Part shown: positions 1 through 64,000 of the stretch, in pieces
How the letters are laid out: each line of letters begins with the position of its first letter
Position numbering within the stretch: position 1 is the first letter of the stretch
Assembly: GCA_017540085.1 (NCBI GenBank)
Contig: JAFYBQ010000006.1
Location: 62,001-126,000 of the forward strand
DNA: 64,000 nt
DNA from: Synergistaceae bacterium
Lineage (GTDB): Bacteria > Synergistota > Synergistia > Synergistales > Aminobacteriaceae
Reading direction: 5' to 3'
The notes under the pieces: model-generated
Told to the model about the DNA's origin: nothing
Databases searched by the model: none
What the model saw: the letters and a program-made list of their open reading frames with translations, nothing else
Translations under genes and position numbers: made by a program

Positions 1-932
1 GGCTCGGAATAAAGCTGTACGGAAAATTTGAGGGCTGCAACCCGTCCGGCTCATTCAAGGACAGAGGAATGGTTCTCGCGGTCGCAAAGGCTCTTGAGGA
101 CGGAAAACGCGCCGTAATTTGTGCGTCAACAGGCAACACCTCAGCAAGCGCGGCGGCATATGCTGCAAGCCAGGGAATCCCGTGCTTTGTGCTGCTTCCC
201 GCCGGAAAAGTCGCGCTCGGAAAACTGGCGCAGGCTCTCATGTACGGGGCGAAAGTCATCGCGGTGAAGGGGAATTTTGACCGTGCATTAGAGTTAGCGA
301 GAGAGGGAGCGGAGAAGACCGGGTGCGCGATGGTCAACAGCGTGAATCCCTATCGGCTTATCGGTCAGCGTTCGGGGGCGTGGGAAATCTGCGACGTTCT
401 CGGACATGCTCCCGACTGGCACGCAATCCCAGTAGGCAACGCGGGCAATATCTCCGCATACTGGGCAGGCTACAACGAGTATCAGAAGCTCGGCAAAATT
501 TCGTCCCTCCCAAAGATGATGGGATTCCAGGCGGAAGGAGCAGCCCCCCTCGTCTACAACAAGCCATGCCCTAACCCTGAGACAGTCGCAACGGCAATAC
601 GAATCGGGAATCCCGTAAGCGCACACCTTGCCCGGGCGGCAGTCAGTGAGTCCGGCGGTGAGTTCAACGCGGTAACAGACGATCAGATTTTGGAGGCACA
701 GAGAATTTTAGCGGCTGAAGGCGGAGTCTTTGCGGAGCCTGCTTCATGCGCCCCCCTCGCGGGACTCCTCAAGCTGAAACGCTCAGGCAGACTCCCGGAA
801 GGAATCACAGTAACAATGATTCTCACAGGCAACGGACTCAAAGACCCCGACACAGCCATGTCCCAAGTCGGCAAGCCCATCGAGATAAACGACACATTAG
901 ACGACCTTATGCGGGTGCTTGAAGGAAAATGA
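1..932 (+). CDS. thrC: Threonine synthase (5' end outside window)
   Basis: Last step of threonine synthesis: converts O-phosphohomoserine to threonine with PLP. The frame is open from base 3 and already reads NPSGSFKDRGM before the first ATG at 69; the lysine in SFKDRG is the PLP-binding residue of the family. The ATG at 69 is therefore internal and the gene begins upstream of the window. Further family signals are the STGNTSASAA stretch and GNAGNISAYW, which bind the cofactor phosphate and substrate. The stop overlaps the start of thrB (ATGA), so the two are translationally coupled in a threonine operon. Ordinary length for the short-form enzyme once the missing N-terminus is added. Confidence 0.95.
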   Translation, partial: LGIKLYGKFEGCNPSGSFKDRGMVLAVAKALEDGKRAVICASTGNTSASAAAYAASQGIPCFVLLPAGKVALGKLAQALMYGAKVIAVKGNFDRALELAREGAEKTGCAMVNSVNPYRLIGQRSGAWEICDVLGHAPDWHAIPVGNAGNISAYWAGYNEYQKLGKISSLPKMMGFQAEGAAPLVYNKPCPNPETVATAIRIGNPVSAHLARAAVSESGGEFNAVTDDQILEAQRILAAEGGVFAEPASCAPLAGLLKLKRSGRLPEGITVTMILTGNGLKDPDTAMSQVGKPIEINDTLDDLMRVLEGK

Positions 933-1840
933 TACGGCTGAAAATTCCTGCGACGACGGCGAATCTTGGCTCAGGTTTCGACACTCTCGGAATGGCACTG
1001 AACCTCTACAACATTTTCACGGTGAAAGAAATTCTGCCGGAGGGCGAATACACATCCGAAATTTGCGGCGAGGGGATCGACATTCTCACAGACGCACGGA
1101 AAAATATGCTTGTTACCAGCTACATTAAAGCGTGTGAGGAATGGAGCGTATCACCGAAAGGATTCGCGTTCGAGAGCTGCAACGCCGTCCCTCTGAATCG
1201 CGGACTCGGAAGCTCGTCAACCGCTGTTGTTGCGGGCGTAATAATTGCTGATATATTGTCGGGCGTTAAACATGATGAGGCTGAATTATTGCGTGTCATG
1301 ACGAAAATCGAGGGACACCCGGACAACGTTGTGCCGTGCTTCACGGGCGGGATGACTGTATCATGCTGGGACGGGGAGTCCTTGCGGTATGTCCGTCTTC
1401 CTGCATTGCCGGAGGATTTGAACGTTATCGCGGTTGTTCCTGATTTCGAGGTCAGGACGGAGGAAGCCCGGCGGATATTGCCTGAGAGTGTGCCGTTCCG
1501 TGATGCTGTCTTCAACGTGAGCCACGCGAGTATTTTGTGTGCGGCGTGGGCTATGGGACGCTGGGATCTGCTGAGAGTCGGAATGCAGGACAGATTACAC
1601 CAGGCGCACAGGGCGAAATTATTTCCGGGCGAGACGGGAGAAAAGTTTTTCTCTGAGATAGCCAATCACCCGGATTGCGTTGCGACGGCTATATCAGGTT
1701 CAGGGCCTACGATGATTGCGATTGTTCACGGCCCTGCGGCTAAACTGTCGGAGGCTATGTGCAGGATTTTCACGGAAGGCGGAGCGGCGAGTCATTTCTT
1801 TGTGCTTACCTGCACTGCTTCAGGGGCTTGCGCTGAGTAA
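929..1840 (+). CDS. thrB: Homoserine kinase
   Basis: Phosphorylates homoserine to O-phosphohomoserine, the substrate of the adjacent threonine synthase. 303 residues, normal for a GHMP kinase. The N-terminus has the PATTANLGSGFDTLG signature (residues 7-21) and the ATP-binding glycine-rich loop is PLNRGLGSSSTAVVAG (88-103). A C-terminal SGSGPTM motif closes the active site. The ATG overlaps the thrC stop by four bases. The gene is followed by a hairpin that probably ends the transcript. Confidence 0.95.
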   Translation: MIRLKIPATTANLGSGFDTLGMALNLYNIFTVKEILPEGEYTSEICGEGIDILTDARKNMLVTSYIKACEEWSVSPKGFAFESCNAVPLNRGLGSSSTAVVAGVIIADILSGVKHDEAELLRVMTKIEGHPDNVVPCFTGGMTVSCWDGESLRYVRLPALPEDLNVIAVVPDFEVRTEEARRILPESVPFRDAVFNVSHASILCAAWAMGRWDLLRVGMQDRLHQAHRAKLFPGETGEKFFSEIANHPDCVATAISGSGPTMIAIVHGPAAKLSEAMCRIFTEGGAASHFFVLTCTASGACAE

Positions 1841-1841
1841 C

Positions 1842-1882
1842 AAAAATCCCCTCTGACTCATGGCCGGAGGGGAAAAATTTTG
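1842..1882. terminator. Bidirectional hairpin terminator after thrB
   Basis: A CCCCTC/GAGGGG stem is flanked by A-rich sequence on the left and AAAAATTTT on the right, so it can act on both strands. It lies between convergent genes, thrB and the lipoprotein gene. Confidence 0.6.
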
Positions 1883-1884
1883 CG

Positions 1885-2415
1885 TCAGTCGTCCCACTTG
1901 TCATATTTGTATATCACCTGAATGAATTTGCTTGTCAGGGAGCTTCCCGGAAATCGTTTCGACATCTCCGGGTTGTATGTCAGTGTTATTGTCGTGTACT
2001 TGTCGGGTGTCCATACGTTTTTCAGCATAATTTTTCCGGCGGCTCTTGTGTTTGCTGACGGACTTTCCTGTGTCTTTCCGTAAAGCGCGTTCATTCCCTT
2101 CTGCAGTGCCTCGTAAAATATCCTGTCATACTCAGCGTTTCCCATGCTCTGAAGGTATACGCTCTTCATCTTCAGCAGCTTGTTCTTGTGGAAGCCGAAT
2201 ATGTACGTCGCCGGATAATTCTCGAACATTCCTTCCATCGTGAGAGAGTCTTTTCTTGGGACTAGGACTTTCGCGCCGCTGTTCTCCATCCTCTTTTGAG
2301 TCCGCGCGTAAGTGTGTCCGAAAGGAAGCGACAAAAACGCCTCCGAGCTGTTAGACGCACTGCAGGCAGTCGCGGAAAGAATCACGGCCATCACCGCAAG
2401 AATAATCTTCCTCAT
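1885..2415 (-). CDS. Predicted lipoprotein of unknown function
   Basis: 176 residues. The N-terminus (MRKIILAVMAVILSATACSA) is a signal peptide with a plausible lipobox ending in Cys18, so the mature protein is probably lipid-anchored. The rest is soluble and has no motif I recognise; the central part alternates short beta-like segments with lysine-rich turns. Its ATG overlaps the stop of hicB (ATGA), so it is cotranscribed with the HicAB pair, but I see no functional link. Calling it a lipoprotein rests only on the N-terminus. Confidence 0.6.
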   Translation of the reverse strand: MRKIILAVMAVILSATACSASNSSEAFLSLPFGHTYARTQKRMENSGAKVLVPRKDSLTMEGMFENYPATYIFGFHKNKLLKMKSVYLQSMGNAEYDRIFYEALQKGMNALYGKTQESPSANTRAAGKIMLKNVWTPDKYTTITLTYNPEMSKRFPGSSLTSKFIQVIYKYDKWDD

Positions 2416-2624
2416 CTCATCACCTCATGAGCTATACTAGGCACAGGAATCTCACGCCCAATAAATTCCGCTGTCTCAATCCATTCTGAGACTATAACGG
2501 CGGAATTTCGCAGGGCTTCTTCAGGGGTGTCGCCATCTGCCATGCACCCGGGCAATTCTGGGACTTCAGCAATAAATTTCCTGTCGTCATCTGACCAGTA
2601 TATTATTCTCGTGTACTTGTCCAT
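2412..2624 (-). CDS. hicB: HicB-family antitoxin
   Basis: 70 residues beginning MDKYTRIIYWSDDD. The pattern (Y-x-hydrophobic-I-x-W-S-D-x-D, then AEVPELPGCMADGDTPEEAL) is the partial RNase H-like fold of HicB antitoxins. In this family it neutralises the HicA ribonuclease and often represses the operon. I chose the ATG at 2624 over longer frames because an AGGAGG site lies just upstream and the family starts here. Only the N-terminal HicB domain is present; I see no C-terminal DNA-binding helix. It follows hicA by 14 bases, the usual toxin-then-antitoxin order. Confidence 0.8.
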   Translation of the reverse strand: MDKYTRIIYWSDDDRKFIAEVPELPGCMADGDTPEEALRNSAVIVSEWIETAEFIGREIPVPSIAHEVMR

Positions 2625-2638
2625 TAATTTGCCTCCTG

Positions 2639-2854
2639 TCAGAATATTAGCTTGTACTTTCGGATTATTTCCCGGACTTGTTTCACCTGATATGCTTTTG
2701 CTTTTCCGTTGTCGGACTGTATATTGATGATTTCCGCAATGCCCTTGCGCCAATAAATATAGTGGATTCCTTTTACCCTGTAACTAAATCCCAGAACATC
2801 AAGCAGCTTCTGCAAGTCGGTGAACGGAATATTATTGTCCTTACTGCCGTCCAT
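2639..2854 (-). CDS. hicA: HicA-family mRNA interferase toxin (5' end probably frameshifted)
   Basis: 71 residues. NIPFTDLQKLLDVLGFSYRV, then G-I-H-Y-I-Y with the catalytic-type histidine, and GKAKAYQVKQVREII at the end match the HicA subfamily closely. Family members usually carry 10-20 more residues before NIPF. Here the upstream frame supplies them: an ATG at 2886 with a GGGAG ribosome site 8 bases away reads MTSAPKIFDQLW and joins perfectly if one G is added at 2851-2852. So the gene probably starts at 2886 and has lost a base, by mutation or sequencing error. The ATG at 2854 has no ribosome site of its own. The catalytic part is intact. Confidence 0.75.
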   Translation of the reverse strand: MDGSKDNNIPFTDLQKLLDVLGFSYRVKGIHYIYWRKGIAEIINIQSDNGKAKAYQVKQVREIIRKYKLIF

Positions 2855-2888
2855 AACTGGTCAAATATTTTCGGTGCTGATGTCATTC

Positions 2889-3230
2889 TCAGAACTCCCA
2901 CTCAAGATAACGCGCCTTCTTTGCGTCCTCTCCTGTTCCGTAGCTGAAGAACCCGCTGTATCTTCTCGATGAATGCCGCTTGATTTTCGCCGTAAGTATT
3001 TCCGCCCGTGCTATGACGCGATAATTACGGTCAAGAAATAACATTGTCCCCCCGAAATTCACGTTATACTTTGACGGATTCCGAATCGTTACGCTGACTC
3101 CTTTGAACGTGTACGATATTGCGCTGAATGAAAGCCCCTTCCCGCGTATAGCACCGTCCCTGATTACAGCCTCAGAGACTCCCGAAAGAAACACGAGAAT
3201 CAGAGCCGCGCCCGCAAATATCTTCTTCAC
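2889..3230 (-). CDS. Small exported protein of unknown function
   Basis: 113 residues. Residues 1-21 (MKKIFAGAALILVFLSGVSEA) form a clear signal peptide with an A-x-A-like cleavage site. The mature part (about 92 residues) is rich in beta-prone segments such as VSVTIRNPSKYNVNFGG, which resembles small immunoglobulin-like or FxLYD-type periplasmic domains, but I cannot assign a family. It heads the reverse-strand group with hicA, hicB and the lipoprotein and is divergent from the siroheme gene. Confidence 0.55.
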   Translation of the reverse strand: MKKIFAGAALILVFLSGVSEAVIRDGAIRGKGLSFSAISYTFKGVSVTIRNPSKYNVNFGGTMLFLDRNYRVIARAEILTAKIKRHSSRRYSGFFSYGTGEDAKKARYLEWEF

Positions 3231-3291
3231 TTTTTACCCGCTCCCTGTGAAAATATTTCGTGAAAATTATAACAGCAGGGAGATTTTGAGA

Positions 3292-3780
3292 ATGTCAGAC
3301 ACAAACCGCCCCCCGTATTTCCCGATGATGATAAACTTGTCGGGCAGACGGGTATTGATTGCAGGCGGAGGAAATGTAGCTTCCCGCAGAGCCGAGACGC
3401 TCATAAAATGCGGTGCTGAAATCGTCGCGGTAAGCCCGGAATTTTGCGCTGATTTTCCCCGTAACACTCAAAGAATCGTGAGGCCGTTTTCGCCGGATGA
3501 CATAACCCCGGATTTCTCGCTCATAATCGCCGCCACAAATGACCGCGCTGTCAATCATAATATTCACCTCATGGCCGCCCGTCTTCATATCCCGGTGAAT
3601 GTCGCCGACTGCAAAGCGGAATGTGATTTCTTTTTCCCATCTATGATTAATGCTGGGAATGTTTCAGTCTCGGTTAATACTGCGGGAGTATCGCCCTCCT
3701 TAACCCGGCGTTTGTCTGACCGCCTGCGAAAAGTTTGGCCTATATGGATTACTGAGGAAAATGACCGTAAATTACGCTGA
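3292..3780 (+). CDS. Precorrin-2 dehydrogenase / siroheme synthase N-terminal-type protein
   Basis: 162 residues. An NAD-binding Rossmann start, MMINLSGRRVLIAGGGNVAS followed by RRAETLIKCGAEI, is characteristic of the CysG N-terminal / Met8 / YlnF family, which oxidises precorrin-2 to sirohydrochlorin. FFFPSMINAGNVSVSVNTAG matches the family's second conserved block. I take the ATG at 3292, preceded by GGGAG, rather than a frame extending back to 3103. It is shorter than full Met8 (about 200 residues) and lacks the C-terminal helices used for ferrochelation, so dehydrogenase activity is more likely than chelation. It may feed the cobalamin pathway, which would fit with cobB and the B12-dependent reductase in this window. 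Confidence 0.8.
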   Translation: MSDTNRPPYFPMMINLSGRRVLIAGGGNVASRRAETLIKCGAEIVAVSPEFCADFPRNTQRIVRPFSPDDITPDFSLIIAATNDRAVNHNIHLMAARLHIPVNVADCKAECDFFFPSMINAGNVSVSVNTAGVSPSLTRRLSDRLRKVWPIWITEENDRKLR

Positions 3781-3797
3781 GTGCCTGAATTGCACTG

Positions 3798-3806
3798 TGT
3801 TATAAT
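3798..3806 (+). promoter_or_regulatory. Candidate extended -10 promoter for the LysM/M23 gene
   Basis: TGT followed by a perfect TATAAT (3801-3806), the extended -10 form. No good -35 is present. It would give a leader of about 160 bases before the TTG start at 3974. Confidence 0.4.
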
Positions 3807-3844
3807 AGCCGCGTCCAAAAGGGTGTGGGGTTCACGCTGCGCCT

Positions 3845-3882
3845 AAGTATTTATGACTACTAGATTATATGCTACAATACTT
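3845..3882 (+). other. Inverted repeat in the leader of the LysM/M23 gene
   Basis: AAGTATT (3845-3851) pairs with AATACTT (3876-3882) around a 24-base loop, in the 193-base gap 3781-3973. Nothing else in the gap is recognisable: no tRNA, no known riboswitch core, no open frame. Confidence 0.25.
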
Positions 3883-3973
3883 AACGGCCAGCCAAAATTT
3901 CACAAATTCAGAGGTATAAAAATTTTCATGTCGTAGATTACGTAATTGCGCGGCAGGTCGGGAGGAATCGTTT

Positions 3974-7178
<3,205 letters not shown>

Positions 7179-7196
7179 AGGAGGCATCAGGCAAAA

Positions 7197-8354
7197 ATGA
7201 AGGCTGTACGGATATTCGCGCTTCTGGCGTTCGTGCTGTCCGCAAATATGTCAATGGCATCTGAGGCAGTCCCCGACCCTGAGCTTAACGCAGGCTCCTC
7301 GCGTCAGATGATGGGAGAAATTGAGCAGATAATTTACGGTTATGTGTCAAAAGGAGGGCTTATTGAGCGGCTCGGAAAAGTTGAGGAGGATTTGTTCGGC
7401 AGGAGTCTTCCCGGAACAATCGCGGAAAGGCACGCGGCAATCCTGAACTTTCTCGACAAGGGGACAGATGAGCAGCCTTCCATGATGTTCAAGCTCGGTG
7501 TCGCTGAATGGGTTGTAGACAAAAAGATTCGCGCCTCTGAACCGGCAGTGAGGAGACTAGAAGACTTAGAGACAAACCTCACAGGGGCATCCCGTGCAGG
7601 AAATCCCATTGTAATGAGGGTTGAAAGCCTGCTTGCGACTCTTGTCATGGATCCTGTAACAGCACAGCCCGTAGTAGTCCCGTCAAACACCGTAATGAAA
7701 TTCAGGTTTATGGACGAACTTAGCCCGGCGAAATCGAAAGCAGGGGATTCAGTGAGGCTTGAGCTTGCCCATGATTTAATCGTGAATCAGAATCTTGTAG
7801 CTCCGGCGGGGTCATTGCTTGTTACTGATGTCAGGTCGGTGAAGCGTCCGGGTATGTTCGGAGTCCCCGGTGAAGTCAGGCTGTCTTTCAGGGAATTAAA
7901 GCCCCTCGGCCCGGAACGTCCGCAGGTCTGGTCAGGCAAAGAGTCGGCCAAAGCCATAAAGGACGCGCGCGCCTCAGGCGGAAGGGGTGAAGGTGCTGTA
8001 ATCGGAGCAGGGGCGGCAAGTATTGCGGGAGCGGTTCTCCTCGGCCCTGTCGGACTTGTCAGCGGCATGTTCATACGAGGAAACTCGATAAAAATCGCGG
8101 AAGGGTCAGTAACATTCCTTCAGACATCAGGAGACTGCACCGTGTCAGCGTACCCAATACCGATAAGCCTACAGTCAGCCGAGAACAACATAGTAACAGA
8201 AATCCCAGTGAAGCAAGAATCATCAGGGAGCTACAATCCTGACCGGGACAACATCGTGAAAGGGGACGTGTTCAACCGCAACCAGTACGGAACGCCCGCC
8301 AATTCAAACTCAGGAGGAGACTTTGAGCTTCCGCCGGAACAGAGCGTTAATTAG
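7197..8354 (+). CDS. Exported protein of unknown function
   Basis: 385 residues with a signal peptide (1-22, ending in SMAS-EA). The N-terminal third is helical. The middle (PSNTVMKFRFMDEL ... AGDSVRLELAHDLIVNQNLV) follows a pattern seen in envelope proteins that list a regulated, export-related beta domain: K-x-G-D-x-V-x-L then a PAGS turn. Next comes a glycine-rich hydrophobic stretch, GAVIGAGAASIAGAVLLGPV, like a glycine zipper that could sit in a membrane. The C-terminal 60 residues are polar and probably disordered. A GGAGG site precedes the ATG. I do not recognise a named family. The next gene starts inside its last 32 bases. Confidence 0.6.
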   Translation: MKAVRIFALLAFVLSANMSMASEAVPDPELNAGSSRQMMGEIEQIIYGYVSKGGLIERLGKVEEDLFGRSLPGTIAERHAAILNFLDKGTDEQPSMMFKLGVAEWVVDKKIRASEPAVRRLEDLETNLTGASRAGNPIVMRVESLLATLVMDPVTAQPVVVPSNTVMKFRFMDELSPAKSKAGDSVRLELAHDLIVNQNLVAPAGSLLVTDVRSVKRPGMFGVPGEVRLSFRELKPLGPERPQVWSGKESAKAIKDARASGGRGEGAVIGAGAASIAGAVLLGPVGLVSGMFIRGNSIKIAEGSVTFLQTSGDCTVSAYPIPISLQSAENNIVTEIPVKQESSGSYNPDRDNIVKGDVFNRNQYGTPANSNSGGDFELPPEQSVN

Positions 8355-9513
8355 CGCAGGAAGATTATTACTCGCCATGATATTAACGGCGGGTATTTTT
8401 TTTGTCCCTCTCAATCTCCCCTTCACATGGGCGACTTTTACGGTTATCACGGCATATGGTGCTGAAATGACCGCATTCGATCAGACGATACGAATCCTCG
8501 AACGATGGACTTCCGCACACTGGGGGCAGGACTGCTTTGTGTGGGTAGTGCATTACCCGGAGGAGCTTGCGACTCCATGGGCAGAATCAGAGGCTGTAAG
8601 GTCGGGAATGTCTGAGGCAGAGCAGGAACGATTCCGCGAAAATTTTGTGTCAGAGCTGAAACTTGACACATCAGAAACTTTCCTCATCAGCGTGTATTCA
8701 TTCGGTGCAAGGCCGGTGAATCTGAATCCCGTCCGCGACAACGTATCACTCTTAGCGGCAACAGGAGAGCGAATAAGGCCGGAGAAATACGACTCAGCCC
8801 TCGACAATCCATCGCCGGGAGTCGTTCAGGGTCTCGTGTTTTTCCCGAAACAAACTAACAAGGACTACGTTATAGGATTGCGGGGAATGGGACGCAGTGA
8901 GCGCATATTCTCGTTTGCTCCCCCTGAAACACCCGCGCCCGCCCAGCCAAAGCCTGATGTTGTCGTTGTGAATGTCCCGAAACGACAGCCCCGAAAGCCC
9001 GCGCCGATTCCCGTCAAGAAGCCGAATCCCCCTGTGCCGCCTCCGCCCCCGATTCCGCCCAGACCGATAAAGCCGATATTCCGGGAAGAGTCCAGCGACA
9101 TGGCCGAGTTCGTGAAGTCAGTCAAAGGACGCGGGAACGATTCGCAGGACAGGAGAGCCACGAATACAACCCCTGCTCCGCGCAGGCAGGTCAACACGGA
9201 GAACGCATATTCTAGCCGCGAGTCAGTGTTGCGCCGATTCCTGAATCTTTGGGCGGATGGGTCATACGGTGAAATGTACGGAATGCTTGCGGACGGGTCA
9301 AAGCGCGTAATATCACGTGAGAATTTCGCCAAGGAAGCCGCAAAAGCCTCGGACATTCGCGCCGGGATAAAGAGCGGGGATTTCCGAATCGATTGGGTAG
9401 GCGAGGAACGCGCAAAGGTAATCACGACTCGCAAGACGCTGGTGTTTCGGACGGTTTCGACACGGACGCTTGGAGTTACGCGGGAAGGGTCTTCGTGGCG
9501 TGTAGTATGGTAG
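8323..9513 (+). CDS. Membrane-anchored protein with proline-rich linker and NTF2-like end
   Basis: 396 residues. The TTG start has an AGGAGG site within the end of the previous gene, so the two are coupled. A hydrophobic segment (about 11-45) acts as signal or anchor. An N-terminal extracytoplasmic domain is followed by a proline-rich linker (about 204-255, with a run of PPPPP), then a C-terminal domain (about 297-396: VLRRFLNLWADGSYGEMYGM ...) that looks like the NTF2/SnoaL-like fold found in envelope proteins. The linker suggests the protein spans wall or periplasm, as TonB-type linkers do, but no TonB box or C-terminal TonB domain is seen. Function unknown. Confidence 0.55.
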   Translation: MSFRRNRALISAGRLLLAMILTAGIFFVPLNLPFTWATFTVITAYGAEMTAFDQTIRILERWTSAHWGQDCFVWVVHYPEELATPWAESEAVRSGMSEAEQERFRENFVSELKLDTSETFLISVYSFGARPVNLNPVRDNVSLLAATGERIRPEKYDSALDNPSPGVVQGLVFFPKQTNKDYVIGLRGMGRSERIFSFAPPETPAPAQPKPDVVVVNVPKRQPRKPAPIPVKKPNPPVPPPPPIPPRPIKPIFREESSDMAEFVKSVKGRGNDSQDRRATNTTPAPRRQVNTENAYSSRESVLRRFLNLWADGSYGEMYGMLADGSKRVISRENFAKEAAKASDIRAGIKSGDFRIDWVGEERAKVITTRKTLVFRTVSTRTLGVTREGSSWRVVW

Positions 9514-9555
9514 AATCGGCAAATCCCGATGATATTGACGAGGAGGACTCACACA

Positions 9556-9828
9556 ATGACAACAGCAACAGCAGAGAAAACTATATCGACAGGCAATGTG
9601 ATTCTTGATATTGAACTGCCCTTGCTTACGGCGGACGAACTCGGAAAAGTCGCGGAGTACGCAAAATCTCTCAGGTTGTCGCGTGAAGATGATAATGACG
9701 ACTGGGCGGACGCTCCGTTGACTGAAGACGAAATATCACAGATAGAGGAAAGTGACAGGGATTTCGCTAACGGGGAATATCTGACTGTTGACGAGCTTAT
9801 TGCGGGGTTGCAGGAATGTGGACAGTAA
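9556..9828 (+). CDS. Probable antitoxin of a RelE/ParE-type pair
   Basis: 90 residues from the ATG at 9556, chosen for the AGGAGG 9 bases upstream. It is acidic, with LTADELGKVAEYAKSLR and then DDWADAPLTEDEISQIEESD. This short helical, acidic layout, ending in a TVDELIAGL segment, is common among antitoxins upstream of RelE-like toxins. It overlaps the toxin start by 13 bases. The assignment rests mostly on its neighbour and layout. Confidence 0.65.
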   Translation: MTTATAEKTISTGNVILDIELPLLTADELGKVAEYAKSLRLSREDDNDDWADAPLTEDEISQIEESDRDFANGEYLTVDELIAGLQECGQ

Positions 9829-10070
9829 TAATTGGCAAACCTGTACAGCGCAGGCTTTCACGCATTCCCAACCCGGACCGGGAGAGGCTGACACAGGCAA
9901 TAAAAGACCTAGAGACCAAACCAGAGCAGATGGACATAAAACCCCTGACAGGACGCGGCGAATACCGCCTGAGAGTAGGAGACTGGCGTTTTATCATGAA
10001 AATAAATGAGGATGAGAAGATAATACGTCTCCGCTCTCTTGGTTCACGCGGTGATGTCTACAAGAAATAG
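9816..10070 (+). CDS. RelE/ParE-superfamily toxin
   Basis: 84 residues. VIIGKPVQRRLSRIPNPDRE, then IKPLTGRGEYRLRVGDWRFI and IIRLRSLGSRGDVYKK match the RelE-type mRNA interferase fold: helix 1 with basic residues, the K-P-L-x-G strand, the R-x-G-x-W-R-x-I core, and the terminal R-G-x-V-Y-K. In the family it cuts ribosome-bound mRNA and is silenced by its partner. Overlap with the antitoxin is typical. Chromosomal and complete. Confidence 0.85.
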   Translation: MWTVIIGKPVQRRLSRIPNPDRERLTQAIKDLETKPEQMDIKPLTGRGEYRLRVGDWRFIMKINEDEKIIRLRSLGSRGDVYKK

Positions 10071-10076
10071 CCCGCA

Positions 10077-10646
10077 ATGAAGATCAGAATTTCACCCAAG
10101 AAAATATTTCTCGCCCTCGCCATTCTCGGAATACTCAGACTCGTACAATACGCAATCAGCGACATGAATCTTGATGTTGACCTCCTGCGCGAGTCCCTGC
10201 TCAACATGCCCGGCATAGTCATGGAGAACATACGCTTTTCCCGCGTGATTTCCGGCGACTTGTGGCAGGTCAGGCTTCCCTACCTCGAACAGCGCGACAA
10301 GGCCGTGAATTTCCTCTCGGCTGACATAAAACGCACTCTCAGCGGCGACAAAGGACTCTGGACATTTTTCGGGAAGAGCGGCATTTATTCCGACGATGCA
10401 AAAACCGCAGGCATTTTCGGACTCACAGGGGCAATCAGCGATGACGCAAGAATATGGCTGCTTGACAGTCCCGCACTCACTTGGCAGCAGGAGAATAACA
10501 CTCTCATTTTTCCGCACGGACTCACGCTTCAGGACAAAGAATTTTCACTTACGACTCCGATTGCAAGCACAGATAACAGCCGCGTGATATTATTACAGCA
10601 TGGAGGCGTAATCAGATGGCAAAAACCAAAATCCTTAGAACGTTAA
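10077..10646 (+). CDS. LptC-like LPS export protein
   Basis: 189 residues with one N-terminal membrane segment (about 8-28) and a soluble beta-rich remainder. ISDDARIWLLDSPALTWQQ followed by LIFPHGLTLQDKEFSL resembles the LptC/OstA-like beta-jellyroll that passes LPS through the periplasm. The strongest support is position: it overlaps lptD by 31 bases. LptC is weakly conserved, so the name is an inference. Confidence 0.6.
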   Translation: MKIRISPKKIFLALAILGILRLVQYAISDMNLDVDLLRESLLNMPGIVMENIRFSRVISGDLWQVRLPYLEQRDKAVNFLSADIKRTLSGDKGLWTFFGKSGIYSDDAKTAGIFGLTGAISDDARIWLLDSPALTWQQENNTLIFPHGLTLQDKEFSLTTPIASTDNSRVILLQHGGVIRWQKPKSLER

Positions 10647-12370
10647 TTTTTTCGCTGTCATTAATTTTCTTCCTGCTGCCGGCTGAATGCTGGTGCGCTG
10701 ATTTCGAGGATTATTATCTCAGCGAGGACACAGGAATTACACCCGCTCCCGAAATTGTCCCCGAACAAGTTATCCTCAATGCTGACCGCGTATCATTCAA
10801 CGATGAGACAGGACAGGCTACAGCAGAGGGCAACGCCGTTCTACAGTACAACGGCACAACAATAATGGCCGAAAGAATAGAATACAGCGCAGACAGCCAG
10901 AAGGTCAAAGCAATGCCCCTCCCCGGCGAAAAAATACGCATGACCAACGGAACAAGGACTCTCAACGGCGATCAGATAGATTATGACCTCAGCAGCGGTG
11001 AAGGAATCCTTACAGGCCCGGCAACACGTCTGTCAATCGGCGAGAAGGGCGAAACTCTTTACGTTTACGGCGGAGAAATAAACGTTATCCCCTGGGAGCT
11101 TGCAGAGGAGCGCGGACTCGTAAAAGGCACTCCGCAGGATTACATGCTACAGTGGCGCAACGTCGCAATGACAACATGCGCGCTTGAACATCCGCATTAC
11201 AGGCTTGAATCAAAGCAGATAACATTTATCCCGAACAGAAGAGTCGTCGCCAAAAAACCCCGCGTCTATCTCGGCAATACCTATCTTTTTACGTCCCCTC
11301 TTGATTACGTTGTACAGTTAAAGCGCAGGAAACTCGGCTACACTATGGCACCGTTCCTCAACAGGAGTGAGATACACGGCTCACGCGGAGGCATTACCGG
11401 GACTCTCGGCTGGGAAACAGGCTCGGCCTCTCTGGGATTCTCTTATTCGAGAAGCTCAGGGTTTGAATATATGCTTGAGGTTGAGCAGGAGTTAAACCGC
11501 GATTTTGCCATTCGTGTCGGCGTTGAGCATTCATGGGATGATGTGTGGAAGGAAAAAATCTGGCGGCCCTATGCTACTCTCATGTACAATCATAACGGCT
11601 GGGCGGCTCATTTGAACTGGACGCACAACGAATATATTTCCGACAAGAAAGACAGCTACTATCAGTACAAAGGAAGGCTTGACCGCAAGCCGGAGTTAAT
11701 CGTGTGGGCACCGTGGTTCAGGAACTCAAAATATTCATGGTCGAGGGTTTTCGCGACAATCGGAAATTACGGTGAGACTATCTACAAGATGCCCGACAGA
11801 GGAGACGAAATGCGCTACGGACTCGGCATAAGGAATTACGCCGAAAGGAAAGCCGGAGACGTTGAGCTTTTCGCAAACACTGAAGGAGTCGTGCTGATGT
11901 ATGACGGAACAGACCAGGAAATGCTGAGGAGTTTTATCGGTGCGCGGTATAAAATAGGCGTGTTCGAGCTTGGCACGGGCTACGAGAGGCAATACGCATG
12001 GGGCAGTAGCTCTATGTACTGGGACAAGTACAGCAACAGGCGCAGAATCCATCAGCGTGTAAGATTCCCGATCGGGCGGGAAGTGTATTTAGCGTTTCGC
12101 GGAAGCTATGACTTGTTCGAGTCGATGATTGACGAGACATATTACAGCGTCCAATGGGATACGGACTGCATGATATGGGATCTTCACTACAAGAATGACA
12201 GAACTAGGAACGGAAATGACTCTTTAGGGCTGACTATATCGCTGAAGGCGTTTCCGAGCAGGATGGCGGCGTTCGGGCAGAAAATTGAGGTTGACCCGTT
12301 CGACAGGCCGCTTGATATTCCGGATGATGACGGGAAAATTACCCAAGAAAGTTGGTATCAGCTGCAATGA
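10616..12370 (+). CDS. lptD: LPS-assembly protein LptD (OstA family)
   Basis: 584 residues, short for LptD (often 700-850). A signal peptide (about 1-28, ending CWCA-DF) is followed by an OstA-like domain (about 45-160: VILNADRVSFNDETGQATAE, the usual hydrophobic-x-A-D-x-hydrophobic pattern) and a C-terminal half rich in aromatic amphipathic strands consistent with an outer-membrane beta-barrel. The protein inserts LPS into the outer leaflet. The ATG has GGAGG 9 bases upstream inside the LptC-like gene. Presence of the gene is the main sign that the organism has an LPS-bearing outer membrane. Confidence 0.8.
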   Translation: MAKTKILRTLIFSLSLIFFLLPAECWCADFEDYYLSEDTGITPAPEIVPEQVILNADRVSFNDETGQATAEGNAVLQYNGTTIMAERIEYSADSQKVKAMPLPGEKIRMTNGTRTLNGDQIDYDLSSGEGILTGPATRLSIGEKGETLYVYGGEINVIPWELAEERGLVKGTPQDYMLQWRNVAMTTCALEHPHYRLESKQITFIPNRRVVAKKPRVYLGNTYLFTSPLDYVVQLKRRKLGYTMAPFLNRSEIHGSRGGITGTLGWETGSASLGFSYSRSSGFEYMLEVEQELNRDFAIRVGVEHSWDDVWKEKIWRPYATLMYNHNGWAAHLNWTHNEYISDKKDSYYQYKGRLDRKPELIVWAPWFRNSKYSWSRVFATIGNYGETIYKMPDRGDEMRYGLGIRNYAERKAGDVELFANTEGVVLMYDGTDQEMLRSFIGARYKIGVFELGTGYERQYAWGSSSMYWDKYSNRRRIHQRVRFPIGREVYLAFRGSYDLFESMIDETYYSVQWDTDCMIWDLHYKNDRTRNGNDSLGLTISLKAFPSRMAAFGQKIEVDPFDRPLDIPDDDGKITQESWYQLQ

Positions 12371-13191
12371 TTCACTTATGCTTTATTGACGGGAAATTTG
12401 TTGAGCCTGATGAGGCTGTATTGCCTATCTCAGACCTAATTATACAGCGCGGTGTAGGAGTGTTTGAGGCTTTTGCGTCATTCGGCGGGAAGTCCCTAAT
12501 GCTTACGCCTCACATGGAGAGATTCATAGCCAGCGCGAAAAGCTCAGAGATCGCGAACATTCCCGATGTTGAGTACATGAAAAGCGTTGTCCGCGAGGGA
12601 ATAGCCAGAGTCGGCCATGACGTGAGAATACGCACATTCCTGACAGGCGGCGACAGTTTCGACACGGAGAAAGGCTGCTTCCCTGAGCCTAGATTTTTCG
12701 TGATATTCGATGACGCGGGATTAATTTCGGAGGAAGACCGCGAGAAGGGAGTCATTCTTGAGCCTGTAACATTCGGCAGGGATAATCCTGATGTGAAGAG
12801 CGTGAATTACCGCGCCACATTCAAAATGCCGAAATACGCCTATGATATTCTCTACTGTCCCAACGGTGAAATCACAGAATGCGGACACAGCAATTTCTTC
12901 CTTGTCGTCAACAACAAAATCATCACCGCACCGCTATCACGAGTCCTCAAAGGAACAACACGCGGGGCGGTAATCGAGCTTGCGAAAAAGGAAGGCTATA
13001 CGGTTGAGGAACGCTGTCCGCTCTGGTCAGAATTAACGGGAGCTTCTGAGGCATTTATCACAGGGAGCATGAAACTTGTAGTCCCGGCTGTGAAAATTGG
13101 AGGGATTACGATTTCTGACGGGAAAATGGGACAGGTTACGCGCCGAATATTTGAGCTTTACAGGAAATACATGGAGAACTGGTTAGAGTAG
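12367..13191 (+). CDS. Class IV PLP-dependent aminotransferase
   Basis: 274 residues from the ATG overlapping the lptD stop (ATGA), preferred over a TTG 15 bases earlier. The fold-type IV pattern is clear: F-I-D-G-K-F, ISDLIIQRGVGVFEAF, the PLP lysine in VKSVNYRATF (about residue 143), and NGEITECGHSNFFLV with the E-x-x-x-x-N phosphate-binding block. Substrate cannot be settled from sequence: branched-chain aminotransferase, D-amino-acid aminotransferase and aminodeoxychorismate lyase share these motifs, and the K-S-x-N-Y form favours the first or third. Adjacent genes do not decide. Confidence 0.8.
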   Translation: MIHLCFIDGKFVEPDEAVLPISDLIIQRGVGVFEAFASFGGKSLMLTPHMERFIASAKSSEIANIPDVEYMKSVVREGIARVGHDVRIRTFLTGGDSFDTEKGCFPEPRFFVIFDDAGLISEEDREKGVILEPVTFGRDNPDVKSVNYRATFKMPKYAYDILYCPNGEITECGHSNFFLVVNNKIITAPLSRVLKGTTRGAVIELAKKEGYTVEERCPLWSELTGASEAFITGSMKLVVPAVKIGGITISDGKMGQVTRRIFELYRKYMENWLE

Positions 13192-13374
13192 GGCAACACG
13201 ACACCCCCTCCGCGACTCCTCTCTGCCCTCGCCTTTCGCAGGGTTGTCGACCCCACCCTGCCCTCCCCTTACGCAGGGGAGGCAAGACCTCTGGGACTCT
13301 CGTCCCCCCTGCCAAGGGGGGATACAGGGGGGTGAACCTGCCAAGAGGGGCGGGAAGATTGTAAAAGGCAACAC
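13192..13374. repeat. GC-rich palindromic element between the aminotransferase and ptb
   Basis: Starts right at the aminotransferase stop. It holds two hairpins: CCTCCCCT/AGGGGAGG (13262-13282) and CCCCCCT/AGGGGGG (13304-13322 region), followed by ACAGGGGGGT. The octamer GGCAACAC occurs at both edges (13192-13199 and 13367-13374), as a target-site duplication would. Read in the ptb frame it encodes a PPCQGGIQGG-type peptide, a known artefact of such repeats. A related copy lies inside flhF at 36382-36424. Confidence 0.6.
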
Positions 13375-13435
13375 CTCCGGGATATTAACGGCTCGGAGTA
13401 AGAACATAAAAATTTCAACAGGAGGAAAAATTTTC

Positions 13436-14368
13436 ATGGAACAGATTCGCTCATTGTCGAAGTTAATCGAGGAAGCAACAAAGCTGTGCGCGGAAAAAGG
13501 ACGCAAGCGCATATCCGTAGCCATGGCCGAGGATGCCGGACTCATCTCAGCAATCGAGGAAGCCCGCAAAATCGGACTCGTTGAGGCCACACTCGTAGGA
13601 AATCCCGAAAAGATCAAATCCTGCATAGCCGAAGCCGGAGCCGCCGAGACAAATTATCACATCATCCCCGAAATGAACGAGGCCGCCTGCGGAATCGTCG
13701 CCGTTACTGAAGTGTCGTCAAAGCGCGCTGACATCTACATGAAAGGCCAGCTTCATACAGACAACTTCCTGCGCGGAATGCTCAACAAAGAAGTCGGACT
13801 CCGTGTCGGCAAGAGGGCTATATCACACTGCTATTTCCACTCAATTCCCGGATATGACCGCGTTATATTTATCGCTGACGGCGCATTCAACATGTATCCC
13901 GATCTCAAGATGAAGGCCGACATCGTTCAGAACACCGTAAATTTCGCCCGTTCGCTTGGCGTTGAGCTGCCCAAAGTCGCCTGCCTCGCCGCCGTTGAGA
14001 TGGTCAACCCTGATATGCCCTGCACGCTTGACGCAACAGCACTCGTACAGATGAACGCACGCGGACAGATAAAGAACTGCATTGTTGACGGGCCTCTCGC
14101 ACTCGACAACGCTATAGACGAGGAAGCCGCCAAAATCAAGCACATCAAATCCCCTGTGGCCGGACATGCTGATGTACTTTTCGTGCCTCAGATTGAAGTC
14201 GGCAACGCACTGGCAAAGTCAATCAGCTTCTTCGCAAAGGGAAGCGAGACAGCCGGACTCATCATCGGAGCCGCCGCACCCGTAGTCCTCACAAGCCGAG
14301 CAGACTCACCGAGAGCAAAACTTCTCTCAATCGCCGGAGCCGTAATGCTCGCACATCATCAGGGATAA
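13436..14368 (+). CDS. ptb: Phosphate butyryltransferase / acetyltransferase family
   Basis: 310 residues from the ATG at 13436 (AGGAGG upstream); an open frame continues back into the repeat but is not coding. KVACLAAVEMVNPDMPCTLD, RGQIKNCIVDGPLALDNAID, SPVAGHADVLFVPQIEVGN and PVVLTSRADSPRAKL are the conserved blocks of the PTA/PTB family. Length and these blocks favour phosphate butyryltransferase (acyl-CoA plus phosphate to acyl phosphate), part of acid fermentation with a kinase not seen here. Acetyl- versus butyryl- specificity is not certain. It has its own terminator. Confidence 0.85.
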   Translation: MEQIRSLSKLIEEATKLCAEKGRKRISVAMAEDAGLISAIEEARKIGLVEATLVGNPEKIKSCIAEAGAAETNYHIIPEMNEAACGIVAVTEVSSKRADIYMKGQLHTDNFLRGMLNKEVGLRVGKRAISHCYFHSIPGYDRVIFIADGAFNMYPDLKMKADIVQNTVNFARSLGVELPKVACLAAVEMVNPDMPCTLDATALVQMNARGQIKNCIVDGPLALDNAIDEEAAKIKHIKSPVAGHADVLFVPQIEVGNALAKSISFFAKGSETAGLIIGAAAPVVLTSRADSPRAKLLSIAGAVMLAHHQG

Positions 14369-14385
14369 TTTCATGAGATTCACGG

Positions 14386-14415
14386 CGGGGGACTCTCATG
14401 GGTCTCCCGTTTTTT
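14386..14415 (+). terminator. Rho-independent terminator after ptb
   Basis: Ten-base stem (14386-14395 with 14400-14409, two G-T pairs), TCAT loop, then six T. A strong, complete signal. Confidence 0.85.
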
Positions 14416-14445
14416 GTACAGGCAACAAAGAAAGGATTTACCGTA

Positions 14446-15351
14446 ATGAGAAAATTATTACAATGGCTGATACTAATTCTCGCGCTTCTTATCGCCGTAT
14501 TAATCTGGCAGAAAGCTCCGCAGTCAGCAATATCAATGACAATCGCAATACTTATCGCCGTAACCGCAGTAACTTTCCTCCACAAAGCCCCCGACAACGA
14601 ATTACTTTCAGCCGTCAAAAAACGCGACACTGACCCCGAATATATACAGGAATTAATCAGCGGCGGGGCAAACATCAATTTCCGCGACAATGACGGGCGC
14701 ACACCGCTAATCACAGCCGCCTCGCGAACATCATCAATACATGCATTAAGCATACTGATTGACTCAGGCTCAGAGCTTGAAGCCCGCGACAATGACGGAA
14801 ACACCGCACTAATCGCCGCCGCAATGCTCAACCCTGAGTCAGGAATCACAAACGCCCTCCTGAAATCCGGCGCGGACGTGAACGCAAAGAATGATGACGG
14901 AAATACAGCCCTCATGATGTCGGCCATGTTCAGCAGCAATCCTGAGACAGTACGGCTTCTTGTCGAGGCAAAATCAGACGTGAACGCGAAAAATAATGAG
15001 GGACTCACGGCTCTTCACAGGGCATCGAGGCCGGAATATGTCGCAATGCTCATCGCCTCAGGCGCGGACGTGAACGCAAAAGATCTCATGGGTCATACTC
15101 CGCTGATGAGCGCGGCTTTTGACGACAACCCCGAAATTCTCGCGGCCATGATAAATTCAGGGGCTGACGTGAATATTCAGGACAGGGAAGGAAATACCGC
15201 ACTGATTTACGCGGCGGGGAAAAATCTCGCGGGGAACGTAAAAATCCTCATGAATTACGGCGCGGATATATCGCTGAGGAATATTGACGGGAAATCAGCT
15301 TTTGACTCGGCTCATTCTGAGGACGTGAAAAAACTTCTCGCCGGAAGATAA
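14446..15351 (+). CDS. Membrane-anchored ankyrin-repeat protein
   Basis: 301 residues from the ATG at 14446 (AAAGGA 9 bases upstream), which starts just before two hydrophobic segments (about 1-20 and 26-46). From about residue 50 there are seven or so ankyrin repeats with the usual G-x-T-P/A-L-x-x-A core and N-A-K/R-D-x-x-G linkers, for example NDGNTALIAAAMLNPESG. Such proteins bind other proteins; the membrane anchor suggests an envelope role on one side of the inner membrane. Coding starts 30 bases after the ptb terminator, so it probably has its own promoter. Partner unknown. Confidence 0.8.
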   Translation: MRKLLQWLILILALLIAVLIWQKAPQSAISMTIAILIAVTAVTFLHKAPDNELLSAVKKRDTDPEYIQELISGGANINFRDNDGRTPLITAASRTSSIHALSILIDSGSELEARDNDGNTALIAAAMLNPESGITNALLKSGADVNAKNDDGNTALMMSAMFSSNPETVRLLVEAKSDVNAKNNEGLTALHRASRPEYVAMLIASGADVNAKDLMGHTPLMSAAFDDNPEILAAMINSGADVNIQDREGNTALIYAAGKNLAGNVKILMNYGADISLRNIDGKSAFDSAHSEDVKKLLAGR

Positions 15352-15417
15352 TTTATTCAGGCCATGTGATACAATCATCAGAAATGCTTTTTACCTTTCT
15401 GCAGGAGGGATTGTTGC

Positions 15418-16788
15418 ATGGCCGCTTTCAGGTTTATATTTTCCGCAGCACAGGTGATTCTTGACGCGCTGATATTTTATTTTTGCCTCTCTCTTTTCGG
15501 GATTGAAGCGTCATTCCAGATACGTGCGTCTCTTACAGGGATAGTAACAGCTTTCTACATATTCAGCTCAATGTACGGTTTCGAGAACTGGACATTCTGG
15601 GACGAAACAAAGCAGTGTATGAGATCGCTTCTCTATGCGTTTCTTGTCAGCATTATGTTTCTTTACGCGGAGAGGAACACTATACATTTCTTCAGGTTAA
15701 TACTGGCTTTCGTGATGTTCCTGCCTCTGTGCCTTGCGGTGCGTTATGTCTTCAGGCGTATACTGTTCGGGCTGGGACTTCTTTCAACAAAAGTAATAAT
15801 ACTCGGAGCCGGGAACGCGGGCGAAATTTTTGCGCGGAATATAATCTCCTCGCCTTTCACTGTGCGGAAAGTTCTGGGATTTCTTGACGATGACGAATCC
15901 AAGCAGGGAAAAACAGTGTCAGGACTCCCGGTTCTCGGAAAGCTCTCCGATTTCGAGCGGATTCAGGCCAGTCTTCACGCGGACGAGGCAATAATAGCGA
16001 TTCCGACGGCCTCAAGGCGCGAATTATCCGGGATGCTCAGCAGGGCGGAGGAGCTTGCCGGGAAAGTGCTGTACATTCCTGACATGTATATGCTCAATAC
16101 TATGTCATCAGAGATGAGGAGCATTGGCGGAATGCCGATTATATCTGCCTCGCAGGGGCTTCTGAATCCCGTCAACAGATTCATTAAAGCGATAATAGAC
16201 TATGCCGGGGGCTTCATTGCGCTGTGCCTTCTGTCGCCCTTCATGATTTATGTTGCGTGGAGAGTGAAGCGCGAGGACGGCGGAAGAGTATTTTTCCTCC
16301 ACAAAAGAATCGGCCAGGACTTAAAGCCGTTCAATGTCTACAAATTTCGCACAATGGTTGAGAACGCAGAAGAGATTCTGCAGGAAATGCTTAAAGACGA
16401 AAACCTCCGGCGCGAGTTTGAGGAGGCATTCAAGTTCAAGGACGACAAGAGAATAACAAAGATCGGCCATGTACTTAGGCGCACGAGTCTTGACGAGCTT
16501 CCGCAGCTCTTCAACGTTCTGAGGGGGGAAATGTCGCTTGTAGGCCCGCGTCCTATTGTACAGAAGGAAATAGATCTTTACTACGGCTACAATACAGCCC
16601 GGCAGATATTCAGAATAAAGCCCGGCATGACGGGATATTGGCAAGTCTCCGGGCGCAATGACGTTGAGGACTACCAGCAGAGAATAGATTTCGACCTGTA
16701 CTATATACACAACTGGAGCGTGTGGCTTGACATTATCATTATGACACGTACGGTGAACGAGGTCATTAACGGCTCAGGAGCGTATTGA
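15418..16788 (+). CDS. Undecaprenyl-phosphate sugar phosphotransferase (priming glycosyltransferase)
   Basis: 456 residues, WbaP/CpsE layout. Four N-terminal membrane segments, then a nucleotide-binding-like domain (from about 125: VIILGAGNAGEIFARN), one more hydrophobic segment (about 262-280), and a C-terminal bacterial sugar transferase domain with KRIGQDLKPFNVYKFRTM, TSLDELPQLFNVLRGEMSLV-GPRP and KPGMTGYWQVSGR. It attaches the first sugar phosphate to undecaprenyl phosphate to start an exopolysaccharide, capsule or O-antigen. Sugar specificity not readable. It heads a three-gene polysaccharide group. Confidence 0.9.
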   Translation: MAAFRFIFSAAQVILDALIFYFCLSLFGIEASFQIRASLTGIVTAFYIFSSMYGFENWTFWDETKQCMRSLLYAFLVSIMFLYAERNTIHFFRLILAFVMFLPLCLAVRYVFRRILFGLGLLSTKVIILGAGNAGEIFARNIISSPFTVRKVLGFLDDDESKQGKTVSGLPVLGKLSDFERIQASLHADEAIIAIPTASRRELSGMLSRAEELAGKVLYIPDMYMLNTMSSEMRSIGGMPIISASQGLLNPVNRFIKAIIDYAGGFIALCLLSPFMIYVAWRVKREDGGRVFFLHKRIGQDLKPFNVYKFRTMVENAEEILQEMLKDENLRREFEEAFKFKDDKRITKIGHVLRRTSLDELPQLFNVLRGEMSLVGPRPIVQKEIDLYYGYNTARQIFRIKPGMTGYWQVSGRNDVEDYQQRIDFDLYYIHNWSVWLDIIIMTRTVNEVINGSGAY

Positions 16789-16811
16789 TACCCGCTAATC
16801 CATGATATAAT
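16785..16811 (+). promoter_or_regulatory. Candidate promoter between the two sugar transferases
   Basis: TTGATA (16785-16790) and TATAAT (16806-16811) separated by 15 bases, slightly short. The -35 overlaps the upstream stop codon. Confidence 0.4.
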
Positions 16812-16865
16812 CCTGTCTGTTATTAACAATCTTAAATTCTATCTTAACAGAAAGGATTTGACGCA

Positions 16866-17006
16866 ATGAATTATGATTTTCGCTTTCATTTGCGGATGGT
16901 TTCGTGTGGCTGTCATCGTCTCATTACTCCCTATGGCCGCAATATTTTACGTTCACTCTGTGAGGAACAAGGGCGGGCGTTTTTTTATGGAGGAGTATCG
17001 GCATGA
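16866..17006 (+). CDS. Possible small leader ORF (46 residues)
   Basis: An ATG 9 bases after AAAGGA opens a 46-codon frame (MNYDFRFHLRMVSCGCHRLI ...) whose TGA overlaps the ATG of the second sugar transferase. The ribosome site and ATGA coupling support translation; the peptide resembles nothing I know. A competing frame (16873) with a hydrophobic start is too far from the ribosome site. Confidence 0.3.
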   Translation: MNYDFRFHLRMVSCGCHRLITPYGRNILRSLCEEQGRAFFYGGVSA

Positions 17007-17764
17007 TGGGAACGCTGATTTTCATTGCCGCCGCGTATGCTCTGTGCTTATGTTTCTCACCCGGTACGGCGTGTGCTGATGAAGTCCCTTCAAACGAATC
17101 TGATAAATCCCTCCGAAAAGATTACAGGTATAACATGAAGGACATCCTGAGACGCAAGAGCCGGATATATTTTTTCCTGAAACGCGCTTTTGACATAATT
17201 TCGTCGGGCATAGCACTTTTGCTTCTCTCGCCTGTGTTCTTGGCCGCGGCAATCGCTGTGAAACTTGAAGACGGCGGGCCTGTGTTCTACAGCGCGAAAC
17301 GATGGGGGAAAGACCTAAAGCCGTTCAACATGCACAAGTTCCGCTCTATGAGGGTGAACGCTGAGTCAATGCTTGCAGAGCTTCTCAAAGACAGCGAGCA
17401 GACCGGGCACGCATTCAAGATAAAGGATGACCCGCGTATTACCCGTGTCGGAAAATTCATCAGGAAATACAGCATTGACGAGCTTCCGCAGCTGTGGAAT
17501 ATTTTTGTGGGCGATATGTCCGTTGTAGGCCCCCGGCCTATTATGACAGTCGACACAGAAATGATTGACGATTACGACAGGCAGCGATGGCTTGTCCGCC
17601 CGGGGCTTACGTGCTATTGGCAGATCTCAGGAAGAGCGGACGTAAAGTGGGCGCAGTGGATTGAAATGGATCTTGATTATATCGAGAAAATGAGCCTCAC
17701 TGAGGATTTCATGATGATACTGAAAACTTTTCCCGTTGTATTCAGGGCGCAGGGAGCATATTAG
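17003..17764 (+). CDS. Second bacterial sugar transferase, short form
   Basis: 253 residues, start supported by GGAGGA. It has the catalytic domain only: a hydrophobic N-terminus (1-24, signal-like, ending TACADE), one membrane hairpin (about 62-86), then KRWGKDLKPFNMHKFRSM, SIDELPQLWNIFVGDMSVV-GPRP and RPGLTCYWQISGR. This is the WcaJ/PssY-type core without the nucleotide-binding domain of its upstream paralogue. Two priming enzymes side by side suggest two glycans or one enzyme with a changed sugar. The extra cleavable-looking N-terminus is unusual for the family. Confidence 0.85.
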   Translation: MMGTLIFIAAAYALCLCFSPGTACADEVPSNESDKSLRKDYRYNMKDILRRKSRIYFFLKRAFDIISSGIALLLLSPVFLAAAIAVKLEDGGPVFYSAKRWGKDLKPFNMHKFRSMRVNAESMLAELLKDSEQTGHAFKIKDDPRITRVGKFIRKYSIDELPQLWNIFVGDMSVVGPRPIMTVDTEMIDDYDRQRWLVRPGLTCYWQISGRADVKWAQWIEMDLDYIEKMSLTEDFMMILKTFPVVFRAQGAY

Positions 17765-17819
17765 GCAGTACGCCTCAGAATTGTACGCCTGAAAATATAC
17801 TGAGAAGGGAATCTGACAA

Positions 17820-18947
17820 ATGCAAACATCTTCCGCCATTAACGCGGGGAAACGCAACGTACTTCTTGTAACACTGTACGAAAATTTTAATTATGGCAAT
17901 GTCCTTCAGAGATACGCCCTGACACGGACTCTTGAGAGCTTTGGATTTGAGGTAACGCACCTTTGCGGGGATCAGCCTTCAAAGCTCGAAAAGGTCATGG
18001 CAAACATCAAGCTGCCGATAAAATATATTCTCGCGCTTCTTGGTTCGGAGAAATTCCGCAGACAGTTCCAGCAAAGAAAACGGGAAAAACGCTTCAAGGC
18101 GTTTCAGGACAAGTTTACGGCGGAGAAAATATGTCTGTCATTCCGCGAAGCACTCAGCGCGGACAAATCGCAATGGAGCGAATACTATTGCGCCGTAACA
18201 GGAAGCGACCAGGTGTGGCACAACTGGCACAGGACTCCCGAAGAGCTGAGATATTACTACCTTGAGTTTGTCCCGCCGGAAAAGCGAGTCTGCTACGCTC
18301 CGAGTTTCGGATTCTCGCGCTTCCCGGAGCAGGACATAGAGCTTCACCGCAGGGGGCTTCAGGGATTCAGCCGACTCTCATGCCGTGAAGAGGAAATGCG
18401 GCCATTGATACGCGCCCTCACAGGGCAGGAGGCAGAATTAGTGCTTGACCCGACATTGCTTTTGTCCCCGGAGCAGTGGCGGGAAGTCGCCCAAAAGCCA
18501 AAATACCCCGTGCCGGAACGCTATGTAGTCTGCTACTTTCTCGGACAAATCACGCCGGAATACCAGCAGGCGATTCATGACATGGCCGGAGGGCTTCCCG
18601 TCATAAACATTCATGATATTGACACAGATTATTACATTACGCATCCAGGCGAGTTCGTGTATATGATTGACCGTGCCGATTTTGTAGTTACTGACTCTTT
18701 TCACGGGACTGCGTTCTCTGTGAACTTGGGCAAAAACTTCATGGCGTTCAGGCGGAAACAGAAAAATATGGAGGACATGTTCGGCAGGATTGAGAGCATT
18801 CTCACAAACACGGGGCTGATGAATCATGTTTACGAGTCCGGCATGGATTCGCGGCCTGAAATGCCCGACTCGGTCTCTGTGCGTGAAAAGCTGGGTACAA
18901 TGCGCGAAAAGTCGCTGAAATATCTGCGTGAGTGCCTGAAAGTTTAG
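17820..18947 (+). CDS. Polysaccharide pyruvyl transferase family protein
   Basis: 375 residues. LVTLYENFNYGNVLQRYALT near the start, CAVTGSDQVWHN in the middle, and FVVTDSFHGTAFSVNLGK towards the end are the three hallmarks of this family (CsaB/WcaK group), which adds ketal pyruvate to glycan sugars using phosphoenolpyruvate. No signal peptide, so it acts in the cytoplasm on lipid-linked intermediates made by the two transferases before it. A few members transfer other groups, so the donor is inferred. Confidence 0.85.
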   Translation: MQTSSAINAGKRNVLLVTLYENFNYGNVLQRYALTRTLESFGFEVTHLCGDQPSKLEKVMANIKLPIKYILALLGSEKFRRQFQQRKREKRFKAFQDKFTAEKICLSFREALSADKSQWSEYYCAVTGSDQVWHNWHRTPEELRYYYLEFVPPEKRVCYAPSFGFSRFPEQDIELHRRGLQGFSRLSCREEEMRPLIRALTGQEAELVLDPTLLLSPEQWREVAQKPKYPVPERYVVCYFLGQITPEYQQAIHDMAGGLPVINIHDIDTDYYITHPGEFVYMIDRADFVVTDSFHGTAFSVNLGKNFMAFRRKQKNMEDMFGRIESILTNTGLMNHVYESGMDSRPEMPDSVSVREKLGTMREKSLKYLRECLKV

Positions 18948-18960
18948 GGTGAAAAGAAAA

Positions 18961-18987
18961 TCCCCCTTCACTCAGGCGGGAGGGGGG
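18961..18987. terminator. Bidirectional hairpin between convergent genes
   Basis: CCCCCT (18962-18967) pairs with AGGGGG (18981-18986) with AAAA on both sides; lies between the pyruvyl transferase and nrdJ stops. Confidence 0.55.
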
Positions 18988-18994
18988 AAAATCA

Positions 18995-21505
18995 TCACTT
19001 GCAGGGCGAATATCCGCAGCTGAAGCAGTACTCGCACCCCGAAATCATTTCAAGAGGAGAGCCGCACTCCGGGCACTTCAGCGATGCTTCTGTCATTTTT
19101 ACCTCAGTAACCTTCCTGTCTATGAGCTTGTTCAGCAACAACGCAACCGCGTCAGGAATCGAGCGCGCTACATAGTACTCATCACAGTCAAGCATCCAAT
19201 ACTCTTTGCCCGAAAGCCCTCGCAGAGTGTCAATGAAATCCTCAAGCCTGCACCCGGAGCGGAGGCCGATTGAAATCACGCGGGATAATGCCTCAGTCAT
19301 AGCTCTCATTTCTGAGCCTGACTTGCCCACGTTTATGAATATCTCGAACGGGTCTTTTCCGTCAAGATTCAGTGTGATATACATGCTTCCCCACGGCGTT
19401 ATGTCCTTTATCGTTTTCCCGAACACTATCGGCGCAGGGCGAGCCTTCACGCGGGTTTGCCTCTCTTCAGGCTCAGGAATGGGATTGCTGTCATCGTCTT
19501 TCCTGACTTCTATCGGCTGGAATGACCGCGAGCCGTCCCGGTATATCGTTATTCCCTTGCAGCCCATCGCGTAGCAGTCCTCGTACACCCGCCGGACATC
19601 TTCAACCGTCGCGGAGTTCGGGAGATTCACCGTCTTGCTTATGCCGCTGTCAACAAACTGCGCGAATATCCCCGTAACATTCACATGCTGCTGCGTGTCT
19701 ATGTCGTAGGCCGTAACATATGCAGGGTCAGCGATATGGCCGCCCGTTGAACGGTATTCGGCTTTAAGCTCAGGGGTAAGCAGCTTGTGCCAGAACTCGC
19801 GATCCTCAAAGCCGCTTCCGTCAGTCTTCATGATACGGCGATTCCATGACCACGCAAAATTAGGCTCAATCCCGGAGCTTGTATCAAGTAGCATTGATAT
19901 TGATCCTGTCGGGGCGATTGAAAGCCGGCGGCTGTTACGCATGTTTCCCCGAAAGAGATTCGACAGGATAAATTTTGCGTCCTCAAAGTCGAATTGCTCA
20001 AGCGTATTCAGGAGCGTAACGGGGATTTTTCCCGCGTCCCTCATTCCGCGTATCATCGCTCTGTACTCGCCGTTCGTCTCTGGCATTTTCACGTCAGCAA
20101 ACAATTCACTCACAAGCCTGTGCTCAGGGAACGGATTTTTACCCGCGTCAGTAGTGATTTGAATCGTCGCGCTTAGGGCAGAACGCGCCATTGTAGCACC
20201 GATTTTCTTGCAGAACGCGCCGAAACGGTCAGACCCGTACGCAATCCCCCGCATAATTGAAGCGTCCGCAAGTCCCATTATGCCGAGGCCAACAGGGCGG
20301 ATTGATTTCGTCCTTACGCCGATTTTCTCCAAGGGGTACGAGCAAGCGTCAATCACTAAATCAAGATAGTACACTGACCTGAAGACCTGTGCGCTGAAGC
20401 GTTCCCAGTCAAATTTGCGGTCATCGTTCACGAACATTTCAGCGTTGATTGAGCCGAGATTGCAGCTCGTGAAATTCGGCAAAGGCTGTTCACCGCAGGG
20501 ATTTGTCGCTTCTATCTCCCATTCAGAGCCGCCGAGCTTGAGAAGGTTGTCCTGCCTCGCCCTGTCAATGAAGAAAACTCCGGGGTCTCCGCGCTTCCAT
20601 GCCGACTCGCAGATGTGATTCAGGAGGTCTTTTGCTTTGATGGTTCGGACTGTGCTGCCGTCTGCGCGTGAATGAAGGTCAAAATCGCCGTCATCCTCTG
20701 CCGCCTTCATGAGCTTGTCGGAAACGGCAACCGAAATGTTGAAGTACGACAATTTCCCGTCTTCTGTCTTGCAGTCTATGAAGTCGAAAATGTCGGGGTG
20801 ATCGTCGAAAAGCATTCCCATCAATGCCGCCCGGCGTTTTCCTCCCTGAACGACAACCGCGCCCATTGTGTTCCATGTCTCCATGAATGACACAGGCCCC
20901 GATGCTTTTCCGCCTGTACCCCCGGCAATCTCTGAGCTTTGCTCCCGGAGGTGTCCGAAATTCCCGCCGACTCCCCCGCCGAATTTGCTGATTATGCTGG
21001 CGTTCTTCACGGAGTCAAATATTCCCTCTATGCTGTCTGGGACGCTTATCACGAAACACGCAAATAATTGCTGATTCTTTGTCCGCGATTCGTATAGCTT
21101 CCTGTAGTCGTCAAATGTCATGTCATCGGGACTCTTGTAGATTATTTCGGCGTATTCAGGAATCACCGTCAGCCCTGCCGCCGCGCTGAAAAGGCACGGA
21201 GAGTTGAACAGGAAACGGCGGTTGAGTATGTCGTCAGCAATATTAGTCTCAACGGTGCGAATCCAGCCTGCATTGTCGGAATAATTCACTTCCGCGCTTG
21301 CCACTGTCCTAGAAACTCGCCGGGCGAACTCCTCGAAACTGTTTTCCTTCCTGAGCGACTTTTTTTCAGCGTCATATCTCTGCACAAAATAACGCTGCTC
21401 CAATAGCCACATTGCATTGTCAGAAAGCCGCGGGCCTCCGTTAGGCTCAAGACTCCCCGCTGAAATTTCCGCGTTGAAATAATCCTTTATGTTCTGTCTG
21501 CCCAT
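18995..21505 (-). CDS. nrdJ: Adenosylcobalamin-dependent (class II) ribonucleotide reductase
   Basis: 836 residues. Reduces ribonucleotides to deoxyribonucleotides with a B12-generated radical. The active-site block NPCGEQPLPNFTSCNLGSIN puts the catalytic Cys at about 336 and Glu two residues later. RRLSIAPTGSISML follows in the barrel. The C-terminus carries the TSCPD-type region and a four-cysteine ribbon (CPECGSPLEMISGCEYCFSC) next to a final C-x-x-x-C-like tail that passes electrons. No ATP-cone is visible at the N-terminus. Oxygen-independent activity fits an anaerobe and creates a demand for cobalamin, which fits cobB elsewhere in the window. Confidence 0.95.
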   Translation of the reverse strand: MGRQNIKDYFNAEISAGSLEPNGGPRLSDNAMWLLEQRYFVQRYDAEKKSLRKENSFEEFARRVSRTVASAEVNYSDNAGWIRTVETNIADDILNRRFLFNSPCLFSAAAGLTVIPEYAEIIYKSPDDMTFDDYRKLYESRTKNQQLFACFVISVPDSIEGIFDSVKNASIISKFGGGVGGNFGHLREQSSEIAGGTGGKASGPVSFMETWNTMGAVVVQGGKRRAALMGMLFDDHPDIFDFIDCKTEDGKLSYFNISVAVSDKLMKAAEDDGDFDLHSRADGSTVRTIKAKDLLNHICESAWKRGDPGVFFIDRARQDNLLKLGGSEWEIEATNPCGEQPLPNFTSCNLGSINAEMFVNDDRKFDWERFSAQVFRSVYYLDLVIDACSYPLEKIGVRTKSIRPVGLGIMGLADASIMRGIAYGSDRFGAFCKKIGATMARSALSATIQITTDAGKNPFPEHRLVSELFADVKMPETNGEYRAMIRGMRDAGKIPVTLLNTLEQFDFEDAKFILSNLFRGNMRNSRRLSIAPTGSISMLLDTSSGIEPNFAWSWNRRIMKTDGSGFEDREFWHKLLTPELKAEYRSTGGHIADPAYVTAYDIDTQQHVNVTGIFAQFVDSGISKTVNLPNSATVEDVRRVYEDCYAMGCKGITIYRDGSRSFQPIEVRKDDDSNPIPEPEERQTRVKARPAPIVFGKTIKDITPWGSMYITLNLDGKDPFEIFINVGKSGSEMRAMTEALSRVISIGLRSGCRLEDFIDTLRGLSGKEYWMLDCDEYYVARSIPDAVALLLNKLIDRKVTEVKMTEASLKCPECGSPLEMISGCEYCFSCGYSPCK

Positions 21506-21534
21506 TTTGATGTTGTACTAGTTCCCTTTCCCGC

Positions 21535-21578
21535 AAAAAAATGCCCCCGGACCCTCGATTCTGAGAGTCTGAGGGCAT
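21535..21578 (-). terminator. Rho-independent terminator (reverse strand)
   Basis: A 12-base stem with one mismatch (21541-21552 with 21567-21578) followed, on the reverse strand, by seven T. It ends the transcript of the exported protein gene at 21613-23322, upstream of nrdJ. Confidence 0.8.
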
Positions 21579-21612
21579 TCAAGCGTGATATATATGTTAT
21601 GTATGTTGATGG

Positions 21613-23322
21613 CTACTTGCTGAATTTCTGGTATATGCCTACCAGTTTCGCGAAAAGTCCGTTTTTCGGGTCAATCTTTGCATTTGCGAACTCAAAGCGG
21701 AATGTCTCTACGTCCTCTGCCCTGAATGAGAATGACGGCACGGAAAATTCTGCTCTCAGAACGTCCATAACTGACTCGGCAATCTCGCTGTACCCGAAAA
21801 TTTTTGCCATAGGAAGAAGCATAGCGAACACGCCGTTTTCGTCATCCATGAGCCAATCCCGGATACCCGCAAAATCAATCCAGAATGCCGAGATTCCCGA
21901 CTCGTTCATGAGATCCCGCAGTGCCGGATTTATTTCAGGCGTTCCCGCAAGGCTTGAGAGTTCCGCAAAGTTTATGCCGAGAGTCTCGCCTTTGTCCTGA
22001 ACGAGGCATGACACCGGGCTTATTGACGGGTCAAGCTGTAATATTCCTTCCTGTGCTTTCTTGAAGTGCGGAGTTTTCGCGAGGAGGGAGAATATTTTAC
22101 CCGCCGCGCCCTTTGCGCCTGTCTGAGAAATATACGTTGCGGGAATTTTCATGCCCTCATAAGTTACGCTGTCTCCGACCGTGAGCGAGAAAGGCCCGGT
22201 GAAAAGGGACGTGAAATCATCCTCAGAGATTCCGAACCTCACGCGCATTTGCCTGACGATTTCCTTCCATAAGTTTGCGCCGTCTTGGGTTGCGTCCTTA
22301 ATGGCCGACAGTGTAATATACCCGCTCACAGCCATTAACGGACTCTTTGTCCCGACTACAGTCATGTGCGAGCCTTTGACGGATGGAACCGCAGTCCGTT
22401 TCGCTGCATATTCCTTCTTCACTGCCTCGATAAGATTGAAAGTAAAAGACATCATGAACTTGTCCGGCTTGCTCGTGAATCCCATCTCGAAAACAAGCGG
22501 CTTGTCGAATAATTCTGCAACCTTGTCCGCAGACGCTAAAGAGTTGTCAGTGTCGAGCTTGTCAACAACGTTATAATCCGCGTGGACATAGAGAAAATTT
22601 TTGTCCGTGAATTTCCGCGTTACTTTGCTGAAAAGTCCTGCGCCGGAATCTTTCAGGGTATTGCAGGCGGTCTCAAGCTCATTTTCTGACATTGAGACGA
22701 GAATAATATCCCCGTCGGCTTTCACGAACAATTCATTATCGACCTGGTAAACATTTCCGGGAAGTTTCTCGGCCTTTATTATAGTCTGCGCTATGGCTGT
22801 TATAGGATTGTCGTTGCCGAGTATGATTTTCGCGAAGTCTGAGTCCTCCGCTGTTCCGTCAGCAATTTTCCTCACGCTTGACGATATTGACTCGTCAGCA
22901 GTAAAAGCCATCTGGAAAAACGGAGCCTGCTTTTTGTCCGGGTCATATGCTCCTGCGATAATGGCGGCTGACTTTAACGGGGTCTTTTCGGCAAATGCGC
23001 GGAAAAACTCAATCCCGGCCATAATGTCGTTCGAGTCTTTCGATTTCAGTACCAGCGGCATGAAGATGTTTATATTGTCCTCAGACGCAAGCCACCGCAT
23101 GAATGAGCCTGTGTCATCAAGTTTCAGGACGAAATACACGGACTCTTCCGGGCGCGGTATAAGTGCGTTTTCTGGCAGGGCTGAAGTTTCCTGCGGGGCT
23201 GTCGCTTCCTGAAACTGCCTGAGCTTTTCGGGAATGAAGTCTCCGAGACTCAATGCTGACGATATACCAGCGGTAACCATGACCGAAATCACAGCGGCGA
23301 GCAAAATCCTGCGAATTTTCAT
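21613..23322 (-). CDS. Large exported protein of unknown function
   Basis: 569 residues from the ATG at 23322, chosen for GGAGGAA 9 bases upstream; a longer frame adds 20 residues across a terminator. A signal peptide (about 1-26) is followed by a soluble protein with repeated patterns such as VYFVLKLDDTGSFMRWLASE, IIAGAYDPDKKQ and SVTYEGMKIPATYIS. No catalytic motif. The general arrangement (long alpha/beta periplasmic protein with ALPENALIPRPEESVYFVLK near the start) resembles DUF3352-like substrate-free envelope proteins, but I would not name it so. Single-gene unit bounded by terminators on both sides. Confidence 0.55.
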   Translation of the reverse strand: MKIRRILLAAVISVMVTAGISSALSLGDFIPEKLRQFQEATAPQETSALPENALIPRPEESVYFVLKLDDTGSFMRWLASEDNINIFMPLVLKSKDSNDIMAGIEFFRAFAEKTPLKSAAIIAGAYDPDKKQAPFFQMAFTADESISSSVRKIADGTAEDSDFAKIILGNDNPITAIAQTIIKAEKLPGNVYQVDNELFVKADGDIILVSMSENELETACNTLKDSGAGLFSKVTRKFTDKNFLYVHADYNVVDKLDTDNSLASADKVAELFDKPLVFEMGFTSKPDKFMMSFTFNLIEAVKKEYAAKRTAVPSVKGSHMTVVGTKSPLMAVSGYITLSAIKDATQDGANLWKEIVRQMRVRFGISEDDFTSLFTGPFSLTVGDSVTYEGMKIPATYISQTGAKGAAGKIFSLLAKTPHFKKAQEGILQLDPSISPVSCLVQDKGETLGINFAELSSLAGTPEINPALRDLMNESGISAFWIDFAGIRDWLMDDENGVFAMLLPMAKIFGYSEIAESVMDVLRAEFSVPSFSFRAEDVETFRFEFANAKIDPKNGLFAKLVGIYQKFSK

Positions 23323-23347
23323 GTGAATTATTCCTCCTTCGGGCGAT

Positions 23348-23381
23348 AAAAATACCCCCCTGACGTTACAGCAGGAGGGCA
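23348..23381 (-). terminator. Rho-independent terminator after tpiA
   Basis: CCCTCCTG pairs with CAGGGGGG (one G-T) and is followed on the reverse strand by TATTTTTAT. Ends the pgk-tpiA transcript. Confidence 0.75.
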
Positions 23382-23388
23382 TGACAAA

Positions 23389-24135
23389 TTAAGCCTTGTA
23401 CGCCGTGTAAATCTCAAGGAACGGGGCGACCTTCAGCGACGCTCCTCCGACTAATGCGCCGTCAATGTCGGGCTGTGAGAGAAGCTCTTTCGCGTTATTG
23501 CCTTTGACGCTTCCGCCGTAGAGTATTACTGCTTTGGGCTGTCCGATTAATTCCCGGCTCCATTTGCAGACTTCCTCAGCCTGCGCGGGCGTGGCGGTCT
23601 TTCCTGTGCCGATTGCCCAGACGGGTTCATATGCGTAGATGATTTTTGCGGTCTCAGCGGGCGTTAGTCCTGCAATTGCGCTCTTAATCTGCCGCTCCAT
23701 AACGCTGAACGTATTTCCCGACTCGCGCTCCTCTAATGTTTCACCGTAGCAGAAAACGGGAATCATTCCCGCGTCAAGCACGGCTTTAACTTTCTTTGCG
23801 ATGAGGTCATCAGACTCGCCGAAAATGTGCCTGCGTTCGCTGTGTCCGATGATGATATGAGTAACGCCGTACTCCTTCAGCATAGGGATGGAAATTTCCC
23901 CGGTGAATGCGCCTTTTGCCTCGTAGTAGACATTCTGCGCGCCGAAAACTATTCCGCACTCTTTTGCGCCTTTCGACAGAGGCCACAATGACGTGAACGG
24001 GGCGAATATTCCCACTTCGAGATCGTCAGCCTTCACCGCCTTGTACGCCGCGGGGAACTCCTCAAAGAATTTCTCTGTCTCGGAGTAGGTGTTGTTCATT
24101 TTCCAGTTGCCGTAGAGATAAATTTTCTTGCTCAT
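23389..24135 (-). CDS. tpiA: Triosephosphate isomerase
   Basis: 248 residues, full length. Interconverts dihydroxyacetone phosphate and glyceraldehyde 3-phosphate. GNWKMNNT (Lys), HIIIGHSERRHIFGESD (His), YAYEPVWAIGTGKTAT (catalytic Glu and mobile loop) and ILYGGSVKGNN (phosphate loop) are all present. It lies 12 bases after pgk in the same glycolytic operon, with a terminator behind it. Confidence 0.97.
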   Translation of the reverse strand: MSKKIYLYGNWKMNNTYSETEKFFEEFPAAYKAVKADDLEVGIFAPFTSLWPLSKGAKECGIVFGAQNVYYEAKGAFTGEISIPMLKEYGVTHIIIGHSERRHIFGESDDLIAKKVKAVLDAGMIPVFCYGETLEERESGNTFSVMERQIKSAIAGLTPAETAKIIYAYEPVWAIGTGKTATPAQAEEVCKWSRELIGQPKAVILYGGSVKGNNAKELLSQPDIDGALVGGASLKVAPFLEIYTAYKA

Positions 24136-24147
24136 GATTTGCGCTCC

Positions 24148-25338
24148 TTATACCCTGAAAGGCTCCATGCCGGGAAGTTTCTTGCCCTCGCAGTATTCGA
24201 GGCTTGCCCCTCCGCCTGTTGAGACGTGTGAAACTTTGTCGGCAACCTTGAACTGACGCACCGCGCTGGCCGTGTCTCCTCCGCCGATTACGCTTATTGT
24301 GCCGTGCTTCTGCGTCATTTCCGCGACTGCCTCGGCGAGTTTCTTTGTGCCTTCCGCGAATTTCGGATCCTCAAAGACTCCCATAGGCCCGTTCCACAGG
24401 ATAGACTTTGCGCCGTCAAGAGCCGCTACAAAGCATTTCACGGTCTCCGGGCCGATGTCGAGTCCCATTTTGTCGGCGGGCATGTTGTCGCTTGATACTG
24501 TCTCGGTGTCGCTTGCGTCAATCGCTGAAGCTACTACGCTGTCAACAGGAAGCAATATTTTCACGCCCATGTCGGCGGCTTTCTTGAGTGTGTCTTTTGC
24601 GAAGTCGAGACGCTCAGAATCACACAGTGATTTTCCGATCTCTTTTCCCTGCGCTTTGAGGAAGGTATAAGCCATTCCCCCGCCGATGAGAATCGTTGTG
24701 GCCTTGTCGAGGAGGTTGCCTACGATGTCGATTTTGTCCGAGACTTTAGCACCGCCCAGAATCAGCACATAGGGCTTTGCGGGATTCTCGCTGACAGCTC
24801 CGAGCATGTCGCCCTCACGCATGAGGAGATCCCCGGCGAAAGCTGCCTTCACGAACGGGATAACGCCGCATGTTGAGCAGTCCGCCCTGTGGCTTGCGCT
24901 GAAAGCGTCCATCACGAAAACGTCAAAGGGAGCGGCCATCTTGCGGGAAAATTCCTCGTCATTCTTCTGCTCTTCAGGGTGATAGCGTGAGTTCTCAAGC
25001 AGGACAATCTCGCCGGGCTTGAGCGCGTCAACGGCCTTTGCTACCTTGTCGCCTACACAGTCATCAACAAAAACGACCTTCAGCCCGTATGCTTTCTCTA
25101 CGTCCGGGACAATCTGAGACAGTGAGAACGCCGGATCTACTTTTCCCTTTGGCCTGCCGAAATGGGAGACTAACGCGACTTTTGCGCCTGCGTCAAGAAG
25201 TTTCTTCAGGGTGCTTTTGTGGGCTAATATGCGGGCGTTGTCCGTAACTTTTCCGTTCTTGAAGGGTACGTTGAAATCAACGCGCATAAGGACTTTTTTC
25301 CCCGCTACATCTGAAGGGGTGAAAGTTTTCAGCTTCAT
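24148..25338 (-). CDS. pgk: Phosphoglycerate kinase
   Basis: 396 residues, full length. Transfers phosphate from 1,3-bisphosphoglycerate to ADP. RVDFNVPFKNGKVTDNARI, LVSHFGRPKGK and SHRADCSTCGVIP mark the N-terminal substrate domain; ILGGAKVSDKI, GPMGVFE and GGGDTASAVRQF mark the nucleotide domain and hinge. CGGAGGA precedes the ATG. No glyceraldehyde-3-phosphate dehydrogenase precedes it, unlike the usual gap-pgk-tpi order; whiA is upstream instead. Confidence 0.97.
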   Translation of the reverse strand: MKLKTFTPSDVAGKKVLMRVDFNVPFKNGKVTDNARILAHKSTLKKLLDAGAKVALVSHFGRPKGKVDPAFSLSQIVPDVEKAYGLKVVFVDDCVGDKVAKAVDALKPGEIVLLENSRYHPEEQKNDEEFSRKMAAPFDVFVMDAFSASHRADCSTCGVIPFVKAAFAGDLLMREGDMLGAVSENPAKPYVLILGGAKVSDKIDIVGNLLDKATTILIGGGMAYTFLKAQGKEIGKSLCDSERLDFAKDTLKKAADMGVKILLPVDSVVASAIDASDTETVSSDNMPADKMGLDIGPETVKCFVAALDGAKSILWNGPMGVFEDPKFAEGTKKLAEAVAEMTQKHGTISVIGGGDTASAVRQFKVADKVSHVSTGGGASLEYCEGKKLPGMEPFRV

Positions 25339-25451
25339 GAGTCTTAATCCTCCGTATAAAATTTTGTCTGTGGATTTGAATTTATCTGCCCGATATTTTA
25401 CAGCAAAATTTTCCCATGAATTTGGATTGCGGATTGTAAGACCGCTGACAA

Positions 25452-26303
25452 TCAGCCCTCAATAAAATTTTTGATTTTCTTCCAGCGGTAATTAACTGTG
25501 CTTTTGCTGACAGGGGGATTCAACATGCCGCCTAACTCTTCAAGCGATATGTCGGGATTTTCGAGTCTCAGTCTCAGAAGGCCGCGCAAATTTTCCGGGA
25601 GCGCGTCAATTTTTCCTGACGATAAAATTCTCTCGGCAATCTTTCTTTGTTCGTGTGCTGCCTTCACTGACCGGGCAATGTTGGCGGTGTCGTAATTCCG
25701 TGCGAGGTTGGCTTTGTTTCTTGCTGACCGAATCAGACTCCTTCCCTCAAAATCGAGCGCACCCGACTCCATTCCTGCGTTGTATAGAAACGTCATGATG
25801 TCGTCATGATTTCGGAGGGTAAATTCATTTCTGTGTTCGCTCCAAGCGAGTCCAGTTTTTGCGAGAATGCCCCGCGTTATGTGCGAGAGTTCAGCGTCAG
25901 AAATAATCAGCGTCAAATAGTAGCCTGATTTCGGGAAATATAGCCCTCCTGTGCTGCCCCATAGACCTTTGAGCCACGGCCATATTAACGCGGAATTTTG
26001 CGGAGGTGCTGTGCGTATTGCGGGGATGACGGTGAAATTCACGGAGGCTTTTCGGTTCGGGCGTGTAATCATGGAAATGTTGAGCGTAAATTTCTCTGAG
26101 TAAGACGTGAGAGGCCACAAGGGGAATTTTCCCGGCCCTGTGAGTCTGCGTGCCGCCCTGAGCCTGTTTGTCGTGAATGACGTGTGAGTCCGTCTCATTC
26201 CCGCGAGAAGCCCGGAAGTTTCTGCGTCTGCGAATGTGCGAGATTTCACGGGAGAAGTGAGCCACTCATCCCAGATTTTCGAGAGCCATAAATCTTTGTC
26301 CAT
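25452..26303 (-). CDS. whiA: WhiA-family DNA-binding protein
   Basis: 283 residues from the ATG at 26303. The C-terminal half is diagnostic: SARNKANLARNYDTANIARS, then LPENLRGLLRLRLENPDISL-EELGGMLNPPVSKSTVNYR, the WhiA helix-turn-helix. The N-terminal part keeps the homing-endonuclease-like fold of the family (SGLLAGMRRTHTSFTTNRLR) with no active nuclease residues. WhiA acts in division, sporulation or metabolism in Gram-positive bacteria. Here it is not beside rapZ/yvcK but sits between a coiled-coil protein (whose stop is one base away) and pgk. The ribosome site is weak and distant, so it may depend on coupled translation. Confidence 0.85.
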   Translation of the reverse strand: MDKDLWLSKIWDEWLTSPVKSRTFADAETSGLLAGMRRTHTSFTTNRLRAARRLTGPGKFPLWPLTSYSEKFTLNISMITRPNRKASVNFTVIPAIRTAPPQNSALIWPWLKGLWGSTGGLYFPKSGYYLTLIISDAELSHITRGILAKTGLAWSEHRNEFTLRNHDDIMTFLYNAGMESGALDFEGRSLIRSARNKANLARNYDTANIARSVKAAHEQRKIAERILSSGKIDALPENLRGLLRLRLENPDISLEELGGMLNPPVSKSTVNYRWKKIKNFIEG

Positions 26304-26304
26304 G

Positions 26305-27198
26305 TCATGCGGGATTGAAGCCCTCTGCTTGTGCCTCGTCAACAGTTTTGCGGAACCTGTCGCCTTTTGCCGGAATTATGCGCGTATTTTTGTAGCCGTC
26401 ATTGCCGGGAACGTAATATATCCGCCTGCCGTCATCATAGACTTTGCATTTTACATACGGGAAATTTGCGAACGGGAAATTTTCTTTTGACCCCGCCCCG
26501 AAATTTTGCAGAATGTGCCGCGCCTTTTCGCTTACGTTATGAGATGTTATGCACAATGCGCTGACGTTATACTTTGGGTTGTACATCTTGTAGTGTACCG
26601 CCCTTCCTATGAGGGTATACGCGGCGTTGTGGTTCACGTCCCTTGCGGCCTCTGTAGTTACGGCTAAGATTTGCCCTTGCCTGCTGCATATTATGCGCTT
26701 GTCGTCCTCGTAGCGGACATTCCAGCCCCTGCGCTCGTAAAGGTAGCCGATGTAGAAATTATAGCGATCATTGACTCCCATTGCCCCGTGAGCGTGAATA
26801 TACCTGTTCCAGAATCCCGCCTCATCAGGCCCGCCCGTGTTGTCTGCGTATTCAGTCTCAATGATAAAATCCTGCGCCGGGTAAAGCACCGGGATATTCT
26901 GCGGCTGTGCTGTCTGTGCTTTTTGCGGACTGGGTTCGGGACGCTCTGCAATCTTTTTCCGTAATGACTCGTTGTCTGCCTGCAATCTTTCTTTTTCTGA
27001 CTGAAGCGACTCATTATCTGCCTGCAATAAATTTTTTTCCGACATCAGCGACTCTTTCTCAGCCCTCAAAGCCTCATTCATTCCGCGTAATGTCTCGTTC
27101 GTTGCTCTCAGCCTGATTCTTTCGGTCTCAGCGCGTGTATATTCCCCGTAAAGCTCATCAATATTCCGGTGAAGCCTCTGCAATTCTTCTCTTGTCAT
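26305..27198 (-). CDS. Coiled-coil protein with degenerate Mrr-like domain and C-terminal sunset-type motif
   Basis: 297 residues. Residues about 1-85 are a long coiled coil with near-identical heptads (SEKNLLQADNESLQSEKERL-QADNESL). After a Pro/Gln linker, YNFYIGYLYERRGWNVRYED begins a restriction-endonuclease-like (Mrr/DUF2034-type) domain, but the D-x-x-(E/Q)-x-K catalytic set is not visible: the matching place reads KRIICSRQGQILAVTTEA. The C-terminus, GRRIYYVPGNDGYKNTRIIP followed by KGDRFRKTVDEAQAEGF, is the short module seen at the ends of many nuclease-related proteins. Probably nucleic-acid binding rather than cutting. No ribosome-site doubt; cotranscribed with whiA. Confidence 0.6.
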   Translation of the reverse strand: MTREELQRLHRNIDELYGEYTRAETERIRLRATNETLRGMNEALRAEKESLMSEKNLLQADNESLQSEKERLQADNESLRKKIAERPEPSPQKAQTAQPQNIPVLYPAQDFIIETEYADNTGGPDEAGFWNRYIHAHGAMGVNDRYNFYIGYLYERRGWNVRYEDDKRIICSRQGQILAVTTEAARDVNHNAAYTLIGRAVHYKMYNPKYNVSALCITSHNVSEKARHILQNFGAGSKENFPFANFPYVKCKVYDDGRRIYYVPGNDGYKNTRIIPAKGDRFRKTVDEAQAEGFNPA

Positions 27199-27212
27199 TT
27201 CTCTGTCTCCCT

Positions 27213-27249
27213 AAAAAAATTCCCCCCGGCGTGAAATTTCCCGGAGGGG
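27213..27249 (-). terminator. Rho-independent terminator of the flagellar cluster
   Basis: Eight-base GC-rich stem (27222-27229 with 27241-27248 region) followed on the reverse strand by AA and seven T. It separates the flagellar transcript from the coiled-coil/whiA genes. Confidence 0.8.
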
Positions 27250-27263
27250 TTTACGTGAGATTA

Positions 27264-27602
27264 TTACGCGATAAAGCTGACTCTCTTCTTTGTCCTGGCA
27301 TTTTCCCTCATCAGCGGCGCGTCAGTTTCTTCATGGCCGTTATTCTTCTCTTGAGACTTCACGAAAGAGTCGCCCGGATTATTCCTGCGCTGCCCTTCGC
27401 GTTCGTCATTCTCGGTTTTTCGGTGGACTCTCTGCATTTCGGCGGCGGCATCGCTGGCCTGTACTCTTTGCACCTGCCTTATTCCCTCGCGGACTATCTC
27501 CTGAGTCTGTCCTGTGTCCTGAGCGGCGGCTAGTGCGTTCGGGGCGTGATGGGTCATTGCCTCGACATTCATATTTGACATTATCATGCTTACGGGCTGC
27601 AT
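27264..27602 (-). CDS. Small polar protein of unknown function at the end of the flagellar operon
   Basis: 112 residues, starts four bases after fapA. No signal peptide or membrane segment. An N-terminal Met/Asn/Ala region, a helical middle (QEIVREGIRQVQRVQASDAA) and a basic tail ending KKRVSFIA. Position suggests a flagellar or motility accessory role, as genes in this place (after fliA) often are, but the sequence alone gives no function. Confidence 0.45.
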   Translation of the reverse strand: MQPVSMIMSNMNVEAMTHHAPNALAAAQDTGQTQEIVREGIRQVQRVQASDAAAEMQRVHRKTENDEREGQRRNNPGDSFVKSQEKNNGHEETDAPLMRENARTKKRVSFIA

Positions 27603-27605
27603 AAT

Positions 27606-29237
27606 TTATCCCCCTCCGAGTTTCCCGGCCATGTAATCATACGGCACTAATGCTATTGTCCTGTTCTCATCGTCAGCAATGAAGGCCGTGTACTTGCAGA
27701 CCTCATGAACGATATACGTCAATCCCCTGACTGTTACGACCGCGCCGGGGTAGCATATATCCTTCACGCGGACTATTCCCTTGTCGCGGACTAGGGCTAT
27801 TTGTTCCTCAAGCGCGTCAAGCTCTTTCTGCATTCCTGCCCTTGCTGCCTGAAGCTGAAATTTCATTTTCGTCAAGTCCATCATCATGGCGCGTTTTTTG
27901 TCGTCAAGTTTTCCGGCGGCCTCAAGTTTTTTCAGCAGTATCATATTTGGCTCTAAGCGTTCGAGATTCTCATCACAGCGTTTTATTTCGGTTGAGAATA
28001 TTTTTCGCCTCTCTAACTGTTCCGGGGGGAGTCCTACAACGACTTCCGTTTTTGTTCCCATTTCAGAGCCGAGAACGTTGCAGGCTACCTCTAATCCGGC
28101 CTCGATTCTTCCTCCTGCTATCTGGGAATGCTTGCCGCTTCCGAGAGCCATTACAGCCGTCTGCGCGTAAAGCCTGCTGTGAAGTATTGCGTTTTTGACG
28201 AGGATTGTTCCTCCGCTGCGTATTGTTGCCTGATCGCCGAAACTGAGCGAAATATCGCCGTTAGCCCGGACTGTTCCGCGTCCCATTCCCCGGACTCCGC
28301 CCTGAATGACTATAACGCCCTGGCTGTCGATATCTGCGCCTTCTACAGGGCCGTTTACTGTGATATTGCCCTGCGCTACAACGTGGAAGCCGTCCCGGAC
28401 AGCCCCGGTGATTTTCACAGCCCCGGTGAAGTCAATGCTCCCTATCGCGAAATCTATATCCTGATGAATGTCAAGCTCAGGGAGGACAACGAGCCGCCCG
28501 CGTTCATTCTTTAGCTGGCCTTCTGCGGTTGCGATAAGGACGAGGGGATTCGTTTCGTCGCGCTTGAGTCCCTCGCCGAACGAGAAATCTACATTTTTGA
28601 CAGCCTTAGCTTTTGCTACATTCCCGGTAACGTCGACTCCGTTTTTGCCGTTGACTAAAGGATGCTTTACGGCGATTTCCTGCCCCGGGTGAACCGTAAC
28701 GATTGTGCTGCGGCTCCAAAAGTCTATCTTCTCATCATCACGGACATCAAAAGGCTTGTCGGGGTCTTTGATGAGTTCTATTTCTGCGTCTCTGCCCTCA
28801 ATCGGCGGTGTTCCTGTGGCGACTATTACGGCCTCATTCTTGAGTTTCCGCGCTAACAACGACTGTATAGCCTCATCGCTGACTCCTACTTTCACGCCGT
28901 GTGCTGTGAGACTCTGTTTCACCTCGTCAACAGTCGGCCAAGGCTTTGTGAAAAACGGCGGCTCAATCGCTACGGAGGCATTCATTTTGTCTTTGTCTAG
29001 GGTTACGAGAATTTTTGCGTTTTTCTCAAGCGACTCGCTCCGTCCGCAGATCTTGCACATTGCCTTGTCTTTAATGAATTTCCGCACGGCTTTGAAGTCA
29101 TAGCGGGCAATCCCCCATTCTTTGAGGAAGGCGTACAAATCATTCTCGTTGAAATTTTCCGGCTTCCAGCATGACAGATATATTCCGTCCTCGTGAGCTT
29201 CAAGAAAGAAATTATCCTTGTCTAACAAAAATCTCAC
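27606..29237 (-). CDS. fapA: FapA-family (DUF342) flagellar assembly protein
   Basis: 543 residues. The N-terminal part starts with a small domain (1-70); the diagnostic core runs from about 130: IVATGTPPIEGRDAEIEL, HPGQEIAVKHPLVNGKNGVDV-TG and then a right-handed beta-helix of short repeats (ITVNGPVEGADIDSQGVIVI, GTVRANGDISLSFGDQATIR). A coiled coil (about 405-465) precedes a C-terminal beta segment. Family members with this layout are implicated in polar flagellar assembly and cell polarity in Vibrio and clostridia. It directly follows fliA by five bases. Confidence 0.85.
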   Translation of the reverse strand: MRFLLDKDNFFLEAHEDGIYLSCWKPENFNENDLYAFLKEWGIARYDFKAVRKFIKDKAMCKICGRSESLEKNAKILVTLDKDKMNASVAIEPPFFTKPWPTVDEVKQSLTAHGVKVGVSDEAIQSLLARKLKNEAVIVATGTPPIEGRDAEIELIKDPDKPFDVRDDEKIDFWSRSTIVTVHPGQEIAVKHPLVNGKNGVDVTGNVAKAKAVKNVDFSFGEGLKRDETNPLVLIATAEGQLKNERGRLVVLPELDIHQDIDFAIGSIDFTGAVKITGAVRDGFHVVAQGNITVNGPVEGADIDSQGVIVIQGGVRGMGRGTVRANGDISLSFGDQATIRSGGTILVKNAILHSRLYAQTAVMALGSGKHSQIAGGRIEAGLEVACNVLGSEMGTKTEVVVGLPPEQLERRKIFSTEIKRCDENLERLEPNMILLKKLEAAGKLDDKKRAMMMDLTKMKFQLQAARAGMQKELDALEEQIALVRDKGIVRVKDICYPGAVVTVRGLTYIVHEVCKYTAFIADDENRTIALVPYDYMAGKLGGG

Positions 29238-29242
29238 CCCCT

Positions 29243-29995
29243 CTACATTTCGTTGAGCTTCCTGCGTAAAATCGTGCGGAGCATTGCCAGCCCCTTCCCG
29301 TGAATCTGAGACACCCGGCTTTCTGACACTCCCATAACCGCGCCGATCTCCTTCAGCGTGAGTCCCTCGTAGTAATACAGACTCAGCATCTGCCGCTCAC
29401 GTTCGGGGAGTTCCGCTAGTGCCTCGGCTAACTGCTGCTTTTCGCTCTCATCGTCGAGTCTGTCCTCGGCTGTCTCGCGGTCGTCCGCAAGAGTCGCGCC
29501 CGTGTCAACATCACCGTCATCAAGCGGCGTTGTGTCGTCAAGAGATGTGATATATCCGCGTGAGGCAAGGTCTTGAATCTCGTAGTACTCATCCTCGGAG
29601 ACTCCCATTTCGGCCATGATGAGCGAGTCATTCATTTCGCCTTTGTCGCGCAAAACTTTCTCCATTGCGCGGTTGAACTTCTGCACTTTCTCGCGGCCTG
29701 TGCGTGAAAACCAGTCGCATTTTCTCAGCTCGTCAAGAATCGCGCCGCGTATCCGGGGGATTGCGTATGTCTGAAAAACGTAGCCCTTTGACGGGTCGAA
29801 TTTCTCTACCGCGTCCATAAGCCCGAATACCCCGAACGATATTATGTCCTCATAGTCGAGTCCCTGCGGAGGAGTTACGGCCATTCTTCCGACAACATAC
29901 TTTATCAGCGGCAAATACTGCATGATTAACTCATCGCGCCCCTGCCCGGTGCCGGTATATTTCTGCCACAAGGCTTTTTCTTGTGCTGTCGTCAT
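29243..29995 (-). CDS. fliA: Sigma-28 flagellar RNA polymerase sigma factor
   Basis: 250 residues from the ATG at 29995; an in-frame TTG at 30025 would add ten residues, and neither has an ideal ribosome site (GGAG is about 16 bases from the ATG). Region 2 reads EDIISFGVFGLMDAVEKFDP and FQTYAIPRIRGAILDELRKC; region 4 reads LPERERQMLSLYYYEGLTLKE-IGAVMGVSESRVSQIH. The FliA-type pattern (R-I-R-G-A-I-x-D-x-L-R) is clear. It directs late flagellar and chemotaxis genes. Overlapped or nearly touched by cheD, so tightly coupled. Confidence 0.93.
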   Translation of the reverse strand: MTTAQEKALWQKYTGTGQGRDELIMQYLPLIKYVVGRMAVTPPQGLDYEDIISFGVFGLMDAVEKFDPSKGYVFQTYAIPRIRGAILDELRKCDWFSRTGREKVQKFNRAMEKVLRDKGEMNDSLIMAEMGVSEDEYYEIQDLASRGYITSLDDTTPLDDGDVDTGATLADDRETAEDRLDDESEKQQLAEALAELPERERQMLSLYYYEGLTLKEIGAVMGVSESRVSQIHGKGLAMLRTILRRKLNEM

Positions 29996-29999
29996 CCCA

Positions 30000-30491
30000 T
30001 TAAATTTCGCTGACTCCTTTCCCAAGAGTCTTTACCTTCAGCATCCAGTTGCTTGTGGAAAATTCTATAGTCCGTCCCTTGTTGCCGCCTGTGTCTGACG
30101 CAATGAGGGCGATACCCATCCGGGCGAGTCGTTTCTTTGTCTCTGATACGTTCTTTGCGCCGACTGTGAGAAATTCCGCGCTTGCTCCCGGAAGTGAGAA
30201 CATCTGCGCGCCTCCTGCGATTTTCGCCTTTATGCGGGGGCGTGTGGCTCCTTTCTTGAGCATTTCTTCAATGATTGCCGGGACTGCTGTATCCGCGAAC
30301 TTTCCGACTTTTTCCGAACCGTGAAGGCCGCGGCTGTCAGGCAGCATTATGTGAGCCATTCCCGCGACTTTCGCGAACGAGTCATAGACTACAAGCCCGA
30401 TACATGAACCTAGTCCGAGCGTGATTAACTTTACGGGGGCTGATACAACCATCAAATCAGCCATTCCCAAAACTATACTGCTTTCAGCCAT
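30000..30491 (-). CDS. cheD: Chemoreceptor glutamine deamidase CheD
   Basis: 163 residues from the ATG at 30491, which shares its A with the cheC stop. LGLGSCIGLVVYD carries the catalytic cysteine, AHIMLPDS the histidine, and KAKIAGGAQMF the third conserved block. CheD deamidates receptor glutamines and binds CheC, which it activates; the two genes are overlapped as expected for stoichiometric partners. Confidence 0.93.
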   Translation of the reverse strand: MAESSIVLGMADLMVVSAPVKLITLGLGSCIGLVVYDSFAKVAGMAHIMLPDSRGLHGSEKVGKFADTAVPAIIEEMLKKGATRPRIKAKIAGGAQMFSLPGASAEFLTVGAKNVSETKKRLARMGIALIASDTGGNKGRTIEFSTSNWMLKVKTLGKGVSEI

Positions 30492-31129
30492 CAAACCACC
30501 TTCAGCTTTCTCAGTAAAAGCTCCAATGAATCCGGGTCAGGTATCAGGATTATATGACCCGAAATTTTATGCCCTTCCTCTAATCCCTCGACTTTCAGCT
30601 CAGTGTTCACAAGTAAAGCAGTCTCGCCCATCTGCCCGTATATTGACGCAACGACATCAAGAATTGAGCTTAACATGTCATGAGCAACGCCGGGGACGCT
30701 TATTTGATGCTGAGTCCCTAACAGCATATTTATCGCGTTGAGGAATGATGACAGGACTATATTTCCGACCTCACTTAATGCGCTGTCGGTCATCTCCTGC
30801 GGGACTTCCCCGGCCGGAATGAACGTCCCGAACTGCTGTTTGAGGAGCAATTCAACCATCAACTGCGCGTCCTCTTCCGGCTGAATGAATATCAAACTGC
30901 ACTGAAAACCGCCCGTAGACCGAACGAACACAGCCCCTACAATCTGCAATGGATCTCCGTAATGTTCGCCAAGCTCGTATATTGAGACAAGCTCCGTTTT
31001 CGGCACGTCCATATGAATCATGCGCGACAATAATCCGCTGAGGGCTGTTGCGGCGTTTCCTGTGCCGATGTTGCCGACCTCGCGAATCGCGTCAAGCTGT
31101 CTTTCGGTGAATGAAACAATGTCAGGCAT
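30491..31129 (-). CDS. cheC: CheY-P phosphatase CheC
   Basis: 212 residues. LDAIREVGNIGTGNAATALS and, in the second half, DSALSEVGNIVLSSFLNAIN are the two D/S-x-x-x-E-x-x-N phosphatase motifs of CheC; both keep the Glu and Asn. Acts with CheD in adaptation. Located between cheA and cheD. Confidence 0.93.
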   Translation of the reverse strand: MPDIVSFTERQLDAIREVGNIGTGNAATALSGLLSRMIHMDVPKTELVSIYELGEHYGDPLQIVGAVFVRSTGGFQCSLIFIQPEEDAQLMVELLLKQQFGTFIPAGEVPQEMTDSALSEVGNIVLSSFLNAINMLLGTQHQISVPGVAHDMLSSILDVVASIYGQMGETALLVNTELKVEGLEEGHKISGHIILIPDPDSLELLLRKLKVV

Positions 31130-31148
31130 TATTATTGCACCTCACATA

Positions 31149-33218
31149 TTAGCCCTTTGTCGAGTAGAACGAGGCAACGTCAAGAATCAGTGCTACATTT
31201 CCATCACCGAGAATTGTACCGCCCGTAATGCCGTCAATTTTCGACAGGAAGCGACCCAATGACTTTATGACTATTTCCTGCTGGCCGATTAATTCCGAGA
31301 CAATGAAGCCGATTTTGTTTTTGCCGATTTTCACCACGACAACGGGATATTCGTTGCGGTCATGCTCTACTCCTTCAGAGCCGAGAATATCGCCGAGAAT
31401 GTTCAGCGACAGCACTTCACCGCGCAATAACGTTGTAGGCTCGCCGTGAACTGTCTTTATGTCATCGCGCCTGACCATTATTGTTTCTTCTACGTTTTCG
31501 AGGGAGATTGCGTAAGTTTCTTTTCCGACTTTGATTAACAGCGACAGGACTATAGCGAGAGTCAGCGGCAGGCGAATATATACGTGTGTTCCCTCGTTCT
31601 TTTTGCTGGCAAGGTCAAACTGTCCGCCGAGAGCCTCGACTTTCGTTTTCACCGCGTCCATTCCCACACCGCGCCCGGAAAGGTCTGTTATCTGCTTGGC
31701 CATGCTGAAGCCGGGCAGTAACACAAGCTGCTGTGCTTCCTCGTCCGACATTATTGCGGCTCTGTCCTCAGTGATGACTCCGCGCTCTATGGCTTTCTGC
31801 TTCACTTTGTCGGGGTCAATTCCGGCTCCGTCGTCTGACACCTCAATAACGACTCCGCTTCCCTCCTGATATGCGGCAATTTTGAGCGTACCTTTCTCCG
31901 GCTTGCCCAATGCTTTGCGCTCATCGGGATGTTCGATTCCGTGATCCATTGAGTTACGGATTAAGTGAACCATAGGGTCGCCGATTTCGTCAATGACAGT
32001 GCGGTCTAATTCTGTGTCTTCTCCCTCAAGCACTAATTCAACGTTTTTGTTGAGGGTCTTGCACAGGTCGCGGATTAGGCGCGGGAATCTGTCGAACGTG
32101 AAACTCACAGGCACCATACGCAATTTCGTAACAAGCTCCTGAATGTCGCCTGAAATCCTGCCTAACTGGGACAAAGTATCATCAAACTGTCTCAATCTTG
32201 CTTCCTGAACAAGCCGCTCGATTCTTGCGCGTGAGATGACTAACTCGCCTACAAGATTCATCAGCTTGTCGAGCCTGCCAATGTCGACTCTTACGGTCTG
32301 GCTTCCCTTCTTGGCTGTGTCTTTCTTTGCGGGAGTCGGTGCTGATGCCTGAGCGGGTGCGGGTGCGGGTGCTGACGGTGCCGGGGCTGGAGCGGGAGTC
32401 GGTGCTGATGCCTGAGCGGGTGCGGGCGCGGGTGCTGACGGTGCCGGGGCGGGTGCGGAGGCTTCAGCTTTGACCTCTGTAACTTCCGCTGACTGAACAT
32501 CGCCGATCTTCTCTATCGCGGCTTTAACTTCCTCAGCAGGCGCGGGAGTCGCTACGTAAACATTGAAGTCAAACTCAAACTCTTCTTTCTCAAGCGCGTC
32601 TGTGGGAGGCTCTGCGCGGAAAATTTCGCCCATCTCTTCAAGCCTGTTGACTACCATATACGCCCGGGCAGCTTTGAGAAGACAGCTCTGACTCAGCGTT
32701 ACATGTACGTTATATGCGTTTGAGCCTTCAGCGTTTGCCTTCTTTGCCCATTCTGAGTCCTGAGACGATACCATTGTCCCGCCGTTGTCAGCAGGAGCAG
32801 GAGCCGCGGCAGATGCTACGGGAGCAGGCGCAGGGCCTTCGTTCCTCAAATCGTGAACCATCCCGGAGACATCTATATGCGCGTCATTGCCGCCTCCCCT
32901 GATTGCGTCGGCCATTTCCTGCAATGTGTCGAGTCCCTGAAATAGCCTGTTCATGTCGGCCTCAGTAAGCGGGCGCGTTCCCTTCCTCGCAGCGTCTAAC
33001 CTGTCTTCCATCGCGTGAGTAAGGCCCATCATGTTCGTGAAGCCCATTGTCCCGGCCATGCCCTTTAACGTATGAGCGGCGCGGAAAATCTCGTTTATCA
33101 CGTCCATGTCGGTCATATTCTTTTCGAGGGCGAGAAGCAAATCATCTAATTTCTGTACGTTGTCGTCAGTCTCATCGAGGAAAGCTCCCAAGTACTGACT
33201 CATATCCATATCTGACAA
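31149..33218 (-). CDS. cheA: Chemotaxis histidine kinase CheA
   Basis: 689 residues. A TTG start at 33218 is kept because AAGGGGG is 11 bases upstream; an ATG nine bases later is possible. Domains: Hpt (1-110, phosphorylated His49 in FRAAHTLKGMAG), a possible P2 region (about 165-250), a Pro/Ala linker with a perfect-type tandem repeat, dimerisation domain (about 310-375), HATPase (N box RNSMDHGIEHP, G box DDGAGID) and C-terminal CheW-like domain. Receives receptor signals and phosphorylates CheB and CheY. No cheW gene lies in this cluster. Confidence 0.95.
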   Translation of the reverse strand: MSDMDMSQYLGAFLDETDDNVQKLDDLLLALEKNMTDMDVINEIFRAAHTLKGMAGTMGFTNMMGLTHAMEDRLDAARKGTRPLTEADMNRLFQGLDTLQEMADAIRGGGNDAHIDVSGMVHDLRNEGPAPAPVASAAAPAPADNGGTMVSSQDSEWAKKANAEGSNAYNVHVTLSQSCLLKAARAYMVVNRLEEMGEIFRAEPPTDALEKEEFEFDFNVYVATPAPAEEVKAAIEKIGDVQSAEVTEVKAEASAPAPAPSAPAPAPAQASAPTPAPAPAPSAPAPAPAQASAPTPAKKDTAKKGSQTVRVDIGRLDKLMNLVGELVISRARIERLVQEARLRQFDDTLSQLGRISGDIQELVTKLRMVPVSFTFDRFPRLIRDLCKTLNKNVELVLEGEDTELDRTVIDEIGDPMVHLIRNSMDHGIEHPDERKALGKPEKGTLKIAAYQEGSGVVIEVSDDGAGIDPDKVKQKAIERGVITEDRAAIMSDEEAQQLVLLPGFSMAKQITDLSGRGVGMDAVKTKVEALGGQFDLASKKNEGTHVYIRLPLTLAIVLSLLIKVGKETYAISLENVEETIMVRRDDIKTVHGEPTTLLRGEVLSLNILGDILGSEGVEHDRNEYPVVVVKIGKNKIGFIVSELIGQQEIVIKSLGRFLSKIDGITGGTILGDGNVALILDVASFYSTKG
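32331..32456 (-). repeat. 63-base tandem repeat in the cheA linker
   Basis: Two copies of a 63-base unit (starting 32331 and 32394) with few differences encode a 21-residue Ala/Pro/Ser/Thr unit (APAPAPSAPAPAPAQASAPT ...). Length in frame, so it only changes linker length. Confidence 0.8.
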
Positions 33219-33239
33219 AGTAAATATTTCCCCCTTCGG

Positions 33240-34316
33240 TTACCCTTTAACGATTCTCACCATAGCGTCAGGAATTTCATCAAGCGGCAGAATCTCATCA
33301 ACTATTCCCGCGTCAACAGCGGCTTTCGGCATTCCGTAGACAACGCATGTCTTCTGACTCTCGGCAATGACATACGCGCCCCGCTTTTTGAGGGCTATTG
33401 CGCCGTCCGTGCCGTCTCTGCCCATTCCCGTAAGTATAACGCAGAGGACATTTCCGGCGTATTCGTCAGCAAGACTCAGGAACATTATATTTGCCGCAGG
33501 TTTGACCGAAAGCACCGGGGGAGCGTCCGACAGTGAACACACCGCCGTGCCCTGCCTGCGCTTTATGACGAGATGACTTCCGCCCGGAGCGATTACAGCA
33601 CGGCCAGGCTTTAGCGTGAGTCCCTCGAAACCTTCAACAACTTCAATCTGCGAGGCCTCATTGAGCCGCTTGGCGAATGACCCGGTGAACTCCTTGGGCA
33701 TGTGCTGTGTTATGACGATAGGGACGGGAAATTTTTTCGGGAGTTTCGGCATCAGCTCGCTTAACGCCATAGGGCCGCCTGTTGATGAGGCAATCGCTAC
33801 AATGTCGTAACGCCCTGTTCCCATCATGGGAGGCATCATCCTGCGGAAATCTGTTGCGGGCGCAAGCGGCTTCAGCGGCGCGGCGAATGTTCCTGCGCGT
33901 CTCACTTTCGCGGTGCTTGCGGCTATAACCTTGTCGATAATGTCCCGGCCTATCTCTTTGATGTTCAGCGATATAGACCCGGACGGCTTCCCGATAAAGT
34001 CAACACAGCCCAGCGCAAGAGCCTTCAATGTAGTCTCGGCTCCTTCCTGAGTCATAGTGCTTACCATAATTACGGGGATAGGGTTAGTCTTCATTATTTC
34101 CTCAAGTGCTTTCAGGCCGTCCATGTTGGGCATTTCTACGTCCATCGTAACAATGTCGGGCTTGAGGGCTTTTATCTGCGCTATAGCGTCTTTTCCGTCC
34201 CGTGCTGTTCCTGCGACTTCTATGCGCGGGTCTGTCCTCAGAATATCGCTGATGAATTGCCGCATCAATGCGCTGTCATCTACTACAAGTACCCTGATTT
34301 TACCATTAGGGGGCAT
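33240..34316 (-). CDS. cheB: Chemotaxis methylesterase CheB
   Basis: 358 residues. Receiver domain with the acidic pair at 13-14 and phospho-acceptor Asp59 (IVTMDVEMPNMDG), a linker, then the methylesterase with the triad in VAIASSTGGPMAL (Ser about 176), VITQHMPKEFT (His) and GMGRDGTDGA (Asp). Removes receptor methyl groups. The ATG at 34316 has only a weak site; a near-perfect AAAGGAGG lies about 50 bases further upstream with no usable start in frame. Confidence 0.95.
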   Translation of the reverse strand: MPPNGKIRVLVVDDSALMRQFISDILRTDPRIEVAGTARDGKDAIAQIKALKPDIVTMDVEMPNMDGLKALEEIMKTNPIPVIMVSTMTQEGAETTLKALALGCVDFIGKPSGSISLNIKEIGRDIIDKVIAASTAKVRRAGTFAAPLKPLAPATDFRRMMPPMMGTGRYDIVAIASSTGGPMALSELMPKLPKKFPVPIVITQHMPKEFTGSFAKRLNEASQIEVVEGFEGLTLKPGRAVIAPGGSHLVIKRRQGTAVCSLSDAPPVLSVKPAANIMFLSLADEYAGNVLCVILTGMGRDGTDGAIALKKRGAYVIAESQKTCVVYGMPKAAVDAGIVDEILPLDEIPDAMVRIVKG

Positions 34317-34422
34317 TTCACTTTCTCTGCTGACGGTACAATAATACTACAGCAGATCCGCACCTCCTTTACTGTTTTGTGTGTATGATAATTATAGCTT
34401 TAGATTCAGAAATTAACGCACT

Positions 34423-35412
34423 CTATTTTTTGTCGGCAAATAAAGTTTTCGCCAGCCGCGACAAAAATCCCCTCATGCCCTTTCGCCTGGCCGGGAAATT
34501 TTCGTGTTTGACATCGACACCCTCGCACAGCCTCAGCAAATCCCCGGCAAGATTCCTCATACATATTCCGGCACTTGACTCAGGGGCTGACCTGTAGAAT
34601 ATCCTGCAATTTTTGACCGAACGCTCTATAACGTCATCTTTCAGGACATAGCCCAAGTACATAGGCGCGTTCCCAAGAAACTGCATTGAGGCGAGGCGGA
34701 TTCTTTCGGCGACTTCTTGAGCTTCCCTGCTTGAGCTTGCCATGTTCACAACGAGCATTAATCCTCCTGCTGTGTCTTTGCTTCCCTGCCACGCCGCCGC
34801 GCCCAATGACTTTATGACCCCGTAAGCGTCCCGTATGCTAGTCGGCTCAGGTGTCGTAATCAGCAGTGTAATCTCCGAGGCGTAAGCGAACGACAGCACA
34901 CCGCGGTGAATCCCTGCTCCCGCGTCCATTATGAGATAGTCTGTCATATCCTCAAGCCCCGAAAGAGCGTCAAACAATCTTTCCATCGCGAACTCGTCGA
35001 GGTCGGCAATCTCCTTTATACCGTAGCCGCCCGGCAGTAATGACACTGACCCGTTGAGGCTTGTTGCGCGTTCGGAGGTCTTGAAGTGTACGAGAATCTC
35101 ATTCAGATTCCGCGAGCCTTCTATGAGGTGCGCTATGTTGTAGCGGGCATTGCGGACTCCGCAGAGTATGTCAAGATTCGCCATGCCTAAATCCGCGTCA
35201 ATGAGTACGACTCTTTTGCCGAAATCAGCAAGCGCGAATGACAGAGCCGCGGCGATGTTGCTTTTCCCGACACCGCCTTTTCCGCTGAGTATTGAGAGAG
35301 TGTGCAGTCTCGGCGCGGAGGACTGCGGTTTGTTCTTCTGCATGTTGTCTGTTACCATTCGCCTTAATTCTCCAGCCTGGTCAAGATTGTAATCATCACG
35401 ATAACGCGGCAT
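34423..35412 (-). CDS. flhG: MinD-like ATPase FlhG
   Basis: 329 residues. SILSGKGGVGKSN (deviant Walker A, Lys50), VVLIDADLGMANLDILCGV and DYLIMDAGAGI are the MinD/ParA features. The N-terminal DQAGELRRMV (residues 11-20) is the FlhF-stimulating DQAxxLR element that separates FlhG from MinD. With FlhF it sets number and place of flagella. Four bases from flhF. Confidence 0.93.
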   Translation of the reverse strand: MPRYRDDYNLDQAGELRRMVTDNMQKNKPQSSAPRLHTLSILSGKGGVGKSNIAAALSFALADFGKRVVLIDADLGMANLDILCGVRNARYNIAHLIEGSRNLNEILVHFKTSERATSLNGSVSLLPGGYGIKEIADLDEFAMERLFDALSGLEDMTDYLIMDAGAGIHRGVLSFAYASEITLLITTPEPTSIRDAYGVIKSLGAAAWQGSKDTAGGLMLVVNMASSSREAQEVAERIRLASMQFLGNAPMYLGYVLKDDVIERSVKNCRIFYRSAPESSAGICMRNLAGDLLRLCEGVDVKHENFPARRKGMRGFLSRLAKTLFADKK

Positions 35413-35416
35413 AGCC

Positions 35417-36922
35417 TTAACGCTTCCGTTCTTCTTCTGACTTCATGAGGAAATCAGCAATTCTTGAGCCTGTCGCGGTCTCAATGTCTTTCGGGACGTT
35501 CTGCCCTACCGTGAGGAATGAGACGGGGCAGCCCATTACCTGATGTATGTTGAAGATTGAGCCGTAGCTGACTGTCTCATCAAGTTTCGTGAAAAGAAGG
35601 TGCGACACCGGGATGTTCGGTATATGCTCTACAACGTCAAGCATGTCTTTGTACTTCATATTTGCCGCTAATACAAGGTGAACAGCGTCGGGCGTGAAGG
35701 AGTTATAGATGTTCTCGAAAAGCTCCATGTTCTTTTTGTCGCGCTGAGACCTTCCGGCGGTGTCAAGAAGAATAATGTCCGCGTTGTCATGTTCGTCAAC
35801 AACTCCCTGTATTGCGGAAATATCGAATATAATCTCAATGGGAACGCCCAATATTTTTGCGTAAGTCTTGAGCTGTTCAACCGCGGCGATCCTGTAAGTG
35901 TCAGCCGTCAGCAATAATACTCTCTTATGCTCCCATAATGCTTTGATGGCGGCAAGTTTCGCGATTGTTGTAGTTTTGCCGACTCCTGTAGGGCCTAAGA
36001 GCATTACTTTGCGCCCCCCGGCCGCGTCTCCTCCGTTGTCGCCGGCGCATTCGATTTGAGTCGCCAGCCATTTCGTGAAGGGTAATTTTTTCGTGCGGTC
36101 TTTGCGAGTCATGACGGTGTAATCTGCAAGGAGCTTGCGTATATATCTCTCGTCAACATCTGAAGCTCTGAGTCTCCCCTCGACTCCGGCCTCGTCCCCT
36201 GAAAGTGTCGGCATTCCCGCCTGAAATGTATTCTGCTGTGGGCGGTTCATGGCCGATGTTGCGGCGTTCTCGACAGCCGTCAATCTCTGAAGCAATATGT
36301 CAATCCTATCTGCCAGCATTCCGACTTGATCCTTCAGGATTCTTGCGTCATCGTTCGACATGACTCCAGTGTTCCCCCTCTCCGCAAGCGGTGTCCCCCC
36401 TGAGTTAGGGGGGATATGGGTGGTAGGCGCGGGGGGCTGAACGGGTGCGGGCTGTAACGGAGGCTGAACGGGAGCAGGGCGGGTAGTGAGTCCGTAAGCA
36501 TTCCGCAAACCTTCCGGGGAGATTCTAACGTTGTCGGAGGGCAGGCGGTAACCTTCCTCGCCTAACTCTGTTGACGGCATAACAGCGGGGGCTGGTGTTG
36601 CGGGGGACATGCTTCCGCGCTCTTTGAACTCCATCAATTTCTGGAACGCTATGAGATTTTCCCGGCGCGTGTCTTCGTCCATCGTTGACGCTGAAGAGGC
36701 CGCGTTTACCGGGCGTGATTTGGGCTGCGGCTTTGGCGTGTCGTCCTCAAGTATCCCGGCTGTAACCTTCAGCACTGACCGCTGAAACAGACCGAGTACT
36801 CCGCCCTCCTTTATCATTTGCGTGGAAAGTATAACCGCGTCCCGGCCTAATCTTTCGGAGGCTAGGCGCAATGCTTCCGCGTCATCTTTTGCTGTGAACG
36901 TTATCTGATTTGTTACTCTCAT
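35417..36922 (-). CDS. flhF: Flagellar SRP-like GTPase FlhF
   Basis: 501 residues. N-terminal basic domain (FTAKDDAEALRLASERLGRD), a long low-complexity linker (about 75-200), an N domain and then the G domain with GPTGVGKTTTIAKLAA (from about 308), DTAGRSQRD and TKLDETVSYGS. GTPase that recruits early flagellar parts to the assembly site. Its linker contains a palindromic repeat that encodes PPNSGGTPLAERG (about residues 167-181), apparently tolerated because the linker is disordered. Confidence 0.93.
   Translation of the reverse strand: MRVTNQITFTAKDDAEALRLASERLGRDAVILSTQMIKEGGVLGLFQRSVLKVTAGILEDDTPKPQPKSRPVNAASSASTMDEDTRRENLIAFQKLMEFKERGSMSPATPAPAVMPSTELGEEGYRLPSDNVRISPEGLRNAYGLTTRPAPVQPPLQPAPVQPPAPTTHIPPNSGGTPLAERGNTGVMSNDDARILKDQVGMLADRIDILLQRLTAVENAATSAMNRPQQNTFQAGMPTLSGDEAGVEGRLRASDVDERYIRKLLADYTVMTRKDRTKKLPFTKWLATQIECAGDNGGDAAGGRKVMLLGPTGVGKTTTIAKLAAIKALWEHKRVLLLTADTYRIAAVEQLKTYAKILGVPIEIIFDISAIQGVVDEHDNADIILLDTAGRSQRDKKNMELFENIYNSFTPDAVHLVLAANMKYKDMLDVVEHIPNIPVSHLLFTKLDETVSYGSIFNIHQVMGCPVSFLTVGQNVPKDIETATGSRIADFLMKSEEERKR
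36382..36424. repeat. Palindromic element inserted in flhF
   Basis: CCGC/GCGG hairpin (36382-36391) followed by CCCCCCT-GAGTT-AGGGGGG (36395-36413) and ATATGGGTGGT. The core and tail match the element at 13304-13332 (CCCCCCT-loop-AGGGGGG then ATA-x-x-GG-x-GG-T). Inserted in frame. Confidence 0.6.
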
Positions 36923-36925
36923 GAA

Positions 36926-39082
36926 TTACTCCACCATTCCGACCGTCTTGACCTGTACACCGCGCACAATCTCATTATATGACACAACGAATATATTTGT
37001 GATTGACCCCTCAATGAGCCGCCGGACGATTAACCGAACATCAGGGTGAACAAGCAATACGGGCGGGAGTCCTTTCACGACCATCTCATCCATAGCCCGC
37101 GAAATTGCCGAGATCATTTTCTGAACTTCACGCGGGTCTAAGTTGAGCTGCCATCCCCGTGTCAAATCGCCGTCAACCCCGGCCATGATTTTCTGCTCCC
37201 AGTTAGGCGACAAGGTTGCGGCTGTGATTATTCCGTCAGGCCCTTGAATCTTGAGCGATATTAGGCGGGATAATGACTCTCTTGCGCGTTCTGTGAGGAA
37301 GTCTACACTGCGGGACATTTTCCCGAAATCCGCGAGTGCCTCGAATATCGTAACAAGATCACGAATCGGAATCTGCTCGCGTATGAGATTCTGCAAGACC
37401 TTCTGAATTTCGCCGAGAGACAGAGAGCCGAGAAGCTCATCGATTACAGCGGGGGCAGTCTCTTTCACCATGTCCGTAAGTTTCTGCACTTCCTGACGTG
37501 TAAGAAGCTCCGCGCCGTTTTTCTTGATAACTTCCGAAAGGTGAGTCGCAAGCACTGAAGGAGCGTCAACAACCGTATAGCCCATAGCTTCAGCCTTGTC
37601 GCGCAAATCGGGCGAAATCCACAGAGCAGGAAGACCGAACGCGGGTTCTTTCGTGGGAACGCCAATTAAGTCCTCTTCAGCCGCGCCGGTGTTCATGGCT
37701 AAATAGTGGTCGGGCAATAATTCTCCCCTTCCTGCCTCTGCACCTTTGACGCGCAAAATATATTCTGTCGGCTTAATCTGTATATTGTCGCGGATTCTTA
37801 TCGGCGGAACAACGATTCCCATCTCTAACGCCATCTGCTTTCGGATTGTGCCGATTCTGTCGAGCATGTCGCCTCCCTGTCCGGGGTCAATCAGCGGAAT
37901 TATCGCGTACCCTATTTCGGCCTCCATCGGCTCAACGGTCAGCAGCTTCATGACATCTTCAGGCGATACCGGCTCGGCTTTGGGTGCTTCTGCCTGCGCT
38001 CCGGGTGCTGACGGCGCACCTGGGACTCCGGGGGCTGCTGCGGGGGCTTGTCCTCCTGCCGCGGCTGTTGCGGCTTGTTCCTCAGCGGCGATTTCCTGCA
38101 CTGTAGCTTCTCTGCTGACGGTGTAACCTAAGAATCCCATGAGCATGGAGAGTCCGACAAACGGCACTGTAGGCAGTCCGGGAATAAGTCCCAGCGATAA
38201 TAACATTCCTGACGCGATATAAAGCGGGCGGGGGTATTTCGTGAATGAGTTTATGAGGTCAGGCCCTAATTCTGAGCTTGCCGCCGCACGGGTAACAATT
38301 ACGCCCATTGCTGTCGACATTAGGAGGGCGGGAATCTGTCCAACGAGTCCATCGCCGACCGTCAAAAGGCTGTAATGTCCTGCCGCCTGCGCCGCGTCCA
38401 TTCCGCGCATGAATATACCGATAGAGAGTCCGCCGATTATGTTTATCGTTGTGATGATGAGTCCGGCTATAGCGTCTCCCTTCACGAATTTCGAGGCACC
38501 GTCCATAGCTCCGTAGAAATCTGCCTCGCGCTGAATATCCTGCCTCCGCTGTTTTGCTCCCTGCTCATCAATGAGTCCTGAGTTCAAATCCGCGTCAATT
38601 GACATCTGTTTTCCGGGCATTGCGTCAAGAGTGAAACGGGCTGCCACTTCCGCGACTCTTTCCGCGCCTTTCGTGATGACTAACATCTGAATGATGACAA
38701 GTATCAGGAACATGATTATTCCGACTACATAATTTCCGCCGACAACAAAATTTCCGAATGCGTTAATCAGCTCGCCCGCGTTGCCGTAAAGTAGTATGAG
38801 GCGTGTTGTTGATACGTTCAGCGATAGACGGAACAATGTCGAAATCAATAGCAGAGTCGGAAATATAGACAGGTCTAAAGCGCGTTTGACGTAAAATGTA
38901 ACAAGGAGCGTAACGACTCCCAGCGTTATGTTCATTGCGAGGAGAATATCAATAAGCCACGTGGGAAGCGGTACTACCATCATAATGATGATAAGCACCA
39001 TGAGCAGAGCCACGCCGATGTCCGAATAGCTCTGCACTTTTTTACGCATTGAAGGAAGAGCCTGCGCGCCAGCTTCAGCCAA
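36926..39082 (-). CDS. flhA: Flagellar export gate protein FlhA
   Basis: 718 residues, slightly longer than most (about 690). Seven or eight N-terminal membrane segments, with FILTV-type export-gate loop features: ARFTLDAMPGKQMSIDADLN and GLIDEQGAKQRRQDIQREAD. The C-terminal cytoplasmic domain begins after an Ala/Pro/Gly-rich insert (about 330-370), which explains the extra length. Start is a TTG at 39082 with GGGG 13 bases away; an ATG at 39049 is possible. First gene of the visible flagellar cluster on this strand. Confidence 0.95.
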   Translation of the reverse strand: MAEAGAQALPSMRKKVQSYSDIGVALLMVLIIIMMVVPLPTWLIDILLAMNITLGVVTLLVTFYVKRALDLSIFPTLLLISTLFRLSLNVSTTRLILLYGNAGELINAFGNFVVGGNYVVGIIMFLILVIIQMLVITKGAERVAEVAARFTLDAMPGKQMSIDADLNSGLIDEQGAKQRRQDIQREADFYGAMDGASKFVKGDAIAGLIITTINIIGGLSIGIFMRGMDAAQAAGHYSLLTVGDGLVGQIPALLMSTAMGVIVTRAAASSELGPDLINSFTKYPRPLYIASGMLLSLGLIPGLPTVPFVGLSMLMGFLGYTVSREATVQEIAAEEQAATAAAGGQAPAAAPGVPGAPSAPGAQAEAPKAEPVSPEDVMKLLTVEPMEAEIGYAIIPLIDPGQGGDMLDRIGTIRKQMALEMGIVVPPIRIRDNIQIKPTEYILRVKGAEAGRGELLPDHYLAMNTGAAEEDLIGVPTKEPAFGLPALWISPDLRDKAEAMGYTVVDAPSVLATHLSEVIKKNGAELLTRQEVQKLTDMVKETAPAVIDELLGSLSLGEIQKVLQNLIREQIPIRDLVTIFEALADFGKMSRSVDFLTERARESLSRLISLKIQGPDGIITAATLSPNWEQKIMAGVDGDLTRGWQLNLDPREVQKMISAISRAMDEMVVKGLPPVLLVHPDVRLIVRRLIEGSITNIFVVSYNEIVRGVQVKTVGMVE

Positions 39083-39160
39083 TTGTGATAGTCATCCCCG
39101 TTTCTTTATGGAAAAATCGCCTGTATTTTATCATTCAACGCAACGAACATAAAACGCCGC

Positions 39161-39197
39161 AAAAAAGGAAGCCCCCCGCCAAACTCAGAAGGCTTCC
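39161..39197 (-). terminator. Rho-independent terminator after the terD pair
   Basis: GGAAGCC (39167-39173) pairs with GGCTTCC (39191-39197); on the reverse strand it is followed by six T. Read from the terD genes towards flhA. Confidence 0.8.
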
Positions 39198-39218
39198 CCG
39201 CGTATGTCAGTCAGAAAT

Positions 39219-39794
39219 TCAAACGTTCACGCCGAAATTCAGACAGAGCGCACGCAAGCCCCCTTTGAACCCGGAGCCGATAGCGTTAAACTTCCATTCC
39301 CCGCCCTGACGGTATAATTCACCGACAATAAGAGCAGTCTCAACCGAGAAATCCTCGCCCAAGTCGTAGCGTATCAGCTCTTTTCCGTTCGTCTCGTCAA
39401 GAATGTGTATATATGCGTTGGAGACCTGGCCGAAATTCTGCCGGCGTGTGTCAGCCTCATGTATCGTTACGGTGAAGGCTATCCTGCTGATGTTTGCCGG
39501 GACTTTCGCGAGGTCTACTTTTATCTGCTCATCATCTCCATCGCCTGCGCCTGTGAGATTGTCGCCCATGTGCTGAACTGAGCCGGAAGAGTGCTTCAGG
39601 TTGTTGTAGAAAACGAAATCGTAATCGCTCTGAACCTTGCCTTTGTCGCCGAGCATGAACGCCGCCGCGTCGAGGTCGAAATCATATCCGCCGTCATATT
39701 TCTTTGTATCCCAGCCGAGTCCGACAAGAATTTTTGACAGCTTGGGATTGTCTTTCGTGAGGTCAACTTTCTGTCCCTTGAACAAGCTAATCAT
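39219..39794 (-). CDS. TerD-family stress protein, copy 1
   Basis: 191 residues from the ATG at 39794 (AGGAGGGG upstream). [33 protein letters not shown] with the acidic calcium-site residues, [21 protein letters not shown] and the C-terminal [20 protein letters not shown] are the TerD/CABP1 pattern. Such proteins bind calcium and belong to tellurite/phage/stress systems. It follows a very similar gene by 14 bases. Confidence 0.9.
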
Positions 39795-39808
39795 TGCGGT
39801 AACCCCTC

Positions 39809-40384
39809 CTAGATGTTCACGCCGTAATTGACGCATAAAGCCCGCAGTCCGCCTTTGAAGCCTGAGCCTACAGCGTTGAATTTCCACTCTCCTGCCTGTC
39901 GGTATAACTCTCCCACTACAACAGCAGTCTCCACAGAAAAATCTTCTCCGAGGTCATAGCGGATAAGCTCTTTTCCGTTTGCCTCATCGTAAATGTGAAT
40001 GAATGAGTTTGAGACCTGGCCGAAATTCTGCCTGCGTTCGTCAGCCTCGTATATCGTTACGGTGAATGCTACCTTGTCGATGTTGCCGGGAATTTTGCTG
40101 AGGTCAATGCGTATCTGTTCGTCGTCGCCTTCTCCGAGTCCAGTCCTGTTGTCGCCCATGTGCTGAACTGAGCCGGAAGAGTGATTCAGATTCCCATAGA
40201 ACACAAAATCGCCGTCCGCTGTAACTTTTCCGTTTGTGCCGAGAAGGAACGCCGATGCGTCAAGATCGAACGCCGAGCCGCCGTCATACTTGTTGACATC
40301 CCAGCCGAGTCCCACGAGAATGCGCGACAGTCCGGGGTTGTCTTTCGTGAGGTTTACTTTCTGGCCCTTGAAGAGATTTATCAT
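39809..40384 (-). CDS. TerD-family stress protein, copy 2
   Basis: 191 residues, same length as its neighbour and identical over most blocks (for example [44 protein letters not shown]). The two are a tandem duplication. AGGGAGG precedes the ATG at 40384. A TATAAT lies upstream on this strand (40422-40427) without a clear -35. No other ter genes (terB, terC, terZ, TelA) are in the window. Confidence 0.9.
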
Positions 40385-40488
40385 CTGCCAATTGCCTCCC
40401 TTGTGTGCGGAAATTTCAGATATTATAACAAAATCCCCCCGCCGGAAATTAACAGGGCGAAAAGAAATCAAGCGGGCGTGAATTACCC

Positions 40489-40516
40489 TTGCCACAAAAA
40501 TTTTTTGCGTTATAAT
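40489..40516 (+). promoter_or_regulatory. Promoter of the rimP-nusA-infB operon
   Basis: TTGCCA (40489-40494), 16-base spacer, perfect TATAAT (40511-40516). Transcription would start near 40523, about 90 bases before rimP. Confidence 0.75.
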
Positions 40517-40544
40517 CCGTGTAATTTCATGACATTTTATCGTG

Positions 40545-40576
40545 AAAGGAGTTGGGAAATACCCCGCTCCTTTTTT
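40545..40576 (+). terminator. Terminator-like hairpin in the rimP operon leader (possible attenuator)
   Basis: AAAGGAG (40545-40551) pairs with CTCCTTT, inner GGG pairs with CCC, loop AAATA, then a six-T tract. It stands between the promoter and the first gene, where an ordinary end-of-gene terminator makes no sense, so it probably tunes readthrough. Confidence 0.65.
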
Positions 40577-40611
40577 GTTATGGGAGATTTATTGCTGAGA
40601 GTGAAAAAATA

Positions 40612-41112
40612 ATGAATGAAGAAATTTCGCACAAAATAGAAAGTATCGTTGAGAGTCTCGGCTATGAATGCGTGAACGTCTCACTGAGGACGGATTTCGG
40701 ACGGCTGAAGCTGCAGATACTTATTGATACGCTGGGAGGCATTAACGCCGGGGACTGTGAATTAGTTTCCGGCCATGTGAATAGCTTTCTTGACGGACTC
40801 GGAGACATACCCGGCCTCGACAAGGGAAGGTACTATCTTGAAGTCAGCTCCCCCGGAATCGAACGGCCGCTATACAAGCCGGGGGACTACAAACGTTTTC
40901 AGGGCAGGGAGGCGCGTATAAGGCTGTCAGTTCCTGTTGAGGGGCGCAAGACTTTCACGGGGATAATTCAGCGGGCAGATGATGAGGCTGTAATGATTCT
41001 CTGTGATGACGGGGAAAAGGCCATACCGTTTTCATCAGTAAAAGGAGGAAATTTAGTATACAGGTTCAAGGATGAGGACAGCAGAAGAAAGAGAAGGGAG
41101 AAAAAGAAGTAA
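40612..41112 (+). CDS. rimP: Ribosome maturation factor RimP
   Basis: 166 residues from the ATG at 40612. ESLGYECVNVSLRTDFGRLK, YYLEVSSPGIERPLYKPGDY and the basic C-terminus match RimP (YlxS), needed for 30S subunit maturation. The longer open frame to 40552 runs through the leader hairpin and is not coding. Stop overlaps the nusA start (TAATG). Confidence 0.93.
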   Translation: MNEEISHKIESIVESLGYECVNVSLRTDFGRLKLQILIDTLGGINAGDCELVSGHVNSFLDGLGDIPGLDKGRYYLEVSSPGIERPLYKPGDYKRFQGREARIRLSVPVEGRKTFTGIIQRADDEAVMILCDDGEKAIPFSSVKGGNLVYRFKDEDSRRKRREKKK

Positions 41113-42224
41113 TGCGTCTCGGACGTGAATTTATAGAGGCTCTTGACATGCTTGCGGAGGAACGCGGGCTTGATGTCAACGTAATCATTTCTACGCTGGA
41201 GGCGGCGTTATTGTCGGCGTACAGCAGGCGTTACCATCCGGGCGGCTCGTCAGCAGGGTCAACAGAAATCAAGATTGACCACAGCACCGGGGACATAAAC
41301 ATCAGCGAGATACGCAAAGTTGTTGAGGCAGTCAAAGACCCGGAGAGGGAAATAACGCTTGATGATGCCATGATGATTGACGGCTCTGCAAAAATCGGCG
41401 GTACTGTCAGCATTGAGCGGAACCCGACAGATTTCGGCAGGATAGCGGCTCAGACAGCCCGGCAGATTATCTCTCAGAGACTCCGCGATGAGGAACGCAG
41501 GATAGTATACAGCGCGTTTGCGGACAAGGTCGGCGACATGGTAAACGGGACAATCTTCAAGGCAGAGGGCGACCAGATAATAGTACACATCAACGACAAG
41601 ACGGACGCAATACTTCCCCGGCGCGAGAGAATACAGAGCGAGAAATATATCCCCGGCGCGGTGATGAAGTTCTACGTTCTTGACGTGAAGAACAACATTC
41701 ACGGCCCGCGCATCACAGTTTCACGGACTCACCCGGGACTCCTGAAGAGACTCATGGAGCTTGAGATACCAGAAATTCAGCAGGGAGTCATAGAGATAAA
41801 GAACATTGTCCGGGACGGAGGACTCCGCGCAAAAGTCTCGCTTGTTACTCTTGACCCGAATATTGACCCGGTAGGCTCCTGCATAGGCAACGGCGGAATA
41901 CGCATTAAGGCTGTAAGCTCCGCGCTGAGGAACGAGAAAATTGACGTGCTTATTTACAGCAATGACCCTCTAATCTACATCAAGAACGCATTATCCCCGG
42001 CGCAGATTGTGAGGGTTGAGCCTGTGCTTGACCATGAGCGTGAAGCAACAGCTTACGTTTACCCGGATCAGTCATCGCTTGCAATCGGTAAGGCCGGGCA
42101 AAACGTCAGACTCGCCGCCAAGCTCACAGGGTGGAAGATAAACATTGCCACGCTTGAGCCTGAGAGAATGCCGACGCTGAAGGACATATTCAGCGACGTG
42201 TTCAATGAAGACGACAAAAAGTAA
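41112..42224 (+). CDS. nusA: Transcription factor NusA
   Basis: 370 residues. N-terminal RNA-polymerase-binding domain, S1 domain (DMVNGTIFKAEGDQIIVHIN ...), KH1 (VSLVTLDPNIDPVGSCIGNG) and KH2 (DQSSLAIGKAGQNVRLAAKL). No C-terminal acidic repeats, as in Firmicutes-type NusA. Controls pausing, termination and antitermination, and by family precedent can act on its own leader, which here has a hairpin. Overlaps the next gene by 20 bases. Confidence 0.95.
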   Translation: MRLGREFIEALDMLAEERGLDVNVIISTLEAALLSAYSRRYHPGGSSAGSTEIKIDHSTGDINISEIRKVVEAVKDPEREITLDDAMMIDGSAKIGGTVSIERNPTDFGRIAAQTARQIISQRLRDEERRIVYSAFADKVGDMVNGTIFKAEGDQIIVHINDKTDAILPRRERIQSEKYIPGAVMKFYVLDVKNNIHGPRITVSRTHPGLLKRLMELEIPEIQQGVIEIKNIVRDGGLRAKVSLVTLDPNIDPVGSCIGNGGIRIKAVSSALRNEKIDVLIYSNDPLIYIKNALSPAQIVRVEPVLDHEREATAYVYPDQSSLAIGKAGQNVRLAAKLTGWKINIATLEPERMPTLKDIFSDVFNEDDKK

Positions 42225-42768
42225 TCACGTACCGCAAAGAAGCTGCGTAATATGCAGGGTCAAATCAGACAAGGCAAACCTGATTCGCGTCGTGAAAAGT
42301 CCTGAAGGAAACGCCGTAATCGACATCATGAAGAAACTTCCGGGGCGTGGCGCGTATATCTGCCCTGACGCTGAATGTATCGGCAAGGCGGAAAAGTCCG
42401 GGAAGCTCGCTCAGGTTACGGGGGCTGTGATTGATGAGTCCTTCTGGGCGGAGCTTCTGACATTCGCCGGGAACATGGGCGTAAATTCGGGGCTTCAAGT
42501 TCGGTCGGTCTTGGGACTTTCGCGGAAATCGGGTACTCTCATCATCGGAACGGACAATATAGAGCGTGAACGGCGCAAAGTTCTTGTGATGACGGCTTCT
42601 GACTGCTCGGAGGCCGTGAGGGATTTTGCACGGAAATATGACAGCATACAGCTTGACATGAACATAGATGAATTGAATGAGGTTATCGGGACAAGGGGCG
42701 GCGTTCAGATTGTAGGGCTGCCTCTTAATTCAGGCTTTGCGAAAAAGTTAATCAGCCTGAGAAAATGA
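42205..42768 (+). CDS. YlxR (DUF448)–L7Ae-like fusion protein
   Basis: 187 residues joining two proteins usually encoded separately at this place (ylxR and ylxQ). Residues about 9-70: VPQRSCVICRVKSDKANLIR ... KLPGRGAYICPDAECI, the YlxR pattern. Residues about 95-187: GLSRKSGTLIIGTDNIERER ... SDCSEAVRDFARKYD, an L7Ae/L30e-like RNA-binding fold. YlxR is thought to bind nucleic acid or RNase P RNA; L7Ae domains bind kink-turns. One continuous frame, no repeat or frameshift at the join. Confidence 0.8.
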   Translation: MKTTKSNHVPQRSCVICRVKSDKANLIRVVKSPEGNAVIDIMKKLPGRGAYICPDAECIGKAEKSGKLAQVTGAVIDESFWAELLTFAGNMGVNSGLQVRSVLGLSRKSGTLIIGTDNIERERRKVLVMTASDCSEAVRDFARKYDSIQLDMNIDELNEVIGTRGGVQIVGLPLNSGFAKKLISLRK

Positions 42769-42783
42769 AAGGGGAAATGCCAT

Positions 42784-44741
42784 TTGAATACACCCGGAAA
42801 TAACAAGATAAGAATCTACGACCTTGCGAGAAAACTCAAGAAAAGCAACAAGGAGCTTATAGCCGTATTGCAGCAGCTTGACATTCCGGTTAAGTCTCAC
42901 TCAAGCTCAATTGACGAGGACACCGCGAAAATTGTCGAGAACATTCTCAACGAGGCAAGCGAGTCAAAGTCTCAGGAAAAGAAGCAGCACGGCAGCGAAC
43001 CTTCACGGGAGAAGCCTTCACAGCACACGGATAAACCCAAGCCAGCCGACAACCTCCCCCCCGAAAGAGACATAAAGCCCGGCGCAAAACCTTCCGGCCA
43101 TGACAAGCACAATAACCGCCCTCAGCCCCGCAATGACAATCACGGCCAGAATCATCACGGCAATCCCTCAGCGAATCCGACACCCAGTCAGCCGAAACAG
43201 CCCGCGCCAATTCCCCCGAAACCGCAGGCCAATCTCACCGAACGCCCGCCGATTATTACGGTCATGGGACATGTTGACCACGGAAAAACGACACTTCTCG
43301 ACAACATCAGACACTCAAGCATAGCCGCACACGAAGCAGGCGGAATCACTCAGCACATAGGCGCATATGTCGTGAAGCAGGACGGCAAAGAGATCGTATT
43401 TCTCGACACTCCCGGCCATGAGGCATTCACCGAAATGCGCGCAAGAGGGGCAAGCGTTACGGACATCGTAATTCTTGTGATCGGGGCTGATGACGGCGTA
43501 ATGCCGCAGACACGCGAGGCAATCGACCACATCAAAGCCGCTGGAGTCCCGTTAGTCGTGGCCATCAACAAAATCGACAAGCAGGGAGCCAAGCCCGACA
43601 GAATCCGCCAGCAGTTGAGCGAGTTAGGCATATTCACAGAAGGCTGGGGCGGTGAAGTTGGAGCGGTAGAAATTTCCGCAAAGCAGGGAATCGGAGTCGC
43701 TGACCTCCTCGAACGTGTATTGCTTGAAGCCGAAATGCAAGAACTCAAAGGCAACCCTGACGCTAACCCTGAAGGAGTCGTCATTGAAGCGCGTCTCGAC
43801 AAAGGCAAGGCCCGGTAGCCACCGTAATCGTGAAAGACGGAACACTCAAAGCCGGGGACATCGTGCTGTTCAATTCGACATGGGGGAAAATCCGCGCGCT
43901 TTTCGACTGGGCCGGGAAAGGTCTCAAGAAGGCAGGCCCAAGTACACCCGTTGAAATTCTCGGTCTTGACGGCGTACCCAATCCGGGCGAGTCTTTCCGT
44001 GTCGTCAAAACTGAGCGTGAAGCAAGAGATGCAATAGCCGCGGCAAAATCCGCCGAACGTGATTCCGCCGCAGAGGTCAAGAAAGCCTCATTTGAGGATC
44101 TCTACTCCAATCTTGAAGAAGGCCAGCTGCCTCACCTGAATTTAGTCGTGAAGTGTGATGTTCAGGGTTCACTTGAGGCATTGTGCGCGTCTCTCGAAAA
44201 GCTCGCCACAAACGAGGTCGGAGTCTCAATCGTACACAGGGGAGTCGGGCGAATCGCTGAAAGTGATGTAATGCTCGCGTCCGCGTCAAACGCCGTGATC
44301 GTGGGATTCAACGTCAGGCCGGACGGAAACGCCAAACGAGTCGCCGAGCTTAACGGGGTAGAGATACGAATCTACAGCGTGATTTATGATGTTCTTGATG
44401 ACGTGAAAGCGGCCATGGCGGGATTATTGAAGCCTGTGCTGAGAGAGGACACACTCGGAGAAGTAGAGGTGCGGAAATTGTTCCGTGTTCCGAAAGTCGG
44501 CACTATTGCAGGCTCTCACGTAACACGCGGACTCGTAAGACGAACGGCGAAAGTCCGGGTGATTCGCGACGGCGTTGTGATATGGGACGGGAAAATAGCC
44601 TCGCTCCGTCATGAGAAAGACGAGGCAAGAGAACTCAGAGCCGGAAATGACTGCGGAATTTCGCTTGAGGGATTCCAGGATTTCCGCGAGGGCGACATTC
44701 TCGAAGTCTATGATGTAGTGGAGGAGAAACGCACACTCTAA
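42784..44741 (+). CDS. infB: Translation initiation factor IF-2, interrupted by a one-base frameshift
   Basis: Places the initiator tRNA on the 30S subunit. Starts at a TTG with AAGGGG upstream. IF2_N domain (about 7-50: [20 protein letters not shown]), a linker rich in Pro/His/Asn, then the G domain with [22 protein letters not shown] and AINKIDKQ. The first frame stops at 43816-43818 after ARLDKGKAR. The second frame continues at once with [20 protein letters not shown] through domains II-IV to 44741 without loss. One missing base near 43807-43811 explains it. All other parts are conserved. Since infB is essential, an error or a very recent mutation is likelier than decay. Confidence 0.9.
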
Positions 44742-45073
44742 TGCTAATCGATTTCAACAATGAAGACTGGAAAATCTTTGAGGGCATGAACGGCGGAAAA
44801 GGAAAAGTCGCCGCAAAAATGTTCGTCAACAATTCCGGCCGGGTAATAGTCAGCAGAATCGAGCCGGGCGCGTCAATCGGCCTTCACACGCAGAGCAGCG
44901 GCAATGACATTAATTTTGTCGTCAGCGGAAAAGGAAAAGCCATCTGCAATGGAGAAGAGGAAATTTTGACTCCGGGTGTCTGCCACTATTGCCCGAAAGA
45001 TTCAGCCCACACGATAATCAACACGGGCGCGGAAGATTTAGTGCTTTATACGGTGGTGCAGTATGAGCAGTAA
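44741..45073 (+). CDS. Small cupin-domain protein
   Basis: 110 residues, TAATG-coupled to infB. IVSRIEPGASIGLHTQSSGN, NFVVSGKGKAICNGEEEI and GVCHYCPKDSAHTIINTG form a single-domain cupin. Of the usual metal ligands, the first His and the last His are kept; the second His is Gln and the Glu is replaced, so metal binding may be altered. Unusual guest between infB and rbfA. Function unknown. Confidence 0.8.
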   Translation: MLIDFNNEDWKIFEGMNGGKGKVAAKMFVNNSGRVIVSRIEPGASIGLHTQSSGNDINFVVSGKGKAICNGEEEILTPGVCHYCPKDSAHTIINTGAEDLVLYTVVQYEQ

Positions 45074-45452
45074 TTTACGCATATCACGAATCAACAAGGA
45101 ATTACAGCGGGAATTAGCGTTAATATTCGAGTCCCGTATCAAGAAAGAAAGCGTAAAGACAATCATAATAACCGGAGTAGAATGCTCAAAGGACTTGCAG
45201 ACGGCAAAAGTATATTTCACCGCGCTAGAAGCCCGGAAATGTCCCGGAATTTTGCGCGACCTCAACGAAATTAAAGGGGCTGTGCGGGGATTGCTTGCCC
45301 AGTCAATAAAGCTGAGGAGGATTCCCGCGCTTGAGTTTGTGATTGACACATCGAGCGCATACGGTGCGAAAATTGACGCGATATTAGACAGTCTCGGCTT
45401 CAAGATGGATTACAGGCAGGGGAATAATGACGATGACGAAAACGACATTTGA
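45063..45452 (+). CDS. rbfA: Ribosome-binding factor A
   Basis: 129 residues. RISRINKELQRELALIFESR, then a KH-type strand-helix core (GVECSKDLQTAKVYFTALEA) and IKLRRIPALEFVIDTSSAYG are the RbfA signatures. It assists 30S maturation with RimP. Overlaps cupin and nrnA genes at both ends. Confidence 0.93.
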   Translation: MSSNLRISRINKELQRELALIFESRIKKESVKTIIITGVECSKDLQTAKVYFTALEARKCPGILRDLNEIKGAVRGLLAQSIKLRRIPALEFVIDTSSAYGAKIDAILDSLGFKMDYRQGNNDDDENDI

Positions 45453-46452
45453 CCCCGCCGGACTCCTGACGGCCTCCGAGACTCTCCGGGCTAACGGCAG
45501 ATGGGTTATCTTCACGCACAGGAAATCAGACGGGGACGCGGTCGGGTCTGCTTCTGCGCTGTTTGAGGCAGGGACTAACGCCGGGAAAATTGTCGAATGG
45601 CTCAGCCCTGACGAGAGACTCCCCGAAACGTATAAATATCTCGCTCACTTTGACGACTTCAGGACGCGGGAAGATTTTTCGTTTCAGGACAACGAGACAC
45701 TGTATGTATTTCTCGACTGCGCTACGGAGATTCGGAGCGTCTCAGGATTCGACACCGATAACCCCGGCAACAGCCTCAATATAGATCATCACGAGGACAA
45801 TACTATGTACGCCCGCGTGAATTGCGTTGACGGCACAGCGTCTTCAACCTGCGAAATGCTGTACAGAATCTTCACGGCAGGAAGCTGGAAGATTACGCAG
45901 AATATCGCCGAGTCTCTTTACACCGGGATATTCACGGACACAGGGAGCTTCACATTCTCGAACACGTCAAAATTGACCCATAATATAGCCGGAGAACTAA
46001 TCGCCCTCGGAGTGTCGCCCGCAAAAATGACCGACAGAATTTCGCAGAACAAGAGTCCCGCAGAATTGCAGGTGTGGGCAAAAGTTTTGTCGCGTGTAAA
46101 AGTTTTCGGGGACAATAATATTTTCGCGGTGTCTGTGATTTACGCTGAAGATTTCCGCATGGCCGGAGCTGATTCGACAGGGACAGAGGGATTATCACAA
46201 ATGCTTATGTCAATGCGGGGCGTGAAATTCGCGGCGGTTGCGACTGAGTACCCTGACGGAATTATACGCCTCAGCATTCGCTCAAGAGATGGGAGTCCGT
46301 TCGGTGCGGGAGTTTTTGCGCGGAAATTCGGCGGGGGAGGCCACGAGAAAGCCGCGGGGTGTTCGCTGAATGTCCCTGTGAATGATGTCATGGCCGTGTT
46401 AGAGTCCGAAATCCTGAAGGAATATCATGAACGCAGTAATCCTCATCAATAA
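45427..46452 (+). CDS. nrnA: DHH/DHHA1 phosphoesterase, NrnA type
   Basis: 341 residues. THRKSDGDAVGSASAL (motif I), DCATEIRS (II), LNIDHHEDN (DHH motif III), and C-terminal KFGGGGHEKAAGCSLN (DHHA1) define the NrnA family, which breaks down short RNA fragments and pAp. Commonly found in this rbfA-truB position in many bacteria. ATG at 45427 or 45433. Confidence 0.92.
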   Translation: MTMTKTTFDPAGLLTASETLRANGRWVIFTHRKSDGDAVGSASALFEAGTNAGKIVEWLSPDERLPETYKYLAHFDDFRTREDFSFQDNETLYVFLDCATEIRSVSGFDTDNPGNSLNIDHHEDNTMYARVNCVDGTASSTCEMLYRIFTAGSWKITQNIAESLYTGIFTDTGSFTFSNTSKLTHNIAGELIALGVSPAKMTDRISQNKSPAELQVWAKVLSRVKVFGDNNIFAVSVIYAEDFRMAGADSTGTEGLSQMLMSMRGVKFAAVATEYPDGIIRLSIRSRDGSPFGAGVFARKFGGGGHEKAAGCSLNVPVNDVMAVLESEILKEYHERSNPHQ

Positions 46453-47314
46453 GCCGGTAGATTATCGCTCGTCAAAATGTGTTGCGGTCGCGAAAAAAAA
46501 GCTCGGTGTCAAAGTCGGCCACGCAGGAACGTTAGACTCTACAGCATCTGGGCTTCTCGTTCTTCTTGCGGGAAATGCTACGCGCTTCTGCGAGTTCGTA
46601 ATGTCATTGCCGAAAGTCTACAGGGCTGTGATACAGTTCGGCGCGGAAACTAACACATACGACTATTCCGGGGATATTGTTTCGGAGAAAGGGTATCAGG
46701 ATTTTGACGGCTCAATGTTCCCGGATGTCTTGTACCGTTTCAGCGGCTACAGAATGCAGAGGCCCCCGGCGGTCTCAGCGGTGAAGATTGACGGAAAGCC
46801 CGCCTACAAATTAGCGCGCTCAGGTCAGGAAGTCGACATGAAGGAACGCCCCGTATTTTTCCGGCGTATTAACATTCTCACACCCTACAATCCTGATGAC
46901 GGCACTATGACTCTTGAGGTTCACTGCGGGCGGGGTACATACATTCGGACTCTGGCGCATGACTTGGGAAAAATTGCGGGAGTCGGTGCTTACGTGAAAT
47001 CGCTTGTGAGGGTGTCGACAGGAAATTTCACGCTTGATGAGGCTTCCTCCCCTGATGATGAGATTATCCCCCTGCCTTTGTCGAGGCTTGCGGAGAACTT
47101 CACGCGGATATACGTATCAGGCCGGGACGAACGGAGCTTCACGAACGGAATGAGCATATTACTGCGTCAGGCTGTGAGGGTCTCGCGGGGAATAACGGCG
47201 GGCGGACTGCTTTGCGTAGAGGGCGCGTCATTCGTGGGATTCGGGAGCTATGCGGGATATGATTACGTCAAGCCGGAAGTTATTGTGCCGAAAGATTTTG
47301 CAGGGCTATGCTGA
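46427..47314 (+). CDS. truB: tRNA pseudouridine-55 synthase
   Basis: 295 residues. KVGHAGTLDSTASGLL holds the catalytic aspartate; RPPAVSAVKIDGKPAYKLAR and CGRGTYIRTLAHDLG are further TruB blocks. Makes pseudouridine 55 in the T-loop. C-terminal part after about 215 is less conserved and probably a PUA-like remnant. Overlaps nrnA by 26 bases and ribF by 7. Confidence 0.95.
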   Translation: MNAVILINKPVDYRSSKCVAVAKKKLGVKVGHAGTLDSTASGLLVLLAGNATRFCEFVMSLPKVYRAVIQFGAETNTYDYSGDIVSEKGYQDFDGSMFPDVLYRFSGYRMQRPPAVSAVKIDGKPAYKLARSGQEVDMKERPVFFRRINILTPYNPDDGTMTLEVHCGRGTYIRTLAHDLGKIAGVGAYVKSLVRVSTGNFTLDEASSPDDEIIPLPLSRLAENFTRIYVSGRDERSFTNGMSILLRQAVRVSRGITAGGLLCVEGASFVGFGSYAGYDYVKPEVIVPKDFAGLC

Positions 47315-48267
47315 TTACTATAGGAGCTTTTGACGGTTTTCACAGAGGACACGCCGAACTTCTGAGGCTTTGCCGGGAAAATGCCCGCGGCGGTGATTGG
47401 AGTGTTGTTACGTTTCACCCGCACCCCTCGGAGTTTATCGGGAAGATTCACACGCTCTTCACTCTCAGGGAGCGCGAAATTATACGGCGCATTCTCGGAA
47501 TCCCTCATATGTTCGTGCTGAAATTTGACGACAGACTCATGAATTTGTCCCCCGAAAAATTTTGGCGGCTCTTGCGTGAGCGTCTCAACGTTGACGGGAT
47601 TGTGATGGGAAGTGATTTCCGTTTCGGGCACGGCAGGGAAGGGAGCGCGGAGTCCCTGCGGGAAATGGCTATTGCTGACGGAATTTTATCCCAGCGCGTA
47701 ATTATCGCTGACGTAATCGACAAGGCGGAATATTCAAGCTCAACAATCCGCGAACATATCACCGCCGGAAATGTCAGAATGGCCGCGAGGCTTCTCGGCT
47801 ATCCGTATTTCGTGATAGGGCGTGTAGTTCACGGGAACGAGCGCGGAAGGACTATGAATTTTCCCACAGCAAATATTGAGGCCGGAAAAGGCCGGGTGAT
47901 TCCTGCTTACGGGGTATACTCCTCGGCGGTTTATGTCAATGGCTCGTGGCACTGCGGTGCGCTGTCCATCGGCAATAATCCGACATTCGGCGACATTCAC
48001 GCAACAAGGGCTGAAGTTCACCTGCCTGATTTCAGCGGGGATATTTACGGCCATGAAGTTATGATGATGATACTTGACCGGGTTCGGGACATTCGGAAAT
48101 TTTCGGGCAAAGACGAGCTTATGACGCAAATCACAAGGGACATTGACACATGCCGGGAAATATACAGGGAGGTGATGACTCAGACTGACACAAAGACATT
48201 CGCAATGAACGCGGAAAAAATATACAGCTTTCACGGAATTGAACCACAAATAATAAACCTGATATAG
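47308..48267 (+). CDS. ribF: Bifunctional riboflavin kinase / FAD synthetase
   Basis: 319 residues. N-terminal FAD synthetase: TIGAFDGFHRGHAELLRLCR (HxGH-like), VVTFHPHP, and YSSSTIREHITAGN. C-terminal riboflavin kinase: GRTMNFPTANI, AYGVYSSAVYV and GNNPTFG. Makes FMN and FAD. Starts directly at the first strand, a little shorter at the N-terminus than most, but with no upstream alternative free of truB. Confidence 0.95.
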   Translation: MLITIGAFDGFHRGHAELLRLCRENARGGDWSVVTFHPHPSEFIGKIHTLFTLREREIIRRILGIPHMFVLKFDDRLMNLSPEKFWRLLRERLNVDGIVMGSDFRFGHGREGSAESLREMAIADGILSQRVIIADVIDKAEYSSSTIREHITAGNVRMAARLLGYPYFVIGRVVHGNERGRTMNFPTANIEAGKGRVIPAYGVYSSAVYVNGSWHCGALSIGNNPTFGDIHATRAEVHLPDFSGDIYGHEVMMMILDRVRDIRKFSGKDELMTQITRDIDTCREIYREVMTQTDTKTFAMNAEKIYSFHGIEPQIINLI

Positions 48268-48279
48268 AGACGATAAAAC

Positions 48280-50832
<2,553 letters not shown>

Positions 50833-50870
50833 TAGTGCCAATATCACACAGTAAGGAGTGAGAGCGAAAT

Positions 50871-52673
50871 ATGAGCTGGATAATTCTTGCGCTGACATTG
50901 GGCGCGTCAATAACATCAATCATACACGGGGTATTTATGCTTTTCGGCTCATTGTCCGTAACCGGCGGGGCTGTGTTCGGAATACCGTCCACGCTGCTGG
51001 CAAGCCTCCCGGTAATTTCGGCGGTCATTGCCCTGATAGGAGGCATTACGGCCTTCAACCAAAGCAAGTGGGGCGCGCTGTTCCTGTTCATAGCGATGGG
51101 ATTATGCGTTCCTGCGCGGGATACCTGGCTTTACGGGGGGCTGTATTTCTTTGCGGGGCTTTTCTGTTTCTTCCTGAGACCGAAACAGGCCGATGACGAT
51201 TCATTGTACTATGATGATGACGACGGAGAGCCTTACGCGGAGGACGCAGATTTCTACTATGACCAGTCCGCGCCTGATGTGCGGGAAATTCCGAACGACA
51301 ATGCCGGGACTGTGAATGCGCCTGATTCCGATGATCCTCTTATCGGGGGGAATATCTCAGTAAGCGATGCCCTGCAGATTACGCAGCAGGAGCCGCCCAA
51401 GCTCCGCCGGAGAATGTCGAAATCCTGCCCGGAATGCGGAGCGATAGTTTCACGCGAAAATAGGTACTGCCCTACATGCGGTGCGAAACTCTCAATGATT
51501 CCTGACTCGGAAAACTTCACGATTTCCGGGCGCGATGATGATATTGACATCGAGAAGCTGAATGACCAGCTGCTTACCCCAATGAATAATCTTGATGATG
51601 ATGACGGTTTCGCGGAACAGCAGTTCCGGGACAATGACACTCAGAATATTTCTGTGAATGATGGTGATGATATGACGAGAACGGAGACAGCCCCGGATTA
51701 CCGCGTTCAGGTGAGGCCGGGAATGAATACAGGAGGGGACGAAACATTGAGGCAAGGCGGAAAAAGGCTGTCAGCCAATGAGGCAGCGTCAAGCTATCAG
51801 GATTTTTCACGTTACGCGAGCGCGGGGAAAAAACGCAAACGCTCTACAGGGCGCAGGGTGTTAAGCATGTTGCTGCTTGTGGCGGCTGTGGGAGGAGCAT
51901 TGTATTTCCTTCTTGGACTGAGAAAACTACCGCCGGGAGACCTTCCCCCTATCGCAAAAACTGAAGTCGCGCAGGAGACAAAGCCCCTGCCGATTGCGGA
52001 GCCTGAGCCGGAGAAAGTAACTCCCCCGGCAAAAACCGCCGAGCCTGTCGGAATCGCCGTAGCAGAAAACGTACTGCCCAATTTCACGCCCGACAGAGAG
52101 CCGAGAAACGGAATAATCACGGGAAACGGCGTAAATATGCGCGCAGATCACACAACAAGCTCATCAAGCGTAACAAAGCTCAGGCAGAATACAAGAGTTG
52201 AAGTTCTCGGTACGTTCGATGTTCCTTCGGGGAAATTCGCCGGGACATGGTACAACATCCGCACGGGAAGCCATGAAGGATGGGTGTACGGGAGATACTT
52301 GCAGCCTTTGGGCGGGAGTCTTCCTGCGGGATATTCGGCGGCTCTGCTAAAATCGTTTGGCGGCAACAGGAAGCAGCTTGTAGAATCGCTCGGCAATCCC
52401 ACAAGAAGCACAGGTTCAACAGCGGAATGGCCCGGGCTTACGGCGACTTTTAAGGGCGATGACGTAACGCGCCTGCGCCTTAGCAGCTCAAGCCGGGAAT
52501 TACAGAACGGACTAAAGCCGGGAATGAGTCAGTCCGCTCTCCGTCAGATTATGGGCTACCCTTCAAGCCAGAACGGGCGCACCCTAAATTACAATGAGAA
52601 TGGCAAGACAGGATTAACGGTTCAGCTTGACCGCAACAATTCAGTAACAACAATCACAGTTAGCGAAATATAA
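50871..52673 (+). CDS. Multi-domain membrane protein with zinc ribbon and SH3b domain
   Basis: 600 residues. Order: three or four hydrophobic segments (about 1-105); acidic linker; a zinc ribbon with two C-x-x-C pairs (CPECGAIVSRENRYCPTCGA, about 185-204); a long acidic linker; one membrane segment (about 328-345); Pro/Glu linker; an SH3b domain (about 415-480: NGVNMRADHTTSSSSVTKLR ... GWVYGRYLQ); and a C-terminal repeat of a small domain ending VTTITVSEI. SH3b domains in the periplasm often bind wall peptides. AAGGAG precedes the ATG. No family name; the layout suggests an envelope sensor or scaffold. Followed by a strong terminator. Confidence 0.65.
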   Translation: MSWIILALTLGASITSIIHGVFMLFGSLSVTGGAVFGIPSTLLASLPVISAVIALIGGITAFNQSKWGALFLFIAMGLCVPARDTWLYGGLYFFAGLFCFFLRPKQADDDSLYYDDDDGEPYAEDADFYYDQSAPDVREIPNDNAGTVNAPDSDDPLIGGNISVSDALQITQQEPPKLRRRMSKSCPECGAIVSRENRYCPTCGAKLSMIPDSENFTISGRDDDIDIEKLNDQLLTPMNNLDDDDGFAEQQFRDNDTQNISVNDGDDMTRTETAPDYRVQVRPGMNTGGDETLRQGGKRLSANEAASSYQDFSRYASAGKKRKRSTGRRVLSMLLLVAAVGGALYFLLGLRKLPPGDLPPIAKTEVAQETKPLPIAEPEPEKVTPPAKTAEPVGIAVAENVLPNFTPDREPRNGIITGNGVNMRADHTTSSSSVTKLRQNTRVEVLGTFDVPSGKFAGTWYNIRTGSHEGWVYGRYLQPLGGSLPAGYSAALLKSFGGNRKQLVESLGNPTRSTGSTAEWPGLTATFKGDDVTRLRLSSSSRELQNGLKPGMSQSALRQIMGYPSSQNGRTLNYNENGKTGLTVQLDRNNSVTTITVSEI

Positions 52674-52693
52674 TCGGCGTGAGAAACAAAAAG

Positions 52694-52726
52694 CCCCCGG
52701 GAAAATCTCCGGGGGTTAATTTTTTG
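52694..52726 (+). terminator. Rho-independent terminator of the long operon
   Basis: CCCCCGG (52694-52700) pairs exactly with CCGGGGG (52709-52715), then TTAATTTTTT. Ends the rimP-to-SH3 transcript. Confidence 0.88.
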
Positions 52727-52745
52727 CCTGATGATTATTCCGTGA

Positions 52746-52880
52746 TTACTTCAGCATGTCCGTTACTGCCTTCACTGCTACGGCGTTCCCGCTCCAGTCG
52801 TGAGCCTCAACGAACGTGTAGAGCGGCATGGGAATGTCTCCCCACCAAATCGGATAGCCGAAATATATCGTGTCATAGTT
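52746..52880 (-). pseudogene. Flavodoxin remnant
   Basis: On the reverse strand the frame reads NYDTIYFGYPIWWGDIPMPL followed by YTFVEAHDWSG, which is the core of class flavodoxin_4 proteins (Y-D-x-I-x-x-G-x-P-x-W-W), and ends NAVAVKAVTDMLK then TAA. The N-terminal FMN-phosphate loop is missing and the usual C-terminal third after D-W-S-G is absent, replaced by a short tail. So it is a fragment, about 45 of 150-170 codons. Its upstream break coincides with the edge of an AT-rich island. Confidence 0.7.
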
Positions 52881-53177
52881 ACTTGAAACATATAAATATA
52901 TCTATGCAACAAGTTTTACAGTATAAAACTGCTGGCGTACTACACACCTCTATCAAGTCCGCTATAATAGCATTCCTGACTACTTGGTTACTTGGCTGAA
53001 CATTTTACAGACGAAACCTTTTCCTTCGTCTAACCGCCTATATTCAGTTGTCAAAAAACTTGTTACTTCATTCGATGTCTTGTTCGTCGACTCTGTTCAG
53101 AACTATGTGATTCACCGAATAAATTAGATATTATCATACATTCGCATATAAAACAAAGATAAGAATTTAATACGCAT
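52874..53177. other. AT-rich island with inverted repeats, no gene
   Basis: Composition changes sharply from the GC-rich neighbours. CATAGTTACTTGAAACA (52874-52890) faces an imperfect inverted copy, TGTTCAGAACTATG (53094-53107). AACAAGTTTT (52908-52917) faces AAAACTTGTT (53055-53064). A perfect hairpin AGACGAA/TTCGTCT stands at 53009-53031. GTTACTT occurs at 52878, 52987 and 53062. Only very short open frames. Looks like a decayed small mobile element or its ends; no transposase and no CRISPR repeat seen. Confidence 0.45.
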
Positions 53178-54506
53178 TTAATCCCTTCTTGAAGTCAACG
53201 ATTGCAGGAATTTTTCAGCAAGATGTTCGTTCCCGTAAAAGTTTATGTGAAGGTAGGATGCTAAAATATTCCCCCGCGCAAAGCCTCCGGGATGACTCCC
53301 GCTCCTGTTTCGCCTCGTCATCTCAAACGCGCAGAACTCCCCGAAAGTCTCAGGCTCAATCCGCGAATAGTGGTACTCATGGCCGCGAACAATATCACCC
53401 TCACGGCACAATATATTATTCCTCATTGCCCGCCCTGACATGTAGCCCATCACAGCCCGCCCGGTCATGAACGAGTCCCCCGGAATTACCCCGGCCATGT
53501 CGAATTTATGCCCGTCATTGTCGCAAAGAGTCCGGCAAAGATACATCATCCCCCCGCATTCGGCTAACATGGGCTTTCTGCACTGTCTCACGCTCTCAAT
53601 CATGGTAACGTTCCCGGCGAGTCCTTCCGCGAAAATTTCAGGATACCCCCCGCAGAATATATAGCCGTCAGCCTCCGGGAGTCTCTCATCATTCAGCGGG
53701 CTGAACGCGATAATCTCAGCTCCGAGAGTCTCAAGCGTCTTCAGGCTCTCAGGGTAAACGAACGTGAACGCCTCATCACATGCGACTCCGACTCGGACGT
53801 TATATTTTGCTGACGGGACAAATTCACCGCATGGCCGAATCTCCCGGACATTTCCTGCGGCCTCTAGTATTCCGTCAACGTCAACTGAAGACTCAAATTT
53901 CCCGGCGAGAGTCCCGAAATCGTATCCGCAATTTTCCCCCGCCTGTATCAGCCCTAAATGACGCTCAGGAATCTTCATGCCGTCATCCCGCCTCAATGCA
54001 CCGAGAAACTTTATGCCCTTCTCAGTTAGTGCTGACGATATAATTTCCTCGTGGTATTCTGACCCCGTGAAATTCAGAAGCACTCCCGCGAGATTTATAT
54101 CACGGTCATATTCACGGAAGCCCAATGCCAAAGCCGCGGCACTCTCTCCCATTGAACGCGCATTAATCACAAGCACAACGGGAGAGCCTGTAAGCCTCGC
54201 GATTTCCGCCGTGCTGTTTTCTCCCCCGTCATAGAGTCCCATTGCACCCTCGATTAATGCGATGTCTTTCCCGCGTGATGTTGAGTCGAAAAGCTGAAGA
54301 GTCCTGTCCTCCGTCATTAGCCACGTGTCGAGATTGTACGCCTGACAGTTTCCGGCCATGCTGAGATATTCGCGGTCAATGTAGTCCGGCCCGGCCTTGT
54401 ACGCTGAGACAGTCAGCCCCCGCTTTCTGAGGCAGGCGAGAAGGGCGCATGTTACTGTAGTTTTCCCGGAGCGGCTTGATGTCCCGGCGATTAGTACGCG
54501 CCTCAA
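53178..54506 (-). CDS. cobB: Cobyrinic acid a,c-diamide synthase (CobB/CbiA)
   Basis: 442 residues. Amidates two side chains of cobyrinic acid (or hydrogenobyrinate) with glutamine and ATP. N-terminal ATPase: AGTSSRSGKTT (P-loop), KAGPDYIDREYL and EGAMGLYDG. C-terminal class I glutaminase-like domain with the nucleophile in MLAECGGMMYL (about Cys316) and YHYSRIEP near the end. Its ATG overlaps the stop of thiT (ATGA), so it is the second gene behind a TPP riboswitch. No other cobalamin gene is nearby. Confidence 0.93.
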   Translation of the reverse strand: MRRVLIAGTSSRSGKTTVTCALLACLRKRGLTVSAYKAGPDYIDREYLSMAGNCQAYNLDTWLMTEDRTLQLFDSTSRGKDIALIEGAMGLYDGGENSTAEIARLTGSPVVLVINARSMGESAAALALGFREYDRDINLAGVLLNFTGSEYHEEIISSALTEKGIKFLGALRRDDGMKIPERHLGLIQAGENCGYDFGTLAGKFESSVDVDGILEAAGNVREIRPCGEFVPSAKYNVRVGVACDEAFTFVYPESLKTLETLGAEIIAFSPLNDERLPEADGYIFCGGYPEIFAEGLAGNVTMIESVRQCRKPMLAECGGMMYLCRTLCDNDGHKFDMAGVIPGDSFMTGRAVMGYMSGRAMRNNILCREGDIVRGHEYHYSRIEPETFGEFCAFEMTRRNRSGSHPGGFARGNILASYLHINFYGNEHLAEKFLQSLTSRRD

Positions 54507-55012
54507 ACGGCTAATTCGCGCTCAAGAATCTTCCACAGGATTAGCGCGGCGATTCCTGAGACTAAATATTTCACGCCGAGAACGGGAGCATTGTAGAAGA
54601 ATGAATATACCCATGGGCTTTGGCCTTCGGGGGCATACTGCGCGAAAAATATCGCCCCGGAAACTATGCTTGATGATGTCATTCCTGCAAACGCGAGAAT
54701 GAGTCCAAGCCACCACGGGTGAAGGTCAGCCAGTCCCACGAATGAATAGGCCAGCGGGTAATCAAGAATGGCCTGCACGGGGTTGTAGACGTATGCGCCG
54801 AGAAGTATACGCAGTACACCGGACAAAGCTCCGGCGGCAATTCCCCATTTCCATCCGCGGCGGTACGTGAAAAGAATCAGCGGGACAAGCTCAAAGTCTA
54901 CTGAGCCTCCCTGCGGCATCGTGAAAAGGTTGATTTTTGTCATGACAAACGACAGGGCTACGCATAAAGCACACTCAATCATTGCGGCGGTGTTTGCGCG
55001 TCTTGAAGGCAT
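54503..55012 (-). CDS. thiT: Thiamine ECF transporter substrate-binding subunit ThiT
   Basis: 169 residues with about six hydrophobic segments. The start IECALCVALSFVMTKINLF followed by MPQGGSVDFELVPLILF and YRRGWKWGIAAGALSG matches ThiT (YuaJ), the membrane subunit that binds thiamine and docks on a shared energy-coupling module (not in the window). AGGAGG 8 bases upstream. The TPP riboswitch directly upstream confirms the substrate. Translationally coupled to cobB. Confidence 0.92.
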   Translation of the reverse strand: MPSRRANTAAMIECALCVALSFVMTKINLFTMPQGGSVDFELVPLILFTYRRGWKWGIAAGALSGVLRILLGAYVYNPVQAILDYPLAYSFVGLADLHPWWLGLILAFAGMTSSSIVSGAIFFAQYAPEGQSPWVYSFFYNAPVLGVKYLVSGIAALILWKILERELAV

Positions 55013-55059
55013 GATGTTTCCTCCTGATGTGCGAAATTTTCAGGGCGGGTATAAATTTT

Positions 55060-55143
55060 GTCTCCCTGCGGCGGAATTGCCCGCTTCAGGTTCAAAGGGT
55101 CGGTGATTTTTCTCACCCTCTCAGCAAAAATAAGCTCCCCTGA
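55060..55143 (-). promoter_or_regulatory. TPP riboswitch (THI element)
   Basis: On the reverse strand, in order: CAGGGGAGC, the CTGAGAGGGTG pyrimidine-sensing arm, GACCCTTTGAACCTGA, and GGGCAATTCCGCCGCAGGGAG. The CTGAGA and ACCCTTTGAACCTGA cores are the invariant parts of the thiamine pyrophosphate riboswitch. Lies between promoter and thiT. Expected to shut off thiT and cobB when TPP is high; the short distance to the ribosome site suggests control of translation, and no separate terminator is obvious. Confidence 0.93.
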
Positions 55144-55152
55144 ATGCAGAAT

Positions 55153-55181
55153 ATTATAACGCTTTACGCAATTTATGTTAA
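55153..55181 (-). promoter_or_regulatory. Promoter of the thiT-cobB transcript
   Basis: Reverse strand TTAACA (55176-55181), 17-base spacer, TATAAT (55153-55158). Start expected near 55146, just before the riboswitch. Confidence 0.8.
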
Positions 55182-55221
55182 AATTCAATCAGTAAAATTC
55201 ATGTCAAGGGAGTAATGTTTA

Positions 55222-57555
55222 ATGAAAAAATTTTGCGTTACGTTTTACCTTTTCATACTGGCATCGTTTGTGTTCGCGATGTCAGGCTGCGGGGGCAGCA
55301 GCGGCGGAACTGTCGCCATCAATGACAACGGCAGCGGCGGCAACACTTCCACACAGTCAGCACAGAGCAGGAGAATGATATTCACCTCATCGGCACTCAA
55401 GCGCGGCAAAAACTACAGGCTTTTTCTGGGGAAAAATGCAAACGCGTTAGAGTTAAATACACCGGAGAACCCGAAATTTTTTCTTCCTCCTGTAACAAGA
55501 GGAAGCGAGGATATTACGCTCAATCTTGAGTTTAGCAGCGAGGTGAACCCGGATTTACCGTTCATGATTACGGAAGGGGATGGCGAAACGGTGGTGTTCT
55601 CCTACAATCCCAAAGGAACGGGCGAGGACACAACATCAAGGCAAGTTAAGCGTTACGGCGACGGAATGTATTATTTAACATACTCAAGCCTTACGCTCAC
55701 GGGCGCGTCAGTCGAGCTTGAAGAAAGCGAGGGAATCATTGACATCGTGCTTAACTCTGACGGTACAGCCACAGCAAGCGGGGATGAAGTCCCCGTGTAT
55801 GATTATGTGTGGCACGCAGACCCTCAGCACCCGGCGGAATATTGGACGCTCGGCGCGAACGGGACAGATGAGCTTGACGCGGACGCATACGAGACGGCAA
55901 TAGAGGAAGGCGGCACGAACAACGGAATCTATATCGCCCGTGATATTCGCTACACTTCAGACACGCTGAACTTCACGACATCACAGACAGCCACAAAGGA
56001 CGAGGATACAGAGTATGTAGTGTATTACGATTTCACGTCCGAGGCTGTAAGGTCGGCTCTTGCTAATGTTGTGTCTACATACGGGTCAGCGTACAGCAGC
56101 GACAAGTACATTTTCGCGACTCTCCCGATGTCCATGGGCATGGGCGGCGGTATGCCCGGCGGAACAATGCCCAGCGGTGATATGGGCGGCTTCCCCGGCG
56201 GAAATATGCCCAGCGGCGACATGGGCGGGAATCCTCCCAGCGGTATGCCCAGCGGCGACAGAGGCGGAAATCCTCCCAGCGGCGGCTTCCCCGGCAATAA
56301 TACTCAGCTTCCCATTATGGGCGCGGCTTCTGACAGCTCAATAGCGGCTGTTTCAACAATGCTTCACTCATCGGCGGACGCTTACGCAAACCCCGTGCTT
56401 CACATCACCGAACCCGGAACTTACAGACTTTCAGGAACATGGAACGGTCAGATATGGATTGAAACGGGAGCTAAGGCACGTCATCAGGTCGGGCTTATCC
56501 TGAACGGCGTTACGGTGAAATGCAAAGTTGCACCCGCGCTTGTGTTCTACAAGGTCTACAAGTGGGCAGAGGATAACGGCTACGATGACCAGGACACATT
56601 AGCCACTAATAACCTGTGGCGGAATATCGGCGGGAAAATGTTAAGCGGAGACGGATATTTCTACAACGGCGCAATTGTTGAGGTTGCTGACGGGACGACA
56701 AACACCTTCACCGGCGCGAACGTCTACAGGATTCTTGAGCTTTGCCCGAAACTTACGGACAGCGGAGACGAAGAAGTTGTGAAATACACAGGCTCAAGCA
56801 TAAAGATAGGGACAGACATCGGCCAGCAGGAAAAGATGTACAAACTTGACGGGGCATTCCATTCCCGGCGGTCTATGGTAATCGGCGGAGGCGAAGCGGG
56901 TACAGGTACGCTCAATATTACGTCCTCGACATATGAAGGTCTCGACTCTGAAATGCACCTTGTTGTCAACAGCGGCATAATCAATGTTACGGCGGCTGAT
57001 GACGGAATCAACGTCAACGAGGATTATGTTTCAGTGTTCCAGATGGACGGCGGGACTCTCACGGTGTCTTCAACAGGCGGAGACGGCATAGACTCTAACG
57101 GATGGATTGCCATCAACGGCGGAAAGGTTGACATCACCGCAGGAAGCTCAAGCACAGGTGTTGAGGCAGGCATGGACTATGATAATGATTTATACATCTA
57201 CGACAGCAGTGCGTACACATATCATCAGGCAAGCTCACAGGGCGGCGGCGGAAATACTCCCCCAAGCGGCGGTACAGACACAGGCACAGCCAGCGGAGAC
57301 CAGTCCGGCAGCACAGGCACAGGCACGACAAGCGGCGACCAGTCCGGCACGGATACAGGAACAACAACATACAACACACTTCCTGTAACCGAGATAAAAC
57401 ATACCATCGGAAACGGCGCGGCGGTGTTCATATTGTTCCCCAACGATTCAACCATTCAGACTGACACCGAGGGCGAAAGGACAATCCCTCCAAGAAGTAA
57501 CTCATTCGTCATTGAGCACAAGGTAAACGATTTCTCCGGAATATATGGCTATTGA
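55222..57555 (+). CDS. Lipoprotein with Cthe_2159-type (DUF4353) carbohydrate-binding beta-helix
   Basis: 777 residues. Signal peptide with lipobox (FVFAMSGCGG, Cys about 23). An N-terminal domain (about 50-190: FTSSALKRGKNYRLFLGKNA) shared with the next lipoprotein. A low-complexity Gly/Met/Pro/Ser stretch (about 303-360, repeats of MPSGDMGG). Then a beta-helix-like domain (about 390-680) with HSRRSMVIGGGEAGTGTLNI, AADDGINVNEDYVSVFQMDG and GDGIDSNGWIAINGGKVDIT, the pattern of the Cthe_2159 pectate/cellulose-binding family with calcium sites. A second Gly/Thr linker and a short end (VNDFSGIYGY). Outer-surface polysaccharide binding is plausible. Promoter not obvious. Confidence 0.75.
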   Translation: MKKFCVTFYLFILASFVFAMSGCGGSSGGTVAINDNGSGGNTSTQSAQSRRMIFTSSALKRGKNYRLFLGKNANALELNTPENPKFFLPPVTRGSEDITLNLEFSSEVNPDLPFMITEGDGETVVFSYNPKGTGEDTTSRQVKRYGDGMYYLTYSSLTLTGASVELEESEGIIDIVLNSDGTATASGDEVPVYDYVWHADPQHPAEYWTLGANGTDELDADAYETAIEEGGTNNGIYIARDIRYTSDTLNFTTSQTATKDEDTEYVVYYDFTSEAVRSALANVVSTYGSAYSSDKYIFATLPMSMGMGGGMPGGTMPSGDMGGFPGGNMPSGDMGGNPPSGMPSGDRGGNPPSGGFPGNNTQLPIMGAASDSSIAAVSTMLHSSADAYANPVLHITEPGTYRLSGTWNGQIWIETGAKARHQVGLILNGVTVKCKVAPALVFYKVYKWAEDNGYDDQDTLATNNLWRNIGGKMLSGDGYFYNGAIVEVADGTTNTFTGANVYRILELCPKLTDSGDEEVVKYTGSSIKIGTDIGQQEKMYKLDGAFHSRRSMVIGGGEAGTGTLNITSSTYEGLDSEMHLVVNSGIINVTAADDGINVNEDYVSVFQMDGGTLTVSSTGGDGIDSNGWIAINGGKVDITAGSSSTGVEAGMDYDNDLYIYDSSAYTYHQASSQGGGGNTPPSGGTDTGTASGDQSGSTGTGTTSGDQSGTDTGTTTYNTLPVTEIKHTIGNGAAVFILFPNDSTIQTDTEGERTIPPRSNSFVIEHKVNDFSGIYGY

Positions 57556-57572
57556 GTCCTAATACGGATGAT

Positions 57573-57605
57573 GAGGGTACTTCCCTAGGGGGTACTCTCT
57601 TTTTT
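57573..57605 (+). terminator. Rho-independent terminator
   Basis: A 12-base stem with several G-T pairs (GAGGGTAC... with ...GTACTCTC) around a TA-centred loop, then six T. Confidence 0.8.
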
Positions 57606-57663
57606 ATGGCCGGAATGAGTGTAGAATAGGCACATCACATTTCACATACTCGGAGGAATTTCC

Positions 57664-58347
57664 ATGAGGAAAATTTTTCTTGCGCTGATGATTCTGTCAG
57701 TGTTCGCAATATCAGGGTGCGGGGGCGGCTCGTCGTCATCAGTGAATCCCCCTGTAATAAGCCCGGAGGTTAAAGAAGTAATCGTGCTGAGTTCGCCGGC
57801 TCTTGAGCGAAATAAACGCTACAGGATTTACACAGGCGCACAGCTCTCAGGCATGAACGGCGCGAGATATTACGTCTCAAACACGGGAAGCACCGCAGTT
57901 CAGTCGACACTAAATCTCAGCTTCAGCGTTGTGTTAAGCGCAGATGAGTCATTTATTGTCGTGAATGATTCGCCGGACTCCGCAGATCATTCCGGCGGGG
58001 TAGTGTTCGCGTATGACCCTTCCGGCGTTCTTGACACGTTCACTTCAGGCGGAAATATCGCGTTCACTGAAGGCCGTCCCATGTACTATAGGACTCTCAG
58101 CCTCTCGAACACAGCAGGCACAGACGAAACAGGCGGGCATTACGTCATGAAGGCTGAGTCGGCTGATGTATATAGGGAGTACACAAGCGGAAGGGGTACT
58201 ACCTCATTCGCTGTCGGGACAGGAAGCGCGCTGAGTTTTGTTGCTGACGATGAGAGCTACGAGCCTAGAAACATACCTGCGTCAGGAAATATTCTGCGGC
58301 TTGTCCGAACGGTCAACACATTCTCAGGAATAATCCCCGAATATTAG
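57664..58347 (+). CDS. Small lipoprotein related to the N- and C-terminal parts of the preceding gene
   Basis: 227 residues. Signal peptide with lipobox (VFAISGCGGG). SSPALERNKRYRIYTGAQLS matches the SSALKRGKNYRLFLGKN region of the upstream protein, and the end VNTFSGIIPEY matches VNDFSGIYGY. The beta-helix and low-complexity parts are missing, so it is a reduced paralogue. Own ribosome site (CGGAGG). Likely on the same membrane and perhaps a partner; function unknown. Confidence 0.65.
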   Translation: MRKIFLALMILSVFAISGCGGGSSSSVNPPVISPEVKEVIVLSSPALERNKRYRIYTGAQLSGMNGARYYVSNTGSTAVQSTLNLSFSVVLSADESFIVVNDSPDSADHSGGVVFAYDPSGVLDTFTSGGNIAFTEGRPMYYRTLSLSNTAGTDETGGHYVMKAESADVYREYTSGRGTTSFAVGTGSALSFVADDESYEPRNIPASGNILRLVRTVNTFSGIIPEY

Positions 58348-58364
58348 CGCGGCAATTCAGGCGT

Positions 58365-58397
58365 GGGAGTCTCTTTTTCCGGGACTCCCTGCTTTTA
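58365..58397 (+). terminator. Weak hairpin terminator between lipoprotein and arsR
   Basis: GGGAGTC (58365-58371) pairs exactly with GACTCCC (58383-58389) but is followed only by TGCTTTT. Confidence 0.4.
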
Positions 58398-58410
58398 CGG
58401 AGATGATGAC

Positions 58411-58785
58411 ATGAATATGCTTCCTCACAATCACGACAGCAACATGGGCGCGATACTTGAGCGAATGCCGGATGGGGAAAAATTTTCGGAGGCCGCCTCA
58501 GTTTTCGCGCAGTTAGGAGACGGGACGAGGCTCAAAATATTATGGCTCTTGTGCCACACAAGGGAATGCGTTTCGGACATTGCCGCGGCACTGGGACTCA
58601 GCAAAGCCCTAGTATCACATCATTTGCAGCTGCTGAGAAGGTCGAATCTTGTTACGGGGACTCGCTCAGGCCAGGAGATTCACTACTCACTCAGCGACAC
58701 TGACGAGGCAAAATTAATCCACAAAACTATAGAAGCTATGTTCAAGATAACATGCCCGTCAAAAATTATTGACTCCCAAAATTAA
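58411..58785 (+). CDS. ArsR/SmtB-family metal-responsive repressor
   Basis: 124 residues from the ATG at 58411 (CGGAG 8 bases upstream). VFAQLGDGTRLKILWLLCHT, ECVSDIAAALGLSKALVSHHL-QLLRRSNLVTGTRSG and IHYSLSD form the winged helix. The Cys of ECVSD is the typical position for an ELCVCD-like metal site; the N-terminal MLPHNHDSNM and the C-terminal HKTIEAMFKI carry more possible ligands. Likely represses the metal ATPase downstream, consistent with the operator there. Which metal is not readable. Confidence 0.85.
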   Translation: MNMLPHNHDSNMGAILERMPDGEKFSEAASVFAQLGDGTRLKILWLLCHTRECVSDIAAALGLSKALVSHHLQLLRRSNLVTGTRSGQEIHYSLSDTDEAKLIHKTIEAMFKITCPSKIIDSQN

Positions 58786-58796
58786 AGCAGTATAAT
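58769..58796 (+). promoter_or_regulatory. Promoter of the P1B-ATPase gene
   Basis: TTGACT (58769-58774), 16-base spacer, TATAAT (58791-58796), overlapping the 3' end of arsR. Start expected near 58803, just before the inverted repeat. Confidence 0.75.
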
Positions 58797-58805
58797 TCCC
58801 TCATC

Positions 58806-58833
58806 ATTCAAACAATCAAACAATCATTTGAAT
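58806..58833 (+). promoter_or_regulatory. Candidate ArsR operator
   Basis: Perfect inverted repeat ATTCAAA / TTTGAAT with a 14-base centre holding the direct repeat CAATCAAACAATCA. It covers the expected transcription start region of the ATPase, where ArsR/SmtB proteins bind. Confidence 0.55.
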
Positions 58834-58851
58834 ATTGAGAGGTGCTTAACG

Positions 58852-60690
58852 GTGAAAGAGCGCGTGAAAATCATCGTGCGTATTGTCATGGCCGGGCTTA
58901 TTCTTGCGGTGCTGAAATTTTCTGAGTCCGCCGGATATTTTGAGGGCGTGAAATTCGCGGGAGTCCTTTACGTCATTCCGTATCTTATTGCGGGCTATGA
59001 TGTGATTATCGAGGCTGTGAACGGAATCAGGGAGGGCGAAATTTTCGGGGAGTGCTTTTTGATGACCGTTGCCACAATAGGCGCGTTAATTCTCGGCGAA
59101 TACCCTGAAGCCTGCGCAGTGATGATTCTGTATCAGACCGGGGAATTATTCTCGGACTATGCCTCAGACAGGACGCGGGAAAATATTTCGGCGTTGATGG
59201 ACTTGCGTCCCGATTTCGCGGAAATAGAGACAGCACCGGGAGAGTCAGAAAGGGCTGACCCGTCATCAGTAACAGAAGGCAGCGTGATAATCATCCGTCC
59301 GGGCGGGAAAATACCGCTTGACGGCGTAATACTTGAAGGCAATTCGGGACTCGATATGCGGGCTTTGACGGGTGAGAGCATTCCTAGGAGCGTTAAGCCG
59401 GGCGATGAGGTGTTAAGCGGGTGCGTGAACCTTTCGGGAGTCCTGCGCGTCAAAACGACAAAGACATTCACCGAGTCAACAGCGTCAAAAATATTAGCCC
59501 TCATAGAGTCGTCAGCAGAAAACAAATCACATTCCGAGAAATTCATTACACGTTTCGCGAAAATATATACCCCGTTCGTTTGCGCCTCTGCGTTAATCCT
59601 CGCGGTAATCCCTCCGATATTCGCCGGTAATTTTCGGGCTTGGGTCTACAGGGCATTGACATTCCTTGTGGTGAGCTGTCCCTGCGCGTTAGTCGTGAGC
59701 GTTCCTCTTGCGTTTTTCGCGGCTGTCGGCAGGGCGGGGAGCCGTGGGATTCTCATAAAGGGCGGAATTTTTGTCGAGCGACTCGCGAATCTGTCAGCAA
59801 TAATTTTCGACAAGACCGGGACATTAACGCGGGGAGTTTTTGACGTTGCCGGGGTATATCCTGAGTCTGTTACGGCGGGCGAGCTTCTGCACATGTCAGC
59901 ACATGCCGAAAAATATTCCTCACATCCTATAGCTGAGGCGTTAAGGCGGGCTTATTCCTGCGGGGATGACTCGTGCGAAATTTCGGGCGCGGAAGAGATT
60001 CCCGGGTTCGGAGTCCGGGCAAATGTCAACGGCTCGGAGATATGTGCGGGAAATTCTGCGTTCATTTCAGGGGTTACAGGCGATGATGTCAGGCCGTGCG
60101 GAGAGTCGGGAACGGTGATACATGTAGCCTCAGACGGGAAATATTCCGGCCATGTCGTAATCTCGGACAAGGTGAAGGACAATGCCCGGTCAGCGGTTGA
60201 AATGCTCCGGGCTGAAGGTGTCGGAAATATCATAATGCTTACGGGAGACTCTGAGCCGTCAGCAAAAGAAACAGCAAAGGCACTCGGAATTGATGAGTAT
60301 CACAGCAGTTTATTGCCTGCGGACAAAGTGAAAATAGCCGGGGGCGTGAAGGGAGTCCGGGCGTTTGTCGGGGACGGGATAAATGACGCTCCTGTGCTGG
60401 CTTGCGCTGATGTCGGGATTGCGATGGGCGGTCTTGGTACTGACGCGGCAATAGAGGCGGCTGATGTTGTGATTATGGATGACGATTTAGCGAAAATCCC
60501 GGAGGCCGTGAGAATTTCCCATAAATGCATGAGAATAGCGCGTGAGAATATATACGGCTCTATAGGCGTGAAGATCGTGTGCCTTTCGCTAGGGGCGGCG
60601 GGTGTTGCCGGGATGGAGCTTGCTGTTTTTGCTGACGTGGGAGTCTTGATTCTTGCGGTGCTGAACTCAATGCGGGCTATGATTCGCTGA
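58852..60690 (+). CDS. Heavy-metal P1B-type ATPase (probable Zn/Cd/Pb exporter)
   Basis: 612 residues from the GTG at 58852, chosen because GAGAGG is 10 bases upstream; a TTG at 58828 overlaps the operator. No N-terminal HMA domain. Six or more membrane segments, TGES actuator (about 173), CPC metal-transport motif (about 276-278), DKTGT with phosphorylated Asp about 320, and GDGINDAPVL. CPC with a lysine-poor last helix fits Zn/Cd/Pb or Cu exporters; the ArsR partner favours the divalent set. Its last 14 bases overlap the LysR gene on the other strand. Confidence 0.92.
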   Translation: MKERVKIIVRIVMAGLILAVLKFSESAGYFEGVKFAGVLYVIPYLIAGYDVIIEAVNGIREGEIFGECFLMTVATIGALILGEYPEACAVMILYQTGELFSDYASDRTRENISALMDLRPDFAEIETAPGESERADPSSVTEGSVIIIRPGGKIPLDGVILEGNSGLDMRALTGESIPRSVKPGDEVLSGCVNLSGVLRVKTTKTFTESTASKILALIESSAENKSHSEKFITRFAKIYTPFVCASALILAVIPPIFAGNFRAWVYRALTFLVVSCPCALVVSVPLAFFAAVGRAGSRGILIKGGIFVERLANLSAIIFDKTGTLTRGVFDVAGVYPESVTAGELLHMSAHAEKYSSHPIAEALRRAYSCGDDSCEISGAEEIPGFGVRANVNGSEICAGNSAFISGVTGDDVRPCGESGTVIHVASDGKYSGHVVISDKVKDNARSAVEMLRAEGVGNIIMLTGDSEPSAKETAKALGIDEYHSSLLPADKVKIAGGVKGVRAFVGDGINDAPVLACADVGIAMGGLGTDAAIEAADVVIMDDDLAKIPEAVRISHKCMRIARENIYGSIGVKIVCLSLGAAGVAGMELAVFADVGVLILAVLNSMRAMIR

Positions 60691-61564
60691 ACGAGGCTTT
60701 AAGGGCGTGGCGGAATTTCTGCGCGGCTTTCGAGAGAAGAGCGTCTTTCTTCCATGCGAGGACGAGTCCGGCTTTCACTTCAGGCATTAACGGTATGAAC
60801 TTGAGGCCGCTGTCAGCCCCGGTATTCACGATGCCTTCTATTGTGATGAGGACTCCGAGTCCCTCACGCGCCATAATGGAAGCGTTGTAGGCGAGATTGT
60901 GAGTCCCGGTGATATTGAGGCGGTCAGCGCGTAATCCTAGCCATTCGGACAATTCGCCGTGTGTTTGAGCCTGATGTGAGAACAATAATTCCCGGCCTCT
61001 GATGTCTTCCGGGGTTACTGCGTCATGCGCGGCGAGTTCGTCATCATCCCGGACAACTGCGCCCCATCTGTCAGAATACGGGAGTGATATATACTCGTAA
61101 TCGCTGAAGTTTGCTTTTCCCACAAAGAGCGCGAAATCAATCAGGCCATGTCCGAGCCTCATGGAAATGTCTTCAAAGTCCCCGCTTATCATCCTGTAGT
61201 CTATTCCGGGGTACTCAGCGCGGATTTCACGCAACACTTTTCCGATATAGCTGACTCCGGGAGTCTCTCCCGCTCCGATATATACGGTGCCTGTAATCGT
61301 AACGCTGTCAGTTCCGGCAAGCTCGGCGAGAGTTTTTGCTTCGAGGTCAATAATTTCCTGCGCCCGTTTCCGCAGGAGTATTCCGTCATTGGTGAGGCGT
61401 ATTCCGTATTTCTCGCGGACGAATAATACCCGGCCTGTTTCGCGTTCGAGCTTTCCGAGCTGCTTGGAGAGTGCCGGCTGTGCCATGTGGAGACGGTGAG
61501 CGGCGCGGGTGATGTTGAGTTCGTTTGCGGCCTCAAGAAAATATTTCAGGAGATGTATTTCCAT
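60677..61564 (-). CDS. LysR-family transcriptional regulator
   Basis: 295 residues from the ATG at 61564. MEIHLLKYFLEAANELNITR then AAHRLHMAQPALSKQLGKLE is the N-terminal winged helix; the remainder is the LysR effector domain (GTVYIGAGETPG ... ). The start avoids a 20-residue upstream extension into the toxin gene. No divergent metabolic partner; the toxin gene stands upstream on the same strand. Confidence 0.9.
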   Translation of the reverse strand: MEIHLLKYFLEAANELNITRAAHRLHMAQPALSKQLGKLERETGRVLFVREKYGIRLTNDGILLRKRAQEIIDLEAKTLAELAGTDSVTITGTVYIGAGETPGVSYIGKVLREIRAEYPGIDYRMISGDFEDISMRLGHGLIDFALFVGKANFSDYEYISLPYSDRWGAVVRDDDELAAHDAVTPEDIRGRELLFSHQAQTHGELSEWLGLRADRLNITGTHNLAYNASIMAREGLGVLITIEGIVNTGADSGLKFIPLMPEVKAGLVLAWKKDALLSKAAQKFRHALKASFSES

Positions 61565-61568
61565 GCTG

Positions 61569-61919
61569 TTATCTGCCGAACAATTCCGAATGTGTAGCGA
61601 CACGCGAGAAGACAAGAAGCTCAATCTTTGACGCGGGCTGTATCCTGTACACCAGCAGAAGGTCTCCCTTCACGTGGCATTCCCTGAACCCCTCAAATTT
61701 TCCTGTAAGCTCGTGGTCTTCCCATTCCGGGGGCATAGGGCCGTCATTAACCGCAAGGATTGACATTGCCTCTTTGATTCTGTGCATGTCATGCTTCCCG
61801 GAGGCTTCGAGGCGTTCCCAGTCTTTCTCAAAATCTTTTGTCTGACTGACATCCCGGAAGCGTCTTGTACGTTTTCTTTTCGCTGAATCCTTTTTGCTAG
61901 TCATTGTCGTTTTTTTCAT
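61569..61919 (-). CDS. YafQ/RelE-family mRNA interferase toxin
   Basis: 116 residues (an ATG 15 bases later is possible). QTKDFEKDWERLEASGKHDM, EWEDHELTGKFEGFRECHVKGD and LLVYRIQPASKIELLVFSRV-ATHSELFGR match YafQ: helix of a ribonuclease, E-C-H-V-K-x-D-x-L-L-V-Y and a terminal H-S-x-L-F with the catalytic-type His. Overlaps the end of the gene before it by 23 bases, typical antitoxin-toxin coupling. Confidence 0.85.
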   Translation of the reverse strand: MKKTTMTSKKDSAKRKRTRRFRDVSQTKDFEKDWERLEASGKHDMHRIKEAMSILAVNDGPMPPEWEDHELTGKFEGFRECHVKGDLLLVYRIQPASKIELLVFSRVATHSELFGR

Positions 61920-62097
61920 GATAATTCAGCCAATTCTCGGCTATTTGCTTTGCTTCCTCCATTGCCCTCAATGTCGCGGGGGAGGGGTCTTTTTCGTAGT
62001 AATCCCTGCGCCACTGCGCCCGGAGCTTTCGCACGTCCTTTCTGATTTTCTGCGTGTGTTTCCTCGCTGTGTGGAAATTATTTCTGACTCTCTGCAT
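61897..62097 (-). CDS. Small protein, probable antitoxin partner of the YafQ-type toxin
   Basis: 66 residues; GAGGTGAAAG upstream. Very basic N-terminal helix (RKHTQKIRKDVRKLRAQWRR) then SPATLRAMEEAKQIAENW, the last part like the toxin-binding tail of RelB/DinJ. It lacks the ribbon-helix-helix N-terminus of DinJ. Assignment is by position. Confidence 0.5.
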   Translation of the reverse strand: MQRVRNNFHTARKHTQKIRKDVRKLRAQWRRDYYEKDPSPATLRAMEEAKQIAENWLNYHEKNDND

Positions 62098-62214
62098 TGT
62101 CTTTCACCTCATAATATTTTTCTCGGAATGTCTGACATTGTAGCACAGATATTAGACTTTTTCGGCACTGACTGCGATAATTACGCCATCACACAAAAAT
62201 AGGAGGATTAATTC

Positions 62215-63237
62215 ATGTTCAAGGCATTATTACTCACAGCTATGATTACCTGCCTCACATCGTCAGCATTTGCGCTCGAAAACGACTCCCGCGTCTTCAA
62301 GATTGACCCCGAAATCAAAGCCGAGAAAGTACACTTTCACAACCGTTACGGAATAGAGCTTACCGGGGATATTTATTACCCGAAAAATTTTGACCCGGCC
62401 AAGAAATACGCGGGAATAGCGGTATGCGGGCCTTTCGGTGCGGTAAAAGAGCAGGTCTCAGGACTCTACGCTCAGGAAATGGCCAAAGCCGGATATGTCG
62501 CAGTTGCGTTTGATCCGTCATTCACAGGCGAAAGCGGCCCGGAAAATGCGCGCTATGTTCCCTCGCCGGAAATTAACACAGACGATTTTTCGGCGGCGGT
62601 CGACTTCCTCAGCGTTCAGGATTACATTGACCCGGAGAAAATCGGCATTATCGGCGTTTGCGGCTGGGGCGGAATCGGTCTGAATGCCGCGGCGGCTGAC
62701 ACGAGAATAAAAGCCTCTGTAATCTCGACAATGTACGACATGAGCAGGGTTGCCCGCAACGGATATTTTGACTCTGCTGACTCAGACGATGCCCGCTACA
62801 GCGCAAAGAAGGCCATGAACGACCAGCGCACCAAAGACTACAAGTCAGGCACAAGCGCGAGGGCAGGCGGAGTCGTTGACCCATTGCCGGAAGACGCTCC
62901 GCAGTTCGTGAAAGACTACTACGCATACTACAAGACACCGAGAGGCTACCACGCTCGCAGCCTCAACTCAAACGAGGGATGGACGGTAACAGGCTCGCTT
63001 GCGATGATAAACATGCCCATGCTTACGGACATTTCCGACATTCGCAGCGCGGTTCTCATCATTCACGGCGAGAAGGCTCACTCTAGGTACTTGGGCGAGG
63101 ATGCATTCAAACGTCTGAAGGGCGGCAACAAAAAGCTGATGATTATTCCGGGAGCTTCACACGTTGATTTGTATGACAACATGGAGAAGATACCCTTTGC
63201 GGAAATTGAGAAATTCTTTGCGGAGTACCTGAAGTAA
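62215..63237 (+). CDS. Exported alpha/beta hydrolase, dienelactone-hydrolase-like
   Basis: 340 residues. Signal peptide (1-20, SSAFA-LE). YGIELTGDIYYPKNF, AGIAVCGPFGAVKEQ, IGIIGVCGWGGIGLNAA with a cysteine at the nucleophile elbow (as in dienelactone hydrolases), then an aspartate region (VLIIHGEKAHS) and IPGASHVDLYD with the His. Probably hydrolyses an ester or related bond in the periplasm. GGAGG precedes the ATG. Followed by a hairpin and an exported aldo/keto reductase. Confidence 0.85.
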   Translation: MFKALLLTAMITCLTSSAFALENDSRVFKIDPEIKAEKVHFHNRYGIELTGDIYYPKNFDPAKKYAGIAVCGPFGAVKEQVSGLYAQEMAKAGYVAVAFDPSFTGESGPENARYVPSPEINTDDFSAAVDFLSVQDYIDPEKIGIIGVCGWGGIGLNAAAADTRIKASVISTMYDMSRVARNGYFDSADSDDARYSAKKAMNDQRTKDYKSGTSARAGGVVDPLPEDAPQFVKDYYAYYKTPRGYHARSLNSNEGWTVTGSLAMINMPMLTDISDIRSAVLIIHGEKAHSRYLGEDAFKRLKGGNKKLMIIPGASHVDLYDNMEKIPFAEIEKFFAEYLK

Positions 63238-63262
63238 ATCAGCGGGAAGGAAAAAGATTCTG

Positions 63263-63299
63263 CCCTGTCGGTGAAATATCCGGCGGGGTAATTTTTATT
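63263..63299 (+). terminator. Terminator-like hairpin between hydrolase and reductase genes
   Basis: CCCTGTCGG (63263-63271) pairs with CCGGCGGGG (63280-63288, two G-T pairs) and is followed by TAATTTTTATT. Confidence 0.6.
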
Positions 63300-63314
63300 A
63301 CGGAGGATGACGAC

Positions 63315-64000
63315 ATGAAGAAGCTAATACTTTTTGCGGTGATGATTTCGGCCATGACAGCGGGGTGTTCTTTTGCTGACGTTCCCGGAGTCCCGTATGT
63401 TACTCTCAATGACGGAAACAAAATGCCCGTGTTAGGTCTCGGAACATGGACGCAGGACGATACCACAGCGGAAGAATCTGTGTACACGGCAATACGTGCG
63501 GGCTATCGTCTCATTGACACAGCGAGATATTACGGCAACGAGGCCGGAGTCGGGAAAGGAGTCCGCCGGGCAATAAGCGATGGGATAATCACGAGGGAGG
63601 ATATTTTCATCACCACAAAGATTATGCCGGGAAATTACGCGAACCCCGACAAAGCCATAGACAGCTCAAATAACGCTCTCGGACTCGGATATATAGATCT
63701 CATGCTGATACATCAGCCCGGATATAACGATGAGGGAGTCTACAAGGCATTGGAGCGCGGAGTCGAGGCCGGGAAAATCCGCAGCATAGGAATATCGAAC
63801 TACTACACGCCCGCAGACTTTGAGCGGATAACACGAGGGGCGAAAATAATTCCGGCAGTCGTCCAAAACGAGAATCACATCTACTATCAGAATACGGAGC
63901 TGAAAAAATATCTTCAGCGTTACGGGACTGTGATTGAGTCGTGGTATCCTTTCGGCGGAAGGGGAAAAACTCACGAGCTTTTCGGGAACAAGGCCATTCA
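63315..64000 (+). CDS. Aldo/keto reductase with signal peptide (3' end outside window)
   Basis: About 228 residues to the window edge. GGAGG is 8 bases before the ATG. The first 22 residues (MKKLILFAVMISAMTAGCSF) look like a signal or lipoprotein signal (Cys18), rare for this cytosolic family. Then VTLNDGNKMPVLGLGTW, LIDTARYYGNE (catalytic Asp and Tyr), FITTKIMPGN (Lys) and DLMLIHQPG (His): the complete AKR tetrad. NADPH-dependent carbonyl reductase fold; export is the odd point. Gene runs off the end. Confidence 0.85.
   Translation, partial: MKKLILFAVMISAMTAGCSFADVPGVPYVTLNDGNKMPVLGLGTWTQDDTTAEESVYTAIRAGYRLIDTARYYGNEAGVGKGVRRAISDGIITREDIFITTKIMPGNYANPDKAIDSSNNALGLGYIDLMLIHQPGYNDEGVYKALERGVEAGKIRSIGISNYYTPADFERITRGAKIIPAVVQNENHIYYQNTELKKYLQRYGTVIESWYPFGGRGKTHELFGNKAI

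Follow-up and report, generated by a model that had tools for sequence, protein, structure and literature searches.

A putative thiT-cobB operon behind a TPP riboswitch in ruminant-gut Synergistaceae, with likely thiamine control of a cobalamin biosynthesis gene

The window, the whole 64,000-nucleotide stretch of Synergistaceae DNA that we analyzed, carries a promoter-like site, a TPP riboswitch, thiT, and cobB one after another between 55181 and 53178 of its minus strand. An earlier note on this DNA had placed these elements in this order on one strand, had described a 4-base overlap between the two genes, and had pointed to nrdJ in the same window. The coordinates and order were right, with RF00059, TIGR02357, and NF002204 all over their cut-offs. 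The overlap is the TTGA at 54506-54503, and nrdJ lies at 21505-18995 on the minus strand, with TIGR02504 over its cut-off. The features are listed here:

55153-55181, minus strand: sigma-70-like promoter TTAACA-17-TATAAT, 11 of 12 matches
55046-55151, minus strand: TPP riboswitch aptamer (RF00059), 61.5 bits against a gathering score of 54.3
55137-55144, minus strand: UUCAGGGG, the 5' strand of aptamer helix P2, complementary to the anti-Shine-Dalgarno segment; the ligand-free minimum-energy fold pairs it with 55039-55045
55039-55045, minus strand: CCCUGAA, putative anti-Shine-Dalgarno switch segment whose partners would be 55137-55144 or the Shine-Dalgarno; complementarity in most leaders, covariation weak
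55020-55027, minus strand: UCAGGAGG, Shine-Dalgarno of thiT, duplex energy -10.3 kcal/mol
54503-55012, minus strand: thiT, S component of an ECF thiamine transporter (TIGR02357, PF09515)
54503-54506, minus strand: TTGA, the 4-base overlap of thiT stop and cobB start, read from the sequence
53178-54506, minus strand: cobB/cbiA, cobyrinate a,c-diamide synthase (NF002204, TIGR00379), the sole match in the genome
52779-52883, minus strand: 35-residue remnant of a flavodoxin gene, sharing 77% identity with the intact gene that follows cobB in the related genome G035
18995-21505, minus strand: nrdJ, adenosylcobalamin-dependent ribonucleotide reductase (context only), TIGR02504 at 509.4 bits with a cut-off of 399.95

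Both genes of the putative operon were identified by profile matches. ThiT scored 119.9 bits with TIGR02357 (cut-off 108.45) and 142.9 bits with PF09515 (cut-off 25.8). CobB scored 450.8 bits with NF002204 (cut-off 254) and 375.8 bits with TIGR00379 (cut-off 261.4), and it is the one CobB match in its own genome (G000). Its motifs GTSSRSGKT, HEYHYS, and ECGGMMYLC contain what we take to be the P-loop and the amidotransferase Cys and His, all of them present. Two other identities were considered and rejected: the Ni-sirohydrochlorin a,c-diamide synthase CfbB, whose model reached 392.3 against a cut-off of 560 in a genome that has cbiF/G/C/D/ET, and CobQ, whose models scored far below NF002204.

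The host belongs to a genus of uncultured ruminant-gut Synergistaceae, and its own genome comprises 2.17 Mb in 42 contigs. The nearest named cobB loci come from gut metagenome-assembled genomes of goat, red deer, sheep, and reindeer labelled Synergistaceae, Synergistales, or Fretibacterium. Much of the B12 pathway and a thiamine salvage set are present in the same genome. Besides cobB, its B12 genes include cobS, cbiB, six TP-methylase frames, a cobD-like frame below the cut-off, and a shortened cobQ. A further set lies in one run on the minus strand (C37, L207:4999-13092), where cbiF-cbiG-cbiC-cbiD-cbiET continue from hisH-hisA-hisF-hisIE and a hisJ-type gene (hisA, hisF, and hisIE named by eye). 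Most gene ends in this run overlap or nearly touch, as if the B12 genes had joined a histidine operon. By coordinates, CbiC lies 5-7 kb from a weak GATase_3 match that is presumably hisH, both on one strand, in no fewer than 11 other genomes of the genus (G020, G021, G024, G027, G030, G038, G040, G041, G057, G059, and G060).

The riboswitch match covers model positions 1-105 of 105 with an E value of 1.2e-9, exceeds the gathering score, and is the only match above a gathering score within the window. Promoter-like sites in the stretch numbered 2 against 2.5 in shuffles, so the promoter match alone is not above chance; a TATAAT stands at a comparable place ahead of the aptamer in many relatives. 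The genome as a whole has two TPP switches, one before thiT and the other before thiM, thiE, a thiD-tenA fusion, and thiN, the thiamine diphosphokinase.

The canonical TPP aptamer before thiT bears on whether ThiT still carries thiamine. We assigned thiamine-binding residues from Lactococcus lactis ThiT and presume that His125 is among them. Aligned with that protein, the window ThiT keeps Tyr74, Tyr146, and Asn151; Glu84 is replaced by Asp, His125 by Ser, Trp133 by Phe, and Trp138 by Pro, and Trp34 is not aligned. At the His125 position, Ser occurs in 27 of the 36 aligned rows from the genus and His in 6 (including the basal G032), compared with His in 16 of 17 rows from other genera; the residue that differs is presumed to bind thiamine. 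One could propose on this basis that the substrate has shifted to a thiamine precursor or a corrin-related compound, making the operon functionally coherent through a ligand pathway common to thiT and cobB. However, the aptamer type, the three residues kept, the occurrence of the Trp133 and Trp138 changes in other genera too, and the presence of a thiamine diphosphokinase to use imported thiamine all argue against it, and we consider this reading highly improbable.

Between the aptamer and the thiT start lies a short segment, CCCUGAA in the window and CCUCUGAA or CCUCCGAA in other leaders. In most leaders two partners are open to it: the P2 strand UUCAGGGG (which reads UUCGGGGG in leaders with CUCCGAA) and the Shine-Dalgarno. 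Ligand-free folds of six leaders gave the P2-strand pairing in three (the window's G000, G038, and G056) and the Shine-Dalgarno pairing in three (G035, G040, and G043); the two pairings are thus close in energy. Covariation between the segment and the P2 strand was weak: in 25 leaders (G041 omitted), 151 of 175 cells were paired against a shuffle mean of 148.8, and 189 of 2,000 shuffles reached the observed value. Complementarity within single leaders had p < 0.05 in only 11 of 26, these p values being rough because a simple shuffle was used and the best site taken. No terminator-like site was found on the minus strand within 52950-55300. A transcription-terminator platform was rejected, since the sole terminator-like site in that interval is on the other strand and 1 site is fewer than the 2.3 found in shuffles. 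The dual-pairing segment, combined with the lack of a visible terminator, suggests that thiT is probably controlled by translational switching.

The junction between the two genes points in a similar direction for cobB. Its TTG is the sole in-frame ATG, GTG, or TTG start, and its Shine-Dalgarno energy in the window is -1.9 kcal/mol compared with -10.3 kcal/mol for thiT. We scored the junction in 29 linked genomes (G025, G036, and G037, with broken or cut junctions, were omitted). Relative to the thiT stop, cobB starts at -4 in 14 species and within -4 to +3 in 21 of 29. At all 21 of these tight junctions the cobB Shine-Dalgarno never reaches -4.4 kcal/mol (mean -2.0), compared with a mean of -9.4 for thiT. 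With no good Shine-Dalgarno of its own at tight junctions, cobB would probably depend on the translation of thiT. Within the window thiT, a scan for minus-strand promoter-like sites of at least 9/12 found none, and a looser scan gave 8/12 as the best site. The layout is that of one operon, in which the two genes would probably be co-transcribed.

In order to judge how widely this layout is kept, we compared 81 genomes, 43 from the host genus (one per species) and 38 from other genera of the family, and scored linkage from CobB, ThiT, and RF00059 matches and from the DNA of the loci. Seven of the 43 could not be judged, a gene being absent or truncated at the edge of a contig (G029, G031, G046, G047, G049, G052, and G055). 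In 32 of the 36 judgeable species (32/43 in total), the gene immediately upstream of cobB, on the same strand, is thiT; the two genes are apart in G032, G044, G050, and G053. The arrangement is kept with cobB identity down to about 50%, and its recurrence in 32 of 43 species makes it more than chance. In the 12 other-genus genomes with strong matches of both genes, it occurs by coordinates in none: 10 have the genes on separate contigs, G013 has them 1.75 Mb from each other, and in G064 they are divergent neighbors. Among the best 80 of 292 GTDB cobB loci, which overlap with the compared family genomes, a ThiT frame lies just upstream in 21, all of them Synergistales; no ThiT frame was seen in the flanks, some of them short, of the other 59 (58 outside Synergistales plus L146, from Synergistales). 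The earlier note had asked whether relatives keep the overlap and had regarded widely separated genes as contrary evidence. Close linkage is indeed the rule in the genus, but the genes are apart in four species and separated by wider spacers of 12-92 bases in 8 of the 29 scored.

The riboswitch follows the gene pair less strictly. A TPP match stands ahead of thiT in 26 of the 32 linked species, over the gathering score in 24 of the 26, and 59-92 bases from the thiT match in 25 and 251 bases in G041. The other six (G025, G027, G036, G039, G045, and G061) have no TPP match, even at an E value of 0.5, and the linkage can therefore persist without the switch. In G025 the thiT match contains two stops, and its end lies some 400 bases short of cobB. 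These six species fit a reading in which cobB sits beside thiT without being TPP-regulated, either driven by a weak promoter within thiT or translated on its own, so that the switch sets thiT alone. The same reading gains from G027, where a 92-base spacer contains TTATCA-16-TATAAT (10/12) about 40 bases before cobB, and from G054, G026, and G041, three of the species with spacers, in which cobB has a ribosome site of its own. The earlier note had named an internal cobB promoter as a refutation; the window has no candidate of at least 9/12 for one, but G027 does. For the window itself, the promoter scans of thiT and the poor cobB ribosome site speak against an unregulated cobB, which we regard as somewhat unlikely.

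General synteny could also explain the linkage. In 19 neighborhoods (the window and 18 of the other 31 linked genomes), a lipoprotein-like family lies upstream in 18, a P-type ATPase in 14, and an arsR-type gene in 11. We had considered that the linkage was selected because it outlived its surroundings, but with these shared neighbors the argument does not hold upstream; the downstream genes vary more. As the upstream surroundings are conserved too, conserved linkage alone is no proof of selection for co-regulation. A flavodoxin-family gene was present in 16 of the 19 neighborhoods and directly after cobB in 12 of those.

Based on the observed order, overlap, aptamer, conservation, and weak cobB ribosome site, we infer, with moderate confidence, a bicistronic thiT-cobB operon governed by one TPP riboswitch through translational switching and coupling. 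When TPP is scarce, CCCUGAA (55045-55039) would pair with the P2 strand (55144-55137), leaving the thiT ribosome site free and thiT translated, and ribosomes terminating at TTGA would reinitiate on cobB. When TPP is plentiful, P2 would form in the bound aptamer, and the freed CCCUGAA would pair with the thiT Shine-Dalgarno. TPP would then turn down thiT, and cobB with it through lost coupling. TPP control of cobB is likely under this scheme. The gene would have been placed under the switch by a rearrangement within the genus, a regulatory capture in which the TPP control is real but perhaps incidental.

The control of B12 genes in the genus allows a more purposeful interpretation to be weighed. 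Under strict filters, cobalamin riboswitch matches occur in 3 of 43 genomes of the genus (G032, G044, and G055) compared with 36 of 38 from other genera, and there is none in the window's own genome among all 149 candidates scored. Streptococcus sanguinis, according to the parts consulted of a comparative survey (PMC3766115), has the whole B12 pathway but no cobalamin riboswitch. Thiamine shortage might raise B12 synthesis adaptively, for example if the B12-dependent NrdJ or amino-acid fermentation compensated for TPP-dependent enzymes, with B12 feedback having been replaced. The scarcity of cobalamin riboswitches agrees with this, as do cobB being the only match in a genome with much of the pathway and the presence of nrdJ. 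On the other hand, neither of the two TPP switches lies at the B12 genes located elsewhere in the genome, where we found none; the cbi genes behind the histidine genes look like scattering rather than a B1 program; and in the three species with cobalamin riboswitches, the 6 matches examined, out of 7, stand before frames read by eye as btuFCD-like (B12 uptake), eut-like, and cbiK-like, not before cobB. Loss of B12 switches and gain of the linkage each look like roughly a single event, and statistically their coincidence therefore counts for little. We consider such adaptive cross-talk unlikely.

Regulatory capture by rearrangement is the likelier of the two, favored because six linked species have no TPP match, the upstream surroundings are conserved, the other located B12 genes have no TPP switch, and switch loss and linkage gain each look like roughly a single event. 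A broader proposal, which we put forward tentatively and hold to be possible rather than probable, is that most of the genus gave up B12-sensing riboswitches and placed its sole CobB under a TPP switch via the translationally coupled overlap, so that thiamine, and not B12, would gate corrin synthesis; with the widespread loss of the amidotransferase domain from CobQ, the next amidating enzyme, described below, this would amount to a rewired B12 pathway.

The history of the locus was read from a CobB tree, rooted for drawing only, in which 11 forks are open and G050 and G005 sit on long branches. The other genera and G032 plus G044 fall outside a branch (98/99) that holds every one of the 32 linked genomes together with G047 and the unlinked, long-branched G050 and G053. 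Directly before cobB in G032, G044, and G019 is speD (TIGR03330), and weaker evidence, from frames read on the reverse strand, places it there in G063 and G064 as well. In G053, cobB comes after a cobU-like gene (97.8 bits, cut-off 161) with one frame between them, and in G050 after a D-Ala-D-Ala ligase. As cobB follows speD in these genomes, among them two basal species of the genus, speD-cobB is probably the older order, and thiT-cobB probably arose inside the genus, most simply once. In G064, from another genus of the family (L109, C188:1-4101), a TPP-switch thiT on the minus strand lies divergently beside an apparent speD-cobB on the plus strand, a layout that is a possible intermediate of the thiT-cobB arrangement.

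All the parts of the proposed system are of known kinds. TPP switches of the E. coli thiM type act translationally by exchanging an anti-Shine-Dalgarno segment between an aptamer strand and the Shine-Dalgarno. The same exchange is proposed here, except that the alternative partner is the P2 5' strand and the second gene would be a B12 enzyme reached by coupling. The closest counterpart of the first half of the locus is the L. lactis RSthiT, as described in the portions consulted (PMC8862789): there too thiT, the gene of the ECF S component, directly follows a TPP aptamer, and thiamine was shown by experiment to lower thiT expression. Those portions mention no cobalamin gene behind thiT, whereas here cobB overlaps thiT by 4 bases. 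For the second half, the M. tuberculosis uPPE2-PPE2 relay offers a parallel in the sections seen (PMC11260477). The ppe2 gene, in a ppe2-cobQ(U) operon, has no Shine-Dalgarno, lies behind a B12 riboswitch, joins the upstream frame by a NUGA stop/start overlap, and is translated by termination-reinitiation. In that relay B12 is sensed and a short uORF comes first, while here the ligand is TPP and thiT comes first. By analogy, blocking thiT translation would lower cobB through the same kind of termination-reinitiation.

The earlier note had held that TPP riboswitches normally control thiamine genes only, which would make one ahead of cobB unusual, and this agrees with a survey, with TPP sites in 249 genomes, that describes TPP regulons by two categories, thiamine synthesis and thiamine transport (PMC3766115). 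The same source places B12 synthesis genes under cobalamin riboswitches; the pathway is again under a vitamin-sensing riboswitch here, but the vitamin sensed would be B1, in a genome without a cobalamin riboswitch match. Among the open-access titles listed, none dealt with a cobB or cbiA gene downstream of a TPP riboswitch, and PMC8247775, so far as consulted, names both terms in unrelated places. The probable novelty lies in the regulon membership of cobB behind a TPP switch, kept across the genus. A TPP riboswitch is usually taken as a dependable sign of thiamine genes, and B12 synthesis is seen as a process under B12 control. An exception that is conserved would demonstrate that a riboswitch regulon can take in genes of another vitamin via operon rearrangement and translational coupling, and it would provide a defined case for asking whether regulon capture is neutral or useful. 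It also advises caution, as not every gene behind a TPP switch need have a role in thiamine metabolism.

A separate observation concerns cobyric acid synthase, CobQ/CbiP. In the window's own genome (C22, L105:9659-10528, minus strand) it is 289 aa long and keeps the synthetase half and a C-terminal tail, and the GATase_3 domain has been lost in frame (no Pfam match); at the same place in G021 the protein has 500 aa with the domain present. By profile match and alignment (relatives' loci L233-L269), CobQ in the 43 genomes of the genus is short in 28 (in G054 cut by masked bases), full length in 8, equipped with a decayed amidotransferase domain without the CGG motif in 3 (G034, G056, and G057), and unclassed in 4. 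The one paper listed for a GATase-less CobQ in the open-access literature, PMC3541065, is unrelated to it in the parts seen. In a tree of the CobQ N domain with 40 rows, the short form requires at least 5 changes, and constraining it to a single clade gave a p-AU of 0.044. CobB keeps its amidotransferase in the window's genome, where the only other GATase_3 match, a weak one, is hisH. The shortened CobQ possibly uses ammonia, in an ammonia-rich gut, or a glutaminase shared with CobB.
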